Part shown: positions 1-64,000 of the stretch, piece by piece
How the letters are laid out: every line of letters starts with the position of its first letter
How positions within the stretch are numbered: position 1 is the first letter of the stretch
Source of the DNA: an uncultured Sporosarcina sp.
GTDB lineage: Bacteria; Bacillota; Bacilli; Bacillales_A; Planococcaceae
Assembly: GCA_947644645.1 (NCBI GenBank)
Contig: CANSAF010000001.1
Location: 103,311 to 167,310, forward strand
Length of the DNA stretch: 64,000 bases
Direction: 5' to 3'
The notes under the pieces: model-generated
What the model saw: only the letters and a program-made list of their open reading frames with translations
Told to the model about the DNA's origin: nothing
Databases searched by the model: none
Made by a program: the position numbers and the translations under genes

Positions 1-379
1 TTCCAAAGCCAGCTGCAGAAATGGCGGCGCCAGCAATCGATCCAATTAATGCATGTGATGAACTTGAAGGAATACCGTAATACCAAGTGATTAAATTCCA
101 TGCAATCGCGGCGACAAGCGCAGCTAAAATAATAAGAGATCCATCTTTTAGTATGAAAGGATCTACAATATCTTTAGAAATGGTTTGCGCCACGCCCGTA
201 AACGTAAGCGCCCCGACAAAGTTCATAATTGCAGCCATAAAAACGGCTGTTCTTGGTTTTAAAGCTCTCGTTGAAACAGATGTTGCAATCGCGTTTGCGG
301 TATCATGAAATCCGTTTATAAAGTCGAATGCTAAAGCAAAAATAACGACAATAATGGTCAGGAGTAAAACTGTATCCAT
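1..379 (-). CDS. pit: Inorganic phosphate transporter, Pit family (partial, N-terminal part)
   Basis: This gene runs off the left edge, so only about 126 N-terminal residues are present. The reading starts MDTVLLLTIIVVIFALAFDF and continues with the INGFHDTANAIATSVSTRAL signature of the Pit/PHO-4 family, which carries low-affinity metal-phosphate/H+ symport across the cytoplasmic membrane. A second hydrophobic block ends in GIPSSSSHALIGSIAGAA, also typical of the family. The ATG at 379 follows a good AAGGGGGAT ribosome site. It lies 16 bp downstream of the DUF47 gene, the usual DUF47-pit operon order. Family assignment is firm. The rest of the protein cannot be judged. Confidence 0.93.
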   Translation of the reverse strand, partial: MDTVLLLTIIVVIFALAFDFINGFHDTANAIATSVSTRALKPRTAVFMAAIMNFVGALTFTGVAQTISKDIVDPFILKDGSLIILAALVAAIAWNLITWYYGIPSSSSHALIGSIAGAAISAAGFG

Positions 380-395
380 TTAAAAAAGATCCCCC

Positions 396-1016
396 TTACG
401 CATTTCGCATAATAATCGTTTCAATTGTGTTCGCGACATCTTCACAGTAATCCGCTACTTCTTCTAGCTGTTCGTAAATGTCTTTAAATTGGATGATTCG
501 AATGGGATCTTTTTCTTGAATGAATAATTGTTTAATGGATGTTCTATAAATTTCATCGCAAATGCTCTCGAGTTGTTTAATGAGTACAGCGTGATCTCGC
601 ATTTCAACGAGTTTCTTTTTGGCAAGCAATTGAAGGGCTTTCACAATTTCGTCTGTACTTTTTACGATGTTTTCCATGAAGGCATGGACATATTCGTCGA
701 TTTCGGTTAATGAAAACATTTCAAGATGTGCAGCAAAATGTTCGATACCATCTAAAATATCATCCATTTTAATGGATAATTGTAAAATGTCTTCGCGCTC
801 AATCGGTGTCATAAACGAAGTGTTTAGTTTTGTCGTTAACTCATAAATTAACGCATCGCCTTCTCTTTCGTATTCTTTTAATTTAATGCTCACTTCTTTT
901 AAATCTGCAACGCTCTCTATTTTGAAATCATCGGCATAATGAATCGCTTCCTGGACGTGTTCAGCAATTTGAAGTAGTGCGGTGAAAAAAGGATCTGTCT
1001 TATTAAAGTTGAACAT
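396..1016 (-). CDS. DUF47 family (PhoU-like) protein, partner of Pit transporter
   Basis: A 206-residue all-helical, charged, soluble protein without signal peptide or membrane segment, beginning MFNFNKTDPFFTALLQIAEH. Length and the pattern of repeated acidic E/D-rich helices (for example KMDDILDGIEHFAAHLEMF) fit DUF47, a relative of PhoU. DUF47 genes are commonly co-transcribed with Pit-type phosphate transporters and are thought to modulate them, probably through bound metal, but the molecular role is not settled. It precedes pit by 16 bp on the same strand, so a two-gene operon is very likely. No Pho box was recognised upstream. Confidence 0.9.
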   Translation of the reverse strand: MFNFNKTDPFFTALLQIAEHVQEAIHYADDFKIESVADLKEVSIKLKEYEREGDALIYELTTKLNTSFMTPIEREDILQLSIKMDDILDGIEHFAAHLEMFSLTEIDEYVHAFMENIVKSTDEIVKALQLLAKKKLVEMRDHAVLIKQLESICDEIYRTSIKQLFIQEKDPIRIIQFKDIYEQLEEVADYCEDVANTIETIIMRNA

Positions 1017-1307
1017 TTTTTACCTCCATATAAATAATGATTTCTTGTTTTTTAGCACTATTAATCATACCAAATACAAGGAGAAAAGACACGCATAATT
1101 CGACATTGTTTGCCGAAGATTGGGTTAACAAATAACAAATTAAAACTTTTTACTAAAAAATGAAAGTTACAAAAAACTTATTATAATAATCTGTTTTTAT
1201 TTTGGGAGTCCTATTTAATTTTCAGAACGATAATTGCAGGAATATTAACTTTTTTGTTGAAGAAGGAATCAAAGGTGAGAGAATTTATTTGTATTTTTAT
1301 AAAAAAA

Positions 1308-1333
1308 TGAAACTTTCGCGGAAGTCATGCGTA
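1308..1333 (+). promoter_or_regulatory. SigW-type ECF promoter of the NfeD-floT operon
   Basis: TGAAAC at 1308-1313 is followed after exactly 16 bases by CGTA at 1330-1333. This matches the Bacillus extracytoplasmic sigma-W consensus (TGAAAC-N16-CGTA) with no mismatch. The start codon of the downstream gene lies 44 bp further on. In B. subtilis the equivalent yuaF-floT operon is a known SigW target, so sequence and context agree. Confidence 0.85.
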
Positions 1334-1376
1334 TACATAGTTGATTAGAAAATTAGAATGGAAGGGAGGAAATCGT

Positions 1377-1913
1377 ATGGAATTATTTGGGCTGCCTATT
1401 GTACAGGTTTATTTATATACACTGATTATTGCAGGTGCAATTACCATCGTTTATTTATTGTTTAGCGATATGATTGACGGAGTTTGGGAAGGGATTCCAT
1501 TTTTTGATCCAGCAGTGATTTTGGCATTTTTCACATTTTTATCTGCGGCAGGCTATATTTTAGAGTTAGTCGTTAGCTGGCAAAGTGGTCTTATTTTAGC
1601 CGTTGCCATTACGATTGCAGTTGTCCTGGATATTTTATTGTATTTCTTTGTATTATTACCACTTTCTTCTGCGGAAGTATCACTCGCTTATTCTGATGAA
1701 TCGTTAATGGGGCAAGTAGGCCGCGTCATCGTACCCATCCCAGTCAATGGTTATGGGGAGATTGTGATTGAAACGGTCAATGGACGCATTAATAAACGTG
1801 CTGCTAGTTATGAGGATAATGCGATTGATTATGGCAAAGAAGTGTTAATTATAGAAGTGAGAAATGGTGCATTTATCGTCAAGGAATATAAGCCATTTCG
1901 CTTTGAATCATAA
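1377..1913 (+). CDS. yuaF: NfeD-like membrane protein, flotillin partner (YuaF-like)
   Basis: Translated from ATG 1377, which sits seven bases after GGGAGGA, this is 178 residues. An upstream TTG at 1341 has no ribosome site. Three hydrophobic segments (about residues 7-27, 42-61 and 66-92) are followed by a soluble C-terminal beta-rich domain of about 80 residues (GQVGRVIVPIPVNGYGEI and onwards), the OB-fold layout of NfeD proteins. NfeD proteins pair with flotillins or stomatins in membrane microdomains. The gene is 18 bp upstream of floT and shares its SigW promoter. A role in membrane-stress response is inferred from B. subtilis YuaF. Confidence 0.85.
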   Translation: MELFGLPIVQVYLYTLIIAGAITIVYLLFSDMIDGVWEGIPFFDPAVILAFFTFLSAAGYILELVVSWQSGLILAVAITIAVVLDILLYFFVLLPLSSAEVSLAYSDESLMGQVGRVIVPIPVNGYGEIVIETVNGRINKRAASYEDNAIDYGKEVLIIEVRNGAFIVKEYKPFRFES

Positions 1914-1931
1914 ATTAAAGGAGGAATTAGT

Positions 1932-3497
1932 ATGCCAGGTGCTTTAATAGCAATTGGAATTGTCGTTTTTGTTTTACTCGCCATTATACTGGTTTATATT
2001 GCAAAGTATAAAACAGTAGGACCGGACGAGGCGTTAATTGTCACGGGGAGTTATCTAGGTTCTAAAAATGTACATACGGATGACTCAGGAAATCGAATTA
2101 AAATCATTCGCGGGGGCGGTACTTTTGTACTTCCAGTTTTTCAACAGGCAGAGCCACTTAGTTTATTATCAAGTAAATTAGAAGTGACAACACCTGAAGT
2201 TTATACGGAGCAAGGTGTGCCCGTTATGGCTGATGGAACAGCGATTATTAAAATTGGTGGTTCGATTTCTGAAATTGCAACTGCCGCAGAACAGTTTTTA
2301 GGAAAATCAAAACAAGACCGTGAAAATGAAGCGAAAGAAGTGTTAGAAGGTCATTTACGTTCGATTTTAGGTTCGATGACTGTTGAAGAAATTTATAAGA
2401 ATCGAGATTTATTCTCACAAGAAGTGCAACGTGTTGCATCTGAAGATTTATCAAAAATGGGGCTTGTCATTGTTTCATTTACGATTAAAGATGTGCGTGA
2501 TAATAATGGGTATCTAGATTCACTTGGGAAACCGAGAATTGCGCAAGTGAGACGCGATGCTGATATTGCGACGGTAGAAGCAGAAAAAGAAACACGAATT
2601 AAAAATGCGGAAGCGTCAAAAGAAGCGCAAAAAGCAGAGTTAGAGCGTGCAACTGAAATTGCTGAAGCAGAAAAAGAAAATCAATTGAAAGTTGCAGAGT
2701 ATCGTTTAGAGCAAGATCGTGCAAAAGCACAAGCCGACCAAGCATACGAACTACAAACGGCGAGATCGAAGCAAGAAGTTATGGAACAAGAAATGCAAGT
2801 TAAAATTATCGAGCGTCAAAAACAAATTGAGCTTGAAGAAAAAGAAATTTTGCGTCGTGAAAGACAATACGATTCTGAAGTTAAGAAGAAAGCAGATGCG
2901 GATCGTTACGCAATTGAACAACAAGCTGCAGCTGACAAAGCAAGACAACTTGCGGAAGCAGATGCTGAAAAATATCGCATTGAAGCGAAAGCAGCTGCTG
3001 AAGCAGAAAAAGTTCGTCTTGATGGTCAAGCGAATGCTGATTCTAAACGTGCACAAGGTGAATCTGAAGCCGATATTATTCGTTTGAAAGGTCTTGCAGA
3101 AGCCGAAGCGAAGCGTAAAATTGCGGAAGCATTCGAACATTACGGAGAAGCCGCAATGCTTGATATGGTCATTCGCATGATTCCAGAATATGCGAAACAA
3201 GTTGCAGAACCACTTTCGAATATTGATAAAATTACGGTTGTCGATACAGGCGGCGGTGAAGGCGGTGGTGCCAATAAAGTCACGTCTTATGCGACGGATT
3301 TAATGGCGACACTTCAAGAAAGTTTGAAAGCAACATCGGGTATTGATGTAAAAGAAATGCTAGAAAATTATTCGGGTAAACATAATATTCGTCCAAGTAT
3401 TGATGCTTTGACGGATGAAGTGAAAGCAACGAAACAGCCTTCAATTGTAAAAATGCAAGAAGAAAATGACGGTGCAAGTGAAGAATCAGAAGATTAA
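1932..3497 (+). CDS. floT: Flotillin-like protein FloT
   Basis: This 521-residue flotillin is close to the usual length of about 510. It has an N-terminal hydrophobic anchor (residues 4-23), then an SPFH/PHB domain (YIAKYKTVGPDEALIVTGSY through about residue 200), then a long coiled coil rich in A, E, K and Q (about 205-400, the AEAEK-type repeats), then a glycine-rich linker and a variable tail. Flotillins scaffold functional membrane microdomains and affect fluidity, signalling complexes and cell-wall synthesis. AAAGGAGGAA precedes the ATG. It is the second gene of the SigW operon and is followed by a strong terminator. Confidence 0.95.
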   Translation: MPGALIAIGIVVFVLLAIILVYIAKYKTVGPDEALIVTGSYLGSKNVHTDDSGNRIKIIRGGGTFVLPVFQQAEPLSLLSSKLEVTTPEVYTEQGVPVMADGTAIIKIGGSISEIATAAEQFLGKSKQDRENEAKEVLEGHLRSILGSMTVEEIYKNRDLFSQEVQRVASEDLSKMGLVIVSFTIKDVRDNNGYLDSLGKPRIAQVRRDADIATVEAEKETRIKNAEASKEAQKAELERATEIAEAEKENQLKVAEYRLEQDRAKAQADQAYELQTARSKQEVMEQEMQVKIIERQKQIELEEKEILRRERQYDSEVKKKADADRYAIEQQAAADKARQLAEADAEKYRIEAKAAAEAEKVRLDGQANADSKRAQGESEADIIRLKGLAEAEAKRKIAEAFEHYGEAAMLDMVIRMIPEYAKQVAEPLSNIDKITVVDTGGGEGGGANKVTSYATDLMATLQESLKATSGIDVKEMLENYSGKHNIRPSIDALTDEVKATKQPSIVKMQEENDGASEESED

Positions 3498-3502
3498 AAA
3501 GT

Positions 3503-3555
3503 AAAGAAGAGGTTGTCCTAGAAGTCGTGTACTTCTTGGGCGCCTCTTCTTTTTC
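3503..3555 (+). terminator. Rho-independent terminator after floT
   Basis: AAAGAAGAGG (3503-3512) pairs with CCTCTTCTTT (3543-3552). An inner hairpin (AGAAGT/ACTTCT) lies in the loop and a T run follows. It is one of several compound terminators of this design in the window. Confidence 0.85.
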
Positions 3556-3576
3556 TGTGTGTATTATCATAAATGA

Positions 3577-3605
3577 TTGTCAAACCTTAAGAAAATCTTC
3601 ATAAT
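3577..3605 (+). promoter_or_regulatory. SigA-type promoter of the ABC exporter operon
   Basis: TTGTCA (3577-3582) and CATAAT (3600-3605) are separated by 17 bp. The spacer holds TTAAGAAAATCTTCA, an imperfect inverted repeat that could be a response-regulator site, as seen in front of other Firmicute peptide-export ABC operons. That last point is inference. Confidence 0.55.
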
Positions 3606-3675
3606 TCCCCTACACTCGACTTCATAAACAACTTCTATACTTTGTTTATCGATGAAAAACAAAGGAGCGTTACTA

Positions 3676-4374
3676 ATGATAGAAGTATTGAATTTAAGCC
3701 ATTCTTTCCAAATCGGAAAAAAAGGTAAAGAAAAAAACATTCCAGTATTAAATGATATTGATTTTACTGTTAAAAAAGGTGAGATTGTTTCGATTGTAGG
3801 AAAAAGTGGTTCAGGAAAATCGACTTTTCTACATATATTAGCAGGATTTATTGTTCCACAAAAAGGCCATATTTTAATTCGAGAAACAGAAACTTCTGCA
3901 TTTAATGAAGTAGAAAGTGCAGCCTTTAGACTTGAAAACTTTGGTTTTATCTTTCAAAACTTTCAACTGATGCCTGGACTGAATGCATTTGAAAATATTG
4001 AATTACCATTAAAACTAAAAGGCATAGAAAAAACGGAAAGACGCCGGAAAGTGAGTGCCCTGATGCAAGAAGTTGGCTTAGATCATGTGGGAGATCATTA
4101 TCCAAACGAATTATCAGGTGGTCAACAACAAAGGGTAAGTATTGCGCGTGCGCTTATTACAGATCCCCCAATTATTTTTGCAGATGAACCGACAGGAAGT
4201 TTAGATTCAGAAACAGAACAAGACGTTTTGTTATTAATCCAATCGCTGAATAAGTTACGCGGGATTACTTTTGTCATGATTACACATGATGAAGAAGTGG
4301 CGCATGTTGCGGATCGAATGTATACGATGCATGACGGTCGCTTAGTGGAAGGAAGTGTTCAACATGCAATTTAA
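3676..4374 (+). CDS. ABC transporter ATP-binding protein, LolD/MacB-type
   Basis: From ATG 3676, nine bases after AAAGGAG, the protein is 232 residues. An upstream in-frame ATG at 3652 has no ribosome site. Motifs are complete: Walker A GKSGSGKST (about residues 37-45), Q-loop FIFQNFQLMPGL, signature LSGGQQQR, Walker B IIFADEPTGSLD and the switch histidine in MITHDEE. The MPGLNAFENIELPL stretch is typical of the MacB/LolD/FtsE group, which powers mechanotransmission rather than substrate import. It overlaps the permease gene by 11 bp, so the two form one unit. The substrate is unknown; peptides, antibiotics or lipoproteins are possible. Confidence 0.92.
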   Translation: MIEVLNLSHSFQIGKKGKEKNIPVLNDIDFTVKKGEIVSIVGKSGSGKSTFLHILAGFIVPQKGHILIRETETSAFNEVESAAFRLENFGFIFQNFQLMPGLNAFENIELPLKLKGIEKTERRRKVSALMQEVGLDHVGDHYPNELSGGQQQRVSIARALITDPPIIFADEPTGSLDSETEQDVLLLIQSLNKLRGITFVMITHDEEVAHVADRMYTMHDGRLVEGSVQHAI

Positions 4375-5638
4375 AGATCAAATCGATTTTGTGCGCCAGC
4401 ATATTAAGAAAAATAGATTACGTGTATTTATGACGATTTTAGCAGCAACAATGGGAACGGCATTTTTAATCGTTCTTGCATCGGTCGGTTTTGGTTTGCA
4501 TGATACACTTCGAGGAGAAATGCTATCGAATCGTTTAGTGACGGAGATTCAAGTACATGGAAGTGATGAGGCAGAAGAACCGGAGAAACAAGTTGATAAG
4601 TTTAAAGCAATGGAAAATGTGAAAGCAGTCCTAGACCAACAAAAATTAGGCACATATCCCAAAATAATGCTTGGAGATTTCGAAGGCTATTTTGAATTTG
4701 TCGTTTCAGATTTTAAAGAAGAGGCAAAAGTTGGTTTTGAATTAAATAAGGGAAGATTACCTGAAAACGATTCTGAAGTTGTAGTGGGCAGTCATTTTGC
4801 AACGTATTTACAAAATACTACTGAAGTAAAAGAAGGCGAAGAAATGCCTACATATGAAGGAGATTTAATCGGTCAAACAATTACGTTTGAGATTGAAAAT
4901 AATGAAGGTGATTTGGCAGAAGAAAAACTAGAATTTACCGTTGTAGGTATTGGAAAAGAGCCAACGAGAGAATGGGTAATGGACGGGCGAGTTTTTGCGG
5001 ATGCTTCCATAATTCCTAAAATTGAAGAGCTCTATCAGACGAGCGAAGAGGAACAGTTTAGTCTTTTTTATCATAGTATAATGGTTTACGCAGACAAATT
5101 GGAAAATGTCAGTCAGATTGCGAAAGCGATTGAAGAAGATGGTTTTTATACGTATTCGGTTGCGAGTGAGTTAGAACAATTGGATGTCTTTTTCTTAGCT
5201 TTAAAAGCGGGACTAATTTTTGTAGGAACGATTGCGATTTTAATCGCTTCAATCGGTATATTCAATACGATGACGATGGCGGTTACAGAACGTACGCGTG
5301 AGATTGGTGTGATGAAAGCGATCGGGGCAAATCCAAAATTGATTCAAAGACTCTTTATCATGGAAAGTGCTTGGATTGGGATTATCGGAACAATCATTGC
5401 GATTATTATTTCGTATGGTGTAAGCATTATCGCCAATTATTTATTGCCAATTATCGTGACTTCTGCTTTAGGCGGGGAAGACTCAAGTGAATTAAATATC
5501 GTATTCTCAGTGATTCCGTGGCAATTAATTGTCATCGCATCGTGCATCAGTATTGGTGTAGCAGTGATTTCAGGATGGCGACCAGCACGAAAAGCAACGA
5601 ATATCGATGTAATTCAGGCGTTAAGACAGGAATTATAA
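4364..5638 (+). CDS. ABC transporter permease, MacB/FtsX family
   Basis: Starts at ATG 4364, with GGAAGG ending ten bases upstream; the GTG at 4355 is too close to it. The 424-residue protein has the MacB plan: one N-terminal membrane helix (about 17-41), a large extracytoplasmic domain of about 230 residues with many acidic residues, then an FtsX domain with three helices. Family motifs are SIGIFNTMTMAVTERTREIG and the terminal GWRPARKATNIDVIQALRQE. With the preceding ATPase it should form a dimeric mechanotransducing exporter. The acidic external domain hints at a cationic ligand, but that is speculation. Confidence 0.9.
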   Translation: MQFKDQIDFVRQHIKKNRLRVFMTILAATMGTAFLIVLASVGFGLHDTLRGEMLSNRLVTEIQVHGSDEAEEPEKQVDKFKAMENVKAVLDQQKLGTYPKIMLGDFEGYFEFVVSDFKEEAKVGFELNKGRLPENDSEVVVGSHFATYLQNTTEVKEGEEMPTYEGDLIGQTITFEIENNEGDLAEEKLEFTVVGIGKEPTREWVMDGRVFADASIIPKIEELYQTSEEEQFSLFYHSIMVYADKLENVSQIAKAIEEDGFYTYSVASELEQLDVFFLALKAGLIFVGTIAILIASIGIFNTMTMAVTERTREIGVMKAIGANPKLIQRLFIMESAWIGIIGTIIAIIISYGVSIIANYLLPIIVTSALGGEDSSELNIVFSVIPWQLIVIASCISIGVAVISGWRPARKATNIDVIQALRQEL

Positions 5639-5665
5639 TTAAAAAGAGTCGGAAAAGACTTGGTG

Positions 5666-5715
5666 AAAAGTGCATGAAATCAAATTTCAAATCTTGATTC
5701 ATGTGCTTTTCTTTC
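5666..5715 (+). terminator. Terminator after the ABC exporter operon
   Basis: AAAAGTGCATGAAATCAA (from 5666) pairs with TTGATTCATGTGCTTTT (ending 5710), with one small mismatch, followed by T-rich sequence. The core GCATGAAATCAA recurs in the terminator at 16207. The rest of 5716-5932 shows nothing recognisable. Confidence 0.8.
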
Positions 5716-5932
5716 TGAATAATTGTCAAGTTTTGATGGTTTATTTACTTATATCCCAGTTTTTTATAAGAATTTTACATAGATAAATGCTTGGCGATGA
5801 AAGTCTAATATTTGTTATGTTTAAGTTATTGAATTATTATATTTAAGTCTATATGTATAGTAGTGTGAGAAGGGCGAACGAATCGCACTATAATTCGCTC
5901 GCTCTCCTCGATTTTATTTTATAACGGATAAC

Positions 5933-7543
5933 CTAGTTATTTTCCTTATAAATAAAATAATCAAAATCTGCATATCTATTTTGTCCGGAAGTATCTTGAC
6001 ATTGCATGCCGACAAAAGCGCCAGTGAAAAAGCCTCCACCTTGGATATAGTCGTCCGAAAGTTTATGAGACTGGAACTGGATAGGAATTGTATGCCAATC
6101 TTTACCATCAAATGAATAAGCGTATTCATATATATTCTCTTGTACGTCTACTTTTAAATAAATATCTTCTATATGTTCAGGGATAGGGATTTCATTGCCC
6201 TGTAACGGTTGATCAAAAACAAAGTTATCGCATGTATTTACTTCTAAAATTCTCCCTTTATCTTCATGCCATGTGATTTGTAGACTAGTCCAATTCTCAG
6301 TATTATAGTAATTGACTAATCCAGCAGCTTGTTGGAAAGAATCAGGTCGAAATTTAACTTTTGTTTCCGCGATGAAATTAAAACTTTGCCAACGTCTTGC
6401 AATAAAAGCTTGGGTAAATTTTGATGTTAATGATTCTTTCCCATAAAGTCGCAAATGACCTGGATTATCTGTCAATGATAAAACTTCTTTGCCTAAAGGG
6501 ATACGTAGTGATTGAAAATGATTGTTTAGTGTATCCGTATCAAAATCATCTTTTTCATCATAGTCTTTCTCCCAAACAACTTCTTTAATCGCAGGTCCTT
6601 CAATTTCTAAAGAAGGTTCATTGCCACCAACGACGTAAGGCCAGTCATTTTTCCACTCTAAACGTTGAATCGCAGTCTCTCTTCCAAGCGGACAGTATCC
6701 ACGACTATCCAAGATAGGCTGATTGTTTTGTGGCAAAGGTCTTCCTGTTAAATGGGCTAAGAACCATTCATCCGTATGAGTATGTACGATGGATGCATGC
6801 CCAGACTTTTGCAGTGGATTTCTTGGAGAATCCCAAGACGTAATTAATGGATTTTCAGGATGGACTTCATAAGGACCCCATAAGTTTTTTGACCTTGCGA
6901 TTGTCGCAGCGTGATGATATCTAGTACCGCCTTCCGCTGTTAATAAATAATAGTATTCATTAATTTTATAAATATGAGGTGCCTCAACTAACTTAATATC
7001 TGTACCTTCAAAAATGATTTTTGCATCTCCAATGAGTCTTTGCTTTTCAACATCATACTCCTGTAAAACAATCCCATAAAAGTTATGATGGTTCAGTCGA
7101 TGATCCCAATACATATTGGCTAAATATTTTTTGCCGTCAGCGTCATGATACAAAGAGGGATCGAAACCAGAACTATTTAAATAGATTGGTTCAGACCATT
7201 CACCGTCAATCGTGTCACAAGTCACAAGGTAATTATGACAGTCTTTCCACTGTCCTTCAGTAACTTTAACGTCTGTGTAAATGAGCCAAAACTTTCCATC
7301 GTTGTATGAAAGCTGAGGCGCCCAAACACCGCCAGAATTCGGATTGCCTAACATGTTTAATTGACTTGTTCTTGTAAGGGGCCTTGTCGCCAGTCGCCAG
7401 TTTTTCAAGTCCTTTGAGTGATAGATTCCAACACCAGGAAACCACTCGAATGTTGAAACGGCAATATAATAATCTTCACCTACTCGACAAATACTTGGAT
7501 CTGGATTAAACCCTTTTAGAATTGGATTACGAATCGTAGCCAT
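5933..7543 (-). CDS. xynB: Beta-xylosidase, glycoside hydrolase family 43
   Basis: A 536-residue intracellular enzyme (no signal peptide) that releases xylose from the non-reducing end of xylo-oligosaccharides. The N-terminal five-bladed propeller carries the GH43 catalytic triad at the expected positions: general base Asp15 (FNPDPS), pKa-modulating Asp128 ([10 protein letters not shown]) and general acid Glu187 (VEAPHIYK), matching the numbering of well-studied beta-xylosidases within one residue. Residues about 330-536 form the C-terminal beta-sandwich (GH43 C2, concanavalin-like). The start follows GGATGGAG. It is transcribed away from xylR, from a promoter overlapping an operator at 7721-7745, and fits the adjacent importer and xylAB. 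A side arabinofuranosidase activity is possible. Confidence 0.93.
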
Positions 7544-7588
7544 TAATCTCCATCCTTTCCCAACTTATATATTTTTTCTCGATTATGT

Positions 7589-7602
7589 TGAAAGGGCTTA
7601 CA
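7589..7602. promoter_or_regulatory. Possible cre (CcpA) site in the xynB leader
   Basis: TGAAAGGGCTTACA matches the cre consensus TGWAANCGNTNWCA at 13 of 14 positions, but the mismatch falls in the usually conserved CG centre. It lies 46 bp upstream of the xynB start, where CcpA could act as a roadblock. Treat as tentative. Confidence 0.4.
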
Positions 7603-7720
7603 TAAAGGAGAATGAAAAAGTAATGTAATTAGGTTAAATTTCAGGAACTCATCTACTAAAATGATTGACTTGTTATGGTTTATAAAATTTAGATTACATT
7701 ACTTTCGTTAATGATATAAC

Positions 7721-7745
7721 ACTTTGTTCGATTAGTAAACTAAGT
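7721..7745 (-). promoter_or_regulatory. XylR operator and promoter of xynB
   Basis: Read on the minus strand, ACTTAGTTTACTAATCGAAC... forms an imperfect inverted repeat (TTAGTTTA / GAACAAAGT) of the XylR type and resembles the sites at 9005 and 12968. A minus-strand TTTACT, 17 bp and TATCAT make a plausible SigA promoter overlapping it. The site begins directly after the xylR stop codon. Confidence 0.65.
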
Positions 7746-8933
7746 TTAATTTAATTGATGAATACTGTCTTTTAAAAAGCGTTCAATTGTGAAAGCGGCT
7801 ACGCCTAATGGTGTTGATAATGTGTAGTTTTCTGAGAAGTCAATTTGTAAGCCTGATTGTTGGAACCAAAGGCCTTGTCTAGCTACTCTCTTTTTCAATG
7901 GACTAATAATCCATTCTTCTAAAGCGGCAATTTGGTTGCCGATAATGACTTGTTGCGGATTGAACGTATTAATGATGTTATTGATGCCTACGCCTAAGTA
8001 ATCACCAATTTCTTCAAATAATGAAGTGGCTTGTTCATTGTTGTTTCTCGCTAGTGTTAATAAGTTTTCTATAGGAGGCTCATCGTTCATTGGAATTATA
8101 AGACCTAGTTTCTGTGCATTTCTAATTAAAGCCTGTTCAGAAGCGTATAATTCCCAGCATCCCTCATTGCCGCAACTGCATGTGGCACCATTTACTTCAA
8201 TCGTCATATGACCAAGTTCTCCAGAAAATCCATTATTCCCACGATATAAATCACCATTTAGGAATAATCCGACACCAATTCCAATGCCAGCACTAATGTA
8301 AATAATATCATTAAAGTCTTTTCCTACACCAAACTTTTTCTCACCGTAAGCACCAGCATTGGCTTCGTTTTCTATAATGACTGGAATGTCATATTGCTTT
8401 TCAATCACATCTTTTAAATCAATGTTTTTCCAATTAAGATTAGGCGCAAGTAAAATGACTTCATCTCTATTTACTGTACCAGGTACGCCTATACCAATCC
8501 CAATCACCCCGTATTTACTTTCTGGCGCCACTGAGATTAAGTGCGAAATGATTGTAAATATTTTGTCTTCGATTTCTTTGTATGGAAGATCATTATAAAG
8601 AATCCGTTTTTCTTCGATAATATTCCCACTTAAATCAGTCAAAACACCAAGTAAATAATTAACCCCTAAATCAATCCCAATGGAATAACCCGCTTTATTA
8701 TTAAATAAAAGCATGACGGGTCTTCTACCACCGCTAGACTCACCAGGACCAGATTCATAAATGAGTTCTGCCTCTAATAACTCGTTGACTAACGCTGATA
8801 CGGTTCCTTTATTAAGTCCTGATTTTTTAGCAATGTCTGCTCTTGAAATAATCTCTTCGCTAATAATTTTATCTAGCACTAATGATTTGTTTTGTTTTTT
8901 AACAACATCTAAGTTCCAAGTTTTATTTTGCAT
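7746..8933 (-). CDS. xylR: Xylose-responsive transcriptional repressor XylR, ROK family
   Basis: This 395-residue ROK regulator has an N-terminal winged helix-turn-helix (about residues 20-75, ISRADIAKKSGLNKGTVSAL followed by GRRPVML) and a sugar-kinase-like sensor domain with GIDLGVNYLLGVLTDLSGNI. The zinc-binding motif CSCGNEGCWE defines the family. XylR binds operators in the absence of xylose and releases on binding it. The gene lies between xynB (same strand) and the divergent importer genes, and XylR-like operators flank it on both sides, so autoregulation through the 9005 site is likely. Length and neighbours make XylR much more likely than a ROK glucokinase or NagC. Confidence 0.92.
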   Translation of the reverse strand: MQNKTWNLDVVKKQNKSLVLDKIISEEIISRADIAKKSGLNKGTVSALVNELLEAELIYESGPGESSGGRRPVMLLFNNKAGYSIGIDLGVNYLLGVLTDLSGNIIEEKRILYNDLPYKEIEDKIFTIISHLISVAPESKYGVIGIGIGVPGTVNRDEVILLAPNLNWKNIDLKDVIEKQYDIPVIIENEANAGAYGEKKFGVGKDFNDIIYISAGIGIGVGLFLNGDLYRGNNGFSGELGHMTIEVNGATCSCGNEGCWELYASEQALIRNAQKLGLIIPMNDEPPIENLLTLARNNNEQATSLFEEIGDYLGVGINNIINTFNPQQVIIGNQIAALEEWIISPLKKRVARQGLWFQQSGLQIDFSENYTLSTPLGVAAFTIERFLKDSIHQLN

Positions 8934-9004
8934 CGATTATTCACTCATCCCTTTCTTTCCGTTATTCTAACAAAAAAAAGTGATATTTGATATAGATTGA
9001 AAAA

Positions 9005-9048
9005 ACTTTGTTTATTCACTAGACTAACAAGTTGTGTTTTGTTACAAT
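9005..9048 (+). promoter_or_regulatory. XylR operator overlapping the promoter of the xylo-oligosaccharide importer
   Basis: The operator-like ACTTTGTTTATTCACTAGAC begins at 9005 and ends in TAACAAGT near 9032. TAGACT (9020-9025) and TACAAT (9043-9048), 17 bp apart, form the promoter, with -35 inside the operator. The same TTTGTT...TA-ACNAA layout occurs at 7721 and 12968. The position between divergent xylR and the importer suggests control of both. Confidence 0.7.
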
Positions 9049-9061
9049 GAAAACGCATACA
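9048..9061. promoter_or_regulatory. cre (CcpA) site at the importer promoter
   Basis: TGAAAACGCATACA matches cre consensus TGWAANCGNTNWCA at 13 of 14 positions, including the central CG. It starts at the last base of the -10 box, a location typical for CcpA repression by glucose. Confidence 0.6.
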
Positions 9062-9109
9062 AAAAGTATTGCAAATTTTAAAACAATAAAAACAAAGGGG
9101 GATGGAAAG

Positions 9110-10393
9110 ATGAAAAGAAGGTTGTTCACGACATTATTACTTTCACTAGCTGTGACATTACTGTTAGTCGGTTGCTCAGAGTCAAGCACATCATCCAGTG
9201 ATAATGAAATTAAGTTTATGCATTTATGGCCGGAAGGGAGTTCTAAGCATCATTATGAAATTGTAAATGAGATTATTGCTGATTTTGAGGCAGAGAACGA
9301 AGGCGTTAAAGTAGATTTAGAAGTGCTAAGTAATGAGCAATATAAGGACAAGTTAAAAGTTTTATCAACTTCAAAAGAATTGCCGGATGTTGGAATGACA
9401 TGGGCGGCTGGATTTTTAGAACCCTATGTCGGCGGGAATATGTTCGCATCATTAGATGATGTAGTAGATGGAGAATTGGCAGATGAGTTTATCCCTGGTA
9501 CGGTCGAGGCTTATGAAATAGATGGGACAACATATGGACTACCGTTAGAATTGAATATTGCTACCCTCTATTATAATACAAAAATGTTTGAGGAAGCTGG
9601 TGTCGAGGCTCCTGAAACTTATGAAGAGTTAATCGATGTCGTCAATGCGTTTAAAGAAGATGGGATTCAGCCAATTGCATTGGGAAATAGGGATGCTTGG
9701 ACGGGTTCATTATGGTATATGTATCTAGCAGATCGAATTGGTGGTGGAGCTGCAATCAGCAATGCTATCGATAGATCAGGTAGTTTCGAAGACTCTGCAT
9801 TAGTCGAAGCAGCGGAGAAAGTATTAGACCTAGTTGACAAAGATGCTTTTGTAAAAGGATTCAACGGCTTGTCTGACGAGGAAGCAAAAAGTATGTTTAT
9901 GAATGAGCAAGCGCCAATGTATTTAATCGCAACATGGGATTTACCTAACTTTACAACAAATGAGGACGTACCACAGGAATTCAGAGATTCTGTTGAGTAT
10001 TTGAAATTCCCAACGGTTGATGGAAGTGGGGATATGAATAGCTTTATCGGAGGACCGGGCGTTGGCTTATTTGTTGCTGAGGATTCTAAAGTGAAGGAAG
10101 ATGCGAAGAAATTTGCAGCATTCTTTATAAAAGAATGGGGAGAAAAATCAGTTGCGCAAGCGGGCGTAATTCCTGCGACAAAAGTAGATGCATCATCTCT
10201 AGATTTACCACAAATGTATATCGATATTTTGGATGAATTAACGGAAGCCAGCAATATTACATTATTTGCAGATGTTCAAATGAGTCCATCTGTCGCGCAA
10301 GTTCACCTTGACGCAATTCAAGCATTATTCGGCAATGAAATGACAGCTGAAGAATTTGCGAAGATACAAGAAGAAGCACTTTCAAAAGAGTAA
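9110..10393 (+). CDS. Sugar ABC transporter substrate-binding lipoprotein (xylo-oligosaccharides)
   Basis: Start ATG 9110 follows AAAGGGGGATGG; longer in-frame forms lack a signal sequence at the N terminus. The 427-residue protein has a lipoprotein signal peptide ending in the lipobox LLVGC (Cys about residue 22) and a serine-rich linker. The mature part is a family 1 extracellular solute-binding fold (IKFMHLWPEGSS; PLELNIATLYYNTKMFEEAG is the typical hinge region). It should capture oligosaccharides outside the membrane and deliver them to the two permeases downstream. Xylo-oligosaccharide specificity is inferred from the neighbouring GH43, xylR and xylAB genes and from the XylR operator, not from the sequence itself. 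Confidence 0.9.
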   Translation: MKRRLFTTLLLSLAVTLLLVGCSESSTSSSDNEIKFMHLWPEGSSKHHYEIVNEIIADFEAENEGVKVDLEVLSNEQYKDKLKVLSTSKELPDVGMTWAAGFLEPYVGGNMFASLDDVVDGELADEFIPGTVEAYEIDGTTYGLPLELNIATLYYNTKMFEEAGVEAPETYEELIDVVNAFKEDGIQPIALGNRDAWTGSLWYMYLADRIGGGAAISNAIDRSGSFEDSALVEAAEKVLDLVDKDAFVKGFNGLSDEEAKSMFMNEQAPMYLIATWDLPNFTTNEDVPQEFRDSVEYLKFPTVDGSGDMNSFIGGPGVGLFVAEDSKVKEDAKKFAAFFIKEWGEKSVAQAGVIPATKVDASSLDLPQMYIDILDELTEASNITLFADVQMSPSVAQVHLDAIQALFGNEMTAEEFAKIQEEALSKE

Positions 10394-10410
10394 AGAATCT
10401 TACTAAAATA

Positions 10411-10446
10411 GAGGGGGACAGCTCCTAAAATGGAATGTCCTCTTCC
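10411..10446 (+). other. Intercistronic hairpin between binding protein and permease genes
   Basis: GAGGGGGACA pairs with TGTCCTCTTC (partly through G-U pairs) and is not followed by a T run. Such hairpins often protect the upstream mRNA and give higher levels of binding protein than permease. Confidence 0.5.
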
Positions 10447-10472
10447 ATCTATTAAGTTATGGGGCGATTATA

Positions 10473-11351
10473 ATGAATAAAGTCATGTCCAATAGATTAT
10501 CCATTGCCATATATGTTTTACCAGCCCTATTATTAGTTACGATATTAGTTTTCATTCCATTAATTCTTTCTGCTTATTATGGGTTAATGAAATGGGACGG
10601 CATCGGGGCTATGGAGTTCATTGGTTTAGAAAACTATATTAATGGCATAAAAGATGAAAAGTTTTGGAATAGTGCCTATCATTCTTTTCTGTTGGCGATC
10701 TTTTCAACTTTGAGTTTAGCAGTCTATTTAACAGTATCCCTAATATTGGCATCTAAAATTAAAGGTTCGGATTTGTTCCGAAAGATTTATTTGATACCTA
10801 TGCTATTGTCTTCGGTAGCAATTGCACAATTGTGGATTAAAGTATATAACCCTTCGAATGGGATTCTAAATGCCATTCTGATGAACTTAGGAGTGAAAAA
10901 TCCGCCAGCATGGCTTGCAGATCCATCACTTGTGTTACTTGCCATTTTTATTCCAATCTTATGGCAGTATGCTGGCTTTTACATACTCATTTATTATGCG
11001 GCATTGAAGAACATCCCGGAATCACTAATCGAAGCAGCTAAGATAGATGGGGCAACGCCGACGCAAATTGCATTAAAGATTAAATTACCTTTAATAAAAG
11101 AAGTTGTTGTAGTCACTGTTGTATTAGCCATTGTCGGGTCATTGAAGTATTTCGATTTAATATACGTCATGACTGGAGGGGGACCAAATGGTGCAAGTGA
11201 AGTTATGGCATCTTACATGTACAAACTCGCATTCTCAAGTTATGATTTCGGCTATGGTAGTGCGATTGGTTTCTTGTTATTGGTCATCACTTTAATTGTC
11301 ACGTTCATTATCCGGAAAATAACTGCTACTGATGAGCAAGTAGAGTACTAA
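10473..11351 (+). CDS. Carbohydrate ABC transporter permease, MalF/UgpA-type
   Basis: A 292-residue integral membrane protein with six predicted helices. The first (about 10-33) is LSIAIYVLPALLLVTILVFI. The EAA loop that contacts the ATPase is clear: ESLIEAAKIDGATPTQIALK-type sequence at about residues 182-201. The GGPNGASEVMASYMYKLAF segment is characteristic of MalF-type sugar permeases. It belongs to the carbohydrate uptake transporter-1 family, follows the binding protein by 79 bp and precedes the second permease by 16 bp. No ATPase gene is present, so a shared MsmX-like ATPase encoded elsewhere is expected. Confidence 0.92.
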   Translation: MNKVMSNRLSIAIYVLPALLLVTILVFIPLILSAYYGLMKWDGIGAMEFIGLENYINGIKDEKFWNSAYHSFLLAIFSTLSLAVYLTVSLILASKIKGSDLFRKIYLIPMLLSSVAIAQLWIKVYNPSNGILNAILMNLGVKNPPAWLADPSLVLLAIFIPILWQYAGFYILIYYAALKNIPESLIEAAKIDGATPTQIALKIKLPLIKEVVVVTVVLAIVGSLKYFDLIYVMTGGGPNGASEVMASYMYKLAFSSYDFGYGSAIGFLLLVITLIVTFIIRKITATDEQVEY

Positions 11352-11367
11352 GGGGAGGCTGTTTGTC

Positions 11368-12189
11368 GTGAAACGTTTTGGTTATTTTTTACTGTATGTA
11401 AGTTTGACAGTGGTCGCACTTTTTCAGCTTGTTCCACTTATATGGCTCTTTTTATTTTCGTTAAAGGATAATAGAGAAATATTTGCCGGATCGCCGTTTG
11501 CATTGCCATCGGAACTTAGATGGCAAAACTATTTGAAAGTTTGGGAAGGCGGCGTCGGGACATACTTTTTTAATAGTGTTTGGATTACGAGTTTAGCCAT
11601 TATTTTAACTGTGTTATTTGCAAGTATGGCCACATTTGCGATCACGAGAATGAAATGGAAATGGAGTGGTTTTGTCCTCGGTCTATTCATGGTTGGGCTG
11701 ATGATACCGATTCACTCGGCTTTAATTCCTTTGTTTAGTATGTTTTTAAAAGTAAACTTAATTGATAACCCAATCTCGATTGTCATTACGTATACCGCGT
11801 ATAATTTACCGATTACGATTATGATACTTCTCGGTTTTTATTACACATTGCCACGTGAGATAGAGGAGGCGGCGATTATTGATGGCTGCTCAATCCATCG
11901 TATGTTTTTTCGTATTATACTACCGATGACAACACCGGTAATATCGACTACAGTTGTGATTAATATGATTTACAATTGGAATGAATTTGTTTTTGTGAAT
12001 ACATTTATTAGTTCCGATAAATACAAAACATTGACGGTCGGCATTCAAAATTTTATTGGTCAATATATGACCGACTGGGGCGCAATTGGTGCAACTCTTA
12101 TTATTAGTGTGCTACCAATCATTATCGCCTTTATATTTTTCAGCAATAAAGTTGTGGAAGGAATTTCTTCTAGTGCAGTTAAAGGATAG
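11368..12189 (+). CDS. Carbohydrate ABC transporter permease, MalG/UgpE-type
   Basis: Starts with GTG after AAGGGGAGG. The 273-residue, six-helix protein carries the EAA motif of MalG-type permeases (REIEEAAIIDGCSIHRMFFR, about residues 165-184) and the family's NWNEFVFVNTF signature. Together with the preceding permease it forms the heterodimeric channel of a CUT1 sugar importer. It is the last gene of this transcript; a bidirectional terminator follows 11 bp later. No C-terminal ATPase domain is fused. Confidence 0.92.
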   Translation: MKRFGYFLLYVSLTVVALFQLVPLIWLFLFSLKDNREIFAGSPFALPSELRWQNYLKVWEGGVGTYFFNSVWITSLAIILTVLFASMATFAITRMKWKWSGFVLGLFMVGLMIPIHSALIPLFSMFLKVNLIDNPISIVITYTAYNLPITIMILLGFYYTLPREIEEAAIIDGCSIHRMFFRIILPMTTPVISTTVVINMIYNWNEFVFVNTFISSDKYKTLTVGIQNFIGQYMTDWGAIGATLIISVLPIIIAFIFFSNKVVEGISSSAVKG

Positions 12190-12199
12190 ACTATTAAAA

Positions 12200-12230
12200 A
12201 ATCACTCAAGATTTAGTCTTGAGTGATTTT
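12200..12230. terminator. Bidirectional terminator between importer and DUF624 gene
   Basis: AATCACTCAAG (12200-12210) pairs with CTTGAGTGATT (12218-12228), with A and T tracts on both sides, so it can serve both convergent genes. Confidence 0.85.
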
Positions 12231-12242
12231 TATTATAGAAAT

Positions 12243-12854
12243 TTATTTGGCTGTTTTTGATGTGACTTTAGCAAATACAATTAGGGATTGCCACATGATC
12301 ATATAGGCGATTGAACTGCCACCAAATATAAATGCCAAAGCAGGAAATAGCTTCATCAGCACGAGCATGGATGCAAGGCAAATAAGGATAATGAGTGTTG
12401 ACAATGGTTTGGCAAAGATGACTAAAAATGTCGTTTTAATCATTTTAGCTATATTTAAATCAAAGTGGACGAAAGTCGGAAAAACATAAAACAGCATTGC
12501 AAGAATGATTAACGTAAGAAGAGGAATATATGTCCATCGTATTAACATATCTGAAGTGACAAAGATAAAGTAAAAATCTACCACAATTATGATCATAATG
12601 AATGAAATCATTAAACCGAGTAAATTGCTTTTTAAAAATTCTTTACGGTAGTAGTTCCAAAACGATGTGAAGACTGGAATTCCAGTTTTACGATTTAACC
12701 AATCACGACAAATTGCAAACATCGCAGCAGTCGCAGGAAAAAATCCGAAAATGCCTAAACCTACGATTGTGAAAAACACCCATAACACATTCAAATAAGC
12801 GAGTCTTGTAATCCATTCGGCAATATTATAGAGAACATTTCTTGTTGAATTCAT
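12243..12854 (-). CDS. DUF624 family membrane protein (YesL-like)
   Basis: A 203-residue protein with about five hydrophobic helices (first about 22-44, LNVLWVFFTIVGLGIFGFFP). The opening NIAEWITRLAYLNVLWVFF and following PATAAMFAICRDWL are characteristic of DUF624/YesL. Members of this family are frequently encoded beside carbohydrate ABC importers and polysaccharide-degradation genes, but no biochemical function is established. It is convergent with the importer and divergent from xylA. The xylA operator region at 12968 lies upstream of it, so it may respond to XylR as well. AGGAGG precedes the ATG. Confidence 0.85.
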   Translation of the reverse strand: MNSTRNVLYNIAEWITRLAYLNVLWVFFTIVGLGIFGFFPATAAMFAICRDWLNRKTGIPVFTSFWNYYRKEFLKSNLLGLMISFIMIIIVVDFYFIFVTSDMLIRWTYIPLLTLIILAMLFYVFPTFVHFDLNIAKMIKTTFLVIFAKPLSTLIILICLASMLVLMKLFPALAFIFGGSSIAYMIMWQSLIVFAKVTSKTAK

Positions 12855-12967
12855 TTGGCACCTCCTAATTAAATTGAGAACAGTTTAATACAATTAATTA
12901 ATGTATCGCCGCAGCGAAAGGATTGGATTGTGAAATATGACTAACTTATTTAAATTATAGACTTAAA

Positions 12968-13010
12968 ACTTTGTTCAATCAATAGACAAACTAATCTTTC
13001 CTGTTATAAT
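12968..13010 (+). promoter_or_regulatory. XylR operator and promoter of xylAB
   Basis: The operator spans 12968-12995. Its reverse complement begins GATTAGTTTGTCTATTGATT and contains TTAGTTTGT facing GAACAAAGT, very close to classical Bacillus xyl operators. TAGACA (12983-12988), 16 bp and a perfect TATAAT (13005-13010) form the promoter, again with -35 inside the operator. Confidence 0.78.
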
Positions 13011-13016
13011 AACAAT

Positions 13017-13030
13017 ATAAGCGCTTTCAT
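13017..13030. promoter_or_regulatory. cre (CcpA) site in the xylA leader
   Basis: ATAAGCGCTTTCAT, reverse complement ATGAAAGCGCTTAT, agrees with the extended cre consensus WTGAAARCGYTTWNN at all defined positions. It starts seven bases after the -10 box, which suits repression in glucose. Confidence 0.75.
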
Positions 13031-13063
13031 TATTAGCAAAATTTGAAATTGGGGGTAAATAGT

Positions 13064-14389
13064 ATGACTTATTTTTCAACAGTTAACGAAATTAAATTTG
13101 AGGGCTCATCTTCAAAAAATCCATTTGCTTTTAAGTTTTATAATCCAGAAGAAATAATTGGTGGTAAGAAAATGGAAGATGTTTTACGTTATGCCGTTTC
13201 TTACTGGCACACATTCACTATGGATGGTTCAGATCCATTTGGCGCAGGAACGATGAAACGTAACTGGGATCGATATAATGGAATAGATTTAGCGAAAGCT
13301 CGCGTAGATGCATCATTTGAGTTTTATGAAAAATTAGGTGTCCCCTATTTTTGTTTTCATGATATCGATATTGCGCCTGAAGGGGATAACTTAAGAGAAA
13401 CAAACCAAAACCTAGATGTTATTGTAAACATGATTCAAGATTATATGAAAAGTAGTAAAGTGAAGTTGCTTTGGAATACGGCAAATAACTTTACACATCC
13501 ACGTTTTGTTCATGGAGCAGCTACATCAAGCAGTGCGGATGTCTTTGCTTATTCCGCGGCAAAAGTAAAAAAAGGATTAGAAATTGGTAAAGAACTAGGT
13601 GCCGAAAACTATGTGTTTTGGGGTGGTCGAGAGGGCTATGAAACACTTTTAAATACGAATATGAAGCTAGAGTTAGACAATCTTGCACGTTTTTATAAAA
13701 TGGCCATTGATTATGCGGAAGAAATTGGCTTTGATGCACAGTTTTTAATTGAGCCGAAGCCAAAAGAGCCTACGACACATCAATATGATTATGATGTTGC
13801 GACAAGCCATGCATTTTTGCAAAATTATGGACTTGAGAATCATTTTAAATTTAATATTGAAGCGAATCATGCAACGCTTGCGGGACATACGTTTGAACAT
13901 GAGCTACATTATGCGCGCATTCATAATATGCTAGGTTCGGTAGATGCAAACCAGGGAGATCCACTACTTGGCTGGGATACGGATGAATTTCCAACTGACT
14001 TATGGTCTACGACACTTGCGATGTATGAAATCCTTAAAAATGGAGGACTAGGAAGAGGCGGCTTAAATTTTGACGCGAAGGTTCGTCGTGGCTCTTTTGA
14101 ACAAGAAGATTTATTCCACGCACATATTGCAGGGATGGATGCATTTGCAGTTGGTTTAAAAGTTGCACAACAGTTAATTGACGATAAGGTTTTAGAGACG
14201 ATTCTTGAAAATCGTTATGAGAGTTATGAAAGCGGAATTGGGCTAGATATCGTAAAAGGAGCTTCAGACTTCCATAAACTTGAAAAACATGCTCTGAATT
14301 TATCAACAATTGAACAATCATCAGGCCGTTTAGAACAAATTAAAGCGACAATCAATCAGTATCTTTTGAAAGCGTTTACTAAAAAATGA
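13064..14389 (+). CDS. xylA: Xylose isomerase
   Basis: Converts D-xylose to D-xylulose with two divalent metals in a TIM barrel. Start ATG 13064 follows TTGGGGGT; the product is 441 residues, the usual class II length. Family motifs are present: [14 protein letters not shown] with the catalytic His, [11 protein letters not shown] with a metal-binding Glu, the [19 protein letters not shown] metal region, and SVDANQGD followed by [10 protein letters not shown]. It is preceded by the XylR operator and cre site and followed 29 bp later by xylB. There is no sign of truncation. Confidence 0.97.
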
Positions 14390-14418
14390 CGATTTTTATT
14401 TTATAGGGAGATGTTTTA

Positions 14419-15918
14419 GTGGAATATGTAATCGGTATTGATTTAGGAACAAGTGCGGTTAAAATTGTACTCGTTAATCAACTTGGCGAAGTCGTTCAAG
14501 AGATATCGAGAGAATATCTGTTAATCAATCAGCAATCAGGATATAGTGAGCAAAATCCAGAGGATTGGGTTGAGCAAACGTTTTTAGGATTAGCTGAACT
14601 GATGAAAGCATTTTCCGAAGATCCAGCTACTATCAAAGGTTTAAGTTTCTCAGGACAAATGCATGGACTCGTATTATTAGACGAGAATAAGCAAATACTA
14701 CGAAATGCAATTCTTTGGAATGATACAAGAACAACGGAAGAGTGTCAGCAGATTTATGAGGTTGTGGGGAAAGAAAAGTTACTGCAGATTACCAAGAACC
14801 CTGCACTGGAAGGTTTTACTTTGCCGAAAATCCTCTGGGTTAAGCAGCATGAACCAGACTTATTTGAAAAGGTGCATACTTTTGTTTTACCGAAAGACTA
14901 CTTACGCTATCGGTTGACGAATGTTTTGCAGATGGAGTTTTCTGATGCAGCAGGGACTCTATTACTAGATATGAATAAAAGTGAATGGAGTCAAGAGATT
15001 TGTGATTTATTGAATATAGATTCGAGGATTTGCCCACAGCTCGTTCCGTCGCATGAGGAAGTCGGCGTTATCACCACTGAAGTTGCGAAGGCTACGGGTT
15101 TAACGACAAAGACACGTGTTTTTGCAGGTGGAGCAGATAATGCTTGTGGGGCGATTGGGGCAGGTATATTATCGGAGGGCAAAACACTATGCAGTATCGG
15201 AACATCAGGCGTTGTATTATCTTACGAAGCCGAGAACAATAAAGACTTTTCTGGTAACATCCATTATTTTAATCACGGTGCGCCATCCGCTTATTATACG
15301 ATGGGAGTTACTCTGTCGGCGGGGCATAGTTTAAGTTGGTTTAAAGATATATTTGCTGAAAACGAGTCTTTCGATGAATTGTTAACTGATATTGGTGATG
15401 TTCCCTTAGGTTCGAATGGAATACTCTTTACACCATATTTAGCGGGAGAGAGAACGCCACATTCAGATGCGGTTATTCGAGCAAGTTTTATTGGATTAGA
15501 AAGTACCCATCAAAGGAGAGATCTTTTACGTGCTGTGCTAGAGGGAATCACTTTTTCACTGCATGAATCGATTGAAATATTTCGTCGAAATGGAAAGAAA
15601 ATAGAAACAATCGTATCTATTGGTGGAGGCGCTAAAAATGATGACTGGCTACAAATGCAAGCAGATATTTTTAACGCGAAAATTGTGAAGCTTCAAAATG
15701 AGCAAGGTCCTGCAATTGGAGCTGCTATGCTTGCGGCATATGGGTGTGGTTGGTTTAAGACGTTGCAAGATTGTGCCAATGAATTCTTAAAGATTGATAA
15801 AGTATTTGAACCTGACCCAGCGAATGTCACAAGATACGAAGAGTTATTTGCGGTTTACCAAGAAGTTTATATACAGACTAATGAATTGAATCAAAAACTG
15901 ATGCCATTTCGTAAATAG
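14419..15918 (+). CDS. xylB: Xylulokinase
   Basis: Phosphorylates D-xylulose to xylulose 5-phosphate for the pentose phosphate pathway. The GTG start follows TAGGGAG. The 499-residue FGGY-family kinase has the N-terminal phosphate motif VIGIDLGTSAVKIVL, the substrate motif SGQMHGLVLLD, the central GGADNACGAIGAG and the adenosine motif SIGGGAKND. Size and motifs are normal for the family. It is the second gene of the xylAB operon, and no xylose permease gene follows, consistent with entry as oligosaccharides. Confidence 0.96.
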   Translation: MEYVIGIDLGTSAVKIVLVNQLGEVVQEISREYLLINQQSGYSEQNPEDWVEQTFLGLAELMKAFSEDPATIKGLSFSGQMHGLVLLDENKQILRNAILWNDTRTTEECQQIYEVVGKEKLLQITKNPALEGFTLPKILWVKQHEPDLFEKVHTFVLPKDYLRYRLTNVLQMEFSDAAGTLLLDMNKSEWSQEICDLLNIDSRICPQLVPSHEEVGVITTEVAKATGLTTKTRVFAGGADNACGAIGAGILSEGKTLCSIGTSGVVLSYEAENNKDFSGNIHYFNHGAPSAYYTMGVTLSAGHSLSWFKDIFAENESFDELLTDIGDVPLGSNGILFTPYLAGERTPHSDAVIRASFIGLESTHQRRDLLRAVLEGITFSLHESIEIFRRNGKKIETIVSIGGGAKNDDWLQMQADIFNAKIVKLQNEQGPAIGAAMLAAYGCGWFKTLQDCANEFLKIDKVFEPDPANVTRYEELFAVYQEVYIQTNELNQKLMPFRK

Positions 15919-16206
15919 GTTGGTTGAATGGTTTTAAAAGCATTTACACCAATTGCATATATCCTATATTTATGATAATCCAAAGCTATCATATTAGTGG
16001 GGAAACATGAGTGTTTAGAAGGTAATTTAAAACGCTTATAAGATAATGTTAGTGTGAGAGGTAGGTTGTACTGAAAAAAGGATGAGTGGTTTAGATTCTT
16101 GTTTTCTAAAGTAGACGAATCGTTATTATGTAATGGAAAATGAATATTGAGACCGGAACACAAGTAGAGAAAACATTAGAATTATCTTATTTTCCGATTG
16201 CGAAAT
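15919..16206. other. Non-coding stretch between xylB and the terminator before fruR
   Basis: About 290 bp with stops in all frames and no convincing ribosome site. One weak cre-like sequence (TTAAAACGCTTATA, 16027-16040, 12 of 14) is present. It may be decayed sequence, but no gene remnant is recognisable. Confidence 0.5.
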
Positions 16207-16249
16207 GCATGAAATCAAGTTTTATAAATTTGATTTCATGCGTTTTTTT
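16207..16249 (+). terminator. Terminator upstream of fruR
   Basis: GCATGAAATCAA (16207-16218) pairs perfectly with TTGATTTCATGC (16230-16241), followed by a T7 run. It would end xylB transcription late, about 290 bp after the stop codon. Confidence 0.85.
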
Positions 16250-16303
16250 ATTTTGGTTTTTCAGCTTCATAGACTCAAGTTGTCAATTGGTTTTATTTTA
16301 ATT

Positions 16304-16355
16304 TGAATGAATTTGAGTGTTTATGATTGAATTAGAATGATTAATCATGTATATT
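16304..16355 (+). promoter_or_regulatory. fru promoter with two phased direct repeats (FruR operator)
   Basis: TGAATGAATTTGAGTG (16304-16319) and TGATTGAATTAGAATG (16324-16339) match at 13 of 16 positions and start exactly 20 bp apart. The second overlaps -35 TTGAAT (16327-16332); 17 bp later is -10 TATATT (16350-16355). Phased direct repeats are typical of DeoR-family operators, so FruR autoregulation is likely. Confidence 0.65.
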
Positions 16356-16388
16356 TAAAGTAATTAAGAAATGTGAAGGAGGGATTCT

Positions 16389-17141
16389 ATGTTGACGAGC
16401 GAGCGACAACAAGTGATATTAAATTTGTTAGAAGAAAAAGATACGATTAAAATACAAGAAATTATTGATATTACAAATGCTTCAGAGTCAACTGTTAGAC
16501 GTGATTTGACGGAACTTGAAAATGAACATAAATTGAAGAGGGTTCACGGAGGGGCAACCGTTTTAGGGCGTAAATTACATGAGTTGAGCGTTTTAGATAA
16601 AACATCCAAAAACATTCAAGAGAAAAAAGAATTGGCAAAATTCGCTGCTTCAATCATTCAAGAGGGTGATTGTATTTTTATAGATGCAGGTACAACAACA
16701 TTCCAAATGCTACCTTATTTAAAAGAGAAAAAAGTTGTTGTGGTTACAAATGGTTTAACCCATGTAGAAGCATTAATCGAGCAGGGAATTCCGACTTATT
16801 TAACAGGAGGATATGTAAAAGGGAAAACAGGAGCGCTTGTTGGTCCGCAAACGATTCAATCTTTACAAAACTATCGATTTGATAAATGTTTTCTAGGTGT
16901 GAATGGTTTTGACGGTAAGTTTGGCTATACGACCCCTGATCCAGAGGAAGCTGCTGTTAAATATAAAGCAAGTGAATTATCACAAAAAGCATATGTCATT
17001 GCAGACCATACGAAATACGGAGAAGTAAGTTTTTCGAATATCTGTGCAATGAGTCAAGCAACTTTAATTACAACCTCTCTTCCGGATGAAATTTTACATG
17101 AACTGAATCAAGAAACAACTGTAGAGGTGGTTGCTTTATGA
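16389..17141 (+). CDS. fruR: DeoR-family repressor of the fructose operon
   Basis: 250 residues, with the ATG after AAGGAGGGA. The N-terminal DeoR helix-turn-helix is clear (residues 4-57: SERQQVILNLLEEKDTIKIQ, then NASESTVRRDL and KRVHGGA). The C-terminal DeoRC effector domain includes FIDAGTTTFQMLPYL and the ADHTKYGEVSF motif that binds sugar phosphates. It probably senses fructose 1-phosphate and represses its own operon. The stop codon overlaps the fruK start (ATGA), giving tight translational coupling in the canonical fruR-fruK-fruA order. Confidence 0.93.
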   Translation: MLTSERQQVILNLLEEKDTIKIQEIIDITNASESTVRRDLTELENEHKLKRVHGGATVLGRKLHELSVLDKTSKNIQEKKELAKFAASIIQEGDCIFIDAGTTTFQMLPYLKEKKVVVVTNGLTHVEALIEQGIPTYLTGGYVKGKTGALVGPQTIQSLQNYRFDKCFLGVNGFDGKFGYTTPDPEEAAVKYKASELSQKAYVIADHTKYGEVSFSNICAMSQATLITTSLPDEILHELNQETTVEVVAL

Positions 17142-18064
17142 TTTATACTTGCACAATTACACCAAGTTTAGACTATACAACTTATTTGCCTACCTTTGAA
17201 ATAGGGCAATTAAATCGTACAAAAGACGTTTACTATTATCCAGGTGGAAAAGGTATTAATGTTTCTCGTGTATTAAAGCGCTTACAAGTAGATAGTGTTG
17301 CGATTGGTTATGCCGGTGGTTTTGTCGGTCAATATATTCAAACATTTTTACACGATGAAGATATTGAAACTAACTTTATTGATACTGGAGAAATAACGCG
17401 AATTAACGTGAAAATCAAAGCTGAACAAGAAACGGAGTTAAATGGACCAGGACCCCAAATTACTATCAATGAACAAAAAGCATTATTTGAAAAAGTTCAG
17501 GGAATGGAGAGCGGAGATTGGTTCGTATTGGCAGGTAGTATTCCTGAAACAGTTCCAATCACATTTTTTGAGCAATTAGCAAATGAATGTTTAAAAAAGC
17601 AAGTGAGATTCGTCTTGGATACTTCTGGTACTGCATTAAAAAAACTCATTCATATGAAACCATTTTTAGTAAAACCAAATGGTGAAGAGTTAGGTGAATT
17701 ATTTAATACAGTAATTACCACGACAGAAGAGGCAATTTATTATGCAAAGAAATTAATCGATTTAGGTGTGGAAAATGTTATCGTTTCGATGGGAGGAGAC
17801 GGTGCATTACTTGTAACGAAAACATTAGTCCTAACGGCTAAGGCACCAACTGGAAAAGTTATCAACACAGTCGGTGCCGGTGATTCGCTTGTCGCTGGTT
17901 TTATCGCTTCTTATGTAGCGAAAGCAGATGTGGTTGAAGCGTTTCGTTATGGTGTTGCTAGCGGTAGTGCAACAGCTTTTCGCTCTGATTTATGTGAAAG
18001 AGCCGGCGTATTAACATTAGTAGATCAAGTGCAAATTTCGGATGAGATGGATGTGAAAAAATGA
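17138..18064 (+). CDS. fruK: 1-phosphofructokinase
   Basis: Phosphorylates fructose 1-phosphate to fructose 1,6-bisphosphate. The 308-residue protein belongs to the PfkB/ribokinase family: motif 1 PGGKGINVSRVLKRL (about residues 35-49) and motif 2 NTVGAGDSLVAGF with catalytic Asp (about 246-258). The opening MIYTCTITPSLDYTTYL is typical of FruK. It overlaps fruR and fruA by four bases each, so the three genes are translated as a coupled unit. Tagatose-6-phosphate kinase is a related alternative, but the context favours FruK. Confidence 0.95.
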   Translation: MIYTCTITPSLDYTTYLPTFEIGQLNRTKDVYYYPGGKGINVSRVLKRLQVDSVAIGYAGGFVGQYIQTFLHDEDIETNFIDTGEITRINVKIKAEQETELNGPGPQITINEQKALFEKVQGMESGDWFVLAGSIPETVPITFFEQLANECLKKQVRFVLDTSGTALKKLIHMKPFLVKPNGEELGELFNTVITTTEEAIYYAKKLIDLGVENVIVSMGGDGALLVTKTLVLTAKAPTGKVINTVGAGDSLVAGFIASYVAKADVVEAFRYGVASGSATAFRSDLCERAGVLTLVDQVQISDEMDVKK

Positions 18065-19971
18065 ATATTGTAGAACTTTTAACAGCAAAAACCATTTTAT
18101 TAGATGTTGAAGCAACAAATAAACAAGATGTTTTAGAAGAATTAATCAATCAGTTGGATAAAGCGGGAAAATTAAATGACTCACAATCATTCATGCAAGA
18201 TATTTTAGCTAGGGAAATGCAAAGCACAACAGGAATTGGCGATGGTATTGCAATCCCCCACGCAAAATCAGCCGCAGTTAAAAGTCCGGCAATTGCATTT
18301 GGACGATCTAAAGAAGGATTAGATTACGAGTCATTAGACGGACAACCTGCTCATCTGTTTTTTATGATTGCAGCGACAGATGGTGCAAATGATGCACATT
18401 TAGAGGCGTTATCACGACTAGCAACATTTTTAATGGATGAAAAGTTTAGAAATGCTGTATTACATGCCGAGTCGAAAGAAGCGGTCATTCAAGCGGTAAA
18501 TGATAAAGAAGCGGAATTGACAAAGCCCGAAGAACAACCAGTTGTCAAAGAAGAAACTGCTAGTACAAAAATTCTTGCGGTTACTGCTTGTCCAACGGGA
18601 ATTGCGCATACATTTATGGCGGCAGAAAAACTAAATGAAACTGCAAAGGAAATGGGCGTATCAATCAAGGTAGAAACGAACGGTTCAAGCGGCGTAAAAA
18701 ATCGTTTAACGGCTGAGGAAATTGCAGAGGCGGATGCTATTATTGTTGCGGCAGACACGAAAGTTGAAATGGCTCGTTTTCATGGAAAACCGGTGATTCA
18801 AATTCCTGTTGGAAAAGCGATTTATGAAACCGAGGATATGCTAAACCGTGCGATTCAAAAAGACGCACCGATTTATTCGCATGATGGATCAGGTGAAGAC
18901 GCGGAGAAGAACGAGTCACGGGGCGGCTTTTATAAGCACTTAATGAACGGTGTATCAAATATGTTGCCATTTGTAGTAGGTGGCGGAATATTAATTGCTT
19001 TATCATTCTTCTGGGGAATTGAAGCAAGTGATCCAACAAGTCCAGACTATAATGCATTTGCAGCAATGCTAAATGCGATTGGCGGCGGAAATGCATTCTT
19101 TTTAATGGTCCCAGTTTTAGCGGGTTTTATCGCCTCAAGTATTGCGGATCGCCCAGGATTTGCACCTGGTATGGTTGGTGGTTTAATCGCAATTACGGTG
19201 ACAGGCGTTGAGGGAGCAGATGGCGGTTCAGGGTTTCTTGGCGGTTTAATCGCTGGATTTTTAGCCGGATATATTACATTATTTGTGAAGATGGTCTTTT
19301 CTAAATTACCAAATTCTCTAGAAGGTTTAAAACCTGTATTGTTTTTCCCTGTATTTGGCATTGCACTTACAGGAATTGCAATGATGCTTATTAATCCACC
19401 ATTAACGAAAATTTATACAGGGATGACAGCATTTTTAGAAGGGTTAAGTGGAACGAATGTTGTACTTGTTGGTATTGTATTAGGTGGAATGATGGCTATC
19501 GATATGGGGGGACCTGTGAATAAGGCAGCTTACACATTTGGTATTGCAATGCTTGAAGCACAAAACTTCACATTTATTGCAACTGTAATGGCAGCGGGGA
19601 TGGTCCCACCATTAGGGGTTGCACTTGCAACGACAATATTTAAAAAGCGTTTTACAAAACAAGAAAGAGAGGCTGGAAAAACGGCTTATGCACTCGGAGC
19701 ATGTTTTATTACAGAAGGAGTTATTCCTTTTGCAGCGGCCGATCCAGCACGAATCATCCCTGCTTCAGTGGCGGGAGCCGCAGTAACAGGTGGTTTGACG
19801 ATGTTATTTGATATTGGTTTACGTGCGCCACATGGTGGAATCTTTGTTATGGGACTTGTGGACGGCGGCGTTGGAAGTGTTCTCTTATATGCACTTGCAA
19901 TTATTGCAGGAACGATTGTGACTGCATTATTGATTGGATTGTTGAAGCGTGGTCAAGCCGTTCATTCATAA
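18061..19971 (+). CDS. fruA: Fructose PTS enzyme IIABC
   Basis: This 636-residue fused transporter imports fructose and phosphorylates it at C1. EIIA spans residues 1-145 with phosphorylated His67 in GIAIPHAKS. EIIB spans about 168-270 with Cys177 in AVTACPTGIAHTF. EIIC covers about 295-630 with roughly eight to ten membrane segments, including GFAPGMVGGLIAITVTG and PHGGIFVMG. All active residues are present and the length matches B. subtilis FruA. It starts on the fruK stop codon (ATGA). A strong terminator follows. Confidence 0.96.
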   Translation: MNIVELLTAKTILLDVEATNKQDVLEELINQLDKAGKLNDSQSFMQDILAREMQSTTGIGDGIAIPHAKSAAVKSPAIAFGRSKEGLDYESLDGQPAHLFFMIAATDGANDAHLEALSRLATFLMDEKFRNAVLHAESKEAVIQAVNDKEAELTKPEEQPVVKEETASTKILAVTACPTGIAHTFMAAEKLNETAKEMGVSIKVETNGSSGVKNRLTAEEIAEADAIIVAADTKVEMARFHGKPVIQIPVGKAIYETEDMLNRAIQKDAPIYSHDGSGEDAEKNESRGGFYKHLMNGVSNMLPFVVGGGILIALSFFWGIEASDPTSPDYNAFAAMLNAIGGGNAFFLMVPVLAGFIASSIADRPGFAPGMVGGLIAITVTGVEGADGGSGFLGGLIAGFLAGYITLFVKMVFSKLPNSLEGLKPVLFFPVFGIALTGIAMMLINPPLTKIYTGMTAFLEGLSGTNVVLVGIVLGGMMAIDMGGPVNKAAYTFGIAMLEAQNFTFIATVMAAGMVPPLGVALATTIFKKRFTKQEREAGKTAYALGACFITEGVIPFAAADPARIIPASVAGAAVTGGLTMLFDIGLRAPHGGIFVMGLVDGGVGSVLLYALAIIAGTIVTALLIGLLKRGQAVHS

Positions 19972-20000
19972 ATGAACTGTTTAGAGAAAAGGAATGAGTG

Positions 20001-20044
20001 AAAGCATTCAAAAGTCGATTTTTCGATTTTTGAATGCTTTTTTC
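20001..20044 (+). terminator. Terminator of the fru operon
   Basis: AAAGCATTCAAAA (20001-20013) pairs with TTTTGAATGCTTT (20028-20040), with an inner TCGA-containing loop and a T run. Confidence 0.9.
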
Positions 20045-20078
20045 ATGAAGGTAGCGCTTAATATTCAGAAAACTGATT

Positions 20079-20136
20079 TTGGCTATCTATTATTTTCATG
20101 CTATACTAATGAAAGATTAATTGAGAATGATTTTCA
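20079..20136 (+). promoter_or_regulatory. Promoter with Fur box for the nitroreductase gene
   Basis: TTGGCT (20079-20084), 17 bp, TATACT (20102-20107). Then TGAGAATGATTTTCA (20122-20136) matches the Bacillus Fur 7-1-7 box TGATAATNATTATCA at 13 of 15 positions. The box covers the start region of the transcript, where bound Fe-Fur would block initiation. Confidence 0.7.
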
Positions 20137-20154
20137 TTATGGAGGGATTTTACG

Positions 20155-20727
20155 ATGACGATTGAAGGTAAAAATGCAATTGAACAAAATATTATTAGTC
20201 GTAGAACGATTAAAAAGTTTAAGGCTGATCCAGTTGATCCACAGGAGATTATTGAGCTTTTAAATGTTGCGAAATGGGCACCAAACCATAAGATTACTGA
20301 ACCTTGGCGTTTTCAGCTTTATGTAGGAAAAGGAAAAGAGAAATTTGCACAAGCGTTTATTGATTCTCAACCGATGGAAGACGGGGAACCATCGGAAAGA
20401 ACTTTGCGTAAAGCGCAATATTATAAAGATATTCCACTTCAACTCGTTGTCATTATGCCGGAGGACCCACGTCAAAGAACTTGGGATGAAGATTACGGAG
20501 CTGTTTCGGCTTTCATTCAAAATTTCCAATTAGCTGCATGGGAACGTGGTATTGGCATGGTATGGCGTACCAATGATTGGGTATATAATCCGGTATTTAG
20601 AGAAGGTATTGGTGTGAAACCAGGTGAGAAAATTGTTGCAACTTTAATGATTGGCTATCCACAACATATTCCAGCAGCAAGACCGAGAACGGATATTCAA
20701 GAATTTATGACGATTATTGAAGAGTGA
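20155..20727 (+). CDS. Nitroreductase-family flavoprotein (YfhC-like), Fur-regulated
   Basis: A 190-residue FMN-dependent oxidoreductase. The N-terminal NIISRRTIKKFKADPV holds the family's phosphate-binding SRRTIKKF motif; AKWAPNHKITEPWRF and WRTNDWVYNP line the flavin pocket. Proteins of this family reduce nitroaromatics, quinones or flavins with NAD(P)H, and the natural substrate here is unknown. The promoter carries a Fur box, so expression should rise under iron limitation. B. subtilis YfhC, a relative as I recall, is also reported in the Fur regulon. A role in reducing siderophore-bound iron or flavins is inference. GGAGGGA precedes the start. Confidence 0.85.
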   Translation: MTIEGKNAIEQNIISRRTIKKFKADPVDPQEIIELLNVAKWAPNHKITEPWRFQLYVGKGKEKFAQAFIDSQPMEDGEPSERTLRKAQYYKDIPLQLVVIMPEDPRQRTWDEDYGAVSAFIQNFQLAAWERGIGMVWRTNDWVYNPVFREGIGVKPGEKIVATLMIGYPQHIPAARPRTDIQEFMTIIEE

Positions 20728-20793
20728 GTTTAAAAGAATCTCATATAGAAAAAATATAATAATTACGCGAAATTAAAAGAAGGAGCGCATTCG

Positions 20794-22005
20794 ATGGAAA
20801 AAGATTTACGAAATCACGTAAACTTACCCATTTTCTGGATCGTTTTATTGCTTGGATCATTAACTGCATTTGGTCCTTTATCGATGGATATGTATTTGCC
20901 GGCGCTCCCGATTGTTGCAGAAGATTTACAGACAACGACTTCTTTAGCGCAACTAAGTTTAACCGCCTGTCTCATTGGTTTAGCAGTGGGGCAACTCGTG
21001 TTTGGTCCATTAAGTGATATTCATGGGCGTAGAAAACCGCTTATTTTTACATTAGTTATCTATGCAATTGCCTCCATTTTCTGTGCATTTAGTACAGAGA
21101 TTTGGATGTTTATTGGACTTCGTTTTGTCCAAGGGGTTTCGGGCGCAGCGGGCATTGTCATTGCGAGAGCATCAGCACGAGATATGTATTCTGGTAAAGA
21201 ACTTACAAAATTTGTTGCGTTATTAGCACTTGTAAATGGTGCTGCACCGATTTTGGCACCGATTATTGGTGGCGCAATTTTACGATTCGCAACTTGGCAT
21301 ACGGTGTTCTTTACATTAGGTGGCATTGGTTTGCTCATGTTTATTGCGGTTATTTTCTTTTTACCAGAAACCTTATCAGTAGAAAATCGAGCAGAAGGTA
21401 GTTTATTGGCGGTCGTAAAAACATTTGGTAGGTTATTAAAAGATCCATTATTTATGGGGATCGCGAGTACACAGGCATTTATATCGGCGAGTATGTTTGC
21501 TTATATTGCAGGCTCACCATTCGTTTTACAAAATATATATGAAGTCACACCACAACAATTTTCATTGTTTTTTGCTTTAAATGGATTGGGGATTATTATT
21601 GCTGCGCAAATGACGGGAAGGTTATCAGATCGTTTCAGTGAAATAAACTTATTGTTCACGGGGATTTTAATCTCGTTTACGGGCAGTATTTTATTATTTA
21701 TTGTTGTCTGGCAGGAACTTTCGTTGTTGTGGATGGCAATTGCGTTATTTTTAGTCGTTTCAAGTTTGGGAATGGTCTCGACGACAGCATTTTCGCTCGG
21801 TATGCAAAGTCAAGGAGATGCGGCGGGCAGCGCTTCAGCTTTTCTCGGATTACTCCCATTTTTAGGGGGTGGACTCGTTTCACCACTTGTTGGACTTCAA
21901 GGTGATTTAAGTGCGTGGCCAATGGGCATTATTATTCTAGTGTGCAGTAGTAGTGCATTGTTATTCTATTTTTTATTTGTCAGAAAAAATGCAAGCGCGT
22001 TGTAA
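20794..22005 (+). CDS. Multidrug efflux MFS transporter, Bcr/CflA family
   Basis: A 403-residue, twelve-helix major facilitator. The Bcr/CflA/EmrD signature is present in helix 1: FGPLSMDMYLPALPIVAEDL (about residues 29-48), followed by motif A FGPLSDIHGRRKPL (about 70-83). Such transporters export drugs such as bicyclomycin, chloramphenicol or sulfonamides with proton antiport; the specificity here cannot be read from sequence. AAGGAGCG precedes the ATG. It is 66 bp after the nitroreductase on the same strand with no terminator recognised between them, so it may be co-transcribed and partly Fur-controlled. Confidence 0.9.
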   Translation: MEKDLRNHVNLPIFWIVLLLGSLTAFGPLSMDMYLPALPIVAEDLQTTTSLAQLSLTACLIGLAVGQLVFGPLSDIHGRRKPLIFTLVIYAIASIFCAFSTEIWMFIGLRFVQGVSGAAGIVIARASARDMYSGKELTKFVALLALVNGAAPILAPIIGGAILRFATWHTVFFTLGGIGLLMFIAVIFFLPETLSVENRAEGSLLAVVKTFGRLLKDPLFMGIASTQAFISASMFAYIAGSPFVLQNIYEVTPQQFSLFFALNGLGIIIAAQMTGRLSDRFSEINLLFTGILISFTGSILLFIVVWQELSLLWMAIALFLVVSSLGMVSTTAFSLGMQSQGDAAGSASAFLGLLPFLGGGLVSPLVGLQGDLSAWPMGIIILVCSSSALLFYFLFVRKNASAL

Positions 22006-22076
22006 GGTATTCGTTTATCTTTCAACGCATGGTATAATAAAAAGGTAAAATTACATAAATGGAAGGCGGAGTAAAA

Positions 22077-23462
22077 ATGGATTATCGTATTGAGCATGAT
22101 ACATTTGGGGAAATTAAAGTTCCAGCTGACAGGCATTGGGGAGCACAAACACAGCGTAGTAAGCAAAACTTTAAAATTGGAACAGAGAAAATGCCGATTC
22201 GTATCGTGCACGCATTTGCTCATTTGAAAAAATCAGCTGCGATCGCAAGTCATTCTTTCGGAAATATTTCAGAAGTGAAAATGAGAGCGATTTCAGCGGC
22301 GGCAGATGAAGTCATTGCAGGTAAATTAGATGATCACTTCCCATTAGTTGTTTGGCAAACAGGAAGCGGTACACAGTCGAATATGAATATGAACGAAGTA
22401 CTAGCACATCGTGGCAATGAATTATTAGAAGAGTGGGGCGAAGAAGAGCGCCTTCATCCAAACGATGATATTAATAAATCTCAAAGTTCGAATGACACAT
22501 TCCCAACAGCGCTTCATGTTGCGGGCGTCATCGCGGTTCAAGAACAACTACTTCCAGCAATTGAAAAATTAAAAGCAACATTTGCAGAGAAATCAGCTGC
22601 ATTTAATGACATTATTAAAATCGGTCGTACGCATTTACAAGATGCAACGCCTTTAACATTAGGCCAAGAAATTAGCGGTTGGCATCGTATGCTCGAGAAA
22701 ACTGAAAAAATGATTGCGGATAGCGTTGATTCGATGAAAGAACTGGCAATTGGCGGAACGGCTGTTGGAACAGGCTTAAATGCACCAGCAGGTTTCGGTG
22801 ATAAAGTTGCAGAAGAAATTAGTAAAGCAGTTAGCATCGAATTCACATCTGCAGAAAACAAATTCCATTCATTAACAAGCTATGATGAAGTCGTTTATGT
22901 TCACGGTGCTGTAAAAGCATTAGCAGCAGACATTATGAAAATTGCTAACGATGTTCGTTGGTTAGCAAGTGGTCCACGTTCTGGGATTGGTGAAATTACA
23001 ATTCCTGAAAATGAACCAGGTAGTTCAATTATGCCAGGTAAAGTTAACCCAACGCAAAGTGAAGCCATTACAATGGTTGTTGCGCAAGTGATGGGGAATG
23101 ACGCAACGATTGGTTTTGCGGCGAGCCAAGGTAACTTTGAATTAAACGTTTATAAACCAGTTATTATTTATAACTTCTTACAATCTGTTCAATTATTAAG
23201 TGATTCAATCATTAGCTTTAATGATAATTGTGCGGTTGGAATTGAGCCAAATCGTGAGACGATTGATGGATTATTGAAAAACTCATTAATGCTTGTAACA
23301 GCATTGAATCCACATATCGGTTATGAAAATGCTGCGAAAATCGCAAAAACAGCTCACCAAAACGGTACAACTTTAAAAGAAGCTGCCCTTGCAACAGGTC
23401 TTTTAACGGAAGAGCAATTCGATGAATATGTTGATCCGTCAAAAATGATTGGCAATAACTGA
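22077..23462 (+). CDS. fumC: Fumarate hydratase class II
   Basis: Interconverts fumarate and L-malate in the TCA cycle. Start ATG 22077 follows GGAAGGCGGAG; an ATG at 22059 lies ahead of that site and is less likely. The 461-residue protein has all three superfamily signatures: [35 protein letters not shown] and the catalytic-loop signature [16 protein letters not shown]. No cysteine-bound iron-sulfur cluster is expected in this class. A TATAAT at 22033-22038 is a probable -10 box. The gene is monocistronic with its own terminator. Confidence 0.96.
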
Positions 23463-23486
23463 TTTTATACACATTTGAATGAAGAT

Positions 23487-23521
23487 AGCTGTGGATATGT
23501 GCATCATGTCCACGGCTTTTT
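23487..23521 (+). terminator. Terminator after fumC
   Basis: AGCTGTGGA pairs with TCCACGGCT (one G-U) across a 12-base loop, followed by a short T run. Confidence 0.7.
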
Positions 23522-23631
23522 ACGTTGTCCACAGGTGGATGAAGTGCGAGGGGGAAAATTATCAACATCGATACGAAAAGAATGCCAGTGAATATAATTG
23601 GCATCGATTCGTTTGATGAAGTTTTGGAAGA

Positions 23632-23808
23632 TTAAAGCTCTTGATAATCTCTCTGATGACGACCACCATCTTTAATTTCTGCATGATATAAAGCTTTAAG
23701 CGCATAATGTCGCTCTAGCTCAAGTTCTTTCATGATCTTTTTTAAACGTGCATCTAATTTTGGACTGATTTTCATCAGTTTCTCCATTTTTTCTGCTGAA
23801 TATTTCAT
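23632..23808 (-). CDS. Small charged protein of unknown function (58 aa)
   Basis: This short gene has an excellent ribosome site (AAGGAGG, seven bases before the ATG at 23808). It encodes 58 residues beginning MKYSAEKMEKLMKISPKLDA, strongly helical and rich in Lys, Glu and His, without a membrane segment or cysteine. The sequence looks like two amphipathic helices with a basic end (GGRHQRD). It is convergent with fumC and divergent from the Dph6-like gene; the GAGTTCTC array lies between. I do not recognise a family. The ribosome site, clean codon structure and isolation on the minus strand support it being real. Confidence 0.7.
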   Translation of the reverse strand: MKYSAEKMEKLMKISPKLDARLKKIMKELELERHYALKALYHAEIKDGGRHQRDYQEL

Positions 23809-23901
23809 TTGGATAACCTCCTTATGTTGAAGTTGTTCAAGTATAGCATTTCTGATTATGATTTGATAAATGAAAAGGGGTGGACATGCGGAGTGCGATG
23901 C

Positions 23902-24030
23902 GAGTTCTCGGAAAAAGTGTTTGAGTTCTCATAAAAGTGTCGCGAGTTCTCAGAATATGTATCTGAGTTCTCAAGTTTCCCATGAGTTCTCAAAAAAACA
24001 GTCGGGAGTCCTGATATCAGGCGAGTTCTC
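23902..24030. repeat. Array of seven GAGTTCTC-type boxes at about 21-bp spacing
   Basis: Six exact GAGTTCTC copies start at 23902, 23923, 23944, 23965, 23984 and 24023, with one degenerate copy (GAGTCCTG) at 24006. Start-to-start distances are 21, 21, 21, 19, 22 and 17 bp, close to two DNA turns. The box itself is nearly palindromic (GAG-TT-CTC). Spacers between the first copies share AAAAGTGT-like sequence. The array ends just before the -35 region of the Dph6-like gene (TTACGG 24037-24042, TATAAT 24061-24066). It is not a CRISPR: repeats are 8 bp and spacers about 13 bp. Function unknown. Confidence 0.85.
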
Positions 24031-24100
24031 ACATCATTACGGGATGAAAGTCAGTCATGTTATAATGATAGAAATAAAAGACTACTATCGGGGTGTAAAT

Positions 24101-24778
24101 ATGAAAAACAAATCATTCGTGGCATCGTGGAGTGGTGGGAAGGATTCTGCCTTAGCTTACGATCGAGCGTTTCAAATGGGTGGGGTTCCTAAAAAGATTT
24201 GGACGATGTTTGAAGAAGATGAAATTCGTTCAAAATCGCATGCACTTCCACTTGAAATTGTCGAAGCTCAAGCAAGGCAACTAGAAGTTCCACTCATGAT
24301 TCGTGGTGCAGATTGGGCAAGTTATCAGGAAAAGTTTTTAGACGCGATGGAGAATTGCGTGAAAGAAGGCATTCCATATGGGGTATTCGGGGATATTGAT
24401 TTGGAAGACCATTTGGAATGGGTACAAAAAACCTGTGAAAAAGTCGGAATGGAAGCGATCCACCCACTTTGGTTGGAACCGCGTCGCCAATTATTGGAGG
24501 AGTTTATCGACAAAGGGTTTGTCGCATATGTCATTGTTGTCAATACAAAAATGATGCCAAAACGGTTTATTGGTAGAAAGTTTACGATTCAATTAATGGA
24601 TGAGTTGGAAGCGCTTGAGATTGATTCGTGCGGAGAATCGGGGGAATTCCATACCGTTGTCGTTGATGGACCAATTTTTAAAGAAGCAATTCCAGTTGTA
24701 TTTGGGGAAGTGATTGAGCGAGATGGTTATGTATTTCAACAAATGTCTTTAGATGAATCGAGGAATTTAGATGAGTAA
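24101..24778 (+). CDS. Dph6-like ATP pyrophosphatase (diphthine-ammonia ligase family)
   Basis: Start ATG 24101 follows GGGGTG; an open frame extends back to 23870 but runs through the GAGTTCTC array and is not believed. The 225-residue protein has the PP-loop SWSGGKDSALAYDRAF (Ser11 to Ser16 core), then FGDIDLEDHLEWVQ and near the C terminus CGESGEFHTVVVDGPIF, both hallmarks of the Dph6/MJ0570 family. In eukaryotes and archaea Dph6 uses ATP and ammonia to amidate diphthine on elongation factor 2. Bacteria have no known diphthamide, so the bacterial role is unknown. The gene overlaps by 8 bp a Tet/EF-G-like GTPase gene, which is striking given the family's known substrate. Confidence 0.88.
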   Translation: MKNKSFVASWSGGKDSALAYDRAFQMGGVPKKIWTMFEEDEIRSKSHALPLEIVEAQARQLEVPLMIRGADWASYQEKFLDAMENCVKEGIPYGVFGDIDLEDHLEWVQKTCEKVGMEAIHPLWLEPRRQLLEEFIDKGFVAYVIVVNTKMMPKRFIGRKFTIQLMDELEALEIDSCGESGEFHTVVVDGPIFKEAIPVVFGEVIERDGYVFQQMSLDESRNLDE

Positions 24779-26708
24779 AACAATCGGTATATTAGCGCAT
24801 GTGGATGCAGGGAAAACTTCATTTTCAGAGCAATTACTTTATCATACCAATCAGATACGTCAAAGAGGGCGCGTTGACCATCAAGACGCTTTTATGGACA
24901 ATCATGAAATCGAGAAAAAACGTGGCATTACAGTCTTTGCGGACCAAGCGATTTTCAACTACGGTGAATCCACTTATACATTAATTGACACACCTGGGCA
25001 CGTCGACTTTTCTCCAGAAATGGAGCGTGCCATTCAAGTGATGGATTATGCGGTTGTGATTGTGAGTGCAGTGGAAGGTGTCGAAGGGCATACCGAAACA
25101 GTTTGGCAACTTCTACGAAAACATCAAGTCCCGACATTTTTCTTTGTGAATAAAATAGACAGAGAAGGCGCAGATGTAGAAAACGTGCTCAATGATATTC
25201 GTCATAATTTAAGTGAAAATGTGTATGATTTCACCAATGATTTTAAAGATGGTGTAATGGCAGAAAATCTAATTGAATTCATTGCTGAACGCGATGAAAT
25301 GCTTTTAGAAAAGTATCTTGAAGGAGCGTATGATGAGCACTTATGGAATGATCAATTAAAGAAGATGATCCAAGCGAATGAATTATTCGTTTGCCTATCA
25401 GGTTCCGCGTTACAAGATATAGGGATTACAGAGTTTTTATCGACATTCGACTTATTAACAGAGACAAAATATCAAAATGATGCATCTTTCACAGCAAGCG
25501 TTTATAAAATTCGCCATGATGAAAATGGTCAACGCGTCACATTTTTAAAGTCACTTAGTGGCATTTTGAAGACGCGCGATGAAATTACATATAATCAGCA
25601 AACCGAAAAAGTAACCGACATTCGACTTTATAATGGACATAAATATGAAAGTGTTCACCAAGTTGCGGCGGGAACGATTTTTGCGGTGACTGGGCTTTCT
25701 AATCTGCAAGTCGGAGATAGTATCGGCACTAGTGATAAGGCTAATTTCGAGTTAATGCCAACTTTAACATCGACAGTTTTATTTGATTCATCCTTTCATG
25801 CAAAAGAAGTCTTACAAGTATTTAATCTTTTAGATGCGGAAGATCCTTCTCTACGTGTTTTATGGAATGAACATTTTGGTGAAATTCATGTGCATGTCAT
25901 GGGAACGATTCAACTAGAAGTGTTAAAACAAGTGGTGCTGGACCGATTTGGAATGGATATCGATTTTGGAACACCGAAAATACTATATAAAGAAACAATC
26001 CGTGAACAAGTCATCGGTTATGGTCATTTTGAACCGCTTCGTCATTATGCAGAAGTACATTTGAAAATTGAACCATCTGAACGAAATAGTGGGATTCAGT
26101 TTGAAAATGAATGTCATGCGAATGATTTATTAGTCGGGCATCAAAACCTAGTGCGCCACCATTTATTCGAGCGTACACATCATGGTTTATTAACAGGTTC
26201 AGGATTAACGGATGTGAAAATTACCTTAATAACAGGTCGTGCACATCATGAACATACGGCAGGCGGAGATTTTAGAGAAGCCACATACCGGGCGCTGCGC
26301 CAAGGTCTTGAACAAGCTGACAATATTTTATTGGAACCTTATTATACGTTTAAAATAAAAGTTCATATCGATTTAATGGGACGAATTTTATCAGATATTC
26401 AACAAGCGTCTGGTACTTTTGAACCGCCTGAAACGATTGGCAGCCAAACAATTTTGACTGGACACGTACCTGTCGCAACATTTATGGATTATAGCTCAAC
26501 TTTTGCTTCCATTACAGGTGGGAAGGGTGCGCTTAGCTTGAAGTTTAGCGGTTATGATGTTTGCCATAATGCAGAAGATGTAATTGAAGAGATTGGTTAC
26601 GATAAAAATGCCGATCCAGAATATACCTCATCATCGATTTTTTGCGCGAAAGGAAAAGGGTACTCAGTTCCTTGGGACGAAGCAAAAGAAGCGATGCATT
26701 GTTTATAA
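24771..26708 (+). CDS. Tet/EF-G-like translational GTPase (ribosomal protection family)
   Basis: A 645-residue translation factor GTPase of the TetM/TetP/OtrA type. The G domain has AHVDAGKTSFSEQLL (G1, about residues 9-23), KRGITV (G2), DTPGHVDFSPEMERAI (G3) and NKID (G4); EF-G-like domains II to V follow. The domain IV tip reads GRAHHEHTAGGDFREATYRA with three histidines at 492, 493 and 495, in the region corresponding to the diphthamide loop of EF-2. The family removes tetracycline from ribosomes or acts on stalled ribosomes; chromosomal members in Bacillales are of unclear function. It is translationally coupled to the Dph6-like gene. Confidence 0.9.
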   Translation: MSKTIGILAHVDAGKTSFSEQLLYHTNQIRQRGRVDHQDAFMDNHEIEKKRGITVFADQAIFNYGESTYTLIDTPGHVDFSPEMERAIQVMDYAVVIVSAVEGVEGHTETVWQLLRKHQVPTFFFVNKIDREGADVENVLNDIRHNLSENVYDFTNDFKDGVMAENLIEFIAERDEMLLEKYLEGAYDEHLWNDQLKKMIQANELFVCLSGSALQDIGITEFLSTFDLLTETKYQNDASFTASVYKIRHDENGQRVTFLKSLSGILKTRDEITYNQQTEKVTDIRLYNGHKYESVHQVAAGTIFAVTGLSNLQVGDSIGTSDKANFELMPTLTSTVLFDSSFHAKEVLQVFNLLDAEDPSLRVLWNEHFGEIHVHVMGTIQLEVLKQVVLDRFGMDIDFGTPKILYKETIREQVIGYGHFEPLRHYAEVHLKIEPSERNSGIQFENECHANDLLVGHQNLVRHHLFERTHHGLLTGSGLTDVKITLITGRAHHEHTAGGDFREATYRALRQGLEQADNILLEPYYTFKIKVHIDLMGRILSDIQQASGTFEPPETIGSQTILTGHVPVATFMDYSSTFASITGGKGALSLKFSGYDVCHNAEDVIEEIGYDKNADPEYTSSSIFCAKGKGYSVPWDEAKEAMHCL

Positions 26709-26710
26709 TC

Positions 26711-26746
26711 AAAAAGCACTCAAGATGTTTATTTGAGTGCTTTTTT
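26711..26746 (+). terminator. Terminator after the GTPase gene
   Basis: AAAAGCACTCAA pairs with TTGAGTGCTTTT, followed by T6. It separates this operon from the two-component system. Confidence 0.9.
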
Positions 26747-26763
26747 ATGTCGTGTAAAATGAA

Positions 26764-26782
26764 TTATAAAGCTTTTATAAAG
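26764..26782 (+). promoter_or_regulatory. Direct repeat upstream of the two-component operon
   Basis: TTATAAAG occurs at 26764 and again at 26775, 11 bp apart, about 60 bp before the response-regulator start. Tandem repeats at 10-11 bp are typical OmpR-family sites, so autoregulation is possible. Inference only. Confidence 0.35.
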
Positions 26783-26833
26783 TTATTAAAAACTAGAAAA
26801 TCAGATGATAGAGTCGAGGTAGGAGGAATGGAG

Positions 26834-27535
26834 ATGCGTGAAAGAATCTTACTTGTAGAAGATGATGCGGAAATTGCACGAATTATTTGCGACACACTTA
26901 GACAAGAAGAGTACGAAGTCACATGGGCGACGACGGGACTTGAAGGCTGGGAAGACTTTCAGCAAGGACAGTATGATTTACTGCTTGTTGATTGGATGTT
27001 GCCGGAAATGGATGGCATTGCGATTTGCCGAAATGTGCGTCTTGTAAGCGATATTCCAATCATTATGATTAGTGCTCGAAAAGAAGATGTCGATAAAGTT
27101 GAAGGACTCGGTATGGGCGCGGATGATTATTTAGCAAAGCCATTTAGTTTAGCGGAATTGAAAGCAAGAATCGTTTCGCAATTGAGGCGCTGGCGAAGAT
27201 ATCAAGGAGAAGAAGTTCGTTCACCTAAAAGTATTTATGAACATGGACTGATCATTGATTGGGAAAAAGAAATGATTTCACTGAATGACTCAGAAGTTTT
27301 TCTTACGCCAAAAGAATTCGAATTACTCAAGCTTCTTGCTAATCATCCGCAGCGTGTTTTTACAAAAGAAGCATTATATGAAAATATTTGGCAACAACTT
27401 GATGTCGGCGGGACGCATACAGTAACCGTGCATATTAAAGCGTTGCGAGAAAAATTGCAAGATCCGGTTAAGACACCTTATTTCATTCAAACAGTATGGG
27501 GAAAAGGTTATCGATTTATCGGTGAGTTATTGTGA
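26834..27535 (+). CDS. OmpR-family response regulator
   Basis: Start ATG 26834 is seven bases after AGGAGG; the ATG at 26828 is too close. The 233-residue protein has a receiver domain (residues 3-120) with acidic pocket Glu9-Asp10-Asp11, phosphoacceptor Asp53 in LLVDWMLPEMDG, switch region MISARKED and Lys in LAKPFS. A winged-helix output domain follows (about 135-230; LTPKEFELLKLLANHPQRVF and TVTVHIKALREKL). It overlaps the histidine kinase gene by four bases. The regulated genes are unknown, but the co-transcribed lipoprotein and small membrane proteins are obvious candidates. Confidence 0.94.
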   Translation: MRERILLVEDDAEIARIICDTLRQEEYEVTWATTGLEGWEDFQQGQYDLLLVDWMLPEMDGIAICRNVRLVSDIPIIMISARKEDVDKVEGLGMGADDYLAKPFSLAELKARIVSQLRRWRRYQGEEVRSPKSIYEHGLIIDWEKEMISLNDSEVFLTPKEFELLKLLANHPQRVFTKEALYENIWQQLDVGGTHTVTVHIKALREKLQDPVKTPYFIQTVWGKGYRFIGELL

Positions 27536-29004
27536 AAATCAAAACTTGGTTGCTTATCTCTTATTTAGTTGTCATGTTACTTCCTTTAATCGCTGCTTAT
27601 ATGCTTTTCGTTTGGATTAATGCTTATTATGCAGAAGAAGGCTTTGGAGAGCAAATGGACGCTTATATTGAATTAAGTCCAATTCAAACGATATTGGAAG
27701 AACCAGCGCTATATCGAGTAGATTCTGATTTTAGTAAAGTTGAAGAAATGGGATCAGAACGCATATCTATCACGCTTTATAATCAGCTCGGCTTTATCCT
27801 TTATTCAACCAATCCGATGAAAAAACAGACATTCCTTTCATTTACGCCTAAAAAGCAATTATATGAAGGTTTTTATGAACGTCAGCAAAAGTTTGAAACG
27901 ATTCGCTATAAGGAACCTGTTTTTAGTGGCAGTTCAATTGTTGGTGTGTACGAAATTGAATGGGCACGGGATGAATGGGTTGCGGGTGTGGGCAAACGAA
28001 CTTGGATGACGATTACGTTATTCACATTATTTTTCGCTACGCTGTTCATTGTTATTGTGTATCTCGTCAATCGAAAGTTCAATAAACCGCTTCAACAACT
28101 AATGAAACAAATGAATTCTTTTGCGAAAGGCTTACCAATCGGAGAAGTTCTTAAAAGTAATGATGAGTTAGGGGAACTATCCAAAAGCTTTGAAATGATG
28201 CACGAGAATCTAGTAGAAGCGAATGAAAAACTAGCGGATGAGCAACAACAAAAAGCGTTTATGATTGCAAGTATTTCACATGATTTAAAAACGCCACTCA
28301 CTTCCATCCGCGCTTATGCAGAGGCATTGGAATCAGACAAGTTATCGACGGCTCAAAAAAATGTCTATCGAAAAGTCATTGTTGAAAAGTCTATATTTAT
28401 GCGGAAGATGTTGGATGATTTACTCATGTATACACTCCTCCAATCGAGTTCGTATACGATGGAATCTGTCATTGTAGACGGCGAAGAATTTTTTGACATG
28501 CTTGTTTCAGATTATGATACACTTTGCCAAGAAAAAGGCATTCAACTTCGAGAAATTGTAGATGTTGCAGGGCTTTATGAAGTGAATGCACAGCAACTGA
28601 TTCGAGTTGTCGATAACTTAATGGCAAATGCAATTAAACATACGAAGCCTGGGGATAAGATTTGGCTTGGGGCTGTAAATGTAGCAGCGATCCCAGACTG
28701 GTGTTTCAACTTTGTTCAACAATCGCTACTAGAAACAGAAGGTATGTATTTAATCGTTCAAAACGAAGGAAAAGGAATATCACTAGAACAATTAGAAAAG
28801 ATATTCGACCCTCTTTATCAAGCCGATGAAGCACGCACGAAAGAAGGAAGTGGCACTGGGCTTGGTTTAAGCATTACGAAACAAATCATTGAAAAGCATG
28901 GTGGAAAAGTAGAAATGCATTCTAAGGAAAATAGAGGAACGGCGGTAATTTGTCATTTACCAAGTTCGAAAGGGGAAGAAAATGAAACGATGGATATTAG
29001 TTAG
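27532..29004 (+). CDS. Sensor histidine kinase
   Basis: Begins with GTG overlapping the response-regulator stop. The 490-residue kinase has membrane helices at about 4-28 and 160-183 flanking an extracytoplasmic sensor of about 130 residues, then HAMP (about 184-235), HisKA with phosphorylated His250 (SISHDLKTPLTSIRAYAEAL) and HATPase with N box NLMANAIKHT, G1 NEGKGIS and G2 GSGTGLGLSITKQI. The sensor region shows no recognisable binding motif, so the signal is unknown but envelope-related. The last 23 bp overlap the lipoprotein gene, implying they work together. Confidence 0.94.
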   Translation: MKIKTWLLISYLVVMLLPLIAAYMLFVWINAYYAEEGFGEQMDAYIELSPIQTILEEPALYRVDSDFSKVEEMGSERISITLYNQLGFILYSTNPMKKQTFLSFTPKKQLYEGFYERQQKFETIRYKEPVFSGSSIVGVYEIEWARDEWVAGVGKRTWMTITLFTLFFATLFIVIVYLVNRKFNKPLQQLMKQMNSFAKGLPIGEVLKSNDELGELSKSFEMMHENLVEANEKLADEQQQKAFMIASISHDLKTPLTSIRAYAEALESDKLSTAQKNVYRKVIVEKSIFMRKMLDDLLMYTLLQSSSYTMESVIVDGEEFFDMLVSDYDTLCQEKGIQLREIVDVAGLYEVNAQQLIRVVDNLMANAIKHTKPGDKIWLGAVNVAAIPDWCFNFVQQSLLETEGMYLIVQNEGKGISLEQLEKIFDPLYQADEARTKEGSGTGLGLSITKQIIEKHGGKVEMHSKENRGTAVICHLPSSKGEENETMDIS

Positions 29005-30058
29005 TGCGATGATGTTAGTGGGTATTATTTTGACTGCTTGTGGGACGGAGAAAGGTTCATTATCTCCGAAAGAGGTTGTTAATACGATGTTACAAGAAGC
29101 AGATGAACCATTTTCTTATTACGGGGAGTATACGACGGTAACTAATGATGAGTCGGAAGATTATGAGACGAAAGAATGGGTCAGAAGTGATCAGAAACGT
29201 CGTATTGAATTAACATCAGAGAGTACTGGAGAGCAATTGATTGCAGTGAATGATGGGCAAACAATTACGATGTATGACAAGATAGAAAACACCGCTTTAG
29301 TGATGACAATGAACGACGATGATGTAAGTGAGCTGAATAACATAACACCGCGTCAACAAGCTGAACAGATGTTATCTTTGGTGAAAGATAGCCATGAGTT
29401 GTCAGCAGGGGACGATGTAGAAATAGCAGGTCGTTCAACTTATCATATTATCGCTAAAAAGAACGATGAGAAAGCACTCCTTGGCGATATGGAGATGTGG
29501 ATTGATAAAGAGACTTGGTTGCCACTTAAAACAAAGAGTAATCATGCAGGGAATGAGTTGACAGTCGAATATACAAAAATTGACTATAAGATGGAAATGA
29601 ATGATGAATTATTTACGATAGATCTGCCAGAAGATGTAGATGTGGAAGTACTCGATGAGGGCGATTATGAACCGGAAGAAGTAACAATAGATGATGTAAA
29701 AGAAGAGCTTGGTTCATTTTATCAATTAAGTAAAGACAGTGGATTAGAATTGAAAAAGGTTACAGTTTTAAATGGACTGGAAGAAAGACCAGAATTTAGT
29801 CTAGATTATGAGAAAGATGGGATCTCAGCACTTTCGATTTCTGTCTTTAAAGAATTGCCAAATGTTGAAGATTTTGGTGGAATTGTAGAAGAAGAAGTGA
29901 TTATTCGTGGCAAAAAAGCAATGAAAATGGAAATGGGCGAATTTCGTTCATTAGACTGGACGGAAGAAGGTTTAAGATATGTTGTGCTTATTGAACATCC
30001 AGAGATTGGATTCGAAGATGTTGAGCAGTATTTGGAAGAAATGATCTTAGTTGAGTGA
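28982..30058 (+). CDS. LolA-like lipoprotein, co-expressed with the two-component system
   Basis: The ATG at 28982 follows AAGGGGAAG inside the end of the kinase gene. The 358-residue product has a lipoprotein signal peptide with lipobox LTAC (Cys20). Residues about 25-225 resemble the LolA/RseB-type half-barrel of Gram-positive YdcC-like proteins (STGEQLIAVNDGQTITMYDK, MEMWIDKETWLPLKTK). The C-terminal 110 residues look like a DUF4367-type domain. LolA/RseB-fold lipoproteins bind lipids or sense envelope defects and in some systems regulate a sensor. The 23-bp overlap suggests it is an accessory sensor for the kinase; this is inference. Confidence 0.8.
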   Translation: MKRWILVSAMMLVGIILTACGTEKGSLSPKEVVNTMLQEADEPFSYYGEYTTVTNDESEDYETKEWVRSDQKRRIELTSESTGEQLIAVNDGQTITMYDKIENTALVMTMNDDDVSELNNITPRQQAEQMLSLVKDSHELSAGDDVEIAGRSTYHIIAKKNDEKALLGDMEMWIDKETWLPLKTKSNHAGNELTVEYTKIDYKMEMNDELFTIDLPEDVDVEVLDEGDYEPEEVTIDDVKEELGSFYQLSKDSGLELKKVTVLNGLEERPEFSLDYEKDGISALSISVFKELPNVEDFGGIVEEEVIIRGKKAMKMEMGEFRSLDWTEEGLRYVVLIEHPEIGFEDVEQYLEEMILVE

Positions 30059-30077
30059 GGTGTAGGGAGTGGGCAAG

Positions 30078-30263
30078 TTGTTCTTGGCTGATTGGAAATG
30101 CTGTGCTTTACAATTAATTGCTGTATCCTTAACAATAGCAACAATGATTTTAACTGCTTCAGAAAATCAGGCATACCCATATATCTTATCATTCGTTGCT
30201 ATTGTTTTCATTGGATTATCAATGAGAAGAACTGAAAGGTTAAAGGCATTCATTGAAAATTGA
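30078..30263 (+). CDS. Small membrane protein of unknown function (61 aa)
   Basis: TTG at 30078 lies nine bases after TAGGGA and is preferred over GTG 30069, which abuts that site. The 61 residues contain two hydrophobic helices (about 10-27 and 33-49; LQLIAVSLTIATMIL and YILSFVAIVFIGLSM) and a basic tail (RRTERLKAF). I do not recognise a family with certainty. It sits 19 bp after the LolA-like gene and 21 bp before the next small gene, so it is part of the two-component operon. Confidence 0.65.
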   Translation: MFLADWKCCALQLIAVSLTIATMILTASENQAYPYILSFVAIVFIGLSMRRTERLKAFIEN

Positions 30264-30284
30264 TGATTGAAAGGGGAGATGAAG

Positions 30285-30503
30285 TTGGCACGTTGTACAA
30301 ATTGTCATCAGAAGTGGAAAGTAAAAGAGATTGTCGCAATTGGATTTTCAAAAGATGGAAAAGATTGTTCGGATTGTGGGGAAAAGCAATATATTTCTGC
30401 TGGGACGCAAAGATTATTCACATTAGGTTTTTGGAGTTTACTCATCGTTCCGTTACTGTTGTTTTCTATTAAGCTTAGCGATAAAGATGAGCCGCTGTAT
30501 TAA
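30285..30503 (+). CDS. CXXC-20-CXXC small membrane protein
   Basis: The TTG start at 30285 is six bases after AAGGGGAG; ATG 30279 would abut that site. The 72-residue product begins MARCTNCHQKWKVKEIV. It carries CTNC, exactly 20 residues, then CSDC, the signature of the Firmicute cxxc_20_cxxc family (TIGR04104), presumably a small zinc ribbon. A single membrane helix follows (about 47-63, FWSLLIVPLLLFSI). Function unknown. It lies in the tail of the two-component operon. Confidence 0.8.
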   Translation: MARCTNCHQKWKVKEIVAIGFSKDGKDCSDCGEKQYISAGTQRLFTLGFWSLLIVPLLLFSIKLSDKDEPLY

Positions 30504-30515
30504 GGGGGTGTTAAA

Positions 30516-30605
30516 ATGATCGTATGGGTTATTACAGGCATTACGTTATTTGTAGCCATCCGGATTGTATTTACGAAACAAAATAATCAAATGCATAAAA
30601 AATAA
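30516..30605 (+). CDS. 29-residue membrane microprotein
   Basis: ATG 30516 is preceded by AAGGGGGTG with good spacing and only 12 bp after the previous stop. The 29 codons read MIVWVITGITLFVAIRIVFT and then a basic, polar tail ending HKK. It is a single transmembrane helix with a cytoplasmic positive tail. The strong ribosome site and operon position support translation. No family recognised; membrane microproteins in such places often modulate a kinase or transporter. Confidence 0.6.
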   Translation: MIVWVITGITLFVAIRIVFTKQNNQMHKK

Positions 30606-30674
30606 ATAGATGGAGAAGTTTGGAGGGGAAACTTTTTGATCTTTCCCACGACTAATGTAGTGAGGAGGGATTAA

Positions 30675-31070
30675 ATGAGTGGACAAAAACGATTTCTAAG
30701 TATGATGATTCTTATCGTTTTCACTGTTATGGGATGCTCTAATTCAGCAATTGAAACAGAAGTTCACAGTACTGAAAATCCCGATGCGAAAGAAATATTA
30801 ACGATAAATCCAGAAGCCGATATCTTTCAGTTTGAAGGAGTTATTTATCAAACAGGCATTGAATGGGTTGACGCGTTAACGTTGACGAAAGGCGAGAAGG
30901 TCGGGGAAATCAAAAAAAGAAATCAAACAGGTACTAATTTCGAAGACGAAATGGCAAACAAATTACCAGTTGGTGTGGAAATCTATTCAACTCATGAACA
31001 AGAAGGGCCCATTTTACTAGTGGAGTTAGATGGGGAAATATTGAAGTATTATGCATTGGTTGAAGGGTAA
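30675..31070 (+). CDS. Small lipoprotein of unknown function (131 aa)
   Basis: The ATG follows TGAGGAGGGA. The signal peptide ends in lipobox VMGC (Cys21) followed by a polar linker. The mature domain of about 105 residues is beta-rich (DIFQFEGVIYQTGIEWVDAL, LPVGVEIYSTHEQEGPILLV). No family recognised with confidence. It is the last plus-strand gene of this group, about 70 bp after the microprotein, with a short GGGAAA/TTTCCC hairpin in that gap. Confidence 0.75.
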   Translation: MSGQKRFLSMMILIVFTVMGCSNSAIETEVHSTENPDAKEILTINPEADIFQFEGVIYQTGIEWVDALTLTKGEKVGEIKKRNQTGTNFEDEMANKLPVGVEIYSTHEQEGPILLVELDGEILKYYALVEG

Positions 31071-31088
31071 TTGATTGACTAGAACAAA

Positions 31089-31126
31089 GACAAAAAAGCT
31101 AAAACATATGCTTTAGCTTTTTTGTT
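31089..31126. terminator. Bidirectional terminator between lipoprotein and deaminase genes
   Basis: ACAAAAAAGCTAAA pairs with TTTAGCTTTTTTGT around an 8-base loop, with A and T tracts serving both convergent operons. Confidence 0.88.
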
Positions 31127-31133
31127 AAAATTT

Positions 31134-31619
31134 TTACTTTCCTGTATGAAGTTCCCGGTGCAGTTCTTTCACTTGTTCTGCAAGTTCTGGGACAGGTCCA
31201 TCGACTTCGGTATGTCTAATGATTTCTTCGATCGGAAAACTACGCACGCGTGATTGGCTTGTGTCGATGCCGAACTCTTCTAGCCATTCACCGAGCTGTT
31301 TTGAAGAGCTTGCGTAAACAATGCGACCTAAGCCAGCCCAGCCATGTGCAGCCGCGCACATCGGGCAATGTTCGCCTGATGTGTAGACAGTTGCTTTCGC
31401 GCGTTCTTCTACAGAAATGTTTTGTGCTGCCCAACGCGCAATCGCAAATTCTGGATGCTGTGTATGATCGCCACCCGCAACATGGTTATGGTCTTCAATA
31501 AGCACCTCTCCATTCGCAGAAACGAGGATGGATCCAAAAGGTTCGTCTCCTTTTTCCAATGCAATTCTTGCAAGCTCTACACAACGGCGTAAATGTTTTA
31601 AATCTGTTTCGTTTATCAA
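31134..31619 (-). CDS. Nucleoside deaminase-like protein (cytidine/deoxycytidylate deaminase superfamily)
   Basis: 161 residues with the zinc deaminase core: His55 and proton-shuttling Glu57 in HPEFAIA (most relatives have HAE), and Cys85 and Cys88 in GEHCPMCAAAH (most have EPCPMC). The fold resembles bacterial guanine deaminase and TadA, but the length, the missing second proline-glutamate (SGEHCPMC instead of SCEPCPMC) and the C-terminal region (PELAEQVKELHREL) place it in an uncharacterised subgroup. The substrate is unknown. It is the last gene of a minus-strand group with the methyltransferase 16 bp upstream. Confidence 0.85.
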   Translation of the reverse strand: MINETDLKHLRRCVELARIALEKGDEPFGSILVSANGEVLIEDHNHVAGGDHTQHPEFAIARWAAQNISVEERAKATVYTSGEHCPMCAAAHGWAGLGRIVYASSSKQLGEWLEEFGIDTSQSRVRSFPIEEIIRHTEVDGPVPELAEQVKELHRELHTGK

Positions 31620-31635
31620 GTTTCTTCGTCTCCTT

Positions 31636-32799
31636 TTACAGTAAGTTTTTTAATTCACGTTCTAAAAACGGTTTTGCATGGAGTAGATCACGGAACGCTT
31701 CGTATTTCTCACGTGCATCAGCAGTTGGCTTTTTCCCTGTATAATATGCGCGAATGAGTATATTTTTCGGCGTGTTTTCCATATCAATAAACTCTAAAAG
31801 TTGCGCATCATAGCCGACAAGAGATAGTAATTCAGCACGCATCGAGTCTGTTGCTAGCGCAGAGAACCGCTCTTTGATCAGACCGTGTTGCAACATAATA
31901 TCAAGTTCAGACGTTTCAATTTGTGCGAATAATTCATGTTGACAGCAAGGGACACTTAAAATAACTTTGGCACCCCATTTAACCGCGCGACCTAATGCCA
32001 TATCCGTTGCAACGTCACAAGCATGTAAGGTAACAACCATATCGACGGCAGTTTCTTCATTGTAATCATTAATATCTCCGACTAAAAACTCGAGATTTTC
32101 GTAGTTTAAATCATCCGCAATTTTTTGACATTCTTCAATAACTTCTTTTTTTAAATCAAGCCCAGTGACTTTAATATCAAGTCCTTTTTCAACATGAAGG
32201 TAATGATAAAGCGCAAATGTTAAATAAGATTTACCAGAACCAAAATCCAAAATACGGATCGTCTTGTCTTTCGGTAAATGTTCCAAGGAGTCATCAATAA
32301 ACTCAACGAAACGGTTGATTTGTCTGAATTTATCTTGATGTTGATTACGAACTTTACCTTCTGGTGTTTGAACGCCAAGTCTTACTAAAAAAGGATAAGC
32401 TTTGTCTTCGTCCAATAAATAATTCTTTTTCCTGTTATGAGAGAGATTCACCGTTTTTGTAGAAGTTACTTTCTTCGATTTCCACATCACTTTAAATTTT
32501 TTCGAAATTTGAATATGAACTTCTTCCTCTGTAAATTCGGCATGAACTTGTCGGAAGCGATTCAGTAATTCTTCTAGTTTTACTTTCACATCTGCGAGTA
32601 AAATATTTTCATGTTCTAGGACGCGCTCGTATTGTAGCTCAAATTGAATATGCAGCTGTCCGCGAAGCTCAATAGGCTTCATGCGAATGCGTTTGATTTC
32701 GTCAGACTTCATACGTGGTTGGCTAATCGTTCCGTTCACAAAAGTTCCGTCTGTCAATTGTTCTGTTAGTTGTTGGATTAATTGTTCAAATTGCATCAT
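31636..32799 (-). CDS. Class I SAM-dependent methyltransferase with N-terminal extension
   Basis: 387 residues. The first 150 form a basic, beta-rich domain without known motif (contains ISKKFKVMWKSKKVTSTKTV). The C-terminal Rossmann methyltransferase domain has motif I RILDFGSGKSYLTFALYHYL (about residues 186-205), acidic motif II VTGLDLKKE and VTLHACDVATDMALG, followed by SVPCCQHE. The last motifs resemble the Methyltransf_32 family (GSTCD/Trm13-like), so an RNA substrate is possible. The start ATG follows TAGGAG. Grouped with the deaminase and NfrA-like genes; the pairing gives no clear pathway. Confidence 0.82.
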   Translation of the reverse strand: MMQFEQLIQQLTEQLTDGTFVNGTISQPRMKSDEIKRIRMKPIELRGQLHIQFELQYERVLEHENILLADVKVKLEELLNRFRQVHAEFTEEEVHIQISKKFKVMWKSKKVTSTKTVNLSHNRKKNYLLDEDKAYPFLVRLGVQTPEGKVRNQHQDKFRQINRFVEFIDDSLEHLPKDKTIRILDFGSGKSYLTFALYHYLHVEKGLDIKVTGLDLKKEVIEECQKIADDLNYENLEFLVGDINDYNEETAVDMVVTLHACDVATDMALGRAVKWGAKVILSVPCCQHELFAQIETSELDIMLQHGLIKERFSALATDSMRAELLSLVGYDAQLLEFIDMENTPKNILIRAYYTGKKPTADAREKYEAFRDLLHAKPFLERELKNLL

Positions 32800-32807
32800 T
32801 TATTCTC

Positions 32808-33536
32808 CTATTTAAAATCGAAACCTTGTTTTTGTAAAAACTCTTTCATATGGAGTCGACGAGGCTTACCTAAAAATGTCGCCATTGACTCCGACCAATC
32901 GGAGTTTTTCTGATTTGAGCTTCGACTTTGATAATATTCATTCATTGTTTCGTCATACGTTGGAATTAACGTATCATACTTTTCACCGTCATATTCATTT
33001 TCGTGGAAAATTGCTTCCACAGGGAGCCTTGGTTTCACTTCGTTTTGTTCGTCGGGAACGCCAATTGTTAAAGCATACATAGGGGCGACGCCTTTTGGCA
33101 ATCCAAGTAACTGACTAATTTCTGTTGGGTTATTTCGAACGCCGCCAATATAGCAAATCCCATATCCCTTTGATTCCGCCGCGATGGCAATCGTTTGCGT
33201 AAATAAAGCAACATCTGTAGCAGCAACGAGTAAATCTTCTGCATTTTGATAATCAATCTTTTCCGTTAAATTTGCTCCTTTTTCAATGCGGTAATAGTCC
33301 ATACATAATACGAGAATGGCACCAGCTGTCGAAAATTGTTGTGCATTCACTGTTAGTTTCGCAAGTGCTTCTTTTTTAGTAGGATCTGTAACGTGAATCG
33401 CAGAATACGCTTGCACAAAATTGGAACTTGCTGCATGTTGTCCCGCTATGACAAGCTCTTTTACTTCTGCTGCCGATAATGGTACAGGTTTGTACTTTCT
33501 GACTGAAGCATGTTTTTTGATTAAATCAATTGTCAA
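32808..33536 (-). CDS. nfrA: NADPH-dependent nitro/flavin reductase, NfrA-like
   Basis: The likely start is TTG at 33536, eight bases after GGAGG; an ATG at 33551 overlaps that site and would add five residues. The product (242 aa) is an FMN-binding oxidoreductase of the NfsA/FRP/NfrA group: HASVRKYKPVPLSAAEVKEL at the start, SSNFVQAYSAIHV, AAESKGYGICYIGGVRNNP and the KPRLPVEAIFHENEY tail all resemble B. subtilis NfrA. It reduces flavins, nitro compounds or quinones and may help in oxidative or heat stress. First gene of the minus-strand trio. Confidence 0.9.
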   Translation of the reverse strand: MTIDLIKKHASVRKYKPVPLSAAEVKELVIAGQHAASSNFVQAYSAIHVTDPTKKEALAKLTVNAQQFSTAGAILVLCMDYYRIEKGANLTEKIDYQNAEDLLVAATDVALFTQTIAIAAESKGYGICYIGGVRNNPTEISQLLGLPKGVAPMYALTIGVPDEQNEVKPRLPVEAIFHENEYDGEKYDTLIPTYDETMNEYYQSRSSNQKNSDWSESMATFLGKPRRLHMKEFLQKQGFDFK

Positions 33537-33633
33537 TCCCAATCCCTCCATGAATTAAAAAACTCTTTTAAATAAGCGTACCAAATAAGATAGTGGGTAA
33601 ACAGTAATATCTCTTAATGAAGGGGTGAGTTGA

Positions 33634-35193
33634 ATGATTTGGTTAGAAAGCATATCAATTACGGCGCTTATTTTAGTCTTCTTGCTAATTATTGTTCCAA
33701 TTTCTATCATTTTATATCTCTATTATTATGACCGAAAACAGAAACAACATGCAATTTTAAGGAATTATCCGATTTTGGGAAGAATGCGCTATACATTAGA
33801 AAAGACTGGACCAGAAATGCGTCAATATTTATTCGACGGGGATAATGAAGGAGAACCATTTAATCGTGCTGAATATTTGCATATGGTACTACCAGGAAAG
33901 TATTTAAGTAGCGTCATTGGTTTTGGCTCCAAGCGAGATTTTAATGAGGCGGGTTATTTTATTCGCAATGCAATGTTTACAAAGCAAAATGAAGAAATGC
34001 GTGTGGATAATGAACCATTAATTCCTACAATGCGCTATGTGGTTGATGAAGATAATTTATTTGCCCGAAAAGAGCATCGAGAAGAAGTTCCTGCTTTACC
34101 ATGGTTACTTCTTGAAGAAGATGCGGTTGTGATTGGTCTAAATTGTCGAGAACCATTTTATGTGCGAAGTTTACTCGGACAATCGGGCATGAGTTATGGT
34201 GCGCTTGGTGAAAATGCAATTGCCGCATTATCAAAAGGCATTGGCATGGCAAAAGAAGCCTGGATGAATACGGGGGAAGGAGGGTTATCGCCTCATCATC
34301 TTGCAGGAGATGCGCATATTATTGCACAAATTGGATCGGGATTATTTGGCTATCGAACGGAAGATGGAAAATTTAGTTGGGAGCGCTTAAAAGAAAAAGC
34401 AGAAATGCCCCAAGTGAAAGCATTTGAGCTTAAACTTGCACAAGGAGCGAAAATGCGTGGTGGTCATGTAGAAGGAGAAAAAGTGACTGAAGAAATTGCT
34501 GAAATTAGAAATGTCGTTCCATTTACGACCATTAATAGTCCGAATCGTTTTCAGCAATTCGATGATTATCCTACACTTTTTCAGTTTGTTGAAGATATTC
34601 GAAATCATACGGGAAAACCTGTTGGCATTAAAATCGTGATTGGGAGTCAAGAAGATGCGGAAGAGCTTGCTGCATTTATTCAAGAAACAGGTTTAGGTCC
34701 GGATTTTATTTCCTTAGACGGTGCAGAAGGTGGTTCTGGTGCAACTTATCAAGATTTAGCAGACGGCGTTGGATTACCTTTACGTTCAGCAATCCTTTTA
34801 CTCGATAATGCGCTACGAAAATATGAAATTCGCGATGAAATAAAAATCATTGCATCTGGGAAAATTACAACGCCAGACCGAGCAGCGATTGCGTTAGCAC
34901 TGGGTGCAGATCTCGTCCAAATTGCGAGAGGTTTTATGATTTCTGTAGGCTGTATTATGGCTGAACGTTGTCATACCAATACTTGTCCTGCAGGGGTTGC
35001 GACGACTGATCCTAAATTGCAGCAAGGTTTAGTTGTGGAAGAAAAGAAATACCGCGTGACCAATTATATTTTAACGATGCGTGAAGGATTATTTCGAATT
35101 GCAGCTGCCGCAGGTTTAGATTCACCGACAAAATTAACGAGACAACATATTGTTTATAAAGACGAACGCGGTCGGGTATATCCAATCGACTAA
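33634..35193 (+). CDS. FMN-binding glutamate synthase-domain membrane protein (YerD-like)
   Basis: A 519-residue protein with one N-terminal membrane helix (about 6-31, LILVFLLIIVPISIILYLYY) followed by the FMN-binding TIM-barrel domain of the glutamate synthase large subunit. Diagnostic motifs: SGMSYGALGENAIAALSKGI, GEGGLSPHH, DGAEGGSGATYQDLADGVG and the iron-sulfur motif CHTNTCPAGVATTDP. It lacks glutaminase and GltB C-terminal domains, as in B. subtilis YerD, so it cannot be a complete GOGAT. The reaction and electron donor are unknown. Monocistronic, with AAGGGGTGAG before the ATG. Confidence 0.9.
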   Translation: MIWLESISITALILVFLLIIVPISIILYLYYYDRKQKQHAILRNYPILGRMRYTLEKTGPEMRQYLFDGDNEGEPFNRAEYLHMVLPGKYLSSVIGFGSKRDFNEAGYFIRNAMFTKQNEEMRVDNEPLIPTMRYVVDEDNLFARKEHREEVPALPWLLLEEDAVVIGLNCREPFYVRSLLGQSGMSYGALGENAIAALSKGIGMAKEAWMNTGEGGLSPHHLAGDAHIIAQIGSGLFGYRTEDGKFSWERLKEKAEMPQVKAFELKLAQGAKMRGGHVEGEKVTEEIAEIRNVVPFTTINSPNRFQQFDDYPTLFQFVEDIRNHTGKPVGIKIVIGSQEDAEELAAFIQETGLGPDFISLDGAEGGSGATYQDLADGVGLPLRSAILLLDNALRKYEIRDEIKIIASGKITTPDRAAIALALGADLVQIARGFMISVGCIMAERCHTNTCPAGVATTDPKLQQGLVVEEKKYRVTNYILTMREGLFRIAAAAGLDSPTKLTRQHIVYKDERGRVYPID

Positions 35194-35284
35194 AGTTCCC
35201 TCTTGAATATTATTCAAAAATTCAATGATGGACAAAGATTTGGAATTATAGAATAATATAAGTATGGAAAAGGAGGGAGTTTAA

Positions 35285-36919
35285 TTGTCACTATTACAAA
35301 AAACAGTAGGGGAAATTGTGAAAGAACAAGCTCGAAACTATCCAAATGTAGAAGCCTATGTCTATCCTGAACATGGGATTCGTAAAACTTATCAAGAATT
35401 TGACGAAGAAACTGACAAACTCGCAAAAGCTTTTATTGGCCTTGGGATTCAAAAGGGAGAACATGTTGCCATTTGGTCTGATAATAAGAGAGAATGGCTA
35501 CTTAGTCAGTATGCAACAGGGAAAATGGGGGCAGCACTCGTTACGGTGAATACAAATTATCAAGCAGCTGAACTTGAATATTTATTAACGCAGTCAGAAT
35601 CTACAACCTTAATATTAGATGAAAGTTTTAAAGGAACAAGTTATATCGACATTATTCGAAAAATTTGTCCAGAGTTAGTAGAAAGTCGTGGGGGCGACAT
35701 TCAAAGTAAAACATTACCGCATTTAAAACGTGTCATATTAATGACTGAACGTGAAGAAGTGGGGATGTATAAATGGTCTGAGCTACTTGCTCATGCTGAA
35801 AATGTTTCGGATGAAGCATTAACGCGGCAGTTACAATCACTTCACCCAGATGATGTGATTAATATTCAATATACATCGGGCACGACCGGTTTTCCAAAAG
35901 GCGTTATGTTGACGCATAATAATATCGTCAACAATGGAAAAATTATTGGGGATCGGATGAAGTTAACTGAAAAGGACCGCGTTTGTATTCCTGTACCATT
36001 TTTCCATTGTTTCGGATGTGTATTAGGTACACTTGCCGCAGTTACACATGCATCGACAATGGTGGTCATTGAGCAATTTCATGCGAAAACAGTACTACAA
36101 GCTGTACAAGATGAAAAATGCACTGCACTCCATGGTGTCCCGACGATGTTTATCGCGGAGCTGAATGATCCAGATTTTAAGAAATATGATACGTCTTCAC
36201 TAAGAACAGGAATTATGGCTGGTTCGACTTGTCCAATTGAAGTAATGCGTCGCGTTATTGAAGAAATGGGTGCAAGCGAAATTACGATTTGTTATGGTCA
36301 AACAGAATCATCGCCAGTCATTACACAAACAACGACAGATGATCCAATTGAAAAGAGAACTTCAACTGTTGGAAAGCCTCATCCGCATGTAGAAGTCAAA
36401 GTAGTAGACCCTATGAACGGAGAAGAAGTAGAAGTAGGAGAACCGAGAGAGCTATGGACACGAGGTTATCATGTGATGAAAGGCTATTATAATAATGACG
36501 AGGCAACAAAAGAAGCGATTAATGTAGAAGGTTGGCTACGGACAGGGGACCTTGCCGTCATGGATCAGGATGGATATATCGATATTACAGGGCGGATTCG
36601 AGATATGGTGATTCGCGGTGGCGAAAATATTTATCCACGAGAAATTGAAGAGTTTTTATATAAGCACCCTGGAATCGAAGATGTACAAGTGGTTGGTGTA
36701 CCCGATCCGAAATACGGCGAAGAGTTAATGGCTTGGATTATTCCTAAAAAAGATGTCGATATTGACGCAGCATCTGTTAAGGCATTTTGTGAAGGGAATA
36801 TTTCACATTATAAAATTCCACGTTATATTGAATTTACTGATTCGTATCCAATGACGGCATCGGGTAAAATTATGAAGTTTAAACTACAAGAAATGTCAAA
36901 AAGTAAAATCACGATTTAA
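35285..36919 (+). CDS. AMP-dependent acyl-CoA synthetase (fatty acid/medium chain)
   Basis: TTG start after AAGGAGGGAG. The 544-residue adenylate-forming enzyme activates a carboxylic acid to acyl-AMP and then acyl-CoA. Core motifs: P-loop IQYTSGTTGFPKGVMLTHNN, YGQTESSPV, the GWLRTGDLAVMDQDG ATP motif, the hinge ITGRIRDMVIRGGENIYPRE and catalytic lysine in the terminal TASGKIMKF. Length and motifs resemble B. subtilis YngI-type medium/long-chain synthetases. Substrate chain length cannot be decided here. Single gene with its own terminator. Confidence 0.92.
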   Translation: MSLLQKTVGEIVKEQARNYPNVEAYVYPEHGIRKTYQEFDEETDKLAKAFIGLGIQKGEHVAIWSDNKREWLLSQYATGKMGAALVTVNTNYQAAELEYLLTQSESTTLILDESFKGTSYIDIIRKICPELVESRGGDIQSKTLPHLKRVILMTEREEVGMYKWSELLAHAENVSDEALTRQLQSLHPDDVINIQYTSGTTGFPKGVMLTHNNIVNNGKIIGDRMKLTEKDRVCIPVPFFHCFGCVLGTLAAVTHASTMVVIEQFHAKTVLQAVQDEKCTALHGVPTMFIAELNDPDFKKYDTSSLRTGIMAGSTCPIEVMRRVIEEMGASEITICYGQTESSPVITQTTTDDPIEKRTSTVGKPHPHVEVKVVDPMNGEEVEVGEPRELWTRGYHVMKGYYNNDEATKEAINVEGWLRTGDLAVMDQDGYIDITGRIRDMVIRGGENIYPREIEEFLYKHPGIEDVQVVGVPDPKYGEELMAWIIPKKDVDIDAASVKAFCEGNISHYKIPRYIEFTDSYPMTASGKIMKFKLQEMSKSKITI

Positions 36920-36923
36920 TTAT

Positions 36924-36962
36924 TAAAGCGTACGCTTTTACAAATAGCGCGTACGCTTTTTT
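36924..36962. terminator. Bidirectional terminator after the acyl-CoA synthetase gene
   Basis: AAAGCGTACGC pairs with GCGTACGCTTT, flanked by A and T runs; it can also end the convergent stress gene. Confidence 0.9.
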
Positions 36963-36969
36963 AATTTGT

Positions 36970-37335
36970 TCATTCGTATAAAGTATTTTCTAAAGTATTG
37001 TTTTCGTAGTAGATTTTTAAAATACCATTTTGTTCATTAACATATGGTTTGGCTTTTTCTAATAAGTCTTGCTTTTTATCCTCTACATAAATTGCTTTTT
37101 CTCCTTTTTCTTTCTGGAAAACCCAATCATCATTATGGTATCTCACCTCATATGTTGGGCGTGGTTGTTGACTGTCATGAACACTTTCTCTAGCTTTTGT
37201 CATGGCAATTGAAATGGCTCTACTTTCTTCATACCCTTCTCTTCGTAAAGCATTGGCAATCTCAATCGCTTTTTCTTTTACTTCTGGTTCTAAGTTTTTG
37301 AAAGAAGGTGGATAATTATTTTTATTCCACGGCAT
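36970..37335 (-). CDS. ydaT: General stress protein, YdaT-like (ChaB-like/DUF2188)
   Basis: 121 residues. The N-terminal part MPWNKNNYPPSFKNLEPEVK and following REGYEESRAISIAMTKARES form a ChaB-like helical module. The C-terminal half (YEVRYHNDDWVFQKEKGEKA and DLLEKAKPY) matches DUF2188. This architecture is that of B. subtilis YdaT, a SigB-dependent general stress protein of unknown mechanism. A SigB-type promoter lies upstream at 37360-37384 on the same strand and AAGGGAG precedes the ATG, which supports the identification. Confidence 0.88.
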   Translation of the reverse strand: MPWNKNNYPPSFKNLEPEVKEKAIEIANALRREGYEESRAISIAMTKARESVHDSQQPRPTYEVRYHNDDWVFQKEKGEKAIYVEDKKQDLLEKAKPYVNEQNGILKIYYENNTLENTLYE

Positions 37336-37359
37336 TTTATCAGCTCCCTTGCTTAATAA

Positions 37360-37384
37360 CTTCCCCGAACGTTAATAATTAAAC
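37360..37384 (-). promoter_or_regulatory. SigB-type promoter of the YdaT-like gene
   Basis: On the minus strand GTTTAA is followed after 12-13 bp by GGGGAAG, close to the SigB consensus GTTTAA-N12-15-GGGWAW. It ends 24 bp before the start codon. Confidence 0.7.
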
Positions 37385-37533
37385 AAGCCTCAAAGGACTT
37401 TTACGGACGGGGAAAGCATAGGGTAGTTATATCCAATCCTCTATCTCTACAAAAGACTCTATTATTCTTGATGAATAGTATCGTTTAACCAATTTTCGCG
37501 ATTTATTGAAATTCTTTTTGTCGAAATTGATTT

Positions 37534-37547
37534 ATTTCCCGGGAAAT
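37534..37547. promoter_or_regulatory. Perfect 14-bp palindrome upstream of putP
   Basis: ATTTCCCGGGAAAT is a complete palindrome in the 328-bp gap between the stress gene and putP, about 75 bp before the putP -10 box. It looks like a dimeric regulator site, but I cannot name the protein. The rest of the gap holds only the SigB promoter and the cre site listed separately. Confidence 0.45.
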
Positions 37548-37592
37548 TACGCGAGGATTACATCAAAATACTATTCAAACTCAAATATTTGC

Positions 37593-37629
37593 TGAAAGCG
37601 CATACAAATTTAGAGAAACATGTTATAAT
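37593..37629 (+). promoter_or_regulatory. putP promoter region with cre (CcpA) site
   Basis: TGAAAGCGCATACA (37593-37606) fits the cre consensus at 13 of 14 positions and covers the place of the -35 box (CATACA 37601-37606). TATAAT is at 37624-37629, 17 bp later. Binding of CcpA would compete with RNA polymerase. Confidence 0.6.
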
Positions 37630-37663
37630 GTGAAAGGTTAAAAATGGAGGGAGTTGTAATTTT

Positions 37664-39145
37664 ATGTCAGGAGATATATATCAATTAATAGCGATTGTTC
37701 TTTATATGGCACTTATGGTGTTTATCGGCTATTATGCTTATAAAAAGACGTCAAATTTAACGGATTATATGTTGGGAGGACGTTCACTAGGGCCAGCTGT
37801 AACTGCTTTAAGTGCGGGTGCTGCAGATATGTCTGGTTGGTTATTAATGGGACTTCCAGGAGCTATTTATTTAAATGGTTTGGTAGAAGCATGGATTGCC
37901 ATTGGATTAACTGCTGGTGCTTACTTAAACTATGTACTAGTCGCACCAAGACTTCGTGCATATACACAAGTTTCGGGAGATTCGATTACGATACCTAGTT
38001 TCTTAGAAAGTCGCTTGAAAGATAGTTCTCGCATTTTGCGTATTGTGTCGAGTATTATTATTTTGATATTCTTTACATTCTATGTTTCATCTGGAATGGT
38101 AGCAGGCGGAAAGTTTTTTAATAGCTCATTTGGACTCGATTATCATGTTGGGTTATTAATTGTTGCGGCAGTTGTTGTATTCTATACATTATTTGGTGGT
38201 TTTTTAGCGGTCAGTTATACGGATGTTGTGCAAGGTGTGACAATGTTCTTAGCACTGATTCTTGTACCGTTTTTCGGATTGTTTTTAACAGGTGGGTTCT
38301 CTGAGACGGCGGTATCTATTCGTGAAGTGAATCCGCAATTATTAAACTTTGTTTCGGGTGCTTCATTTTTAGGGATTTTATCGGCTGTAGCATGGGGGCT
38401 GGGTTATTTTGGTCAGCCACATATCATTGTAAGGTTTATGGCGATTAGTTCTGTAAAAGAAATTAAAAGTGCGCGTAGAATCGGAATTGGTTGGATGTTT
38501 TTAAGTTTGTTTGGTGCGGTCGGTACAGCGTTAGTTGGGATCGCTTATTTCCATCAAACAGGCGGTGTTTTAGATGACTCGGAAACAGTCTTTATTGTGC
38601 TTGGGCAAATTATTTTCCATCCGATGATTGCTGGAATTATGTTAGCCGCAATTTTAGCAGCTGTTATGAGTACAATTTCTTCTCAATTAATTGTAACATC
38701 ATCAGCACTAATTGAAGATTTATATAAAGCTGTTATTAAAACAGATGGTACAGATAAACAATATGTATTCCTTGGCAGAATGGCAGTTTTAATTGTATCA
38801 ATTGTAGCGATTTTCTTAGCATGGCCAAACAGCGAGACGATTTTAAGTATCGTTGCGTTCTCATGGGCTGGTTTTGGTGCTGCATTCGGTCCGATTATTC
38901 TTCTATCTTTATATTGGAGAAAAATTACAGCTCAAGGTGCGCTTTGGGGAATGATTACAGGTGCAGTAATTGTATTAATCTGGGGAAATGTAGAGTTCTT
39001 AAAGAAAGGCTTATATGAAATTATCCCAGGATTTATCGTTTCATGGCTTGTTGTTTATTTTGTAAGTCTAGCAACGTATAAGCCAAATGCTGAAATTGAT
39101 AAAGAGTTTGATGCAGCAAAAGATATGTTAAAAGAAGAAAAATGA
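37664..39145 (+). CDS. putP: Sodium/proline symporter
   Basis: A 493-residue solute:sodium symporter with about 13 membrane helices. The PutP signature is present: YMLGGRSLGPAVTALSAGAADMSGW in helix 2 (residues about 36-60, in two overlapping stretches), GLPGAIYLNGLVEAWIAIGL, and the sodium-site region PMIAGIMLAAILAAVMSTISS. It imports proline for nutrition or osmoprotection. No put catabolic genes are adjacent, and I see no SigB promoter, so PutP versus OpuE cannot be settled; the cre site favours a nutritional role. GGAGGGAG precedes the start. Confidence 0.92.
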   Translation: MSGDIYQLIAIVLYMALMVFIGYYAYKKTSNLTDYMLGGRSLGPAVTALSAGAADMSGWLLMGLPGAIYLNGLVEAWIAIGLTAGAYLNYVLVAPRLRAYTQVSGDSITIPSFLESRLKDSSRILRIVSSIIILIFFTFYVSSGMVAGGKFFNSSFGLDYHVGLLIVAAVVVFYTLFGGFLAVSYTDVVQGVTMFLALILVPFFGLFLTGGFSETAVSIREVNPQLLNFVSGASFLGILSAVAWGLGYFGQPHIIVRFMAISSVKEIKSARRIGIGWMFLSLFGAVGTALVGIAYFHQTGGVLDDSETVFIVLGQIIFHPMIAGIMLAAILAAVMSTISSQLIVTSSALIEDLYKAVIKTDGTDKQYVFLGRMAVLIVSIVAIFLAWPNSETILSIVAFSWAGFGAAFGPIILLSLYWRKITAQGALWGMITGAVIVLIWGNVEFLKKGLYEIIPGFIVSWLVVYFVSLATYKPNAEIDKEFDAAKDMLKEEK

Positions 39146-39150
39146 GTTTA

Positions 39151-39203
39151 GAAGAGTCTATTTAGAAAGTCTGCATGCAGATTTTCTAGAAGGCTCTTTT
39201 TTG
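39151..39203 (+). terminator. Compound terminator after putP
   Basis: AGAG...GGCTCT outer pairing encloses TAGAAA...TTTCTA and CTGCATGCAG inner pairing, followed by T6. Confidence 0.78.
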
Positions 39204-39259
39204 TTTTGCTTATTCGATTCCTTTTCGTGGTAAGATAATGCGTAAGGGAGGGGTGTGTT

Positions 39260-39961
39260 GTGAAATTAGATCATGTTGTTTATTTTACAAAGAAAACACC
39301 AACTACAATAGTGAAAGAACAACGAAAATTGGGATGGCATACTGTGATTGGTGGAAGTCATGAAAAGTGGGGAACTTATAATGCGTTAATGTATGTCAAT
39401 AATGCATATGTAGAGTGGTTGGCGATTGAAAATGAAGAACTTGCCCATAAGGCGGAAAATCCTTTAGTTAAACTATATTTACATGATATAAAAGACCATG
39501 AAGGTTGGGGGACAATTTGTTGTTCAGTGGATGGTATTGAATCTTTTGAGCAGCAGCTAATGGAAAAAGGATATCAAACATCGGGTGTTTTCCAAGCGGA
39601 GAGAAAGACGACAGAAGGTGACATTCGAAAGTGGAAAATGCTTTTCATTGAACAAGAACCTTCAAAAGCTTTACCATATCCTTTTTTTATCGAATGGGAA
39701 ACGTCAGAAGAAATTCGGTGGGAACAATTGCGGAAAAATGGAACGATTTTGCCAAGCAATGAGCGATTAGAAATTACCGATTGTTTGTTTTATGTGAAAA
39801 ACGCGAAAGAAACTGCGGATGAATGGGCAAGACTATTGAATGATGTAGTAGTGGAAAATACCGGTATTAATTTACAGAATTGTCGAATAAAGTTTATTGA
39901 AAATGACCAACAAGAAGTGAAAGAACGACTGGCAGATGTATCGATTCAAGATTTTCATTAA
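39260..39961 (+). CDS. Glyoxalase-like domain protein (VOC superfamily)
   Basis: GTG start after AAGGGAGGGG. 233 residues opening MKLDHVVYFTKKTPTTIVKE, the beta-alpha-beta start of a VOC fold, with WGTYNALMYVNNAYVEWLAI, which matches the Glyoxalase_3-like family found widely in Bacillales. Two VOC half-domains are visible (about 1-115 and 150-233; second starts ITDCLFYVKNAKETADEW). Candidate metal ligands are His4 and Glu56 (YVEWLAI). No substrate is known for this group. It lies 107 bp ahead of hflX on the same strand. Confidence 0.8.
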   Translation: MKLDHVVYFTKKTPTTIVKEQRKLGWHTVIGGSHEKWGTYNALMYVNNAYVEWLAIENEELAHKAENPLVKLYLHDIKDHEGWGTICCSVDGIESFEQQLMEKGYQTSGVFQAERKTTEGDIRKWKMLFIEQEPSKALPYPFFIEWETSEEIRWEQLRKNGTILPSNERLEITDCLFYVKNAKETADEWARLLNDVVVENTGINLQNCRIKFIENDQQEVKERLADVSIQDFH

Positions 39962-40067
39962 CTCATAGTGTTTGGGTGTTAAATGGTGATTGAATGGTAT
40001 TGATTTCCAAAATCATTGGAAAGCGATAAACTGGGAAGTATAAGAGAAGTAGAAGGGAGATGTTTCA

Positions 40068-41339
40068 TTGGATATTTTGGTAGAGAAAGCTTTGCTCGTT
40101 GGTGTACATGCACAAACAGATGAGCATTTTGAGTATTCGATGGAAGAATTAGCGAATCTTGCTGAAGCAATTGACGTAGAAGTAGTTGGGACAATCACAC
40201 AAAATTTAGAACGTCCAAATCCATCTCATTATGTAGGTGTCGGTAAAATTCATGAAATAAGAAATTTTTATGAGGAATCCGGTGCAAATTTAATTATTTT
40301 TAATGAAGAATTATCGCCATCCCAAATTCGAAATTTAGAAAATGGGTTAGCTTGTAAAGTGATCGATCGGACGATGCTTATTTTGGATATATTTGCGAGA
40401 CGTGCGCGCACAAGAGAAGCGCGTATGCAAGTAGATCTTGCGCAATTGCAATATATGTTACCGAGACTTGTTGGTTTACGTGCTTCATTGAGCAGGCAAG
40501 GCGGTGGTACGGGAGGCGGTTTCCAAAACAAGGGAGCCGGGGAAACGAAGCTAGAACTCGACCGTCGTGTCATTGAAGATCAGATTGCGAAACTGCGTAG
40601 AGAGCTTGAATATGTGAAAGCGCAACGCGAAACCCAGCGTAAAAGAAGAAGGAAAAGCGGTTTACCGGTTGTTTCACTTGTCGGATATACAAACGCAGGG
40701 AAATCGACGCTAATGAATGCGCTACTTGAAAAAGTAGGTGCTGAAGTGGAGAAACAAGTATTTGAAAAAGATATGTTGTTTGCGACACTCGATACATCAG
40801 TTAGACAAGTGATGCTACCCGATAATAAGGCGTTTTTATTAACGGATACAGTTGGTTTTGTCGGCAGACTTCCACACCATTTAGTAAAAGCCTTCCGTTC
40901 GACATTGGAAGAAGCGCGTGATGCAGATTTACTTTTACAAGTTGTAGATGTTTCACATGAAGAGCATCGCTTTATGATGGAAGTAACGGGAGAAACGTTG
41001 ACGGATGTTGGAGTTGAAAACGTTCCATCTATTAATGTGTTTAATAAATCTGATTTAGCGGAAGTAGAATATCCAAAAGTAAAAGGGAATTCGATTTGGC
41101 TATCAGCTAAAAATGGTGAAGGATTAGAGGAATTGGTTAAGTTGATTAAAGACTTTGTATTCGACCAGTATGTGACTTGCAAAGTACTGATTCCTTTTGA
41201 CCGAGGAGATTTGGTTGCATACTTGAATGACCGCGCGAATGTTAAGAAAGTCGATTATGAAGAAGAAGGCACTTTAATGGTTGTTGAAATGTTAGCGGAT
41301 GACCGAGAAAAGTATGAAGAGTATATGGTTAGTTATTAA
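40068..41339 (+). CDS. hflX: GTPase HflX
   Basis: TTG start seven bases after AAGGGAG. The 423-residue ribosome-associated GTPase has an N-terminal HflX domain (NPSHYVGVGKIHEI, FNEELSPSQIRNLE), a coiled-coil linker with glycine-rich RQGGGTGGGFQNKGAGETKL, and a G domain with LVGYTNAGKSTLMNAL (G1), DTVGFVGRLPHHLV (G3) and NKSD (G4). HflX splits stalled or heat-damaged 70S ribosomes. Length and motifs are standard. A strong compound terminator follows. Confidence 0.96.
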   Translation: MDILVEKALLVGVHAQTDEHFEYSMEELANLAEAIDVEVVGTITQNLERPNPSHYVGVGKIHEIRNFYEESGANLIIFNEELSPSQIRNLENGLACKVIDRTMLILDIFARRARTREARMQVDLAQLQYMLPRLVGLRASLSRQGGGTGGGFQNKGAGETKLELDRRVIEDQIAKLRRELEYVKAQRETQRKRRRKSGLPVVSLVGYTNAGKSTLMNALLEKVGAEVEKQVFEKDMLFATLDTSVRQVMLPDNKAFLLTDTVGFVGRLPHHLVKAFRSTLEEARDADLLLQVVDVSHEEHRFMMEVTGETLTDVGVENVPSINVFNKSDLAEVEYPKVKGNSIWLSAKNGEGLEELVKLIKDFVFDQYVTCKVLIPFDRGDLVAYLNDRANVKKVDYEEEGTLMVVEMLADDREKYEEYMVSY

Positions 41340-41341
41340 GA

Positions 41342-41396
41342 AGCTGCCCCCAAAAAGCCTAAAAGCTGGCTTTTGGGGGCGCTTCCTGTTTTTTTG
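41342..41396 (+). terminator. Strong terminator after hflX
   Basis: GCCCCCAAAA (41346-41355) pairs with TTTTGGGGGC (41371-41380), extended by outer AAGC/GCTT, then a T run. Confidence 0.9.
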
Positions 41397-41458
41397 TGCG
41401 TGTAGTTGATGTGTTTGTTTTCATTTTGGGTTTTGTTGCGGGTTATTTATTCATAAGG

Positions 41459-43183
41459 TTATTGGATGACCTCTTTAAACTGAATATTATGCAGGCGTGC
41501 AAAAATCCCGTTTTGATCAATTAAATCTTGATAAGAACCGTCTTCCGCAATGCCGTCTTTCGTGACAACAATGACGCGGTCTGCATCTTGAATTGTTGCA
41601 AGGCGGTGAGCGATGACGAGTGTCGTTCGATTTTCCGCAAGTTCATTCAAAGATTGTTGAATGATGCGCTCAGTTTCTGTATCTAATGCAGAAGTTGCTT
41701 CATCCAAAATTAAAATTGGTGGATTCTTTAAGAACATACGAGCAATCGCAAGCCGTTGCTTTTGACCACCAGAAAGCTTTAGACCACGCTCGCCAATTTG
41801 TGTTTCATAGCCATCAGGAAGCGCTTCAATCATCTCTTCTAAATGTGCTTTACGTGCAGCTTCGAAAATTTCTTCATCAGTAGCTTCTAAGTTTCCATAA
41901 GCAATATTTTCCTTAATTGTACCTGTAAATAAAAACACATCTTGTTGTACAATTCCAATTTGTTTCCTAAGCGATTGTTGGGTCATTTGGCGAATATCGA
42001 TGCCATCAATGGTAATTGCACCAGCATCTACATCGTAAAATCTTGGAATAAGTGAACAAATTGTCGTTTTACCAGCACCAGAAGGTCCGACGAAAGCGAT
42101 TGTTTTTCCAGCCTGAATGTCTAAGTTAATATTTTTTAAAACGGGTTTCGATTGATCATAGTTAAAATGGACATCTTTAAATTGAATATCCCCGTGTAAA
42201 TGATTGACTGTTATTGCATCTGGACGGTCTTCAATTTCAGGTTCTTGATCAAGTAATTCTCTAAAGCGTTTAAAACCAGCCATTCCTTTCGGATAAAGTT
42301 CGAGTAATGCACTAATTTTATCCACAGGCTTCACAAGAATATTTGTAAATAAAATAAAACCGACAAGTTCCCCATGCGTTAATTTTCCATTCACAGTGAA
42401 CCAAGCACCTACAACTAAAACAATCAGTGTCATAAGGCGTGTCATAATATACATGCTAGAAGAAGTCCATGCCATCACTTTATAAGCGACTAATTTTGCG
42501 CTACGGAAATTATGATTATCTATTTTAAAACGCTCGATTTCAAATGCTTCATTCGTAAAGGATTTTACGACACGTGCACCTGAGACACTATCTTCCACGC
42601 GTGCATTGACATCGGCAATTTTTCCGTACATATTCGTCCATGCGCGGTTCATCATTTTATTACAAAACGTAATGACTGCAATGAGAAGAGGTACCATAAC
42701 AATCGCAATTAACGCTAATTCAGGATTGATATTATACATAAGAATAAAAGCACCGATAACTGTCATAATGGCGATAAAGAAATCTTCTGGCCCATGGTGA
42801 GCAAGTTCCCCAATATCAAATAAATCATTCGTAATTCGACTCATGATATGACCAGTTTTTGTATTATCGAAAAATCGATAAGATTGTTTTTGAACATGAT
42901 TAAACAATTGTTGACGCATATCTGTTTCAATATTAATCCCAAGTTTATGACCAAGATAACTGACAAGATATTGTAAAAATGTGCTTAAAACGTAAATGAG
43001 TAATAATAGAATACTAACTGTAACAATTTTCCCCCACTCACCGCTCGGCAACAGTTGGTCGATAAACCATTGAACCGCAACTGGAAATGCAAGTTCAAGA
43101 AGTGCGACGAAGACTGCGCTTGAGAAGTCGATAATAAACAATCGTTTATGAGGTTTATAATAAGAAAAGAATTGTTTAAGCAT
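41459..43183 (-). CDS. ABC exporter, fused permease and ATPase (YgaD-like)
   Basis: A 574-residue half-transporter. Six membrane helices occupy about residues 1-320 (first ends DFSSAVFVALLELAFPVAVQ) and the ATPase domain about 335-574, with Walker A VGPSGAGKTT, signature LSGGQKQR, Walker B ILILDEATSALD and the histidine switch IAHRL. It forms a homodimer of the type IV exporter family (MsbA/Sav1866 class) and probably exports lipids or drugs. The N-terminal sequence resembles B. subtilis YgaD. Monocistronic; the start is preceded by AGGGAGGATGATC. Confidence 0.92.
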   Translation of the reverse strand: MLKQFFSYYKPHKRLFIIDFSSAVFVALLELAFPVAVQWFIDQLLPSGEWGKIVTVSILLLLIYVLSTFLQYLVSYLGHKLGINIETDMRQQLFNHVQKQSYRFFDNTKTGHIMSRITNDLFDIGELAHHGPEDFFIAIMTVIGAFILMYNINPELALIAIVMVPLLIAVITFCNKMMNRAWTNMYGKIADVNARVEDSVSGARVVKSFTNEAFEIERFKIDNHNFRSAKLVAYKVMAWTSSSMYIMTRLMTLIVLVVGAWFTVNGKLTHGELVGFILFTNILVKPVDKISALLELYPKGMAGFKRFRELLDQEPEIEDRPDAITVNHLHGDIQFKDVHFNYDQSKPVLKNINLDIQAGKTIAFVGPSGAGKTTICSLIPRFYDVDAGAITIDGIDIRQMTQQSLRKQIGIVQQDVFLFTGTIKENIAYGNLEATDEEIFEAARKAHLEEMIEALPDGYETQIGERGLKLSGGQKQRLAIARMFLKNPPILILDEATSALDTETERIIQQSLNELAENRTTLVIAHRLATIQDADRVIVVTKDGIAEDGSYQDLIDQNGIFARLHNIQFKEVIQ

Positions 43184-43451
43184 TCATGATCATCCTCCCT
43201 TTCTTTTAGTAATTACTATAACGGATTCTTTAGAAAAAAACGAATATTATTTTTCGGGAGTCGAAATAATTTTATGAAAAGTGAATATCTAACCATTTAA
43301 AACGTGTGAATGCTTGAAGAAATTGAGACGAAATGTTCATCTTAAAATCATCGTACCAATGCGATAGACTCATTTCATGCATAAAACGAAACAAAAAAGG
43401 GAATAGCCCGTAGTATATGGTGTAGTAAAATTCAGAAGGGATGAAATAAAT

Positions 43452-44306
43452 ATGAAAAAATGGATGAAAGGTTTAGCTGTTGGGCTTTTATCGGTAGTCT
43501 TAGTTGCTTGTAGTAATGATCCACAAGAGCCAGCAAATACAAAACCAGGGACAGATGAAACAAACAAAAGCGAATTAACTTTGGAAGAAGTTTTCAACAA
43601 AGCGCAAGAAGCTTCGGAAGATTTGAAGAGTATGCACGCAGATATGGAAATGAAGCAAACAATCTCAATTCCGGAGCTAGAAGAAGAGATGGAAACATCA
43701 ATGGATATTCAAATGGATATGATTCAAGATCCACTCTCGATGCATCAAGTGATGAAAATGGATATTCCTGGAATGGGTGGAATGGAAACTGAAATGTACA
43801 TGACTGAAGCGGGCATGTTCATGAAAAACCCAGAAGGCGAAGAGTGGATGAAACTTCCGACAGAAGATTTCGATGACATTATGGAAGGGATGAATTCAGG
43901 AGCGGATGCAAATGTTGACTTTGAAACATTAGGAGAATTCATCGAAGATTTCACATTTGAACAAGATGATAACCAATATATTTTAAAACTAAAAGCGTCA
44001 GGTGAAGAGTTTAAGAAAATTGTTGAAGAGCAGTTAGACGCTGGAGGATTGATGGAAGGTTTAGGCGATGAAGAACTAGATGCGTTAAATGATATGAAGA
44101 TTCACGAGTTAGAATATGAAATTTTCATTGATAAAGAAACATTCCAAACGACAGCGTTTAATCTGGATATGGATATTGAATTAATGGTTGAAGAAGAGGC
44201 GACATTCCGTATGAAACAAGAGTTAGAAGCTAAAATTAGTCAAATTAATGACATTTCAGAAATTGTCGTTCCACAAGAAATCATCGATCAAGCAATCGAA
44301 TACTAA
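43452..44306 (+). CDS. DUF6612-type lipoprotein
   Basis: 284 residues with signal peptide and lipobox LVAC (Cys20), then an acidic linker (NDPQEPANTKPGTDETN). The mature part is very rich in Met, Glu and Asp (for example KMDIPGMGGMETEMYMTEAG) and ends with QINDISEIVVPQEIIDQAIE. This pattern fits the Firmicute DUF6612 lipoproteins, which have a LolA-like beta-sheet core. Function unknown; the methionine- and acid-rich middle could bind metal, but that is speculation. AAGGGATG precedes the ATG. Stands alone with its own terminator. Confidence 0.78.
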   Translation: MKKWMKGLAVGLLSVVLVACSNDPQEPANTKPGTDETNKSELTLEEVFNKAQEASEDLKSMHADMEMKQTISIPELEEEMETSMDIQMDMIQDPLSMHQVMKMDIPGMGGMETEMYMTEAGMFMKNPEGEEWMKLPTEDFDDIMEGMNSGADANVDFETLGEFIEDFTFEQDDNQYILKLKASGEEFKKIVEEQLDAGGLMEGLGDEELDALNDMKIHELEYEIFIDKETFQTTAFNLDMDIELMVEEEATFRMKQELEAKISQINDISEIVVPQEIIDQAIEY

Positions 44307-44310
44307 ACAG

Positions 44311-44357
44311 AAACTGCCTAAGAACGTCTTCAAAGACGCATTCTTAGGCAGTTTTTG
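44311..44357 (+). terminator. Terminator after the DUF6612-type lipoprotein gene
   Basis: AACTGCCTAAGAA pairs with TTCTTAGGCAGTT, with an inner CGTCTT/AAGACG stem and a T5 run. Confidence 0.9.
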
Positions 44358-44390
44358 TGTCAATTATTTTTTCAGTTAAATCTTCGATAA

Positions 44391-44481
44391 AAAGGATGTT
44401 TATAAAGGATGTTTATAAAGGTATATTTGAACAAAAAAGATTAAAGGATGTTTATAAAGGTATATTTGAACAAAAAAGATT
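44391..44481. repeat. Perfect 39-bp tandem duplication with an extra 13-bp partial copy
   Basis: A 39-bp unit at 44404-44442 is repeated exactly at 44443-44481. Its first 13 bases (AAAGGATGTTTAT) also occur immediately before it at 44391-44403. The repeat is non-coding, ends four bases before the upstream Fur box, and looks like recent slippage. The perfect identity suggests it is young. Confidence 0.95.
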
Positions 44482-44484
44482 AAT

Positions 44485-44565
44485 TGATAATCATTTTCAT
44501 TTAAGATTGACAACTCATGCCACCATGCTATAATTAAACTTGAGTCTAAATGATAATCGTTTTCA
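44485..44565 (+). promoter_or_regulatory. Consensus promoter flanked by two Fur boxes (siderophore uptake operon)
   Basis: TTGACA (44507-44512) and TATAAT (44529-44534) are 16 bp apart. TGATAATCATTTTCA (44485-44499) lies upstream and TGATAATCGTTTTCA (44551-44565) downstream. Both match the Fur 7-1-7 box closely. Iron-loaded Fur at both sites should silence the operon. Confidence 0.85.
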
Positions 44566-44612
44566 CTTGTTATTCTCAATTAGATTCAAATATTTTAGAT
44601 TGAGGCTGTCCA

Positions 44613-45563
44613 ATGAAAAAACGTTACTTGATACTCGCATTGATAGGCTTTTCACTACTGTCATTATTTGTAGGGGTAAGTCGTATAACACCGATGGATT
44701 TGCTGGATTTTCAATCGGAGGAAACTGAAATTTTCTTAATTAGCCGGTTGCCAAGGTTAATCGCAATTATTCTTGCAGGTGCGGGAATGAGTATTGCGGG
44801 GCTAATTATGCAACAGCTAAGTCGAAATAAATTCGTTTCACCGACAACAGCGGGAACATTAGACGCAACAAGACTCGGAATTTTAGTTTCGATGTTATTG
44901 TTTGCAGGTGCATCTACAATTGAGAAAATGATCGTGGCATTTCTATTTGCGCTTGCCGGCACGTTTTTATTTATGCAAATTCTCGATCGTATTAAATTTA
45001 AAGATGCAATTTTTATTCCGTTAGTTGGCTTGATGTTTGGTAATATTTTATCATCGTTGACGACATTTTTTGCATATCGAGCAGATGTTATTCAAAATAT
45101 GTCTGCGTGGTTACAAGGCGATTTTTCGATGATTATGAAAGGGCGCTTCGAACTTCTTTATATTAGTATTCCGGTTTTAATATTTGCATATTTATATGCA
45201 AATAAATTTACAGTCGCTGGGATGGGAGAAGATTTCTCCAAAAACCTTGGACTTTCTTATAGAAGAGTCGTCAATTTAGGGTTAATCCTCGTTGCACTGA
45301 TTACGACAACGGTCGTGCTAACGGTTGGGATGATTCCGTTTTTAGGGTTGATCATTCCAAATATTGTGTCCATCTTCCAAGGTGATCATTTGAAAAAGAC
45401 GTTACCATATACCGCGCTATTAGGAGCGATATTCCTGCTTGTTTGTGATATTTTAGGACGTGTTCTAATTTATCCTTATGAAATATCAATTAGCTTAATG
45501 GTAGGGGTTATCGGTAGTGGAATATTCCTCTATTTGTTATTTAGGAGGAAAGCATATGCGTAA
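44613..45563 (+). CDS. yclN: Iron-siderophore ABC permease (YclN-like, petrobactin type)
   Basis: A 316-residue FecCD-family permease with about nine to ten membrane helices, opening MKKRYLILALIGFSLLSLFV and including SRLPRLIAIILAGAGMSIAG (the typical RLPR motif of helix 2-3) and a cytoplasmic coupling region near GMIPFLGLIIPN. Gene order permease-permease-ATPase-binding protein and the sequence style match B. subtilis yclNOPQ, which imports petrobactin. It is first in the operon, downstream of two Fur boxes, and overlaps the second permease by 8 bp. Confidence 0.92.
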   Translation: MKKRYLILALIGFSLLSLFVGVSRITPMDLLDFQSEETEIFLISRLPRLIAIILAGAGMSIAGLIMQQLSRNKFVSPTTAGTLDATRLGILVSMLLFAGASTIEKMIVAFLFALAGTFLFMQILDRIKFKDAIFIPLVGLMFGNILSSLTTFFAYRADVIQNMSAWLQGDFSMIMKGRFELLYISIPVLIFAYLYANKFTVAGMGEDFSKNLGLSYRRVVNLGLILVALITTTVVLTVGMIPFLGLIIPNIVSIFQGDHLKKTLPYTALLGAIFLLVCDILGRVLIYPYEISISLMVGVIGSGIFLYLLFRRKAYA

Positions 45564-46506
45564 TTCAACTAAATTGATTATTTTAAGCGGACTGGCACTG
45601 GTCGTTTGTGCTTTATATTTATTTCAAGGTTTAAATGGAAGTTATGATTATGCGCTACCAAGACGTGCCGTTAAAGTACTTGCGATGGCAATGACAGGTG
45701 TAGCAATTGCTTATTCAACAGTCATCTTCCAAACGATTACGCATAATCGAATTTTAACACCGAGTATTATGGGTTTCGATTCACTTTATATACTCCTCCA
45801 AACTGTTGTAATATTTACGCTGGGGTCGAGTCATATTGTAATCGTTAATAAACATGTGAACTTTATTTTATCTGTAAGTGCAATGGTCATCTTTGCCTTA
45901 TTGCTCTATCAGTTTTTATTTAAAACGGGTGGTAGACCGATTTACTTCCTGTTATTGGTTGGAATTATCGTCGGTACTTTCTTTGGAAGTATCTCAACGT
46001 TTTTACAAGTTTTAATAGATCCGAACGAATTTTTAAATGTACAAGATAAAATGTTTGCGAGTTTTAATAATATTAGTGCTGAACTCGTTTGGTGGGCACT
46101 TGCGATTATTATACTAGCGTCAATAATTGGTTGGCGTCATATTCATGATCTAGACGTTTTATCGCTTGGTCGAGATACGGCCATTAACTTAGGCGTTAAT
46201 TATGATCATGTTGTCCGTACCATTTTAATCATTTCATCTGTCCTTATTGCAGTGTCGACTGCGCTTGTTGGACCGATTACATTTTTTGGATTAATTGTTG
46301 CGAATTTATCTTATCAATTTTTTAAAACTTATAAGCACTCCGTTTTAATCATGGGTGCAGCGATTATGAGTATTTTTGCTTTAGTTGGTGGTCAATGGAT
46401 TGTTGAACGGTTATTTACGTTTTCAACAACGTTGAGTGTCATTATTAACTTTGTCGGTGGCATTTACTTTATATACTTACTATTAAAGGAGAGTCGAGCT
46501 GCATGA
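45556..46506 (+). CDS. yclO: Iron-siderophore ABC permease (YclO-like)
   Basis: Start ATG 45556 follows AGGAGGAAAGC, and longer in-frame forms are unlikely. The 316-residue FecCD permease includes YALPRRAVKVLAMAMTGVAI and a coupling helix before GPITFFGLIVANL. It pairs with the YclN-like protein to form a heterodimeric channel. Overlaps the neighbouring genes at both ends (8 bp and 4 bp), indicating translational coupling. Petrobactin specificity is inferred from operon type. Confidence 0.92.
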   Translation: MRNSTKLIILSGLALVVCALYLFQGLNGSYDYALPRRAVKVLAMAMTGVAIAYSTVIFQTITHNRILTPSIMGFDSLYILLQTVVIFTLGSSHIVIVNKHVNFILSVSAMVIFALLLYQFLFKTGGRPIYFLLLVGIIVGTFFGSISTFLQVLIDPNEFLNVQDKMFASFNNISAELVWWALAIIILASIIGWRHIHDLDVLSLGRDTAINLGVNYDHVVRTILIISSVLIAVSTALVGPITFFGLIVANLSYQFFKTYKHSVLIMGAAIMSIFALVGGQWIVERLFTFSTTLSVIINFVGGIYFIYLLLKESRAA

Positions 46507-47264
46507 TTCAGGTTCGTGAGATTTCGAAGTTTTTCGGTGAAAAAGCAGTTGTTGAAAATGTCAGTGTGAATATTCATAGAGGAAAAATAACTTCTTTTAT
46601 TGGACCGAATGGTGCAGGTAAATCGACGTTATTATCCATGGTAAGTCGTTTACTAGATGCCGATACGGGTGAAGTGCTCGTTGATCAGCAAAATGTGAAA
46701 AAAATGAAGTCAGGCGATTTTTCAAAACAAGTGTCGATTTTAAAACAATCGAATTTTATGAATGCGCGTTTAACGATTCGTGAACTTGTTTCATTTGGAC
46801 GATACCCACATTCGAAAGGTCGTTTAAATGCTGAGGATATCCAATTTATTGACCAAGCGCTAGATTATATGGGGCTTATGGATATTCAACATAGCTATTT
46901 AGAAGAGTTATCAGGCGGTCAGCGTCAACGTGCATTTATTGCGATGACAATCGCGCAAGATACAGATTATATTTTATTAGATGAACCATTAAATAATTTG
47001 GATATGAAACATTCAGTTCAAATTATGAAGATTTTAAGAAGACTTGTTGATGACTTAGGGAAAACGGTAATTATCGTATTACATGATATTAACTTTGCCT
47101 CTGTTTACTCAGATCGCATCGTTGCGCTGAAAAATGGTCGGATTGTAAAAGACGGTCCAACAGATGAGATTATTAACTCTGAATCGCTTCGTGAAATTTA
47201 CGATATGGATATCCCAATAAAGCAACTTAGTAACTGTCGAATTTGCGTTTACTTTAACTCTTAA
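46503..47264 (+). CDS. yclP: Iron-siderophore ABC transporter ATPase (YclP-like)
   Basis: 253 residues, starting on the yclO stop codon (ATGA). Motifs: Walker A FIGPNGAGKSTLL, Q-loop LKQSNFMNARLTIRELVSFG, signature LSGGQRQRAFIAM, Walker B YILLDEPLNNLD and switch histidine in IIVLHDIN. It has the FecE/FepC pattern (FGRYPHSKGRL). It energises uptake through the YclN/YclO-like channel. Confidence 0.94.
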   Translation: MIQVREISKFFGEKAVVENVSVNIHRGKITSFIGPNGAGKSTLLSMVSRLLDADTGEVLVDQQNVKKMKSGDFSKQVSILKQSNFMNARLTIRELVSFGRYPHSKGRLNAEDIQFIDQALDYMGLMDIQHSYLEELSGGQRQRAFIAMTIAQDTDYILLDEPLNNLDMKHSVQIMKILRRLVDDLGKTVIIVLHDINFASVYSDRIVALKNGRIVKDGPTDEIINSESLREIYDMDIPIKQLSNCRICVYFNS

Positions 47265-47285
47265 ACAAAAGGAAGGTTTATTAAA

Positions 47286-48266
47286 ATGAACATGAAGAAA
47301 TTTTCAATCATAATGATGATGTTTGCCGCAATGGTATTATTAGCCGCTTGTGGTGGTACGAAAGAGAAAGATAATGGAAATGATAATGCTTCTTCAAACG
47401 AAGGAGACAATGGTTCGGCAGAAGTCGAATACGTTGAGATTACACATGAACTAGACGACCAACCAGTTAAAGTGAAGAAAAATCCTGAAACAGTTGTCGT
47501 ATTTGACTTTGGTATTTTAGATACACTTGATGAGCTTGACGTTGAAGTTTCGGGTGTTCCACAAAAGAATATTCCATCATATTTATCAAAATATGAAGAT
47601 GAAAAATATACAAATGTCGGTGGTTTAAAAGAGCCAGAATTAGAGACAATCCATGCGATGAAACCTGATGTAATTTTTATTTCAGGACGTCAAGCGGATA
47701 TGTATAAAGAATTAAGCGAAATTGCACCAACAGTTTATACGAATATCGATTACACGAATTATATGGATTCATTCAAAGCGAATATGGATATGATCGGTGA
47801 GTTATTCGAAAAAGAAGATGAAATCAAAGATGAGCTTGCGGATATTGATGCGCGTATTGCTGAAATTCAAGAAAAAACAGATGCATCAGATAAAGAAGCA
47901 TTAATTGTACTTGGAAATGAAGGAAAAGTAAGTGCTTATGGTCCAAGTTCACGTTTTGGTATTATTCATGATGTATTTGGATTTAAAGCTGCAGATGAAA
48001 AAATTGAAGTTTCAACACATGGCCAAAATATTACGTTTGAGTACATTTTAGAAACAAATCCTGATGTGTTATTCGTGATTGACCGTGATGCAGCAATTGG
48101 TGGCGATGCAAGTGCAAAAGATTCAATTGAAAATGATCTTGTGAAGAAAACAACGGCATACCAAGATGACGCAATTTATTACTTAGATCCAAACTACTGG
48201 TATTTATCAGGTGGCGGTCTGCTTTCAATTAAAGAAATGCTAGAAGAAATTGAAGCAACATTATAA
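47286..48266 (+). CDS. yclQ: Petrobactin-type siderophore-binding lipoprotein (YclQ-like)
   Basis: 326 residues with a lipoprotein signal (lipobox LLAAC, Cys20) and an Asn/Gly/Asp-rich linker. The PBP2 domain of cluster III follows, with two lobes joined by a rigid helix (ETVVVFDFGILDTLDELDVE, GGLKEPELETIHAMKPDVIF, YLDPNYWYLSGGGL). Length and motifs match YclQ/FpuA-like petrobactin receptors; other catecholate siderophores cannot be excluded. AAGGAAGG precedes the ATG. Last gene of the Fur-controlled operon. Confidence 0.92.
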   Translation: MNMKKFSIIMMMFAAMVLLAACGGTKEKDNGNDNASSNEGDNGSAEVEYVEITHELDDQPVKVKKNPETVVVFDFGILDTLDELDVEVSGVPQKNIPSYLSKYEDEKYTNVGGLKEPELETIHAMKPDVIFISGRQADMYKELSEIAPTVYTNIDYTNYMDSFKANMDMIGELFEKEDEIKDELADIDARIAEIQEKTDASDKEALIVLGNEGKVSAYGPSSRFGIIHDVFGFKAADEKIEVSTHGQNITFEYILETNPDVLFVIDRDAAIGGDASAKDSIENDLVKKTTAYQDDAIYYLDPNYWYLSGGGLLSIKEMLEEIEATL

Positions 48267-48275
48267 TATAGTTAT

Positions 48276-48306
48276 TAAAAAGCACAGATTCCTTCTGTGC
48301 TTTTTA
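48276..48306. terminator. Terminator after the siderophore operon
   Basis: AAAAAGCACAGA pairs with TCTGTGCTTTTT around a five-base loop; symmetric A/T tails allow use from both sides. Confidence 0.9.
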
Positions 48307-48357
48307 TTATTCAAGACGAAGCCTGATTTTGCAGCGTGATTATTTTAAAAGTAAATC

Positions 48358-49698
48358 TTATAAAAAAGGTATTAAATAATTTGCAGTGGTGAAGTAAATC
48401 AACAACCCGATAATGTCATTAAGGGTCGTGATGAAAGGACCAGATGCGATTGCTGGATCAAATTTCAGCTTGTTGATGATTAAAGGAATAACAGCCCCAA
48501 TTACTGCTGAAATACTAAGCGTAAAGAAGATAGAAACACCAACAACTACACCGAGCATGGCATTTTTGTAAAATAGCATAATGAGCACAGTTATGAGTAG
48601 CATGCAAATAAAGCCGACCATGGCTCCTGTTGCGAACTCCTTTTTGACCATGCGCCAAAATCCATTTTTCTCAATGGTTCCGAGCGCTAACCCCCGCACC
48701 GATACAGCAAGTGATTGGGTTCCAACATTCCCGCCAGAGTCCATAATCATAGGAATAAACGCGGCGAGTAGAACGACAGATTCTAGTGCATCTTCAAAGC
48801 GCCCTATGACTCCTCCCGTAATTAGTCCAAAAAACATTAATACAATAATCCAAGGGGAACGTTTCTTAGCTGCAGTGAAAGCGGTTAAGTTAATATCTGT
48901 TGCTCCTTTTGTTGCTGATATTTCTCCAAAATCCTCCGTTGTTTCCCGTTCTAGAATGTCTAGAACGTCGTCTACGGTAACAATACCCAGGAGATATCCT
49001 TCTTTTGAGATAACGGGAATTGCTAATAAGTCGTACGTTTTAATAATGTGAGCGACTTCTTCTTGGTCTGTATCTTCTGAAACATAAACAAGATTAGTGC
49101 GCATTATATTCCCGATGAGGCTATCGGGATTTGCGATGATTAAATCTCTTAATGAAACGACTCCATTGAGAATTCCATTCGCATCTGAAACATAAAGATA
49201 ATAAATAATCTCGGCAGTCATTGCTTCATTTGGCAATATCTTTAATACATCGGTTACGGTCTGGGTTGCTGAAATACTAATAAGTTCGTGTGTCATTACG
49301 GCTCCAGCAGTTTCATGTTCGTAAGCTAAAAGAGTCTGTACTTTTTTCCTTTTCGCTTCATCCATTTCTTCTAGTATTTCATTTGCCCGAATAGAGCTGA
49401 TTTGTGTAAAAAAATTCACGATATCATCTGTGAACATTTCATTCAGCATTGACGTTGCATAGTCCCCGTTTAACTCAAGGAAAATGGCTTTTTGATTATC
49501 GGTATCGAGTAAACCAAAGATCCTTGCGAACTCCGTTGCTGACAAATAAGTATAAACGCGAGCGCGTGCTTCTTTATCCATCGTTGAAAAAATTTGAGCT
49601 TGATCTGAATAGTGTAAAAGGAGAAATGAGTTTCGGAATTCTTCTCTTCCTTTTACGTATAATTTATTCAAAGTATTTTTCTCGTCTTTCTTTGTCAA
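48358..49698 (-). CDS. mgtE: Magnesium transporter MgtE
   Basis: 446 residues in standard MgtE order: N-terminal superhelical domain (about 20-130, TYLSATEFARIFGLLDTDNQ), two CBS domains (about 137-255; MTHELISISATQTVTDVLKI and IPVISKEGYLLGIVTVDDVL), plug helix, then five membrane helices with MDSGGNVGTQSLAVSVRGLA and the ASGPFITTLNDIIGL pore motif. It is a Mg2+-gated channel importing Mg2+. The start is unsure: TTG 49698 lacks a good ribosome site, and TTG nine codons later is an alternative. No M-box riboswitch was recognised in the short leader. Confidence 0.93.
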   Translation of the reverse strand: MTKKDEKNTLNKLYVKGREEFRNSFLLLHYSDQAQIFSTMDKEARARVYTYLSATEFARIFGLLDTDNQKAIFLELNGDYATSMLNEMFTDDIVNFFTQISSIRANEILEEMDEAKRKKVQTLLAYEHETAGAVMTHELISISATQTVTDVLKILPNEAMTAEIIYYLYVSDANGILNGVVSLRDLIIANPDSLIGNIMRTNLVYVSEDTDQEEVAHIIKTYDLLAIPVISKEGYLLGIVTVDDVLDILERETTEDFGEISATKGATDINLTAFTAAKKRSPWIIVLMFFGLITGGVIGRFEDALESVVLLAAFIPMIMDSGGNVGTQSLAVSVRGLALGTIEKNGFWRMVKKEFATGAMVGFICMLLITVLIMLFYKNAMLGVVVGVSIFFTLSISAVIGAVIPLIINKLKFDPAIASGPFITTLNDIIGLLIYFTTANYLIPFL

Positions 49699-49808
49699 GC
49701 TTAAACATTTAGAACCTACTTTATAAATACTCCTTCTCGTAAAGGCACTAGAATAATAAAGCAGTATATTCTTTTCATATAACTTCCCCGTATTTTAAAA
49801 AAGAAAGT

Positions 49809-49857
49809 TTGGTAATCAAGAATTTTATATAGTATAATTACAGGTGTCAAGACAACT
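49809..49857 (+). promoter_or_regulatory. niaP promoter with possible NiaR operator
   Basis: TTGGTA (49809-49814), 18 bp, TATAAT (49833-49838). ACAGGTGTCAAGACAACT (49840-49857) directly downstream contains the inverted GTGTC/GACA(A)C element and looks like a niacin-responsive NiaR site. The NiaR assignment rests on memory of that motif and on the gene context. Confidence 0.4.
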
Positions 49858-49885
49858 TTGGAATGGTAAGGGGAAGAGAAGTATA

Positions 49886-51085
49886 ATGGAAAGTCAGAAG
49901 ATATCACGTAATAAATTATTAGGACTCGCCGGAACAGGTTGGATGTTCGATGCGATGGATGTTGGGATTTTATCATTCGTGATTGCGGCGATTGCATTAG
50001 ATTGGAATTTAACACCTTCTGAAATGGGCTGGATTGGTAGTGTCAATTCAATTGGGATGGCAGTCGGCGCATTTGGATTCGGTATGCTTGCAGATCGTAT
50101 TGGACGAAAGCAAGTGTTTATGATTACATTAATTTTATTTTCAGTGGCAAGTGGATTATCAGCATTAACGACGACATTTGCAGCATTTCTATGTTTACGC
50201 TTCTTAGTGGGTGCTGGACTTGGTGGGGAATTACCAGTCGCATCAACACTTGTTTCTGAAAGTGTTGAAGCACATGAGCGCGGGAAAGTAGTCGTATTAC
50301 TAGAAAGCTTTTGGGCGGTCGGTTGGATACTTGCTGCATTAATTGCTTATTTCATTATTCCAGATTTCGGGTGGCGTATTGCGTTAATTATTACAGCGCT
50401 TCCAGCATTTTATGCTATTTATTTAAGACGTAAATTACCGGACTCACCTAAGTTTGAAGCGGTCGGAAAATCAAAGCAAACTGCCGTTGAAAAACTTCGC
50501 ATGCTTTGGACACGTCAATATGCAAGAAGAACTTTGATGCTTTGGATTGTTTGGTTTACCGTTGTTTTTTCTTATTACGGTATGTTTTTATGGTTGCCAA
50601 GTGTCATGGTTTTAAAAGGATTCAGTATGATTCATAGTTTCGGCTATGTATTGTTAATGACATTGGCGCAACTTCCAGGATATTTTTCAGCTGCTTGGCT
50701 GATTGAAAAAGTTGGTCGTAAATTTGTTTTGTCAACATACTTACTTGGTACAGCTTTAAGTGCGTTAGCGTTTGGTAATGCAGATTCGCTTATGGCATTA
50801 CTTATTTTCGGTGCATTATTATCCTTTTTCAATTTAGGAGCTTGGGGCGCGCTCTATGCCTATTCACCGGAGCAATATCCAACAGAAATTCGTGCAACCG
50901 GTGCAGGTACGGCTGCAGCAGTTGGTAGAGTTGGTGGGGTTTTTGGACCACTTCTCGTTGGTTCGCTTTTAAGTGCAGGGTATGGATTTGGTATGATTTT
51001 CGGAATTTTTTGCGGCGCAATCCTTATTGGTATTTTAGCTGTTGTTTTCCTAGGTACGGAAACAAAGCAAGTTGAATTAACATAG
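49886..51085 (+). CDS. niaP: Niacin permease NiaP-like MFS transporter
   Basis: The ATG at 49886 follows AAGGGGAAG. 399 residues, twelve helices, of the MFS sugar-porter/MHS branch. Helix 1 GTGWMFDAMDVGILSFVIAA and motif A MLADRIGRKQVFM, plus GGELPVASTLVSESVEAHERGK-like sequence, closely resemble B. subtilis YceI (NiaP), the nicotinate/nicotinamide uptake protein. Identification depends on this recognisable similarity; aromatic-acid transporters of the same branch are the main alternative. Divergent from mgtE. Confidence 0.8.
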   Translation: MESQKISRNKLLGLAGTGWMFDAMDVGILSFVIAAIALDWNLTPSEMGWIGSVNSIGMAVGAFGFGMLADRIGRKQVFMITLILFSVASGLSALTTTFAAFLCLRFLVGAGLGGELPVASTLVSESVEAHERGKVVVLLESFWAVGWILAALIAYFIIPDFGWRIALIITALPAFYAIYLRRKLPDSPKFEAVGKSKQTAVEKLRMLWTRQYARRTLMLWIVWFTVVFSYYGMFLWLPSVMVLKGFSMIHSFGYVLLMTLAQLPGYFSAAWLIEKVGRKFVLSTYLLGTALSALAFGNADSLMALLIFGALLSFFNLGAWGALYAYSPEQYPTEIRATGAGTAAAVGRVGGVFGPLLVGSLLSAGYGFGMIFGIFCGAILIGILAVVFLGTETKQVELT

Positions 51086-51101
51086 AAGTGACAAAAAAAC
51101 G

Positions 51102-51148
51102 AAAAGCATGTGGGAAATCTAGTGATAGATTTCCCACATGCTTTTTTC
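51102..51148 (+). terminator. Strong terminator after niaP
   Basis: A perfect 20-bp stem (51102-51121 with 51126-51145, core GCATGTGGGAAATC) and four-base loop, followed by T6. Confidence 0.95.
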
Positions 51149-51254
51149 ATTAAAAACGAACTTCCTAATAGATTGAAAATACGGAAATTTGTGATAGTAT
51201 AAAGGTAACGAGAGTATTGCATCACAAAAGATAGTTCAAAGGATGTGAAAGCAA

Positions 51255-53279
51255 ATGGAGAGAACAATTACAGTAAAAGCGGATAGCGTGGAAGAAGCTG
51301 TTCATTTAGCGCTTTCAATTTTAGATGTTGAAGCTGATGAAATTAAAACAGAGGTATTATCAAGCCCTGGTAGAAGTTTATTTGGTTTACGAAAGTCATT
51401 GGCAGAGGTAAGAGTCACTGCAATTAGTGCGAATAAAGATCAAATAAAAGAAGATTCTACTCTAGAAGATTTAGTGGAGACAGTTGGTCATTTACCGATA
51501 AAGGAAAACAAGAAAAAAGTAGCCGAAATTAAAGAAAAAGAAACCTCGAAAGGCGCAAGAATTATCAATCAACAGATTGAATTAAAGTTTTCAAAAGATT
51601 TTTATCCAATACTTTATCCGAAAGAGAATGTCAGTTTGTGGATTAATGGTGAAATTGTAAAAGGAAAACAAATCATTAAGCAAGATGATCAAGTTGAGTT
51701 AAAAATTACGGATGAGTTAAATCCGCCAAGCTATTCTATAAAAGTAACAGACCGTGATATGTCGGCGCGATTATCATTTATTCCAGGAAAGAAAATTTAC
51801 CGAACAATCGCAAATACTGATTACGAGGAAGAATTGGTGATAGAGGCAGAAGAGCATATTGAATACTATAATGACGTGCGTCCGCAGCAAATGATTAGTC
51901 GATTAAAAGAGCTGGGTATTCAAAGTGGTTATGTATTTCAAGCGATTCAAAGTATCACAGAAGCTTTGGAAGAGAAGGAAGAGATTGTAGTGGAAGGGAT
52001 TCATCCAACAGATGGATTAGATGGTGATTTTGTGCTGCTAATCGAAGATGAAGTCGAAATAGGTGAACTTGAAGCGGTTGACTTTCGTGAGTTAAACCAA
52101 TTGCAAACGGTTAGAGCTGGTGAAATCATTGGGACTCAAATCCTCTCTGAAGCAGGGCAAGACGGCGTCAATGTTTATGGTGATGTGATTCCTGCAAAGC
52201 CTGTGAAGGATATTGTCGTTCGAACTGGTAAGAATGTAGAGCTGATTGGTAATGATGTTGTTGCCAAAACCTCTGGAAAACCATCTTTGAATTGGCGGGG
52301 GAGGCATGTGAGAATCGATGTTCACCATGAATTTGTTCATATGGGCGATGTCGATTTAGAAAGCGGGAATATTCGTTTTGAAGGCGATGTAAGTATAAAA
52401 GGAAATATACATGCCACAATGTTTGTAGGTGCTTCGGGAAATATTCGTATTGATGGAACTGTTACGAAAGCAATGATTCAATCGGCCAGTTCTGTCGTTG
52501 TAACGAAAAATGTTTTTACGACGACAATTAATGTTGGAAAGCAAAATTTTGTAATCGGCGAATTAGCCGCCCATTTATCGGAAATTACGATGTATTTGGA
52601 ACGGATTCACGATGCGATTTCACAAGTGATGCTTATTCGGGAAAGACAAAATGAACAATTATCTCCAGCCGAATTAAACCAATTCATTCATTTACTACTT
52701 GAAAAAAAGTATATGCCTTTTAAAAAATTATTAAAAGATTTTATTCAACAAGTTAAAAATCACTCTCTGGATATAGATGAAGAGTGGAAAGAACTTGCGG
52801 ATCAGTTTTATGATTTGTTTATTCGCAACCTTGCTGGGGAATTATATGGTGAAGTAGTGTTAGAAAGGTTGATTGAAGAATCATCAGAGCTAATTGAGTT
52901 ATATTTGATAGAACCTGAGCCGAAATCGTTATTATCAATACCTTATGCGATTAATAGTGTTTTATATTGTAGTGGGAATATCGAAATTACGTCGAAAGGA
53001 CTTTACCACAGCTTTGTAACTGGAAAGCATAATGTCTATGTGAAAGGTGTTGTCCGTGGTGGTGAAATTCATGCGGGAAATATTGTGAAAGTTGATGAAT
53101 GCGGTTCAAAAAACAATGTGAAAACTGCGATTTATACGGAAGAAAAAGGTCGAATTTATATTCAAATTGCACATGAAGGTACTGAAATATATGTCGGGAA
53201 TCGAAAACATTTATTTACGAAAAAAAGAACGGATGTCCATGCTTATGTAAATGAAGAAGGGCAGTTGGTGATTGATTAG
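51255..53279 (+). CDS. FapA/DUF342 family protein with Jag-N domain
   Basis: 674 residues, soluble. Residues 1-55 form a Jag_N-type module (VEEAVHLALSILDVEADEIK then SSPGRSLFGLRKSLAEV). After a lysine/glutamate-rich linker, residues about 85-240 form the FapA N-terminal wing. Residues about 240-480 carry the right-handed beta-helix of DUF342 (GEIIGTQILSEAGQDGVNVY, VHMGDVDLESGNIRFEGDVS, IHATMFVGASGNIRIDG), followed by a coiled coil and a second beta-helical piece. Bacterial FapA is linked to flagella, polarity or regulation, but no flagellar genes are near. Function here unknown. AAGGATGTGAAAG precedes the start; 15 bp upstream of the next gene. Confidence 0.85.
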   Translation: MERTITVKADSVEEAVHLALSILDVEADEIKTEVLSSPGRSLFGLRKSLAEVRVTAISANKDQIKEDSTLEDLVETVGHLPIKENKKKVAEIKEKETSKGARIINQQIELKFSKDFYPILYPKENVSLWINGEIVKGKQIIKQDDQVELKITDELNPPSYSIKVTDRDMSARLSFIPGKKIYRTIANTDYEEELVIEAEEHIEYYNDVRPQQMISRLKELGIQSGYVFQAIQSITEALEEKEEIVVEGIHPTDGLDGDFVLLIEDEVEIGELEAVDFRELNQLQTVRAGEIIGTQILSEAGQDGVNVYGDVIPAKPVKDIVVRTGKNVELIGNDVVAKTSGKPSLNWRGRHVRIDVHHEFVHMGDVDLESGNIRFEGDVSIKGNIHATMFVGASGNIRIDGTVTKAMIQSASSVVVTKNVFTTTINVGKQNFVIGELAAHLSEITMYLERIHDAISQVMLIRERQNEQLSPAELNQFIHLLLEKKYMPFKKLLKDFIQQVKNHSLDIDEEWKELADQFYDLFIRNLAGELYGEVVLERLIEESSELIELYLIEPEPKSLLSIPYAINSVLYCSGNIEITSKGLYHSFVTGKHNVYVKGVVRGGEIHAGNIVKVDECGSKNNVKTAIYTEEKGRIYIQIAHEGTEIYVGNRKHLFTKKRTDVHAYVNEEGQLVID

Positions 53280-53294
53280 AAATGAGGTGTTAAT

Positions 53295-53951
53295 TTGGCG
53301 CAGTTTCGAATACCAGAGTCATTGGCGGAACTAGGGGAAAAACGAATTGAGGGCTATCCAGTTGAAGGTTTTGTGTATGGTTCGGGACCAGAACAACCTG
53401 TTTTACTATTAATTGGAGAAGCGCCAGGTGAATTTGAGTTAGTAGATGGAATTCCGTTTATTGGAAGAGCTGGAACGGAATTGATGAAGTCTTTAAACTC
53501 AATTGGATTGACGCGTGAAGATGTTTATATGACGAGCGCCGTTAGAAGTCGCCCTTATCGTTGGGGAAAGAAAAAAGAAAGAGATGGGACAATTACAGAA
53601 AGAAAATACAATCGTCCACCGAAACAAAAAGAAATCCTTGCGCATGCTCCATTATTGGATTATGAAGTGATGAATATCAAGCCAAAACTTATTGTGACAT
53701 TGGGCAATATCGGTTTACAGCGTTTGCTTGGAAAAGACGCAAAAGTGACGAAACTTCATGGACAATTATTAGAGAGGCAAGTTCAATATTTAGCGAACTT
53801 TGAGGATGAAAAATTTAGTTGGACGGATAAAAAATATACAATTTTACCAACATTTCATCCTGCGTCTGTCTTTTATCGCCCCTCACATCGCCCATCTGTT
53901 GAAGCAGATTGGATAAAAATTGGTGAAGTTTTATCGAAAATAAATGAGTAA
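53295..53951 (+). CDS. Uracil-DNA glycosylase family protein (UDG4-like, cysteine-free)
   Basis: TTG start after ATGAGGTG. 218 residues with superfamily motifs: motif A LLIGEAPGEFELVDGIPFIG (residues about 38-57), the central TSAVRSRPYRW followed by YNRPPKQKEILAHAPLLDYE, and the C-terminal PTFHPASVFYRP in place of the HPS motif. These fit family 4-type enzymes, but the whole protein contains no cysteine, so it cannot bind the [4Fe-4S] cluster of that family. It also has an insert around KKKERDGTITERK. Likely acts in uracil or mismatch repair, though activity is not assured. Followed 79 bp later by a second glycosylase gene. Confidence 0.8.
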   Translation: MAQFRIPESLAELGEKRIEGYPVEGFVYGSGPEQPVLLLIGEAPGEFELVDGIPFIGRAGTELMKSLNSIGLTREDVYMTSAVRSRPYRWGKKKERDGTITERKYNRPPKQKEILAHAPLLDYEVMNIKPKLIVTLGNIGLQRLLGKDAKVTKLHGQLLERQVQYLANFEDEKFSWTDKKYTILPTFHPASVFYRPSHRPSVEADWIKIGEVLSKINE

Positions 53952-54030
53952 TCTTAGTTTCTGCTCACCTAAAAAAATCATGAAGTGGCATAAGAATGGG
54001 CAGAATATGTTTGAAAGCGAGTGAAAGATT

Positions 54031-54624
54031 ATGTATAAGCCAGTCGGAAAAGATTTTTTTGAAACACCAGGTTTACAGCTAGCTAAAAAGTTATTAGGAC
54101 AGTATATCGTGCATGAGCATCCAGATGGAAGACTGGTGGCAAGAATTGTTGAAACAGAAGCCTATCAAGGTCCTGAAGACCGTGCGGCGCATAGTTTTGG
54201 CAATCGTCGAACGAAGCGCACTGAAATTATGTTTGGCGGAGCAGGGCTTGTTTACACTTATCAAATGCATACCCATACACTTGTGAATGTGGTTGCAGGT
54301 TCGGTTGGTGTTCCACATGCAATATTAATTCGGGCAGTTGAACCAGTTGAAGGGCTTGAATTGATGAAGGCAAATAGGGGAGAAAATCTTAAAAAAGTAG
54401 ATTGGACAAATGGACCGGGGAAATTAACAAAAGCGCTTGGGATTACGATGGATTATTATGGGCATCATTGGGCACATGAGCCGCTATTTATTGCTAAAGG
54501 GGAACCGGTAGACAGGTTCGAAACAGGGCCGAGAGTAGGTATTAAAAATTCTGGAGAGGCAGTTCATTATCCATGGCGATTTTATGAAAAGGATAATCCT
54601 TTTGTCTCCAAATATAGAGCTTGA
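54031..54624 (+). CDS. 3-methyladenine DNA glycosylase (AAG/MPG family)
   Basis: 197 residues, the standard length of bacterial Mpg (YxlJ type). The catalytic Glu lies in ARIVETEAYQGPEDRAAHSF, and the base-flipping/pocket residues in YTYQMHTHTLVNVVAG (Tyr and His). GPGKLTKALGI is another hallmark. It excises alkylated purines from DNA. AAGCGAGTGAAAG precedes the ATG. Together with the preceding UDG-like gene it forms a small DNA-repair pair. Confidence 0.93.
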   Translation: MYKPVGKDFFETPGLQLAKKLLGQYIVHEHPDGRLVARIVETEAYQGPEDRAAHSFGNRRTKRTEIMFGGAGLVYTYQMHTHTLVNVVAGSVGVPHAILIRAVEPVEGLELMKANRGENLKKVDWTNGPGKLTKALGITMDYYGHHWAHEPLFIAKGEPVDRFETGPRVGIKNSGEAVHYPWRFYEKDNPFVSKYRA

Positions 54625-54635
54625 CCCGTGCTTAT

Positions 54636-54660
54636 GTTTTAACTTATGCAGAAGAGGTAT
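54636..54660 (+). promoter_or_regulatory. SigB-like promoter of the YfkM-like gene
   Basis: GTTTTA (54636-54641), 13 bp, AGGTAT (54655-54660), close to SigB consensus GTTTAA-N12-15-GGGTAT. The B. subtilis counterpart yfkM is a SigB general stress gene. Confidence 0.6.
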
Positions 54661-54699
54661 GTATAGAGTGAAAATGATTTCAAGGAGTTGTTGAAGGAA

Positions 54700-55212
54700 A
54701 TGGCAAAAATTGCAGTAGTTATCACAGATTTTTTTGAGGACTCGGAGTATACAAGCCCCGCTGAAGCGTTTCAGGAGGCTGGCCATGAGCTCATCACCAT
54801 TGAAAAAGAGTCCGGTAAAGAAATTAAAGGTAAAAAAGGTGCGACGGTAAAAATCGATCAAAGCATTGACGATGTAAAACCGGAAGAGTTTGATGCATTG
54901 TTAATTCCGGGAGGTTTTTCTCCAGATATATTACGCGCTGATGATCGTTTTGTGACATTTACCAAAGCATTTATGGACGAAAAAAAACCGGTTTTTGCGA
55001 TTTGTCATGGACCACAATTATTAATCACCGCAAAATCACTTGAAGGTCGTGATGCGACAGGTTATAAATCGATCCAAGTGGATATGGAATATGCAGGAGC
55101 CCACTTCGCAGATAAAGAAGTAATCGTCTGTCAGGAACAGTTAGTAACGAGCCGTACACCAGATGATTTACCTGCATTTAATCGTGAATCATTACGATTA
55201 CTTGAAAAATAA
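54700..55212 (+). CDS. yfkM: DJ-1/PfpI family general stress protein (YfkM-like)
   Basis: 170 residues from ATG 54700; TTG codons at 54688 and 54691 are possible alternatives because AAGGAG ends at 54687. The DJ-1/PfpI fold has the opening KIAVVITDFFEDSEYTSPAE, glutamate in LLIPGGFSPD and the nucleophile elbow PVFAICHGPQLLITA with catalytic Cys. Relatives act as deglycases, hydratases or proteases; the exact reaction is disputed. The closest recognised relative is B. subtilis general stress protein 18. A SigB-like promoter precedes it. Confidence 0.9.
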   Translation: MAKIAVVITDFFEDSEYTSPAEAFQEAGHELITIEKESGKEIKGKKGATVKIDQSIDDVKPEEFDALLIPGGFSPDILRADDRFVTFTKAFMDEKKPVFAICHGPQLLITAKSLEGRDATGYKSIQVDMEYAGAHFADKEVIVCQEQLVTSRTPDDLPAFNRESLRLLEK

Positions 55213-55239
55213 GCGCTATAAAATCTAAAATAATGTAGC

Positions 55240-55290
55240 AAGGGGCGTCCAGAAAGTCTAAATTTGAACTTTCTGGATGCCTCTTCTTTT
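55240..55290 (+). terminator. Terminator after the YfkM-like gene
   Basis: AGGGGCGTCCAGAAAGT pairs with ACTTTCTGGATGCCTCT (two G-U pairs), followed by TTCTTTT. Confidence 0.88.
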
Positions 55291-55402
55291 GTATGTATTA
55301 ATTGTATCTTGTGAAAAAACATGCTAAGTTATAAATGAATGATGTAAAATTATACTGAAATAATAAATAGATTGCATGTGACATTTAGGAAGGATGAAAG
55401 GA

Positions 55403-56197
55403 TTGCTTCATTATAAAACGTATGAGCTGGGGGCTAATGTACCTTGGGTTACTTTTGTTCACGGCGCAGGGGGAAGTTCTTCCACTTGGTTTAAACAAAT
55501 TCGAGCATTTCGAAAAGAATATAACATCCTTTTAGTCGATTTACGTGGTCATGGTCAATCAGCACGTGGATTATGGGAAAAAGGAGACTCTTTTGCAGAA
55601 ATTGCAAAAGAAGTTGTCGATGTGTTAGATGAATTGAAAATAGAAAAAACACATATTATCGGAATGTCTCTCGGAACAATTGTTGCACAAACAATCGCGG
55701 ACCATCACCCAGAACGGATTACCTCTTTAATTCTTGGTGGAGCCATTATTCGTTTAGATCTTCGAACGAAATTTTTAATATGGATAGGAAATGCGACAAA
55801 GCGATTCGTTCCTTATATGTTTCTTTATAAAATTTTCGCTTATATTATTATGCCAAGAAAACAGCATGAGGAATCACGTTTAGCTTTTGTTAATCAAGCG
55901 AAAAGAATGTGTCAAAAAGAGTTTGTGAAGTGGTTTTCATTAACAAGATTGGTGAATCCTTACTTGGCAAGACTTCAAGTGTCAACGACGGAAATCCCTA
56001 CCTTATTTTTAATGGGAGAAGAAGATTATTTATTCATCCCGCCTATTGAAGAAGTCGTTCGGAAAAATAAAGGATTTGAATTTCAGAAAATCAAAAAGAG
56101 TGGTCATGTTTGTAATATCGACCAGCCCGATATTTTCAATGAATTATCAATGGCTTATATAACTAAAATAGAAGCTTGTTTAGAAAGTCCAATGTGA
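55403..56197 (+). CDS. Alpha/beta hydrolase
   Basis: The likely start is TTG 55403, nine bases after AGGAAGG; ATG 55394 directly abuts that site and would add three residues. About 264 residues with the alpha/beta-hydrolase fold: oxyanion motif TFVHGAGGSSSTWF, LVDLRGHGQS, nucleophile elbow GMSLGTIVAQ with the catalytic Ser, acid in FLMGEEDYLF and the terminal histidine in KKSGHVCNID. No signal peptide. Substrate unknown; lactonase, esterase or haloperoxidase-like activities are all possible. The terminator stem begins within the last codons. Confidence 0.88.
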   Translation: MLHYKTYELGANVPWVTFVHGAGGSSSTWFKQIRAFRKEYNILLVDLRGHGQSARGLWEKGDSFAEIAKEVVDVLDELKIEKTHIIGMSLGTIVAQTIADHHPERITSLILGGAIIRLDLRTKFLIWIGNATKRFVPYMFLYKIFAYIIMPRKQHEESRLAFVNQAKRMCQKEFVKWFSLTRLVNPYLARLQVSTTEIPTLFLMGEEDYLFIPPIEEVVRKNKGFEFQKIKKSGHVCNIDQPDIFNELSMAYITKIEACLESPM

Positions 56198-56217
56198 TTT
56201 TCTAAACAAGCTTTTTA
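56171..56217 (+). terminator. Terminator overlapping the hydrolase 3' end
   Basis: AAGCTTGTTTAGAAA, inside the last codons of the hydrolase gene, pairs with TTTCTAAACAAGCTT after the stop, then T5. Confidence 0.88.
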
Positions 56218-56281
56218 TGATGGTCTAAAATTCACAAAAAGTAGACCATCAAACAAAATCCTTCAACAGAAAACGCAAAAC

Positions 56282-56322
56282 GCCCCCAAAGTCATGCATT
56301 TAGACTTTGGGGGCAGTTTTTT
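56282..56322. terminator. Terminator of hmp (usable from both sides)
   Basis: GCCCCCAAAGTC (56282-56293) pairs perfectly with GACTTTGGGGGC (56303-56314); T6 follows on the plus strand and GTTTTGCGTTTT on the minus strand. Confidence 0.85.
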
Positions 56323-57514
56323 ATGCCATTACAAGCTCAAGTTCAGCTTTTGGTCCGAAGAATTCGAAATGTACTTTTTCTTCTGGGTGACCTAATTCAT
56401 ATAGGTAGTTAATGACAACTTGCATAAATGGTGTTGGACCACATACGAAGATGTCGCTTCCTGCGATTACTTTTTCTTGTAAAAATTCTTTTGTGATGAA
56501 ACCATCGCCTTCTTCAGAGTATAAAACTGCCGTTGAAGAGTTTTCAAGTGATGCATTTAATTCTTCAATGCGCTCGTTGAATGCTTGGTGTGCACGTGTA
56601 CGTGCTGAGTGTAAGAATGCAACATGGCGCTCAGGTGAAACTTTTGCAATTGTTTCGTACATGCTCATCATTGGTGTAATACCAACCCCACCACTAATTA
56701 AAGTTACAGGTGTTGTGCTGTCAGTTTCAAGGTAGAAATCCCCTGCTGGAACACTTACTTCAACTTGGTCACCAACGTTTACAGCGCTGTGTAAATGTGT
56801 TGACACTTTTCCATTTGGTGTCACTTCATCTTCACGTTTTACTGAAATACGGTAAGCTTCTGTTGAATCTTGTGGCGCTCTTGATAAGCTGTATTGACGG
56901 TTTAATGTATATTCTTCACCATCAACTTTTAGACGAACTGTAATATATTGTCCTGGTAAGTAAGTCGGTAATTTTTGTCCGTCAACTGGCTTTAAGTAGA
57001 ATGAAGTGATTACATCACTTTCTTCAACTTTTTTCTCAACGACGAATGGCTTGAATGTTCTCCATCCATTTTCCATTGCTTCAGCTTGATCATACATGCC
57101 TTTTTCAACGCCGATAAAAGCATCTGCGATTACGCCGTAAGCTTGGCCCCAAGCTTCTAAAATTTCAGGTGTTGCCGCATCGCCAAGGACTTCTTTAATT
57201 GCACCAAGTAAGTGATGTCCAACGATTGGATACTGATCTTCAGTGATGCCGAGTGATTTATGTTTATGCGCAATTTGTACAACGGCTGGTACAATTGCTT
57301 CTAAGTTATCGATATTTGCAGCTGCAGCGTAAACTGTGTTCGCTAGAGCAGTTTGTTGACGACCTTGTGATTGGTTCGCGTGGTTAAATACGTTTAAAAG
57401 TTCTGGGTGTGCAGTCAACATATTTTTATAAAAAACAGTTGTAATTGTTTTACCATGTTCCTCCAATACCGGAACAGTTGACTTAATAATGTTAATCGTT
57501 TCTTGTGATAGCAT
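56321..57514 (-). CDS. hmp: Flavohemoprotein, nitric oxide dioxygenase
   Basis: 397 residues. The globin domain (1-140) has all key residues at classical positions: proximal His85 in [10 protein letters not shown], TyrB10 = Tyr29 and GlnE7 = Gln53. The FAD domain has [10 protein letters not shown] and RQYSLSRAP; the NAD domain has [14 protein letters not shown] and VCGPTPFM, ending with [10 protein letters not shown]. It oxidises NO to nitrate using O2 and NADH. The nsrR gene lies upstream on the other strand, and a possible NsrR site is at 57539-57557. Typical full-length Hmp. Confidence 0.97.
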
Positions 57515-57538
57515 GCGTAAGCACGACCTTTCGTATTT

Positions 57539-57557
57539 GTTATATTAAGAATACAAC
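57539..57557. promoter_or_regulatory. Possible NsrR operator upstream of hmp
   Basis: GTTATATTAAGAATACAAC is a near-perfect inverted repeat (8-3-8, one mismatch) 24 bp before the hmp start. NsrR sites in Bacillales are AT-rich dyads of similar form. The assignment is based on shape and on the neighbouring nsrR gene. Confidence 0.4.
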
Positions 57558-57867
57558 ATTAAAAAAGTTAAAGCTATATATATTATACAACTTTAAAGGG
57601 AGTTCTAAAATTAGACACATTTCATTAATAAGTTTGTCACAAACTAAAGAATGTAGCTGCCTGTATCCATTTACTATTACATTCCGCTGATTTTGGGGTT
57701 ATGATTACCCGGCACGAAGCCCAAATAGCAACGGAATCCATCAATTCCACGCATAGAAAGACGGAGGACGTCCCGAAAGTTATGTTCTTTCAACTTTCAG
57801 GACAGTCGCATTTCTTTAATGAAATCGCCAATAAGGTTATACTAGTATGTGAAAGTGCGGTGATACT
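57558..57867. other. Intergenic region between hmp and nsrR
   Basis: It contains a hairpin GTCCCGAAAGTT/AACTTTCAGGAC (57770-57803) resembling terminators elsewhere in the window but without a T tract, and the nsrR -10 box TATACT (57838-57843). The part at 57640-57760 is more GC-rich than its surroundings and shows no open frame. Confidence 0.55.
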
Positions 57868-58332
57868 ATGCGTTTAACAATGTACACGGATTATTCATTG
57901 CGTGTCCTTTTATATATTGGCGTGAAAGGAAAGGACGAGTTATCAACCGTTCAAGAAATTTCTGATGCCTATCAAATTTCCAAAAACCATTTAACGAAAG
58001 TGACTCATGAACTTGGCAAGATGGGACTTGTTGAAACAGTTCGTGGGCGCGGTGGCGGAATTCGATTAAACTTACCGCCTGAAAAGATAAATATTGGTGA
58101 AACAGTCCGTAAAGCAGAAGAAGACTTCCATATAGTAGAATGTTTTAACTGCGAAATGAACAAATGTGTGATTACACCAGTTTGTCGTTTGAAAGGCGTA
58201 TTACATGAAGCACTGAATGCTTACTTTAAAGTGTTGGATGCTTATACTTTGGCTGATTTTGTAGCAAATAATAAAGGGCTAGCCTCTATATTATTGGGCG
58301 ACAGTTATGATAAGATAAGACATAATAAATGA
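57868..58332 (+). CDS. nsrR: Nitric oxide-sensing repressor NsrR, Rrf2 family
   Basis: 154 residues. The Rrf2 winged helix (residues 1-65) opens [20 protein letters not shown] with wing GRGGGIRL. The cluster-binding cysteines Cys92, Cys100 and Cys106 ([20 protein letters not shown]) match the numbering of B. subtilis NsrR; Cys95 is an additional one. The [4Fe-4S] cluster reacts with NO and releases DNA, derepressing hmp. It is divergent from hmp and 16 bp upstream of ppaC, with which it may be co-transcribed. Confidence 0.93.
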
Positions 58333-58348
58333 TTCAGGAGGCAATGGA

Positions 58349-59278
58349 ATGAGTAAAGTATTAGTTTTTGGACATAAGAATCCAGACACAGATTCAATTA
58401 CAGCGGCAATTAGTTATGCATATTTAAAACGTCAACTTGGGATGGATGCGGAAGCAGTCCGTTTAGGTGTTGTTTCCAATGAAACAGCTTATGCACTTGA
58501 GCATTTCGGATTTGAAGCACCAAGATTTATTGAAAAAGCAGCACCGGAAGCGAGCAAGGTAATTCTTGTTGATCATAATGAAAAACAGCAAAGTGTTGAC
58601 GACTTAGATGAAGTACAAGTCATTGAAGTGATTGACCACCACCGCATTGCTAATTTCGAAACGAGTGACCCGCTTTATTACCGTGCGGAGCCAGTTGGAT
58701 GTACTGCAACGATTTTAAATAAGCTGTATAAAGAAAACGGTGTAGAAATTCCAAAAGAGATTGCGGGTTTAATGTTATCGGCGCTTGTTTCAGATTCATT
58801 ATTATTTAAATCGCCAACATTTACAGAAGAAGATCGTGCAGCTGCAGAAGAACTCGCAAAAATTGCCGATGTTGATGCAGAAGTGTACGGACTTGAAATG
58901 TTAAAAGCTGGCGCAGACTTAAGTGGTAAAACAATTGAAGAATTAATTGCACTCGATGCGAAGGAGTTTACTTTTGACGATGGTTTGAAAATCGAAATTG
59001 CACAAGTCAATGCTGTCGATATCGATGAAGTCATGACTAAACAACCCCAATTTGAAGAAGCGATTGATCAAGTAATTGCAGAAAAAGGACTTGGTTTGTT
59101 CTTATTTGTCGTAACTGACATTATCAATAATGATTCAATCGTCTTAGCACTTGGTACTGAAGCAGACCGTGCAGCCGCTGCATTTAATGTAACATTGTCA
59201 AATCGTACAGCAACATTAACTGGTGTTGTCTCACGTAAAAAACAAATCGTTCCTGTATTAACAGAAGCGTTGAAATAA
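58349..59278 (+). CDS. ppaC: Manganese-dependent inorganic pyrophosphatase
   Basis: 309 residues, family II pyrophosphatase of the DHH/DHHA2 group. Metal motifs: [13 protein letters not shown] (residues 8-20), VDHNEKQQ, the DHH motif [11 protein letters not shown], and the C-terminal DHHA2 substrate motif [10 protein letters not shown]. It hydrolyses pyrophosphate to drive biosynthesis. AGGAGGCAATGG precedes the start. It follows nsrR closely without a terminator. Confidence 0.97.
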
Positions 59279-59287
59279 TTTTTAATG

Positions 59288-59336
59288 AAAAGCTGTCCAC
59301 AAGCAATGGGAAATTGCGATGTGGACAGCTTTTTTG
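59288..59336 (+). terminator. Terminator after ppaC
   Basis: AAAAGCTGTCCACA pairs with TGTGGACAGCTTTT, with an inner GCAAT/ATTGC stem, followed by a T run. Confidence 0.92.
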
Positions 59337-59366
59337 ATTCTTATATTTTTCAAGTTGTTGATAAAC

Positions 59367-60740
59367 TTATAAATCCAATGGTTTTGTAGCAGGGCCTTCC
59401 AGAACGGAGCCATCTTTTCTAAAACGTGAGCCATGACATGGACAATCCCAAGTTTGTTCGGCGTTATTCCATTTTGTCCGGCAACCGAGATGTGTACAAA
59501 TGGGGGCGTTTGTTCTAGCGATGTGTCCCGCGGTAAATTCTTTTGCGACGCGTCCTGTTAATTTCAAACTTTGTAAAAGAAAGGCGGCAAAATTTGTACG
59601 GTCCGGTGCAAATAATGCTGTTGCTGGATTCACTTGTCCGGTAATTTGATCGGTAATGATTTTGGCACTTGCTAAAGAAGTAGAAAGTCCCCATTTTCGG
59701 TTCCCTGTACTGATATAAACATTGGACAATGATTGCGAAATTCGCCCAGCATAAGGGATTAAGTCTGGTGTTTCAGGATCTTGTGCAGACCAGCCCGTGA
59801 CGAATGAAGACAGTCGGAATGTATCTTTCATATCGTTATACAGTCGTTCATAATGTTCAGCTGTATCGCTAATAATACCGGCAGGGTGATCTGCTCCCGA
59901 TAATAGAAAGTAAGTCTTTCCATCAATTTTTGCAGTGCGAATCGATCTTTTTGGCGAATCAACTGAAATGTATTGACCTTGAAGTGCCATATCGGCAATG
60001 GCAGAAACGATATAAGAACGACTGACATCAAGCTTTAATACTTGTAGTCCTTTCAATGCTTCAATTGGATAATGGGTACTTAAAACTAATGAATTAAATT
60101 GGACTTTAACGCCTGATGCCAATGTAATCAAGCTTTTTTCGAAATCCATTAATTGGACAGCGGATTGTTCATAAATACGTGCGCCGGCATCAGTGGCGAG
60201 CTTGGCAAGTTTTTGACCAAAACGAACAGGATGAATTTGCGCTTCATTCGCCAAAGTGAGAGTCGATAAATAAGGAATTGGCAATTCAAAATTACGGCCA
60301 AGTTTCCCTGAAATCCCGATTTTTTCATAAGCTGCGACTTCATCTTTTAATTGATTAACGCCTGCATCTGTTTGGGCAAAAAGGATTGAGTCCGCTTTTT
60401 GTAAATCATCGATACTTGCAAAACTTCTCGCAAACTCGATTGCTTCACGGTTTATTTCATAATAAGTTTTTGCATTTTCAAGCCCAAATTTTTGGATGAG
60501 TTTCGCGTAAATAAGGTCATGTTGGACTGTTAATTTACCCGTAGAATTACCAGTCGCCCCAGCGAGCAGTTCATTTTTCTCAAGCAAAATGACATCAATT
60601 CCTTGCTTTGCTAAAAAATAAGCAGTCGCAATGCCATTTAGTCCACCCCCTACGATACATACATCACACTGGATATTATCTTGAAGTGAAGGGTAAGTTG
60701 TTTTTGAATGAGCTGTTTGTAGCCATAATGATTTAGACAA
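59367..60740 (-). CDS. FAD-dependent oxidoreductase with C-terminal Rieske domain (YhfW-like)
   Basis: 457 residues. The N-terminal DAO-type FAD domain starts with the dinucleotide fold [20 protein letters not shown] (about 25-45) and [19 protein letters not shown]. The C-terminal Rieske domain (about 400-457) has ligands Cys415 and His417 (CTHLGC) and Cys433 and His436 (CPCHGS), plus the disulfide pair Cys420/Cys435. The same fusion occurs in B. subtilis YhfW. The substrate is unknown; an amine or amino-acid oxidase-like reaction with internal electron transfer is plausible. Single gene, divergent from the FrnE-like gene. Confidence 0.92.
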
Positions 60741-60837
60741 AATAAAACCTCCAGTAAATTCTAAAAAGTAATAAGCATATATATTGTTCCCATTTTTTAT
60801 TGGATTTATGATGAGGGGGAAGGAGTGTGTGGTAAAG

Positions 60838-61464
60838 ATGAAAATTGAAGTATGGTCGGATTATGTTTGTCCATTTTGCTATATTGGAAAAAGACATTTA
60901 GAAGAAGCGATTGAGCAGGCGGGGTTACAAGATGTTGAGGTTGTTTATAAGGCTTATGAACTAGATCCAAATTCACCTGCGACATCAGAAAAAAGCATGG
61001 CTGAAGTTTTATCGGAGAAGTATAATATGTCTGTAGAAGAAGCGAAAGCAATGACAGATAATGTTGCTGCACAAGCAAAAGCAGTTAATTTACTTTATGA
61101 TTTCGAACGAATGACACCTGCAAATACATTCCAAGCGCATCGACTTGCAAAATTTGCGGAAGCTGAAGGATTGGGCGAGGAAATGACTGAGCGCTTGCTT
61201 CGTGCTTATTTCATAGAAGCAGAAAAAATCGGTACTTTTGAAGTATTATTGAAGTTGGCTGAAGAAGTAGGACTTTCAAAGGCGCAAACAGAGAAAATGT
61301 TGCATTCTGAGGTATTTATTGACGAAGTGAAACAGGATATCGAGGAAGCTGGACAAATCGGTGTAAAAGGCGTTCCATTTTTTGTTATCGATCGTAAATT
61401 CGCATTATCTGGGGCACAACCAGTGGCAACATTTGTAGAAGCATTAAAAAAAGCGAGCGAATAA
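60838..61464 (+). CDS. DsbA-family protein, FrnE-like 2-hydroxychromene isomerase type
   Basis: ATG 60838 is chosen; GTG 60829, closer to AAGGAG, is possible. About 208 residues of thioredoxin/DsbA fold: active-site Cys11-Pro-Phe-Cys14 in [20 protein letters not shown], a helical insertion (about 60-150) with [20 protein letters not shown], and the cis-Pro loop [11 protein letters not shown]. FrnE-type proteins catalyse disulfide exchange in the cytoplasm and are associated with stress resistance. No signal peptide, so cytoplasmic. Confidence 0.9.
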
Positions 61465-61485
61465 TTAAATAAAGATAAAGTGATA

Positions 61486-61677
61486 CTTCGATCAGTGAGG
61501 GGCTTCATCCCCTCCCCCCACTGATTCGAAGGAACATAGGCTAAGTGCGTCACGTCGTGTGACAACGCCTATGTGACCAACATCCTGTTGCCCCGAACCA
61601 ATCGGGCTTTTACGGGCAGTATGACTCCACTTATCTTTAGCGATTTTACTGAAATCTGGAAGGGGGAGTCATACTGC
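61486..61677. repeat. Multi-hairpin intergenic element of unknown function
   Basis: Several strong hairpins in series: CTTCGATCAGTG/CACTGATTCGAAG (61486-61497 with 61519-61531, one bulge) with inner AGGGG/CCCCT; ACATAGGC/GCCTATGT (61534-61541 with 61567-61574) with inner GTCAC/GTGAC; CCCGA/TCGGG (61592-61596 with 61602-61606); and a perfect 13-bp GCAGTATGACTCC/GGAGTCATACTGC (61616-61628 with 61665-61677). The region is GC-richer than its surroundings and has no credible gene. Similar elements seem familiar from Planococcaceae intergenic regions, suggesting a dispersed repeat or structured RNA. Confidence 0.7.
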
Positions 61678-61698
61678 ACGTTAATGCGGGATAAAAAT

Positions 61699-61743
61699 AA
61701 GAGGCATTGTGGAAAGTCGTTTGACTTCTACAATGCCTTCTTT
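61699..61743. terminator. Bidirectional terminator before yceI
   Basis: GGCATTGT pairs with ACAATGCC, with inner AAGTC/GACTT, flanked by A-rich and T-rich tails. Confidence 0.85.
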
Positions 61744-61751
61744 ATGATTCT

Positions 61752-62282
61752 TTATTGAGCTGGATTTAATTGTACGTCGATTGTAATGGTAATATCATCC
61801 CCGACTAGAACGCCGCCTGCTTCAAGTGCTTGGTTCCATGTTAGACCGAATTCTGCTCTTGAAATTTTCCCTTCAACTTCAAATGCTGCAACGTCTACGC
61901 CCCAAGGATTTTTCCCTGTGCCTTCATAGTTTGCTGTAAAAGTGACAGGTTTTGTGACATCTTTAATTGTCATATCACCTGTAATATTGTAGCTTGTTGC
62001 ACCCGTTTTTGTGATACTTTTGGAAGCGAAAGTCATTTCTTTAAAGCTTTCCGCGTCAAAGAAATCAGCCGAACGTAAGTGATTATCGCGGTCAGTATTA
62101 TTTGTGTGAATGCTTGACGTATCGATTTTAAAATTAATGTTCGCTTGTTCAAGCGCTTCAGGGTTCCCTAAAACTTCCCCCTCAATATCCGTAAAACGTC
62201 CTCTCACTTTGGAAAACATCATATGTTTTACCGTAAAGTTTACAGAAGTATGTGAAGCGTCAACTACCCATTTGTTTGTCAT
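61752..62282 (-). CDS. YceI family lipid-binding protein
   Basis: 176 residues opening MTNKWVVDASHTSVNFTVKH, the typical YceI start with conserved SHTSVNFTVKHMM, then VRGRFTDIEGEV and the late ISRAEFGLTWN. The fold is a lipocalin-like barrel that binds polyisoprenoids. There is no signal peptide, so it is cytoplasmic, as in many Firmicutes. AAAGGGGATGG precedes the ATG. The promoter overlaps two MarR-type palindromes, suggesting control by a redox- or quinone-sensing repressor. Confidence 0.93.
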   Translation of the reverse strand: MTNKWVVDASHTSVNFTVKHMMFSKVRGRFTDIEGEVLGNPEALEQANINFKIDTSSIHTNNTDRDNHLRSADFFDAESFKEMTFASKSITKTGATSYNITGDMTIKDVTKPVTFTANYEGTGKNPWGVDVAAFEVEGKISRAEFGLTWNQALEAGGVLVGDDITITIDVQLNPAQ

Positions 62283-62318
62283 ATTTCATCCATCCCCTTT
62301 AGTTTTAATGATAATTAA

Positions 62319-62371
62319 AGTTTAAAACAAATATAACTTGAAGTCAAGATATTAAATCTAGAATTCAAGAT
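62319..62371 (-). promoter_or_regulatory. yceI promoter with two MarR-type palindromes
   Basis: Minus-strand TTGACT (62342-62347), 17 bp, TAAACT (62319-62324). ACTTGAAGTCAAGAT (62336-62350) and ATCTAGAATTCAAGAT (62356-62371) are near-palindromes with centres about 20 bp apart. The second resembles the MhqR/OhrR-type box ATCTCGAATTCGAGAT. Upstream, 62372-62599 shows no further feature except the murB ribosome site. Confidence 0.6.
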
Positions 62372-62599
62372 ATATTATGTATATGGTTTATAAAATGTGC
62401 TTAGAACGATTAGATATTCTCAAAAATAGGAAAGAAGCGGGAAATTTGCTTAAAATGAATATCAATCCTTGTCAAAAAAGAAATTTCACCGCATACTATG
62501 GAAGGGAGAAGTTTCTTTTATAGTATTGCAGATGCTTTAGGTTAGAAAATATGAACTTCCCATAACTGGAATTTAGATTATTGAAAGGATAGGATCCTG

Positions 62600-63514
62600 A
62601 TGTCAAAACATCAATGGTTTCAAGAATTACAAATAACGATTAAAGAAGGTATTTTAAAAATAGATGAACCACTTTGTAAATATACGGCGACAAAACTTGG
62701 TGGGAAAGCTGATTTATTGGTGATGCCAAGCACAATTGAAGAAACGATCGCAACAGTGCGTTATGCATATGAAAAGGATATTCCATTATTATTACTCGGC
62801 AATGGCTCAAATATGGTTGTCAGAGATGGTGGCGTTCGAGGCATTGTTTTACATCCGAAACAATTAAATAAAATTGTCGTCGATGGGACATCTATTCATG
62901 CCGAAAGTGGCGCGAATATTATCGATGTATCAAAACAAGCAGCCCTACATTCGTTAACAGGATTTGAATTTGCTTGTGGAATCCCTGGATCAATTGGCGG
63001 CGCAATGATGATGAATGCGGGTGCATATGGCGGGGAAGTAAAAGATATTATTGTGCAAGCAACAGTGTTAACGAAAGCTGGAGAAGTGCTTGTTTTATCA
63101 AAAGAAGAACTTGACCTTGGTTATCGTCAAAGTATTATCGGTAAAAAAGGGTATTATGTGTTATCTGCTGACTTCGAACTTGAAGAAGGAAACCAAGAAG
63201 AAATTGATGCAAAAGTTGCCGATTTAACTTTCCAAAGGGAGTCAAAGCAGCCGTTAGAGTATCCATCAGCAGGGAGTGTCTTTAAAAGACCACCAGGCTA
63301 TTTTGCAGGAAAATTGATTCAGGACTGTGGCATGCAAGGAAAAGGGCATGGCGGTGCGGAAGTTTCAACTAAACATGCAGGCTTTATCATCAATAAAAAT
63401 GAGGCAACAGCTTCAGATTATATTCAAACGATTGAAATGGTTAAAGCTAAAGTGAAGAAAACTTATGATATTGAGCTTGAGCTTGAAGTAAGAATTGTTG
63501 GAGAGGAAAAATAG
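62600..63514 (+). CDS. murB: UDP-N-acetylenolpyruvoylglucosamine reductase
   Basis: 304 residues. Catalyses NADPH-dependent reduction of enolpyruvyl-UDP-GlcNAc to UDP-MurNAc in peptidoglycan synthesis. The FAD-binding region has YTATKLGGKADLLVMPSTIE and LLLGNGSNMVVRDGGVRGI; FACGIPGSIGGAMMMNAGAY follows. The catalytic serine lies in YPSAGSVFKRP and the terminal motif is STKHAGFIINK, typical of type II MurB. AAAGGATAGGATCC precedes the ATG. Monocistronic. Confidence 0.96.
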   Translation: MSKHQWFQELQITIKEGILKIDEPLCKYTATKLGGKADLLVMPSTIEETIATVRYAYEKDIPLLLLGNGSNMVVRDGGVRGIVLHPKQLNKIVVDGTSIHAESGANIIDVSKQAALHSLTGFEFACGIPGSIGGAMMMNAGAYGGEVKDIIVQATVLTKAGEVLVLSKEELDLGYRQSIIGKKGYYVLSADFELEEGNQEEIDAKVADLTFQRESKQPLEYPSAGSVFKRPPGYFAGKLIQDCGMQGKGHGGAEVSTKHAGFIINKNEATASDYIQTIEMVKAKVKKTYDIELELEVRIVGEEK

Positions 63515-63563
63515 GTAATCTCTTTTGATTCTACCTTTTTGTTTTCGTGAAAAATTTTAAGAA

Positions 63564-63613
63564 AGACCATCCAAAAGTCTTTGTACGTGAACTTTTGGAT
63601 GGTCTATTTTTTT
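63564..63613. terminator. Strong terminator after murB
   Basis: AGACCATCCAAAAGT (63564-63578) pairs perfectly with ACTTTTGGATGGTCT (63591-63605), followed by T7. Confidence 0.93.
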
Positions 63614-63641
63614 ATAGTGTCTTATGCATTTGAAAGCTTAC

Positions 63642-64000
63642 TTATGCACCTTCTACTTTTTTCTGCTTTTTATTTTTTAATAAAGAAGGTTCCGCTACAA
63701 TATCATCTGCGATATGGACTTGGCACATTTTATTGTCGCAAAGGAATTTGAAAACACCATTGTTAAAATCTGTACCGATTTCTTTAAAGAAAATCCCTTC
63801 ATACTCAACGTCTTTTGTTAAAGTAAACTTCACGCGATAGTCGTTATTTTCTTTAACTAAATATGCACGAACACCTTTTTCGAACATATCATCATCTTCA
63901 TCTTTAATCGCACGATCGACTGAAACGACATGGAAATCCACGAAGGACATTTCACGCAATAAAACGTTCATGAAAGAACCTTTTGTAATTTCTTCCCATC
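63642..64000 (-). CDS. Unrecognised soluble protein (partial, C-terminal 119 residues)
   Basis: The frame is open to the right edge and reads through an internal Met at 63971 without a stop (upstream in-frame residues WEEITKGSF), so the true start lies outside the window. The visible part contains MSFVDFHVVSVDRAIKDEDD, a beta-rich middle (YRVKFTLTKDVEYEGIFFKE) and a lysine-rich tail (KNKKQKKVEGA). No membrane segment or signal; two cysteines in FLCDNKMCQVH. I do not recognise a family. It is convergent with murB. Confidence 0.7.
   Translation of the reverse strand, partial: WEEITKGSFMNVLLREMSFVDFHVVSVDRAIKDEDDDMFEKGVRAYLVKENNDYRVKFTLTKDVEYEGIFFKEIGTDFNNGVFKFLCDNKMCQVHIADDIVAEPSLLKNKKQKKVEGA

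Follow-up and report, generated by a model that had tools for sequence, protein, structure and literature searches.

An array of GAGTTCTC boxes in Sporosarcina is a small member of a dispersed class of intergenic repeat arrays

Bacterial genomes are known to carry dispersed repeats between their genes, in most cases belonging to a single sequence family. REP/BIME elements lie between genes, favor 3' and convergent gene ends and consist of larger palindromic units with RAYT transposases, and the BIMEs of E. coli have been linked to gyrase. Rows of direct repeats of about 20 bp also occur as iterons at plasmid origins, where they are bound by protein on one helical face, while CRISPR repeats of about 23-50 bp alternate with unique spacers of similar length. 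STAR elements have a GC-rich core of 14 bp, T(G/A/T)TGTTG(G/T)GGCCC(C/A), and successive cores stand 40 bp or more apart (PMC3532100). The TAACTGA direct repeats of marine Beggiatoaceae consist of a single heptamer upstream of genes, where its authors consider that a post-transcriptional regulator might bind (PMC4679880).

Here we analyzed a 64,000-nucleotide stretch of DNA (the window) from an uncultured Sporosarcina sp., which contains an array of the 8-bp box GAGTTCTC. The array is real, lies well above chance and represents a wider class of such arrays, of which it is a small example. Like STAR elements, the arrays are dispersed between genes and have locus-specific spacers, but the core (GAGTTCTC) and the spacing (21 bp) are not those of STAR.

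The window array and its surroundings

Six exact GAGTTCTC boxes lie on the plus strand, starting at 23902, 23923, 23944, 23965, 23984 and 24023, and the box occurs nowhere else in the window. Shuffled windows contained 1.09 copies on average and 4 at most, and none of 100 shuffles reached six. The count of six exact boxes and one degenerate box (GAGTCCTG) made in the initial annotation is confirmed, as are the absence of the box from the rest of the window and the box-to-box steps of 21, 21, 21, 19, 22 and 17 bp. The helical phasing it proposed holds for the first four boxes, which keep an exact 21-bp pitch, but not for the later steps of 19, 22 and 17 bp, which are off by -2, +1 and -4 bp; Tandem Repeats Finder (TRF) called the array at 23902-23973 with a period of 21. 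Its statement that the spacers share AAAAGTGT likewise held in part, applying to the first two spacers and weakly to the third but not to the remaining ones. The first four boxes place the array in the class described below (at least four cores, 20/21-bp pitch, intergenic, conserved core and variable spacers), and an unbiased finder recovered the array; it is a small, partly dephased member that is probably decaying or aging.

Table 1. Coordinates of the window array, its neighbors and the strand-switching arrays of a related genome
Feature	Position	Strand	Remark
58-aa ORF, left neighbor, outside the array	23632..23808	-	Pfam, NCBIfam: no match
Five exact GAGTTCTC boxes	23902..23991	+	First four at 21-bp pitch, fifth 19 bp further
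Degenerate box	24006..24013	+	GAGTCCTG
Sixth exact GAGTTCTC box	24023..24030	+	30 bp upstream of TATAAT hexamer
TATAAT hexamer, possible -10 of Dph6-like gene	24061..24066	+	Hexamer alone
Dph6-like ATP pyrophosphatase gene, right neighbor	24101..24778, ATG at 24101	+	PF01902 (searched from second codon)
EF-G-like GTPase gene, right neighbor, overlaps end of Dph6-like gene	24771..26708	+	Profile match
Strand-switching TTATGCG arrays of genome G224	290575/290630, 327119/327153, 330553/330587, 402930/402964, 716219/716274, 2052317/2052392		

The 58-aa ORF and the Dph6-like gene diverge from the gap that holds the array. It had been annotated as ending directly at a promoter. A TATAAT hexamer does follow the last box, but a consensus promoter scan found no full plus-strand promoter at 24061-24066, so that "at the promoter" comes down to the -10 hexamer. 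The same scan gave a promoter-like minus-strand site at 23869-23840, on the opposite side of the array, and such sites were no commoner than in shuffles. Six neighboring genes were scanned with Pfam; five matched non-cas families and one matched nothing. The top NCBIfam match of the EF-G-like GTPase was the tetracycline ribosomal-protection family, a name that is unwarranted here because its 451 bits are well under the cut-off of 775. Elsewhere, the window contains a Bacillaceae-1 small RNA (RF01690, 61525-61591, plus strand, 74.7 bits) and a perfect 39-bp tandem repeat of 2.1 copies (44403-44483).

Several readings of the repeat could be tested against its sequence. The repeat does not fit a CRISPR array, for which the initial annotation had also judged it too short and tight: the core has 8 bp, and the spacers, most of them 13 bp long, reappear and take turns within arrays. 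A coding minisatellite with a seven-residue repeat was rejected on the 24, 96 and 85 stops found in the three forward frames among 262 distinct units. Folding of the window array gave z-scores of -3.2 (plus) and -3.5 (minus) against dinucleotide shuffles, but 164 of 400 box-preserving shuffles folded as low or lower, which argues against an RNA hairpin particular to this array and favors DNA over RNA as the acting form. Across families (30 shuffles each, first 130 nt, core strand), mean z was -1.4 for GAGTTCTC (33 arrays), -2.1 for TTATGCG (26 arrays), +0.4 for TTGAGCGC (16 arrays) and +0.8 for GAATGGACC (9 arrays). RNA structure was rejected as a class-wide explanation; the TTATGCG arrays fold well on the core strand, and that family may have an RNA role. 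An Rfam scan of the window and three array-bearing stretches (L209, L246, L254) returned three matches, none of them over an array. Finally, the A/T harmonic at 10-10.5 bp, calculated without the 41-bp composites described below, was raised over 18 families (mean share 0.21 vs 0.10, p = 1e-4) and dominant in only seven of them. It was absent from the GAGTTCTC family (0.10), and an intrinsic bend was not accepted for the window array.

Many cores at a narrow pitch

In the genome to which the window belongs (3.36 Mb, 160 contigs), no other GAGTTCTC pairs at 17-24 bp were found, and the window array is the sole GAGTTCTC array; single boxes numbered 43, six of them in the array, compared with 24 for the reversed pattern. 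Among 261 family genomes, GAGTTCTC tandem pairs were present in 11, comprising 9 of the 68 in genus Sporosarcina (own genome included) and 2 outside it, and the reversed-pattern control was empty in all 261. The two genomes outside the genus look unrelated, with a spacing of 26 in one (G055) and a part of a different repeat in the other (G252), and other families of the same taxonomic class had no pairs in 56 genomes. The richest genomes were G216 (137 pairs), G176 (119) and G224 (82), and the five remaining relatives had 1 to 7. The count of arrays in related genomes that the initial annotation had proposed as a check thus found phased GAGTTCTC strongly enriched in these 9 genomes. Among the matches listed, the unit pitch was 21 bp at nearly all places. 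The logo of the 262 distinct units reads RAGTTCTC-R-TT, a variable stretch and RAA, with core and spacer sharply bounded, and the unit is readable as a near-dyad, AAnGAG-TT-CTCnTT. In the draft genome G176, arrays were seen at contig ends, and in six stretches (L212, L221, L223, L243, L252, L258) GAATGGACC arrays are neighbors of GAGTTCTC arrays. Four IMG/VR viral contigs carry three GAGTTCTC boxes at 21-bp pitch (L339-L342). Arrays of 21-bp period also appeared in unrelated bacteria, namely Planctomycetaceae and Tannerellaceae MAGs, Amycolatopsis taiwanensis and a cyanobacterium (L094, L102, L115, L119, L120, L143, L149, L187, L194); these were fetched by the GAGTTCTC pair pattern, which preselects the pitch, and some of the loci hold arrays with other cores, such as AATTGGTACC in L194.

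An unbiased finder, which requires four or more units with an 8-nt core in common and allows any period from 12 to 45, returned 32 arrays in 240 kb of G216, 39 in 280 kb of G224, 5 in 464 kb of the own genome, 7 in 400 kb of ten other Sporosarcina genomes and 5 in 330 kb of other genera of the family. The period was 20, 21, 40, 41 or 42 in 82 of these 88 arrays, in stretches that had not been picked for arrays of other cores; two of the 82 (L281/L282, 42-bp) were later judged coding-like and were left out of the family, period and unit-likeness counts. After base shuffling, no five-unit arrays were found in G216, G224 or the window, and none of four or five units in the own genome, the one genome covered by the four-unit control. 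The five arrays of the own genome are the window array, two with GCACTGAAAA and one with CCTAAAGTT at period 21, and one at period 25. Searching the same genome by pattern gave 14 CACTGAAA pairs, spread over seven contigs and spaced by about 21 bp, with an empty control, and GCACTGAAA arrays are also present. Given the CACTGAAA pairs and the finder arrays, the own genome carries the array class mainly with another core.

Sorted by eye and pattern, the cores fall into about 19 families, of which GAGTTCTC is one. Two families have a single period (TTATGCG, 20 in 26/26; TTAYCACCG, 21 in 19/19). The period of GAGTTCTC was 21 in 31 of 33 arrays, the other two being 41-bp composites, and that of GAATGGACC was 41 in seven of nine. 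The TTGAGCGC group, as sorted, was mixed, with eight arrays at 20, four at 21 and four at 41. In G224, some TTATGCG arrays change strand midway, so that their halves stand head to head; where the change occurs, the starts are separated by 34, 55 or 75 bp (Table 1). Pairs of TTTATGCG occurred in 23 of 200 family genomes and 6 of 17 genera, several genomes having a single pair and the reversed control not being empty. That control matched in about 26 rows, with 20 to 28 matches each in G084, G089 and G103 (genus g13), apparently from another array family. Besides Sporosarcina, the sampled stretches of other genera in the family also contain the class.

Gene ends, turnover and growth

We found that 66 of 68 arrays, counting all cores in contiguous stretches of G216 and G224, lie between called genes. 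Among gaps of at least 50 bp, 22 of 59 convergent gaps held an array, compared with 27 of 205 gaps between codirectional genes and 8 of 78 between divergent ones (convergent vs rest, p = 2.3e-5), and the enrichment was robust to changes in the gap-length cut or subtraction of array length (p from 1.5e-6 to 2.6e-4). The genes were called with a simple codon-score caller, and G216 and G224 are close relatives whose counts are not independent; G224 is rated 83% complete with 9% contamination. In the stretches picked for GAGTTCTC there were 32 arrays of this core, window included. Both neighbors were called for 27 of them, with 11 in convergent, 13 in codirectional and 3 in divergent gaps, and the window array belongs to this last minority. 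In a convergent gap neither flanking gene has its promoter. The placement therefore argues against promoter control as a general function. For a possible terminator role, a blunt detector placed an intrinsic terminator between gene end and array at 34 of 80 flanks. At 5 of 80 the terminator was within the array or beyond it on the same strand, and in array-free gaps 82 of 226 gene ends had one.

With respect to the origin of G224 (dnaA at 487 kb), 36 of 46 TTATGCG loci fell in the origin half among the matches listed, which cover most of 104 pairs (p = 1.6e-4). For GAGTTCTC in G216, with the origin set at 490 kb and dnaA at 445 kb, the origin half held 13 of 20 among the matches listed (to 2.92 Mb), which is not significant (p = 0.26). 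Orientation set by the replication strand was rejected, being consistent near 0-100 kb but mixed among the G224 matches listed. The only match to the dnaA C-terminus in G224 (C1:487470-487646) has two internal stops, pointing to possible sequence errors in the assembly and in agreement with its low completeness rating.

Orthologous sites were compared for 31 G216 arrays, 22 of which had comparable syntenic flanks in G224; of the others, seven had no matching flank, one was not syntenic and one lay at an edge. The same core family, as read from the cores, occupied 15 of the 22 sites (two of them by eye only), four arrays in three gaps stood opposite another family, and three stood opposite an empty or very short gap. 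Core identity at orthologous arrays was 379/404 (94%) and spacer identity 409/582 (70%; p about 1e-21), as measured on eight same-family pairs chosen from the 15, with alignments that may favor cores and sites that are not independent. At the dph6 locus, no GAGTTCTC array was present within 1.5 kb of the orthologue in any of 29 relatives examined (65 had a match). Two of them have a single box, and the nearest orthologue is only 76% identical. A TTATGCG-type array was seen within 1.5 kb of dph6 in six of the 29, at a slightly looser setting and with no control.

Within arrays, unit i was closer to unit i+2 than to unit i+1 in 94 of 124 arrays tested, an ABAB pattern that growth by two-unit duplication would give. 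This test drew on a pooled set of 146 arrays that included stretches picked for GAGTTCTC; L239, which overlaps L248/L249, was omitted, and the 41-bp composites were kept out of the two-period autocorrelation (ac(2p)). The suggestion in the initial annotation that the array grew by duplication is probable.

Possible roles and comparison with known systems

Our main reading, to which we give a probability of roughly 50%, is that the window array belongs to a dispersed intergenic class whose cores are putative protein sites on one helical face, acting between transcription units. Directly observed are the class itself, its narrow pitch, its intergenic and convergent placement, the keeping of the core as spacers drift, the ABAB pattern and the turnover at fixed sites; core conservation, spacer drift, placement and pitch together suggest sites for protein along one face of the helix. 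Conserved cores, each about 8 to 12 bp long, that recur at a pitch of 20 or 21 bp, or about two helical turns, with variable spacers, would allow one or more sequence-specific DNA-binding proteins to line up on that face and bind cooperatively. Such binding may act on the DNA between transcription units, in nucleoid organization or in a topological or boundary role, and not on one promoter. New units would come from local duplication, with selection retaining the core. Genomes differ in the set of cores they use. Binding by a protein, as initially annotated, is plausible, and a chromosome-organizing protein, one of the two suggestions made there, would fit better than an operon regulator. Awkward for the protein-site reading are the many unrelated cores per genome, if a single protein is meant, and the putative binder for which no candidate is nominated; the 20-bp families are not exactly two turns of 10.5 bp, and the TTGAGCGC group is mixed.

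A distinct possibility is that the arrays are functionless or selfish minisatellites, expanding and contracting by slippage or unequal exchange, tolerated past gene ends and inheriting their pitch from a few ancestral arrays. The ABAB pattern, the gain, loss and family change at orthologous sites and the preference for convergent gaps, where insertions harm least, all agree with such an origin, and several cores look alike by eye, so that families may share descent. Plain slippage, however, leaves unexplained why cores are so much better kept than spacers, and the sharp bounds of core and spacer in the unit logo and the same narrow pitch in about 19 core families speak against it as well. We regard as unlikely the alternative that the arrays, by their phased bendability, attract gyrase or a nucleoid protein and so remove supercoils that build up where genes converge. 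It would account for the convergent-gap enrichment, the raised harmonic and the concentration of listed G224 TTATGCG loci in the origin half, but the harmonic is missing from GAGTTCTC and dominant in a minority of families, the listed GAGTTCTC loci of G216 have no significant origin bias, and the link to gyrase would be one of analogy with the E. coli BIMEs. Least probable, and in our view very unlikely, is the proposal of the initial annotation that a cooperative regulator uses the array as an operator for the Dph6-like/GTPase operon. Four units are in phase in a divergent gap just before the TATAAT of the Dph6-like gene, and the distance to the nearest orthologue leaves room for a species-specific regulator. 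Against this, the 29 orthologous loci examined lack the array, the box recurs in relatives at many unrelated sites, mostly not before promoters and with convergent gaps preferred, and phase is lost in the very units nearest the promoter. The tie to this operon is therefore not upheld. Absence from orthologous regions together with no phased enrichment elsewhere had been named as evidence against the proposal; the absence was found, but phased GAGTTCTC is enriched elsewhere. A local promoter effect at the window site is possible, for a copy that is dephased and in a divergent gap.

If the cores are protein sites, a wider and more doubtful reading is that of a family-wide chromosome system in which the pitch of about two turns matters and the word is free to change, as a lineage-specific organizing code with co-evolving DNA-binding proteins. 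Such a code would cover the per-lineage words, their replacement at fixed sites, the convergent gene ends and the origin half for one word in one species. Unlike the usual single-family repeats, these arrays use many core words at nearly one pitch; the words stay put as the spacers change, and one word can replace another at a site. The arrays point to a physical rule (helical phasing), to a protein family whose specificity changes quickly or to an unusual form of repeat growth. They are easily mistaken for regulatory sites, as happened initially at this locus, and can serve as markers of repeat turnover.

Iterons resemble the arrays in their repeat rows; the arrays differ in occupying many dispersed chromosomal sites with many cores, and no initiator gene was seen beside the window array and no plasmid record resembling the window stretch was found; a mobile element was likewise considered and rejected. 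REP/BIME elements are alike in placement, but the arrays have short cores and a two-turn pitch. Among the matches listed in the open-access literature none described these arrays, and neither do the accessible portions of PMC11417379 and PMC4060949. TAACTGA repeats resemble the arrays in having two to six copies of a short word at many intergenic loci with no clear category of neighboring gene, but they consist of one word, whereas the arrays use many cores and favor convergent gaps (PMC4679880). Closest in behavior are the STAR elements of Staphylococcus, which, like the arrays, are dispersed intergenic direct repeats whose core is conserved, whose spacers are specific to the locus, whose copy number at a locus changes and whose sites differ between species; STAR has one 14-bp core and long spacers, whereas the arrays described here have many cores at a 20/21-bp pitch (PMC3532100).
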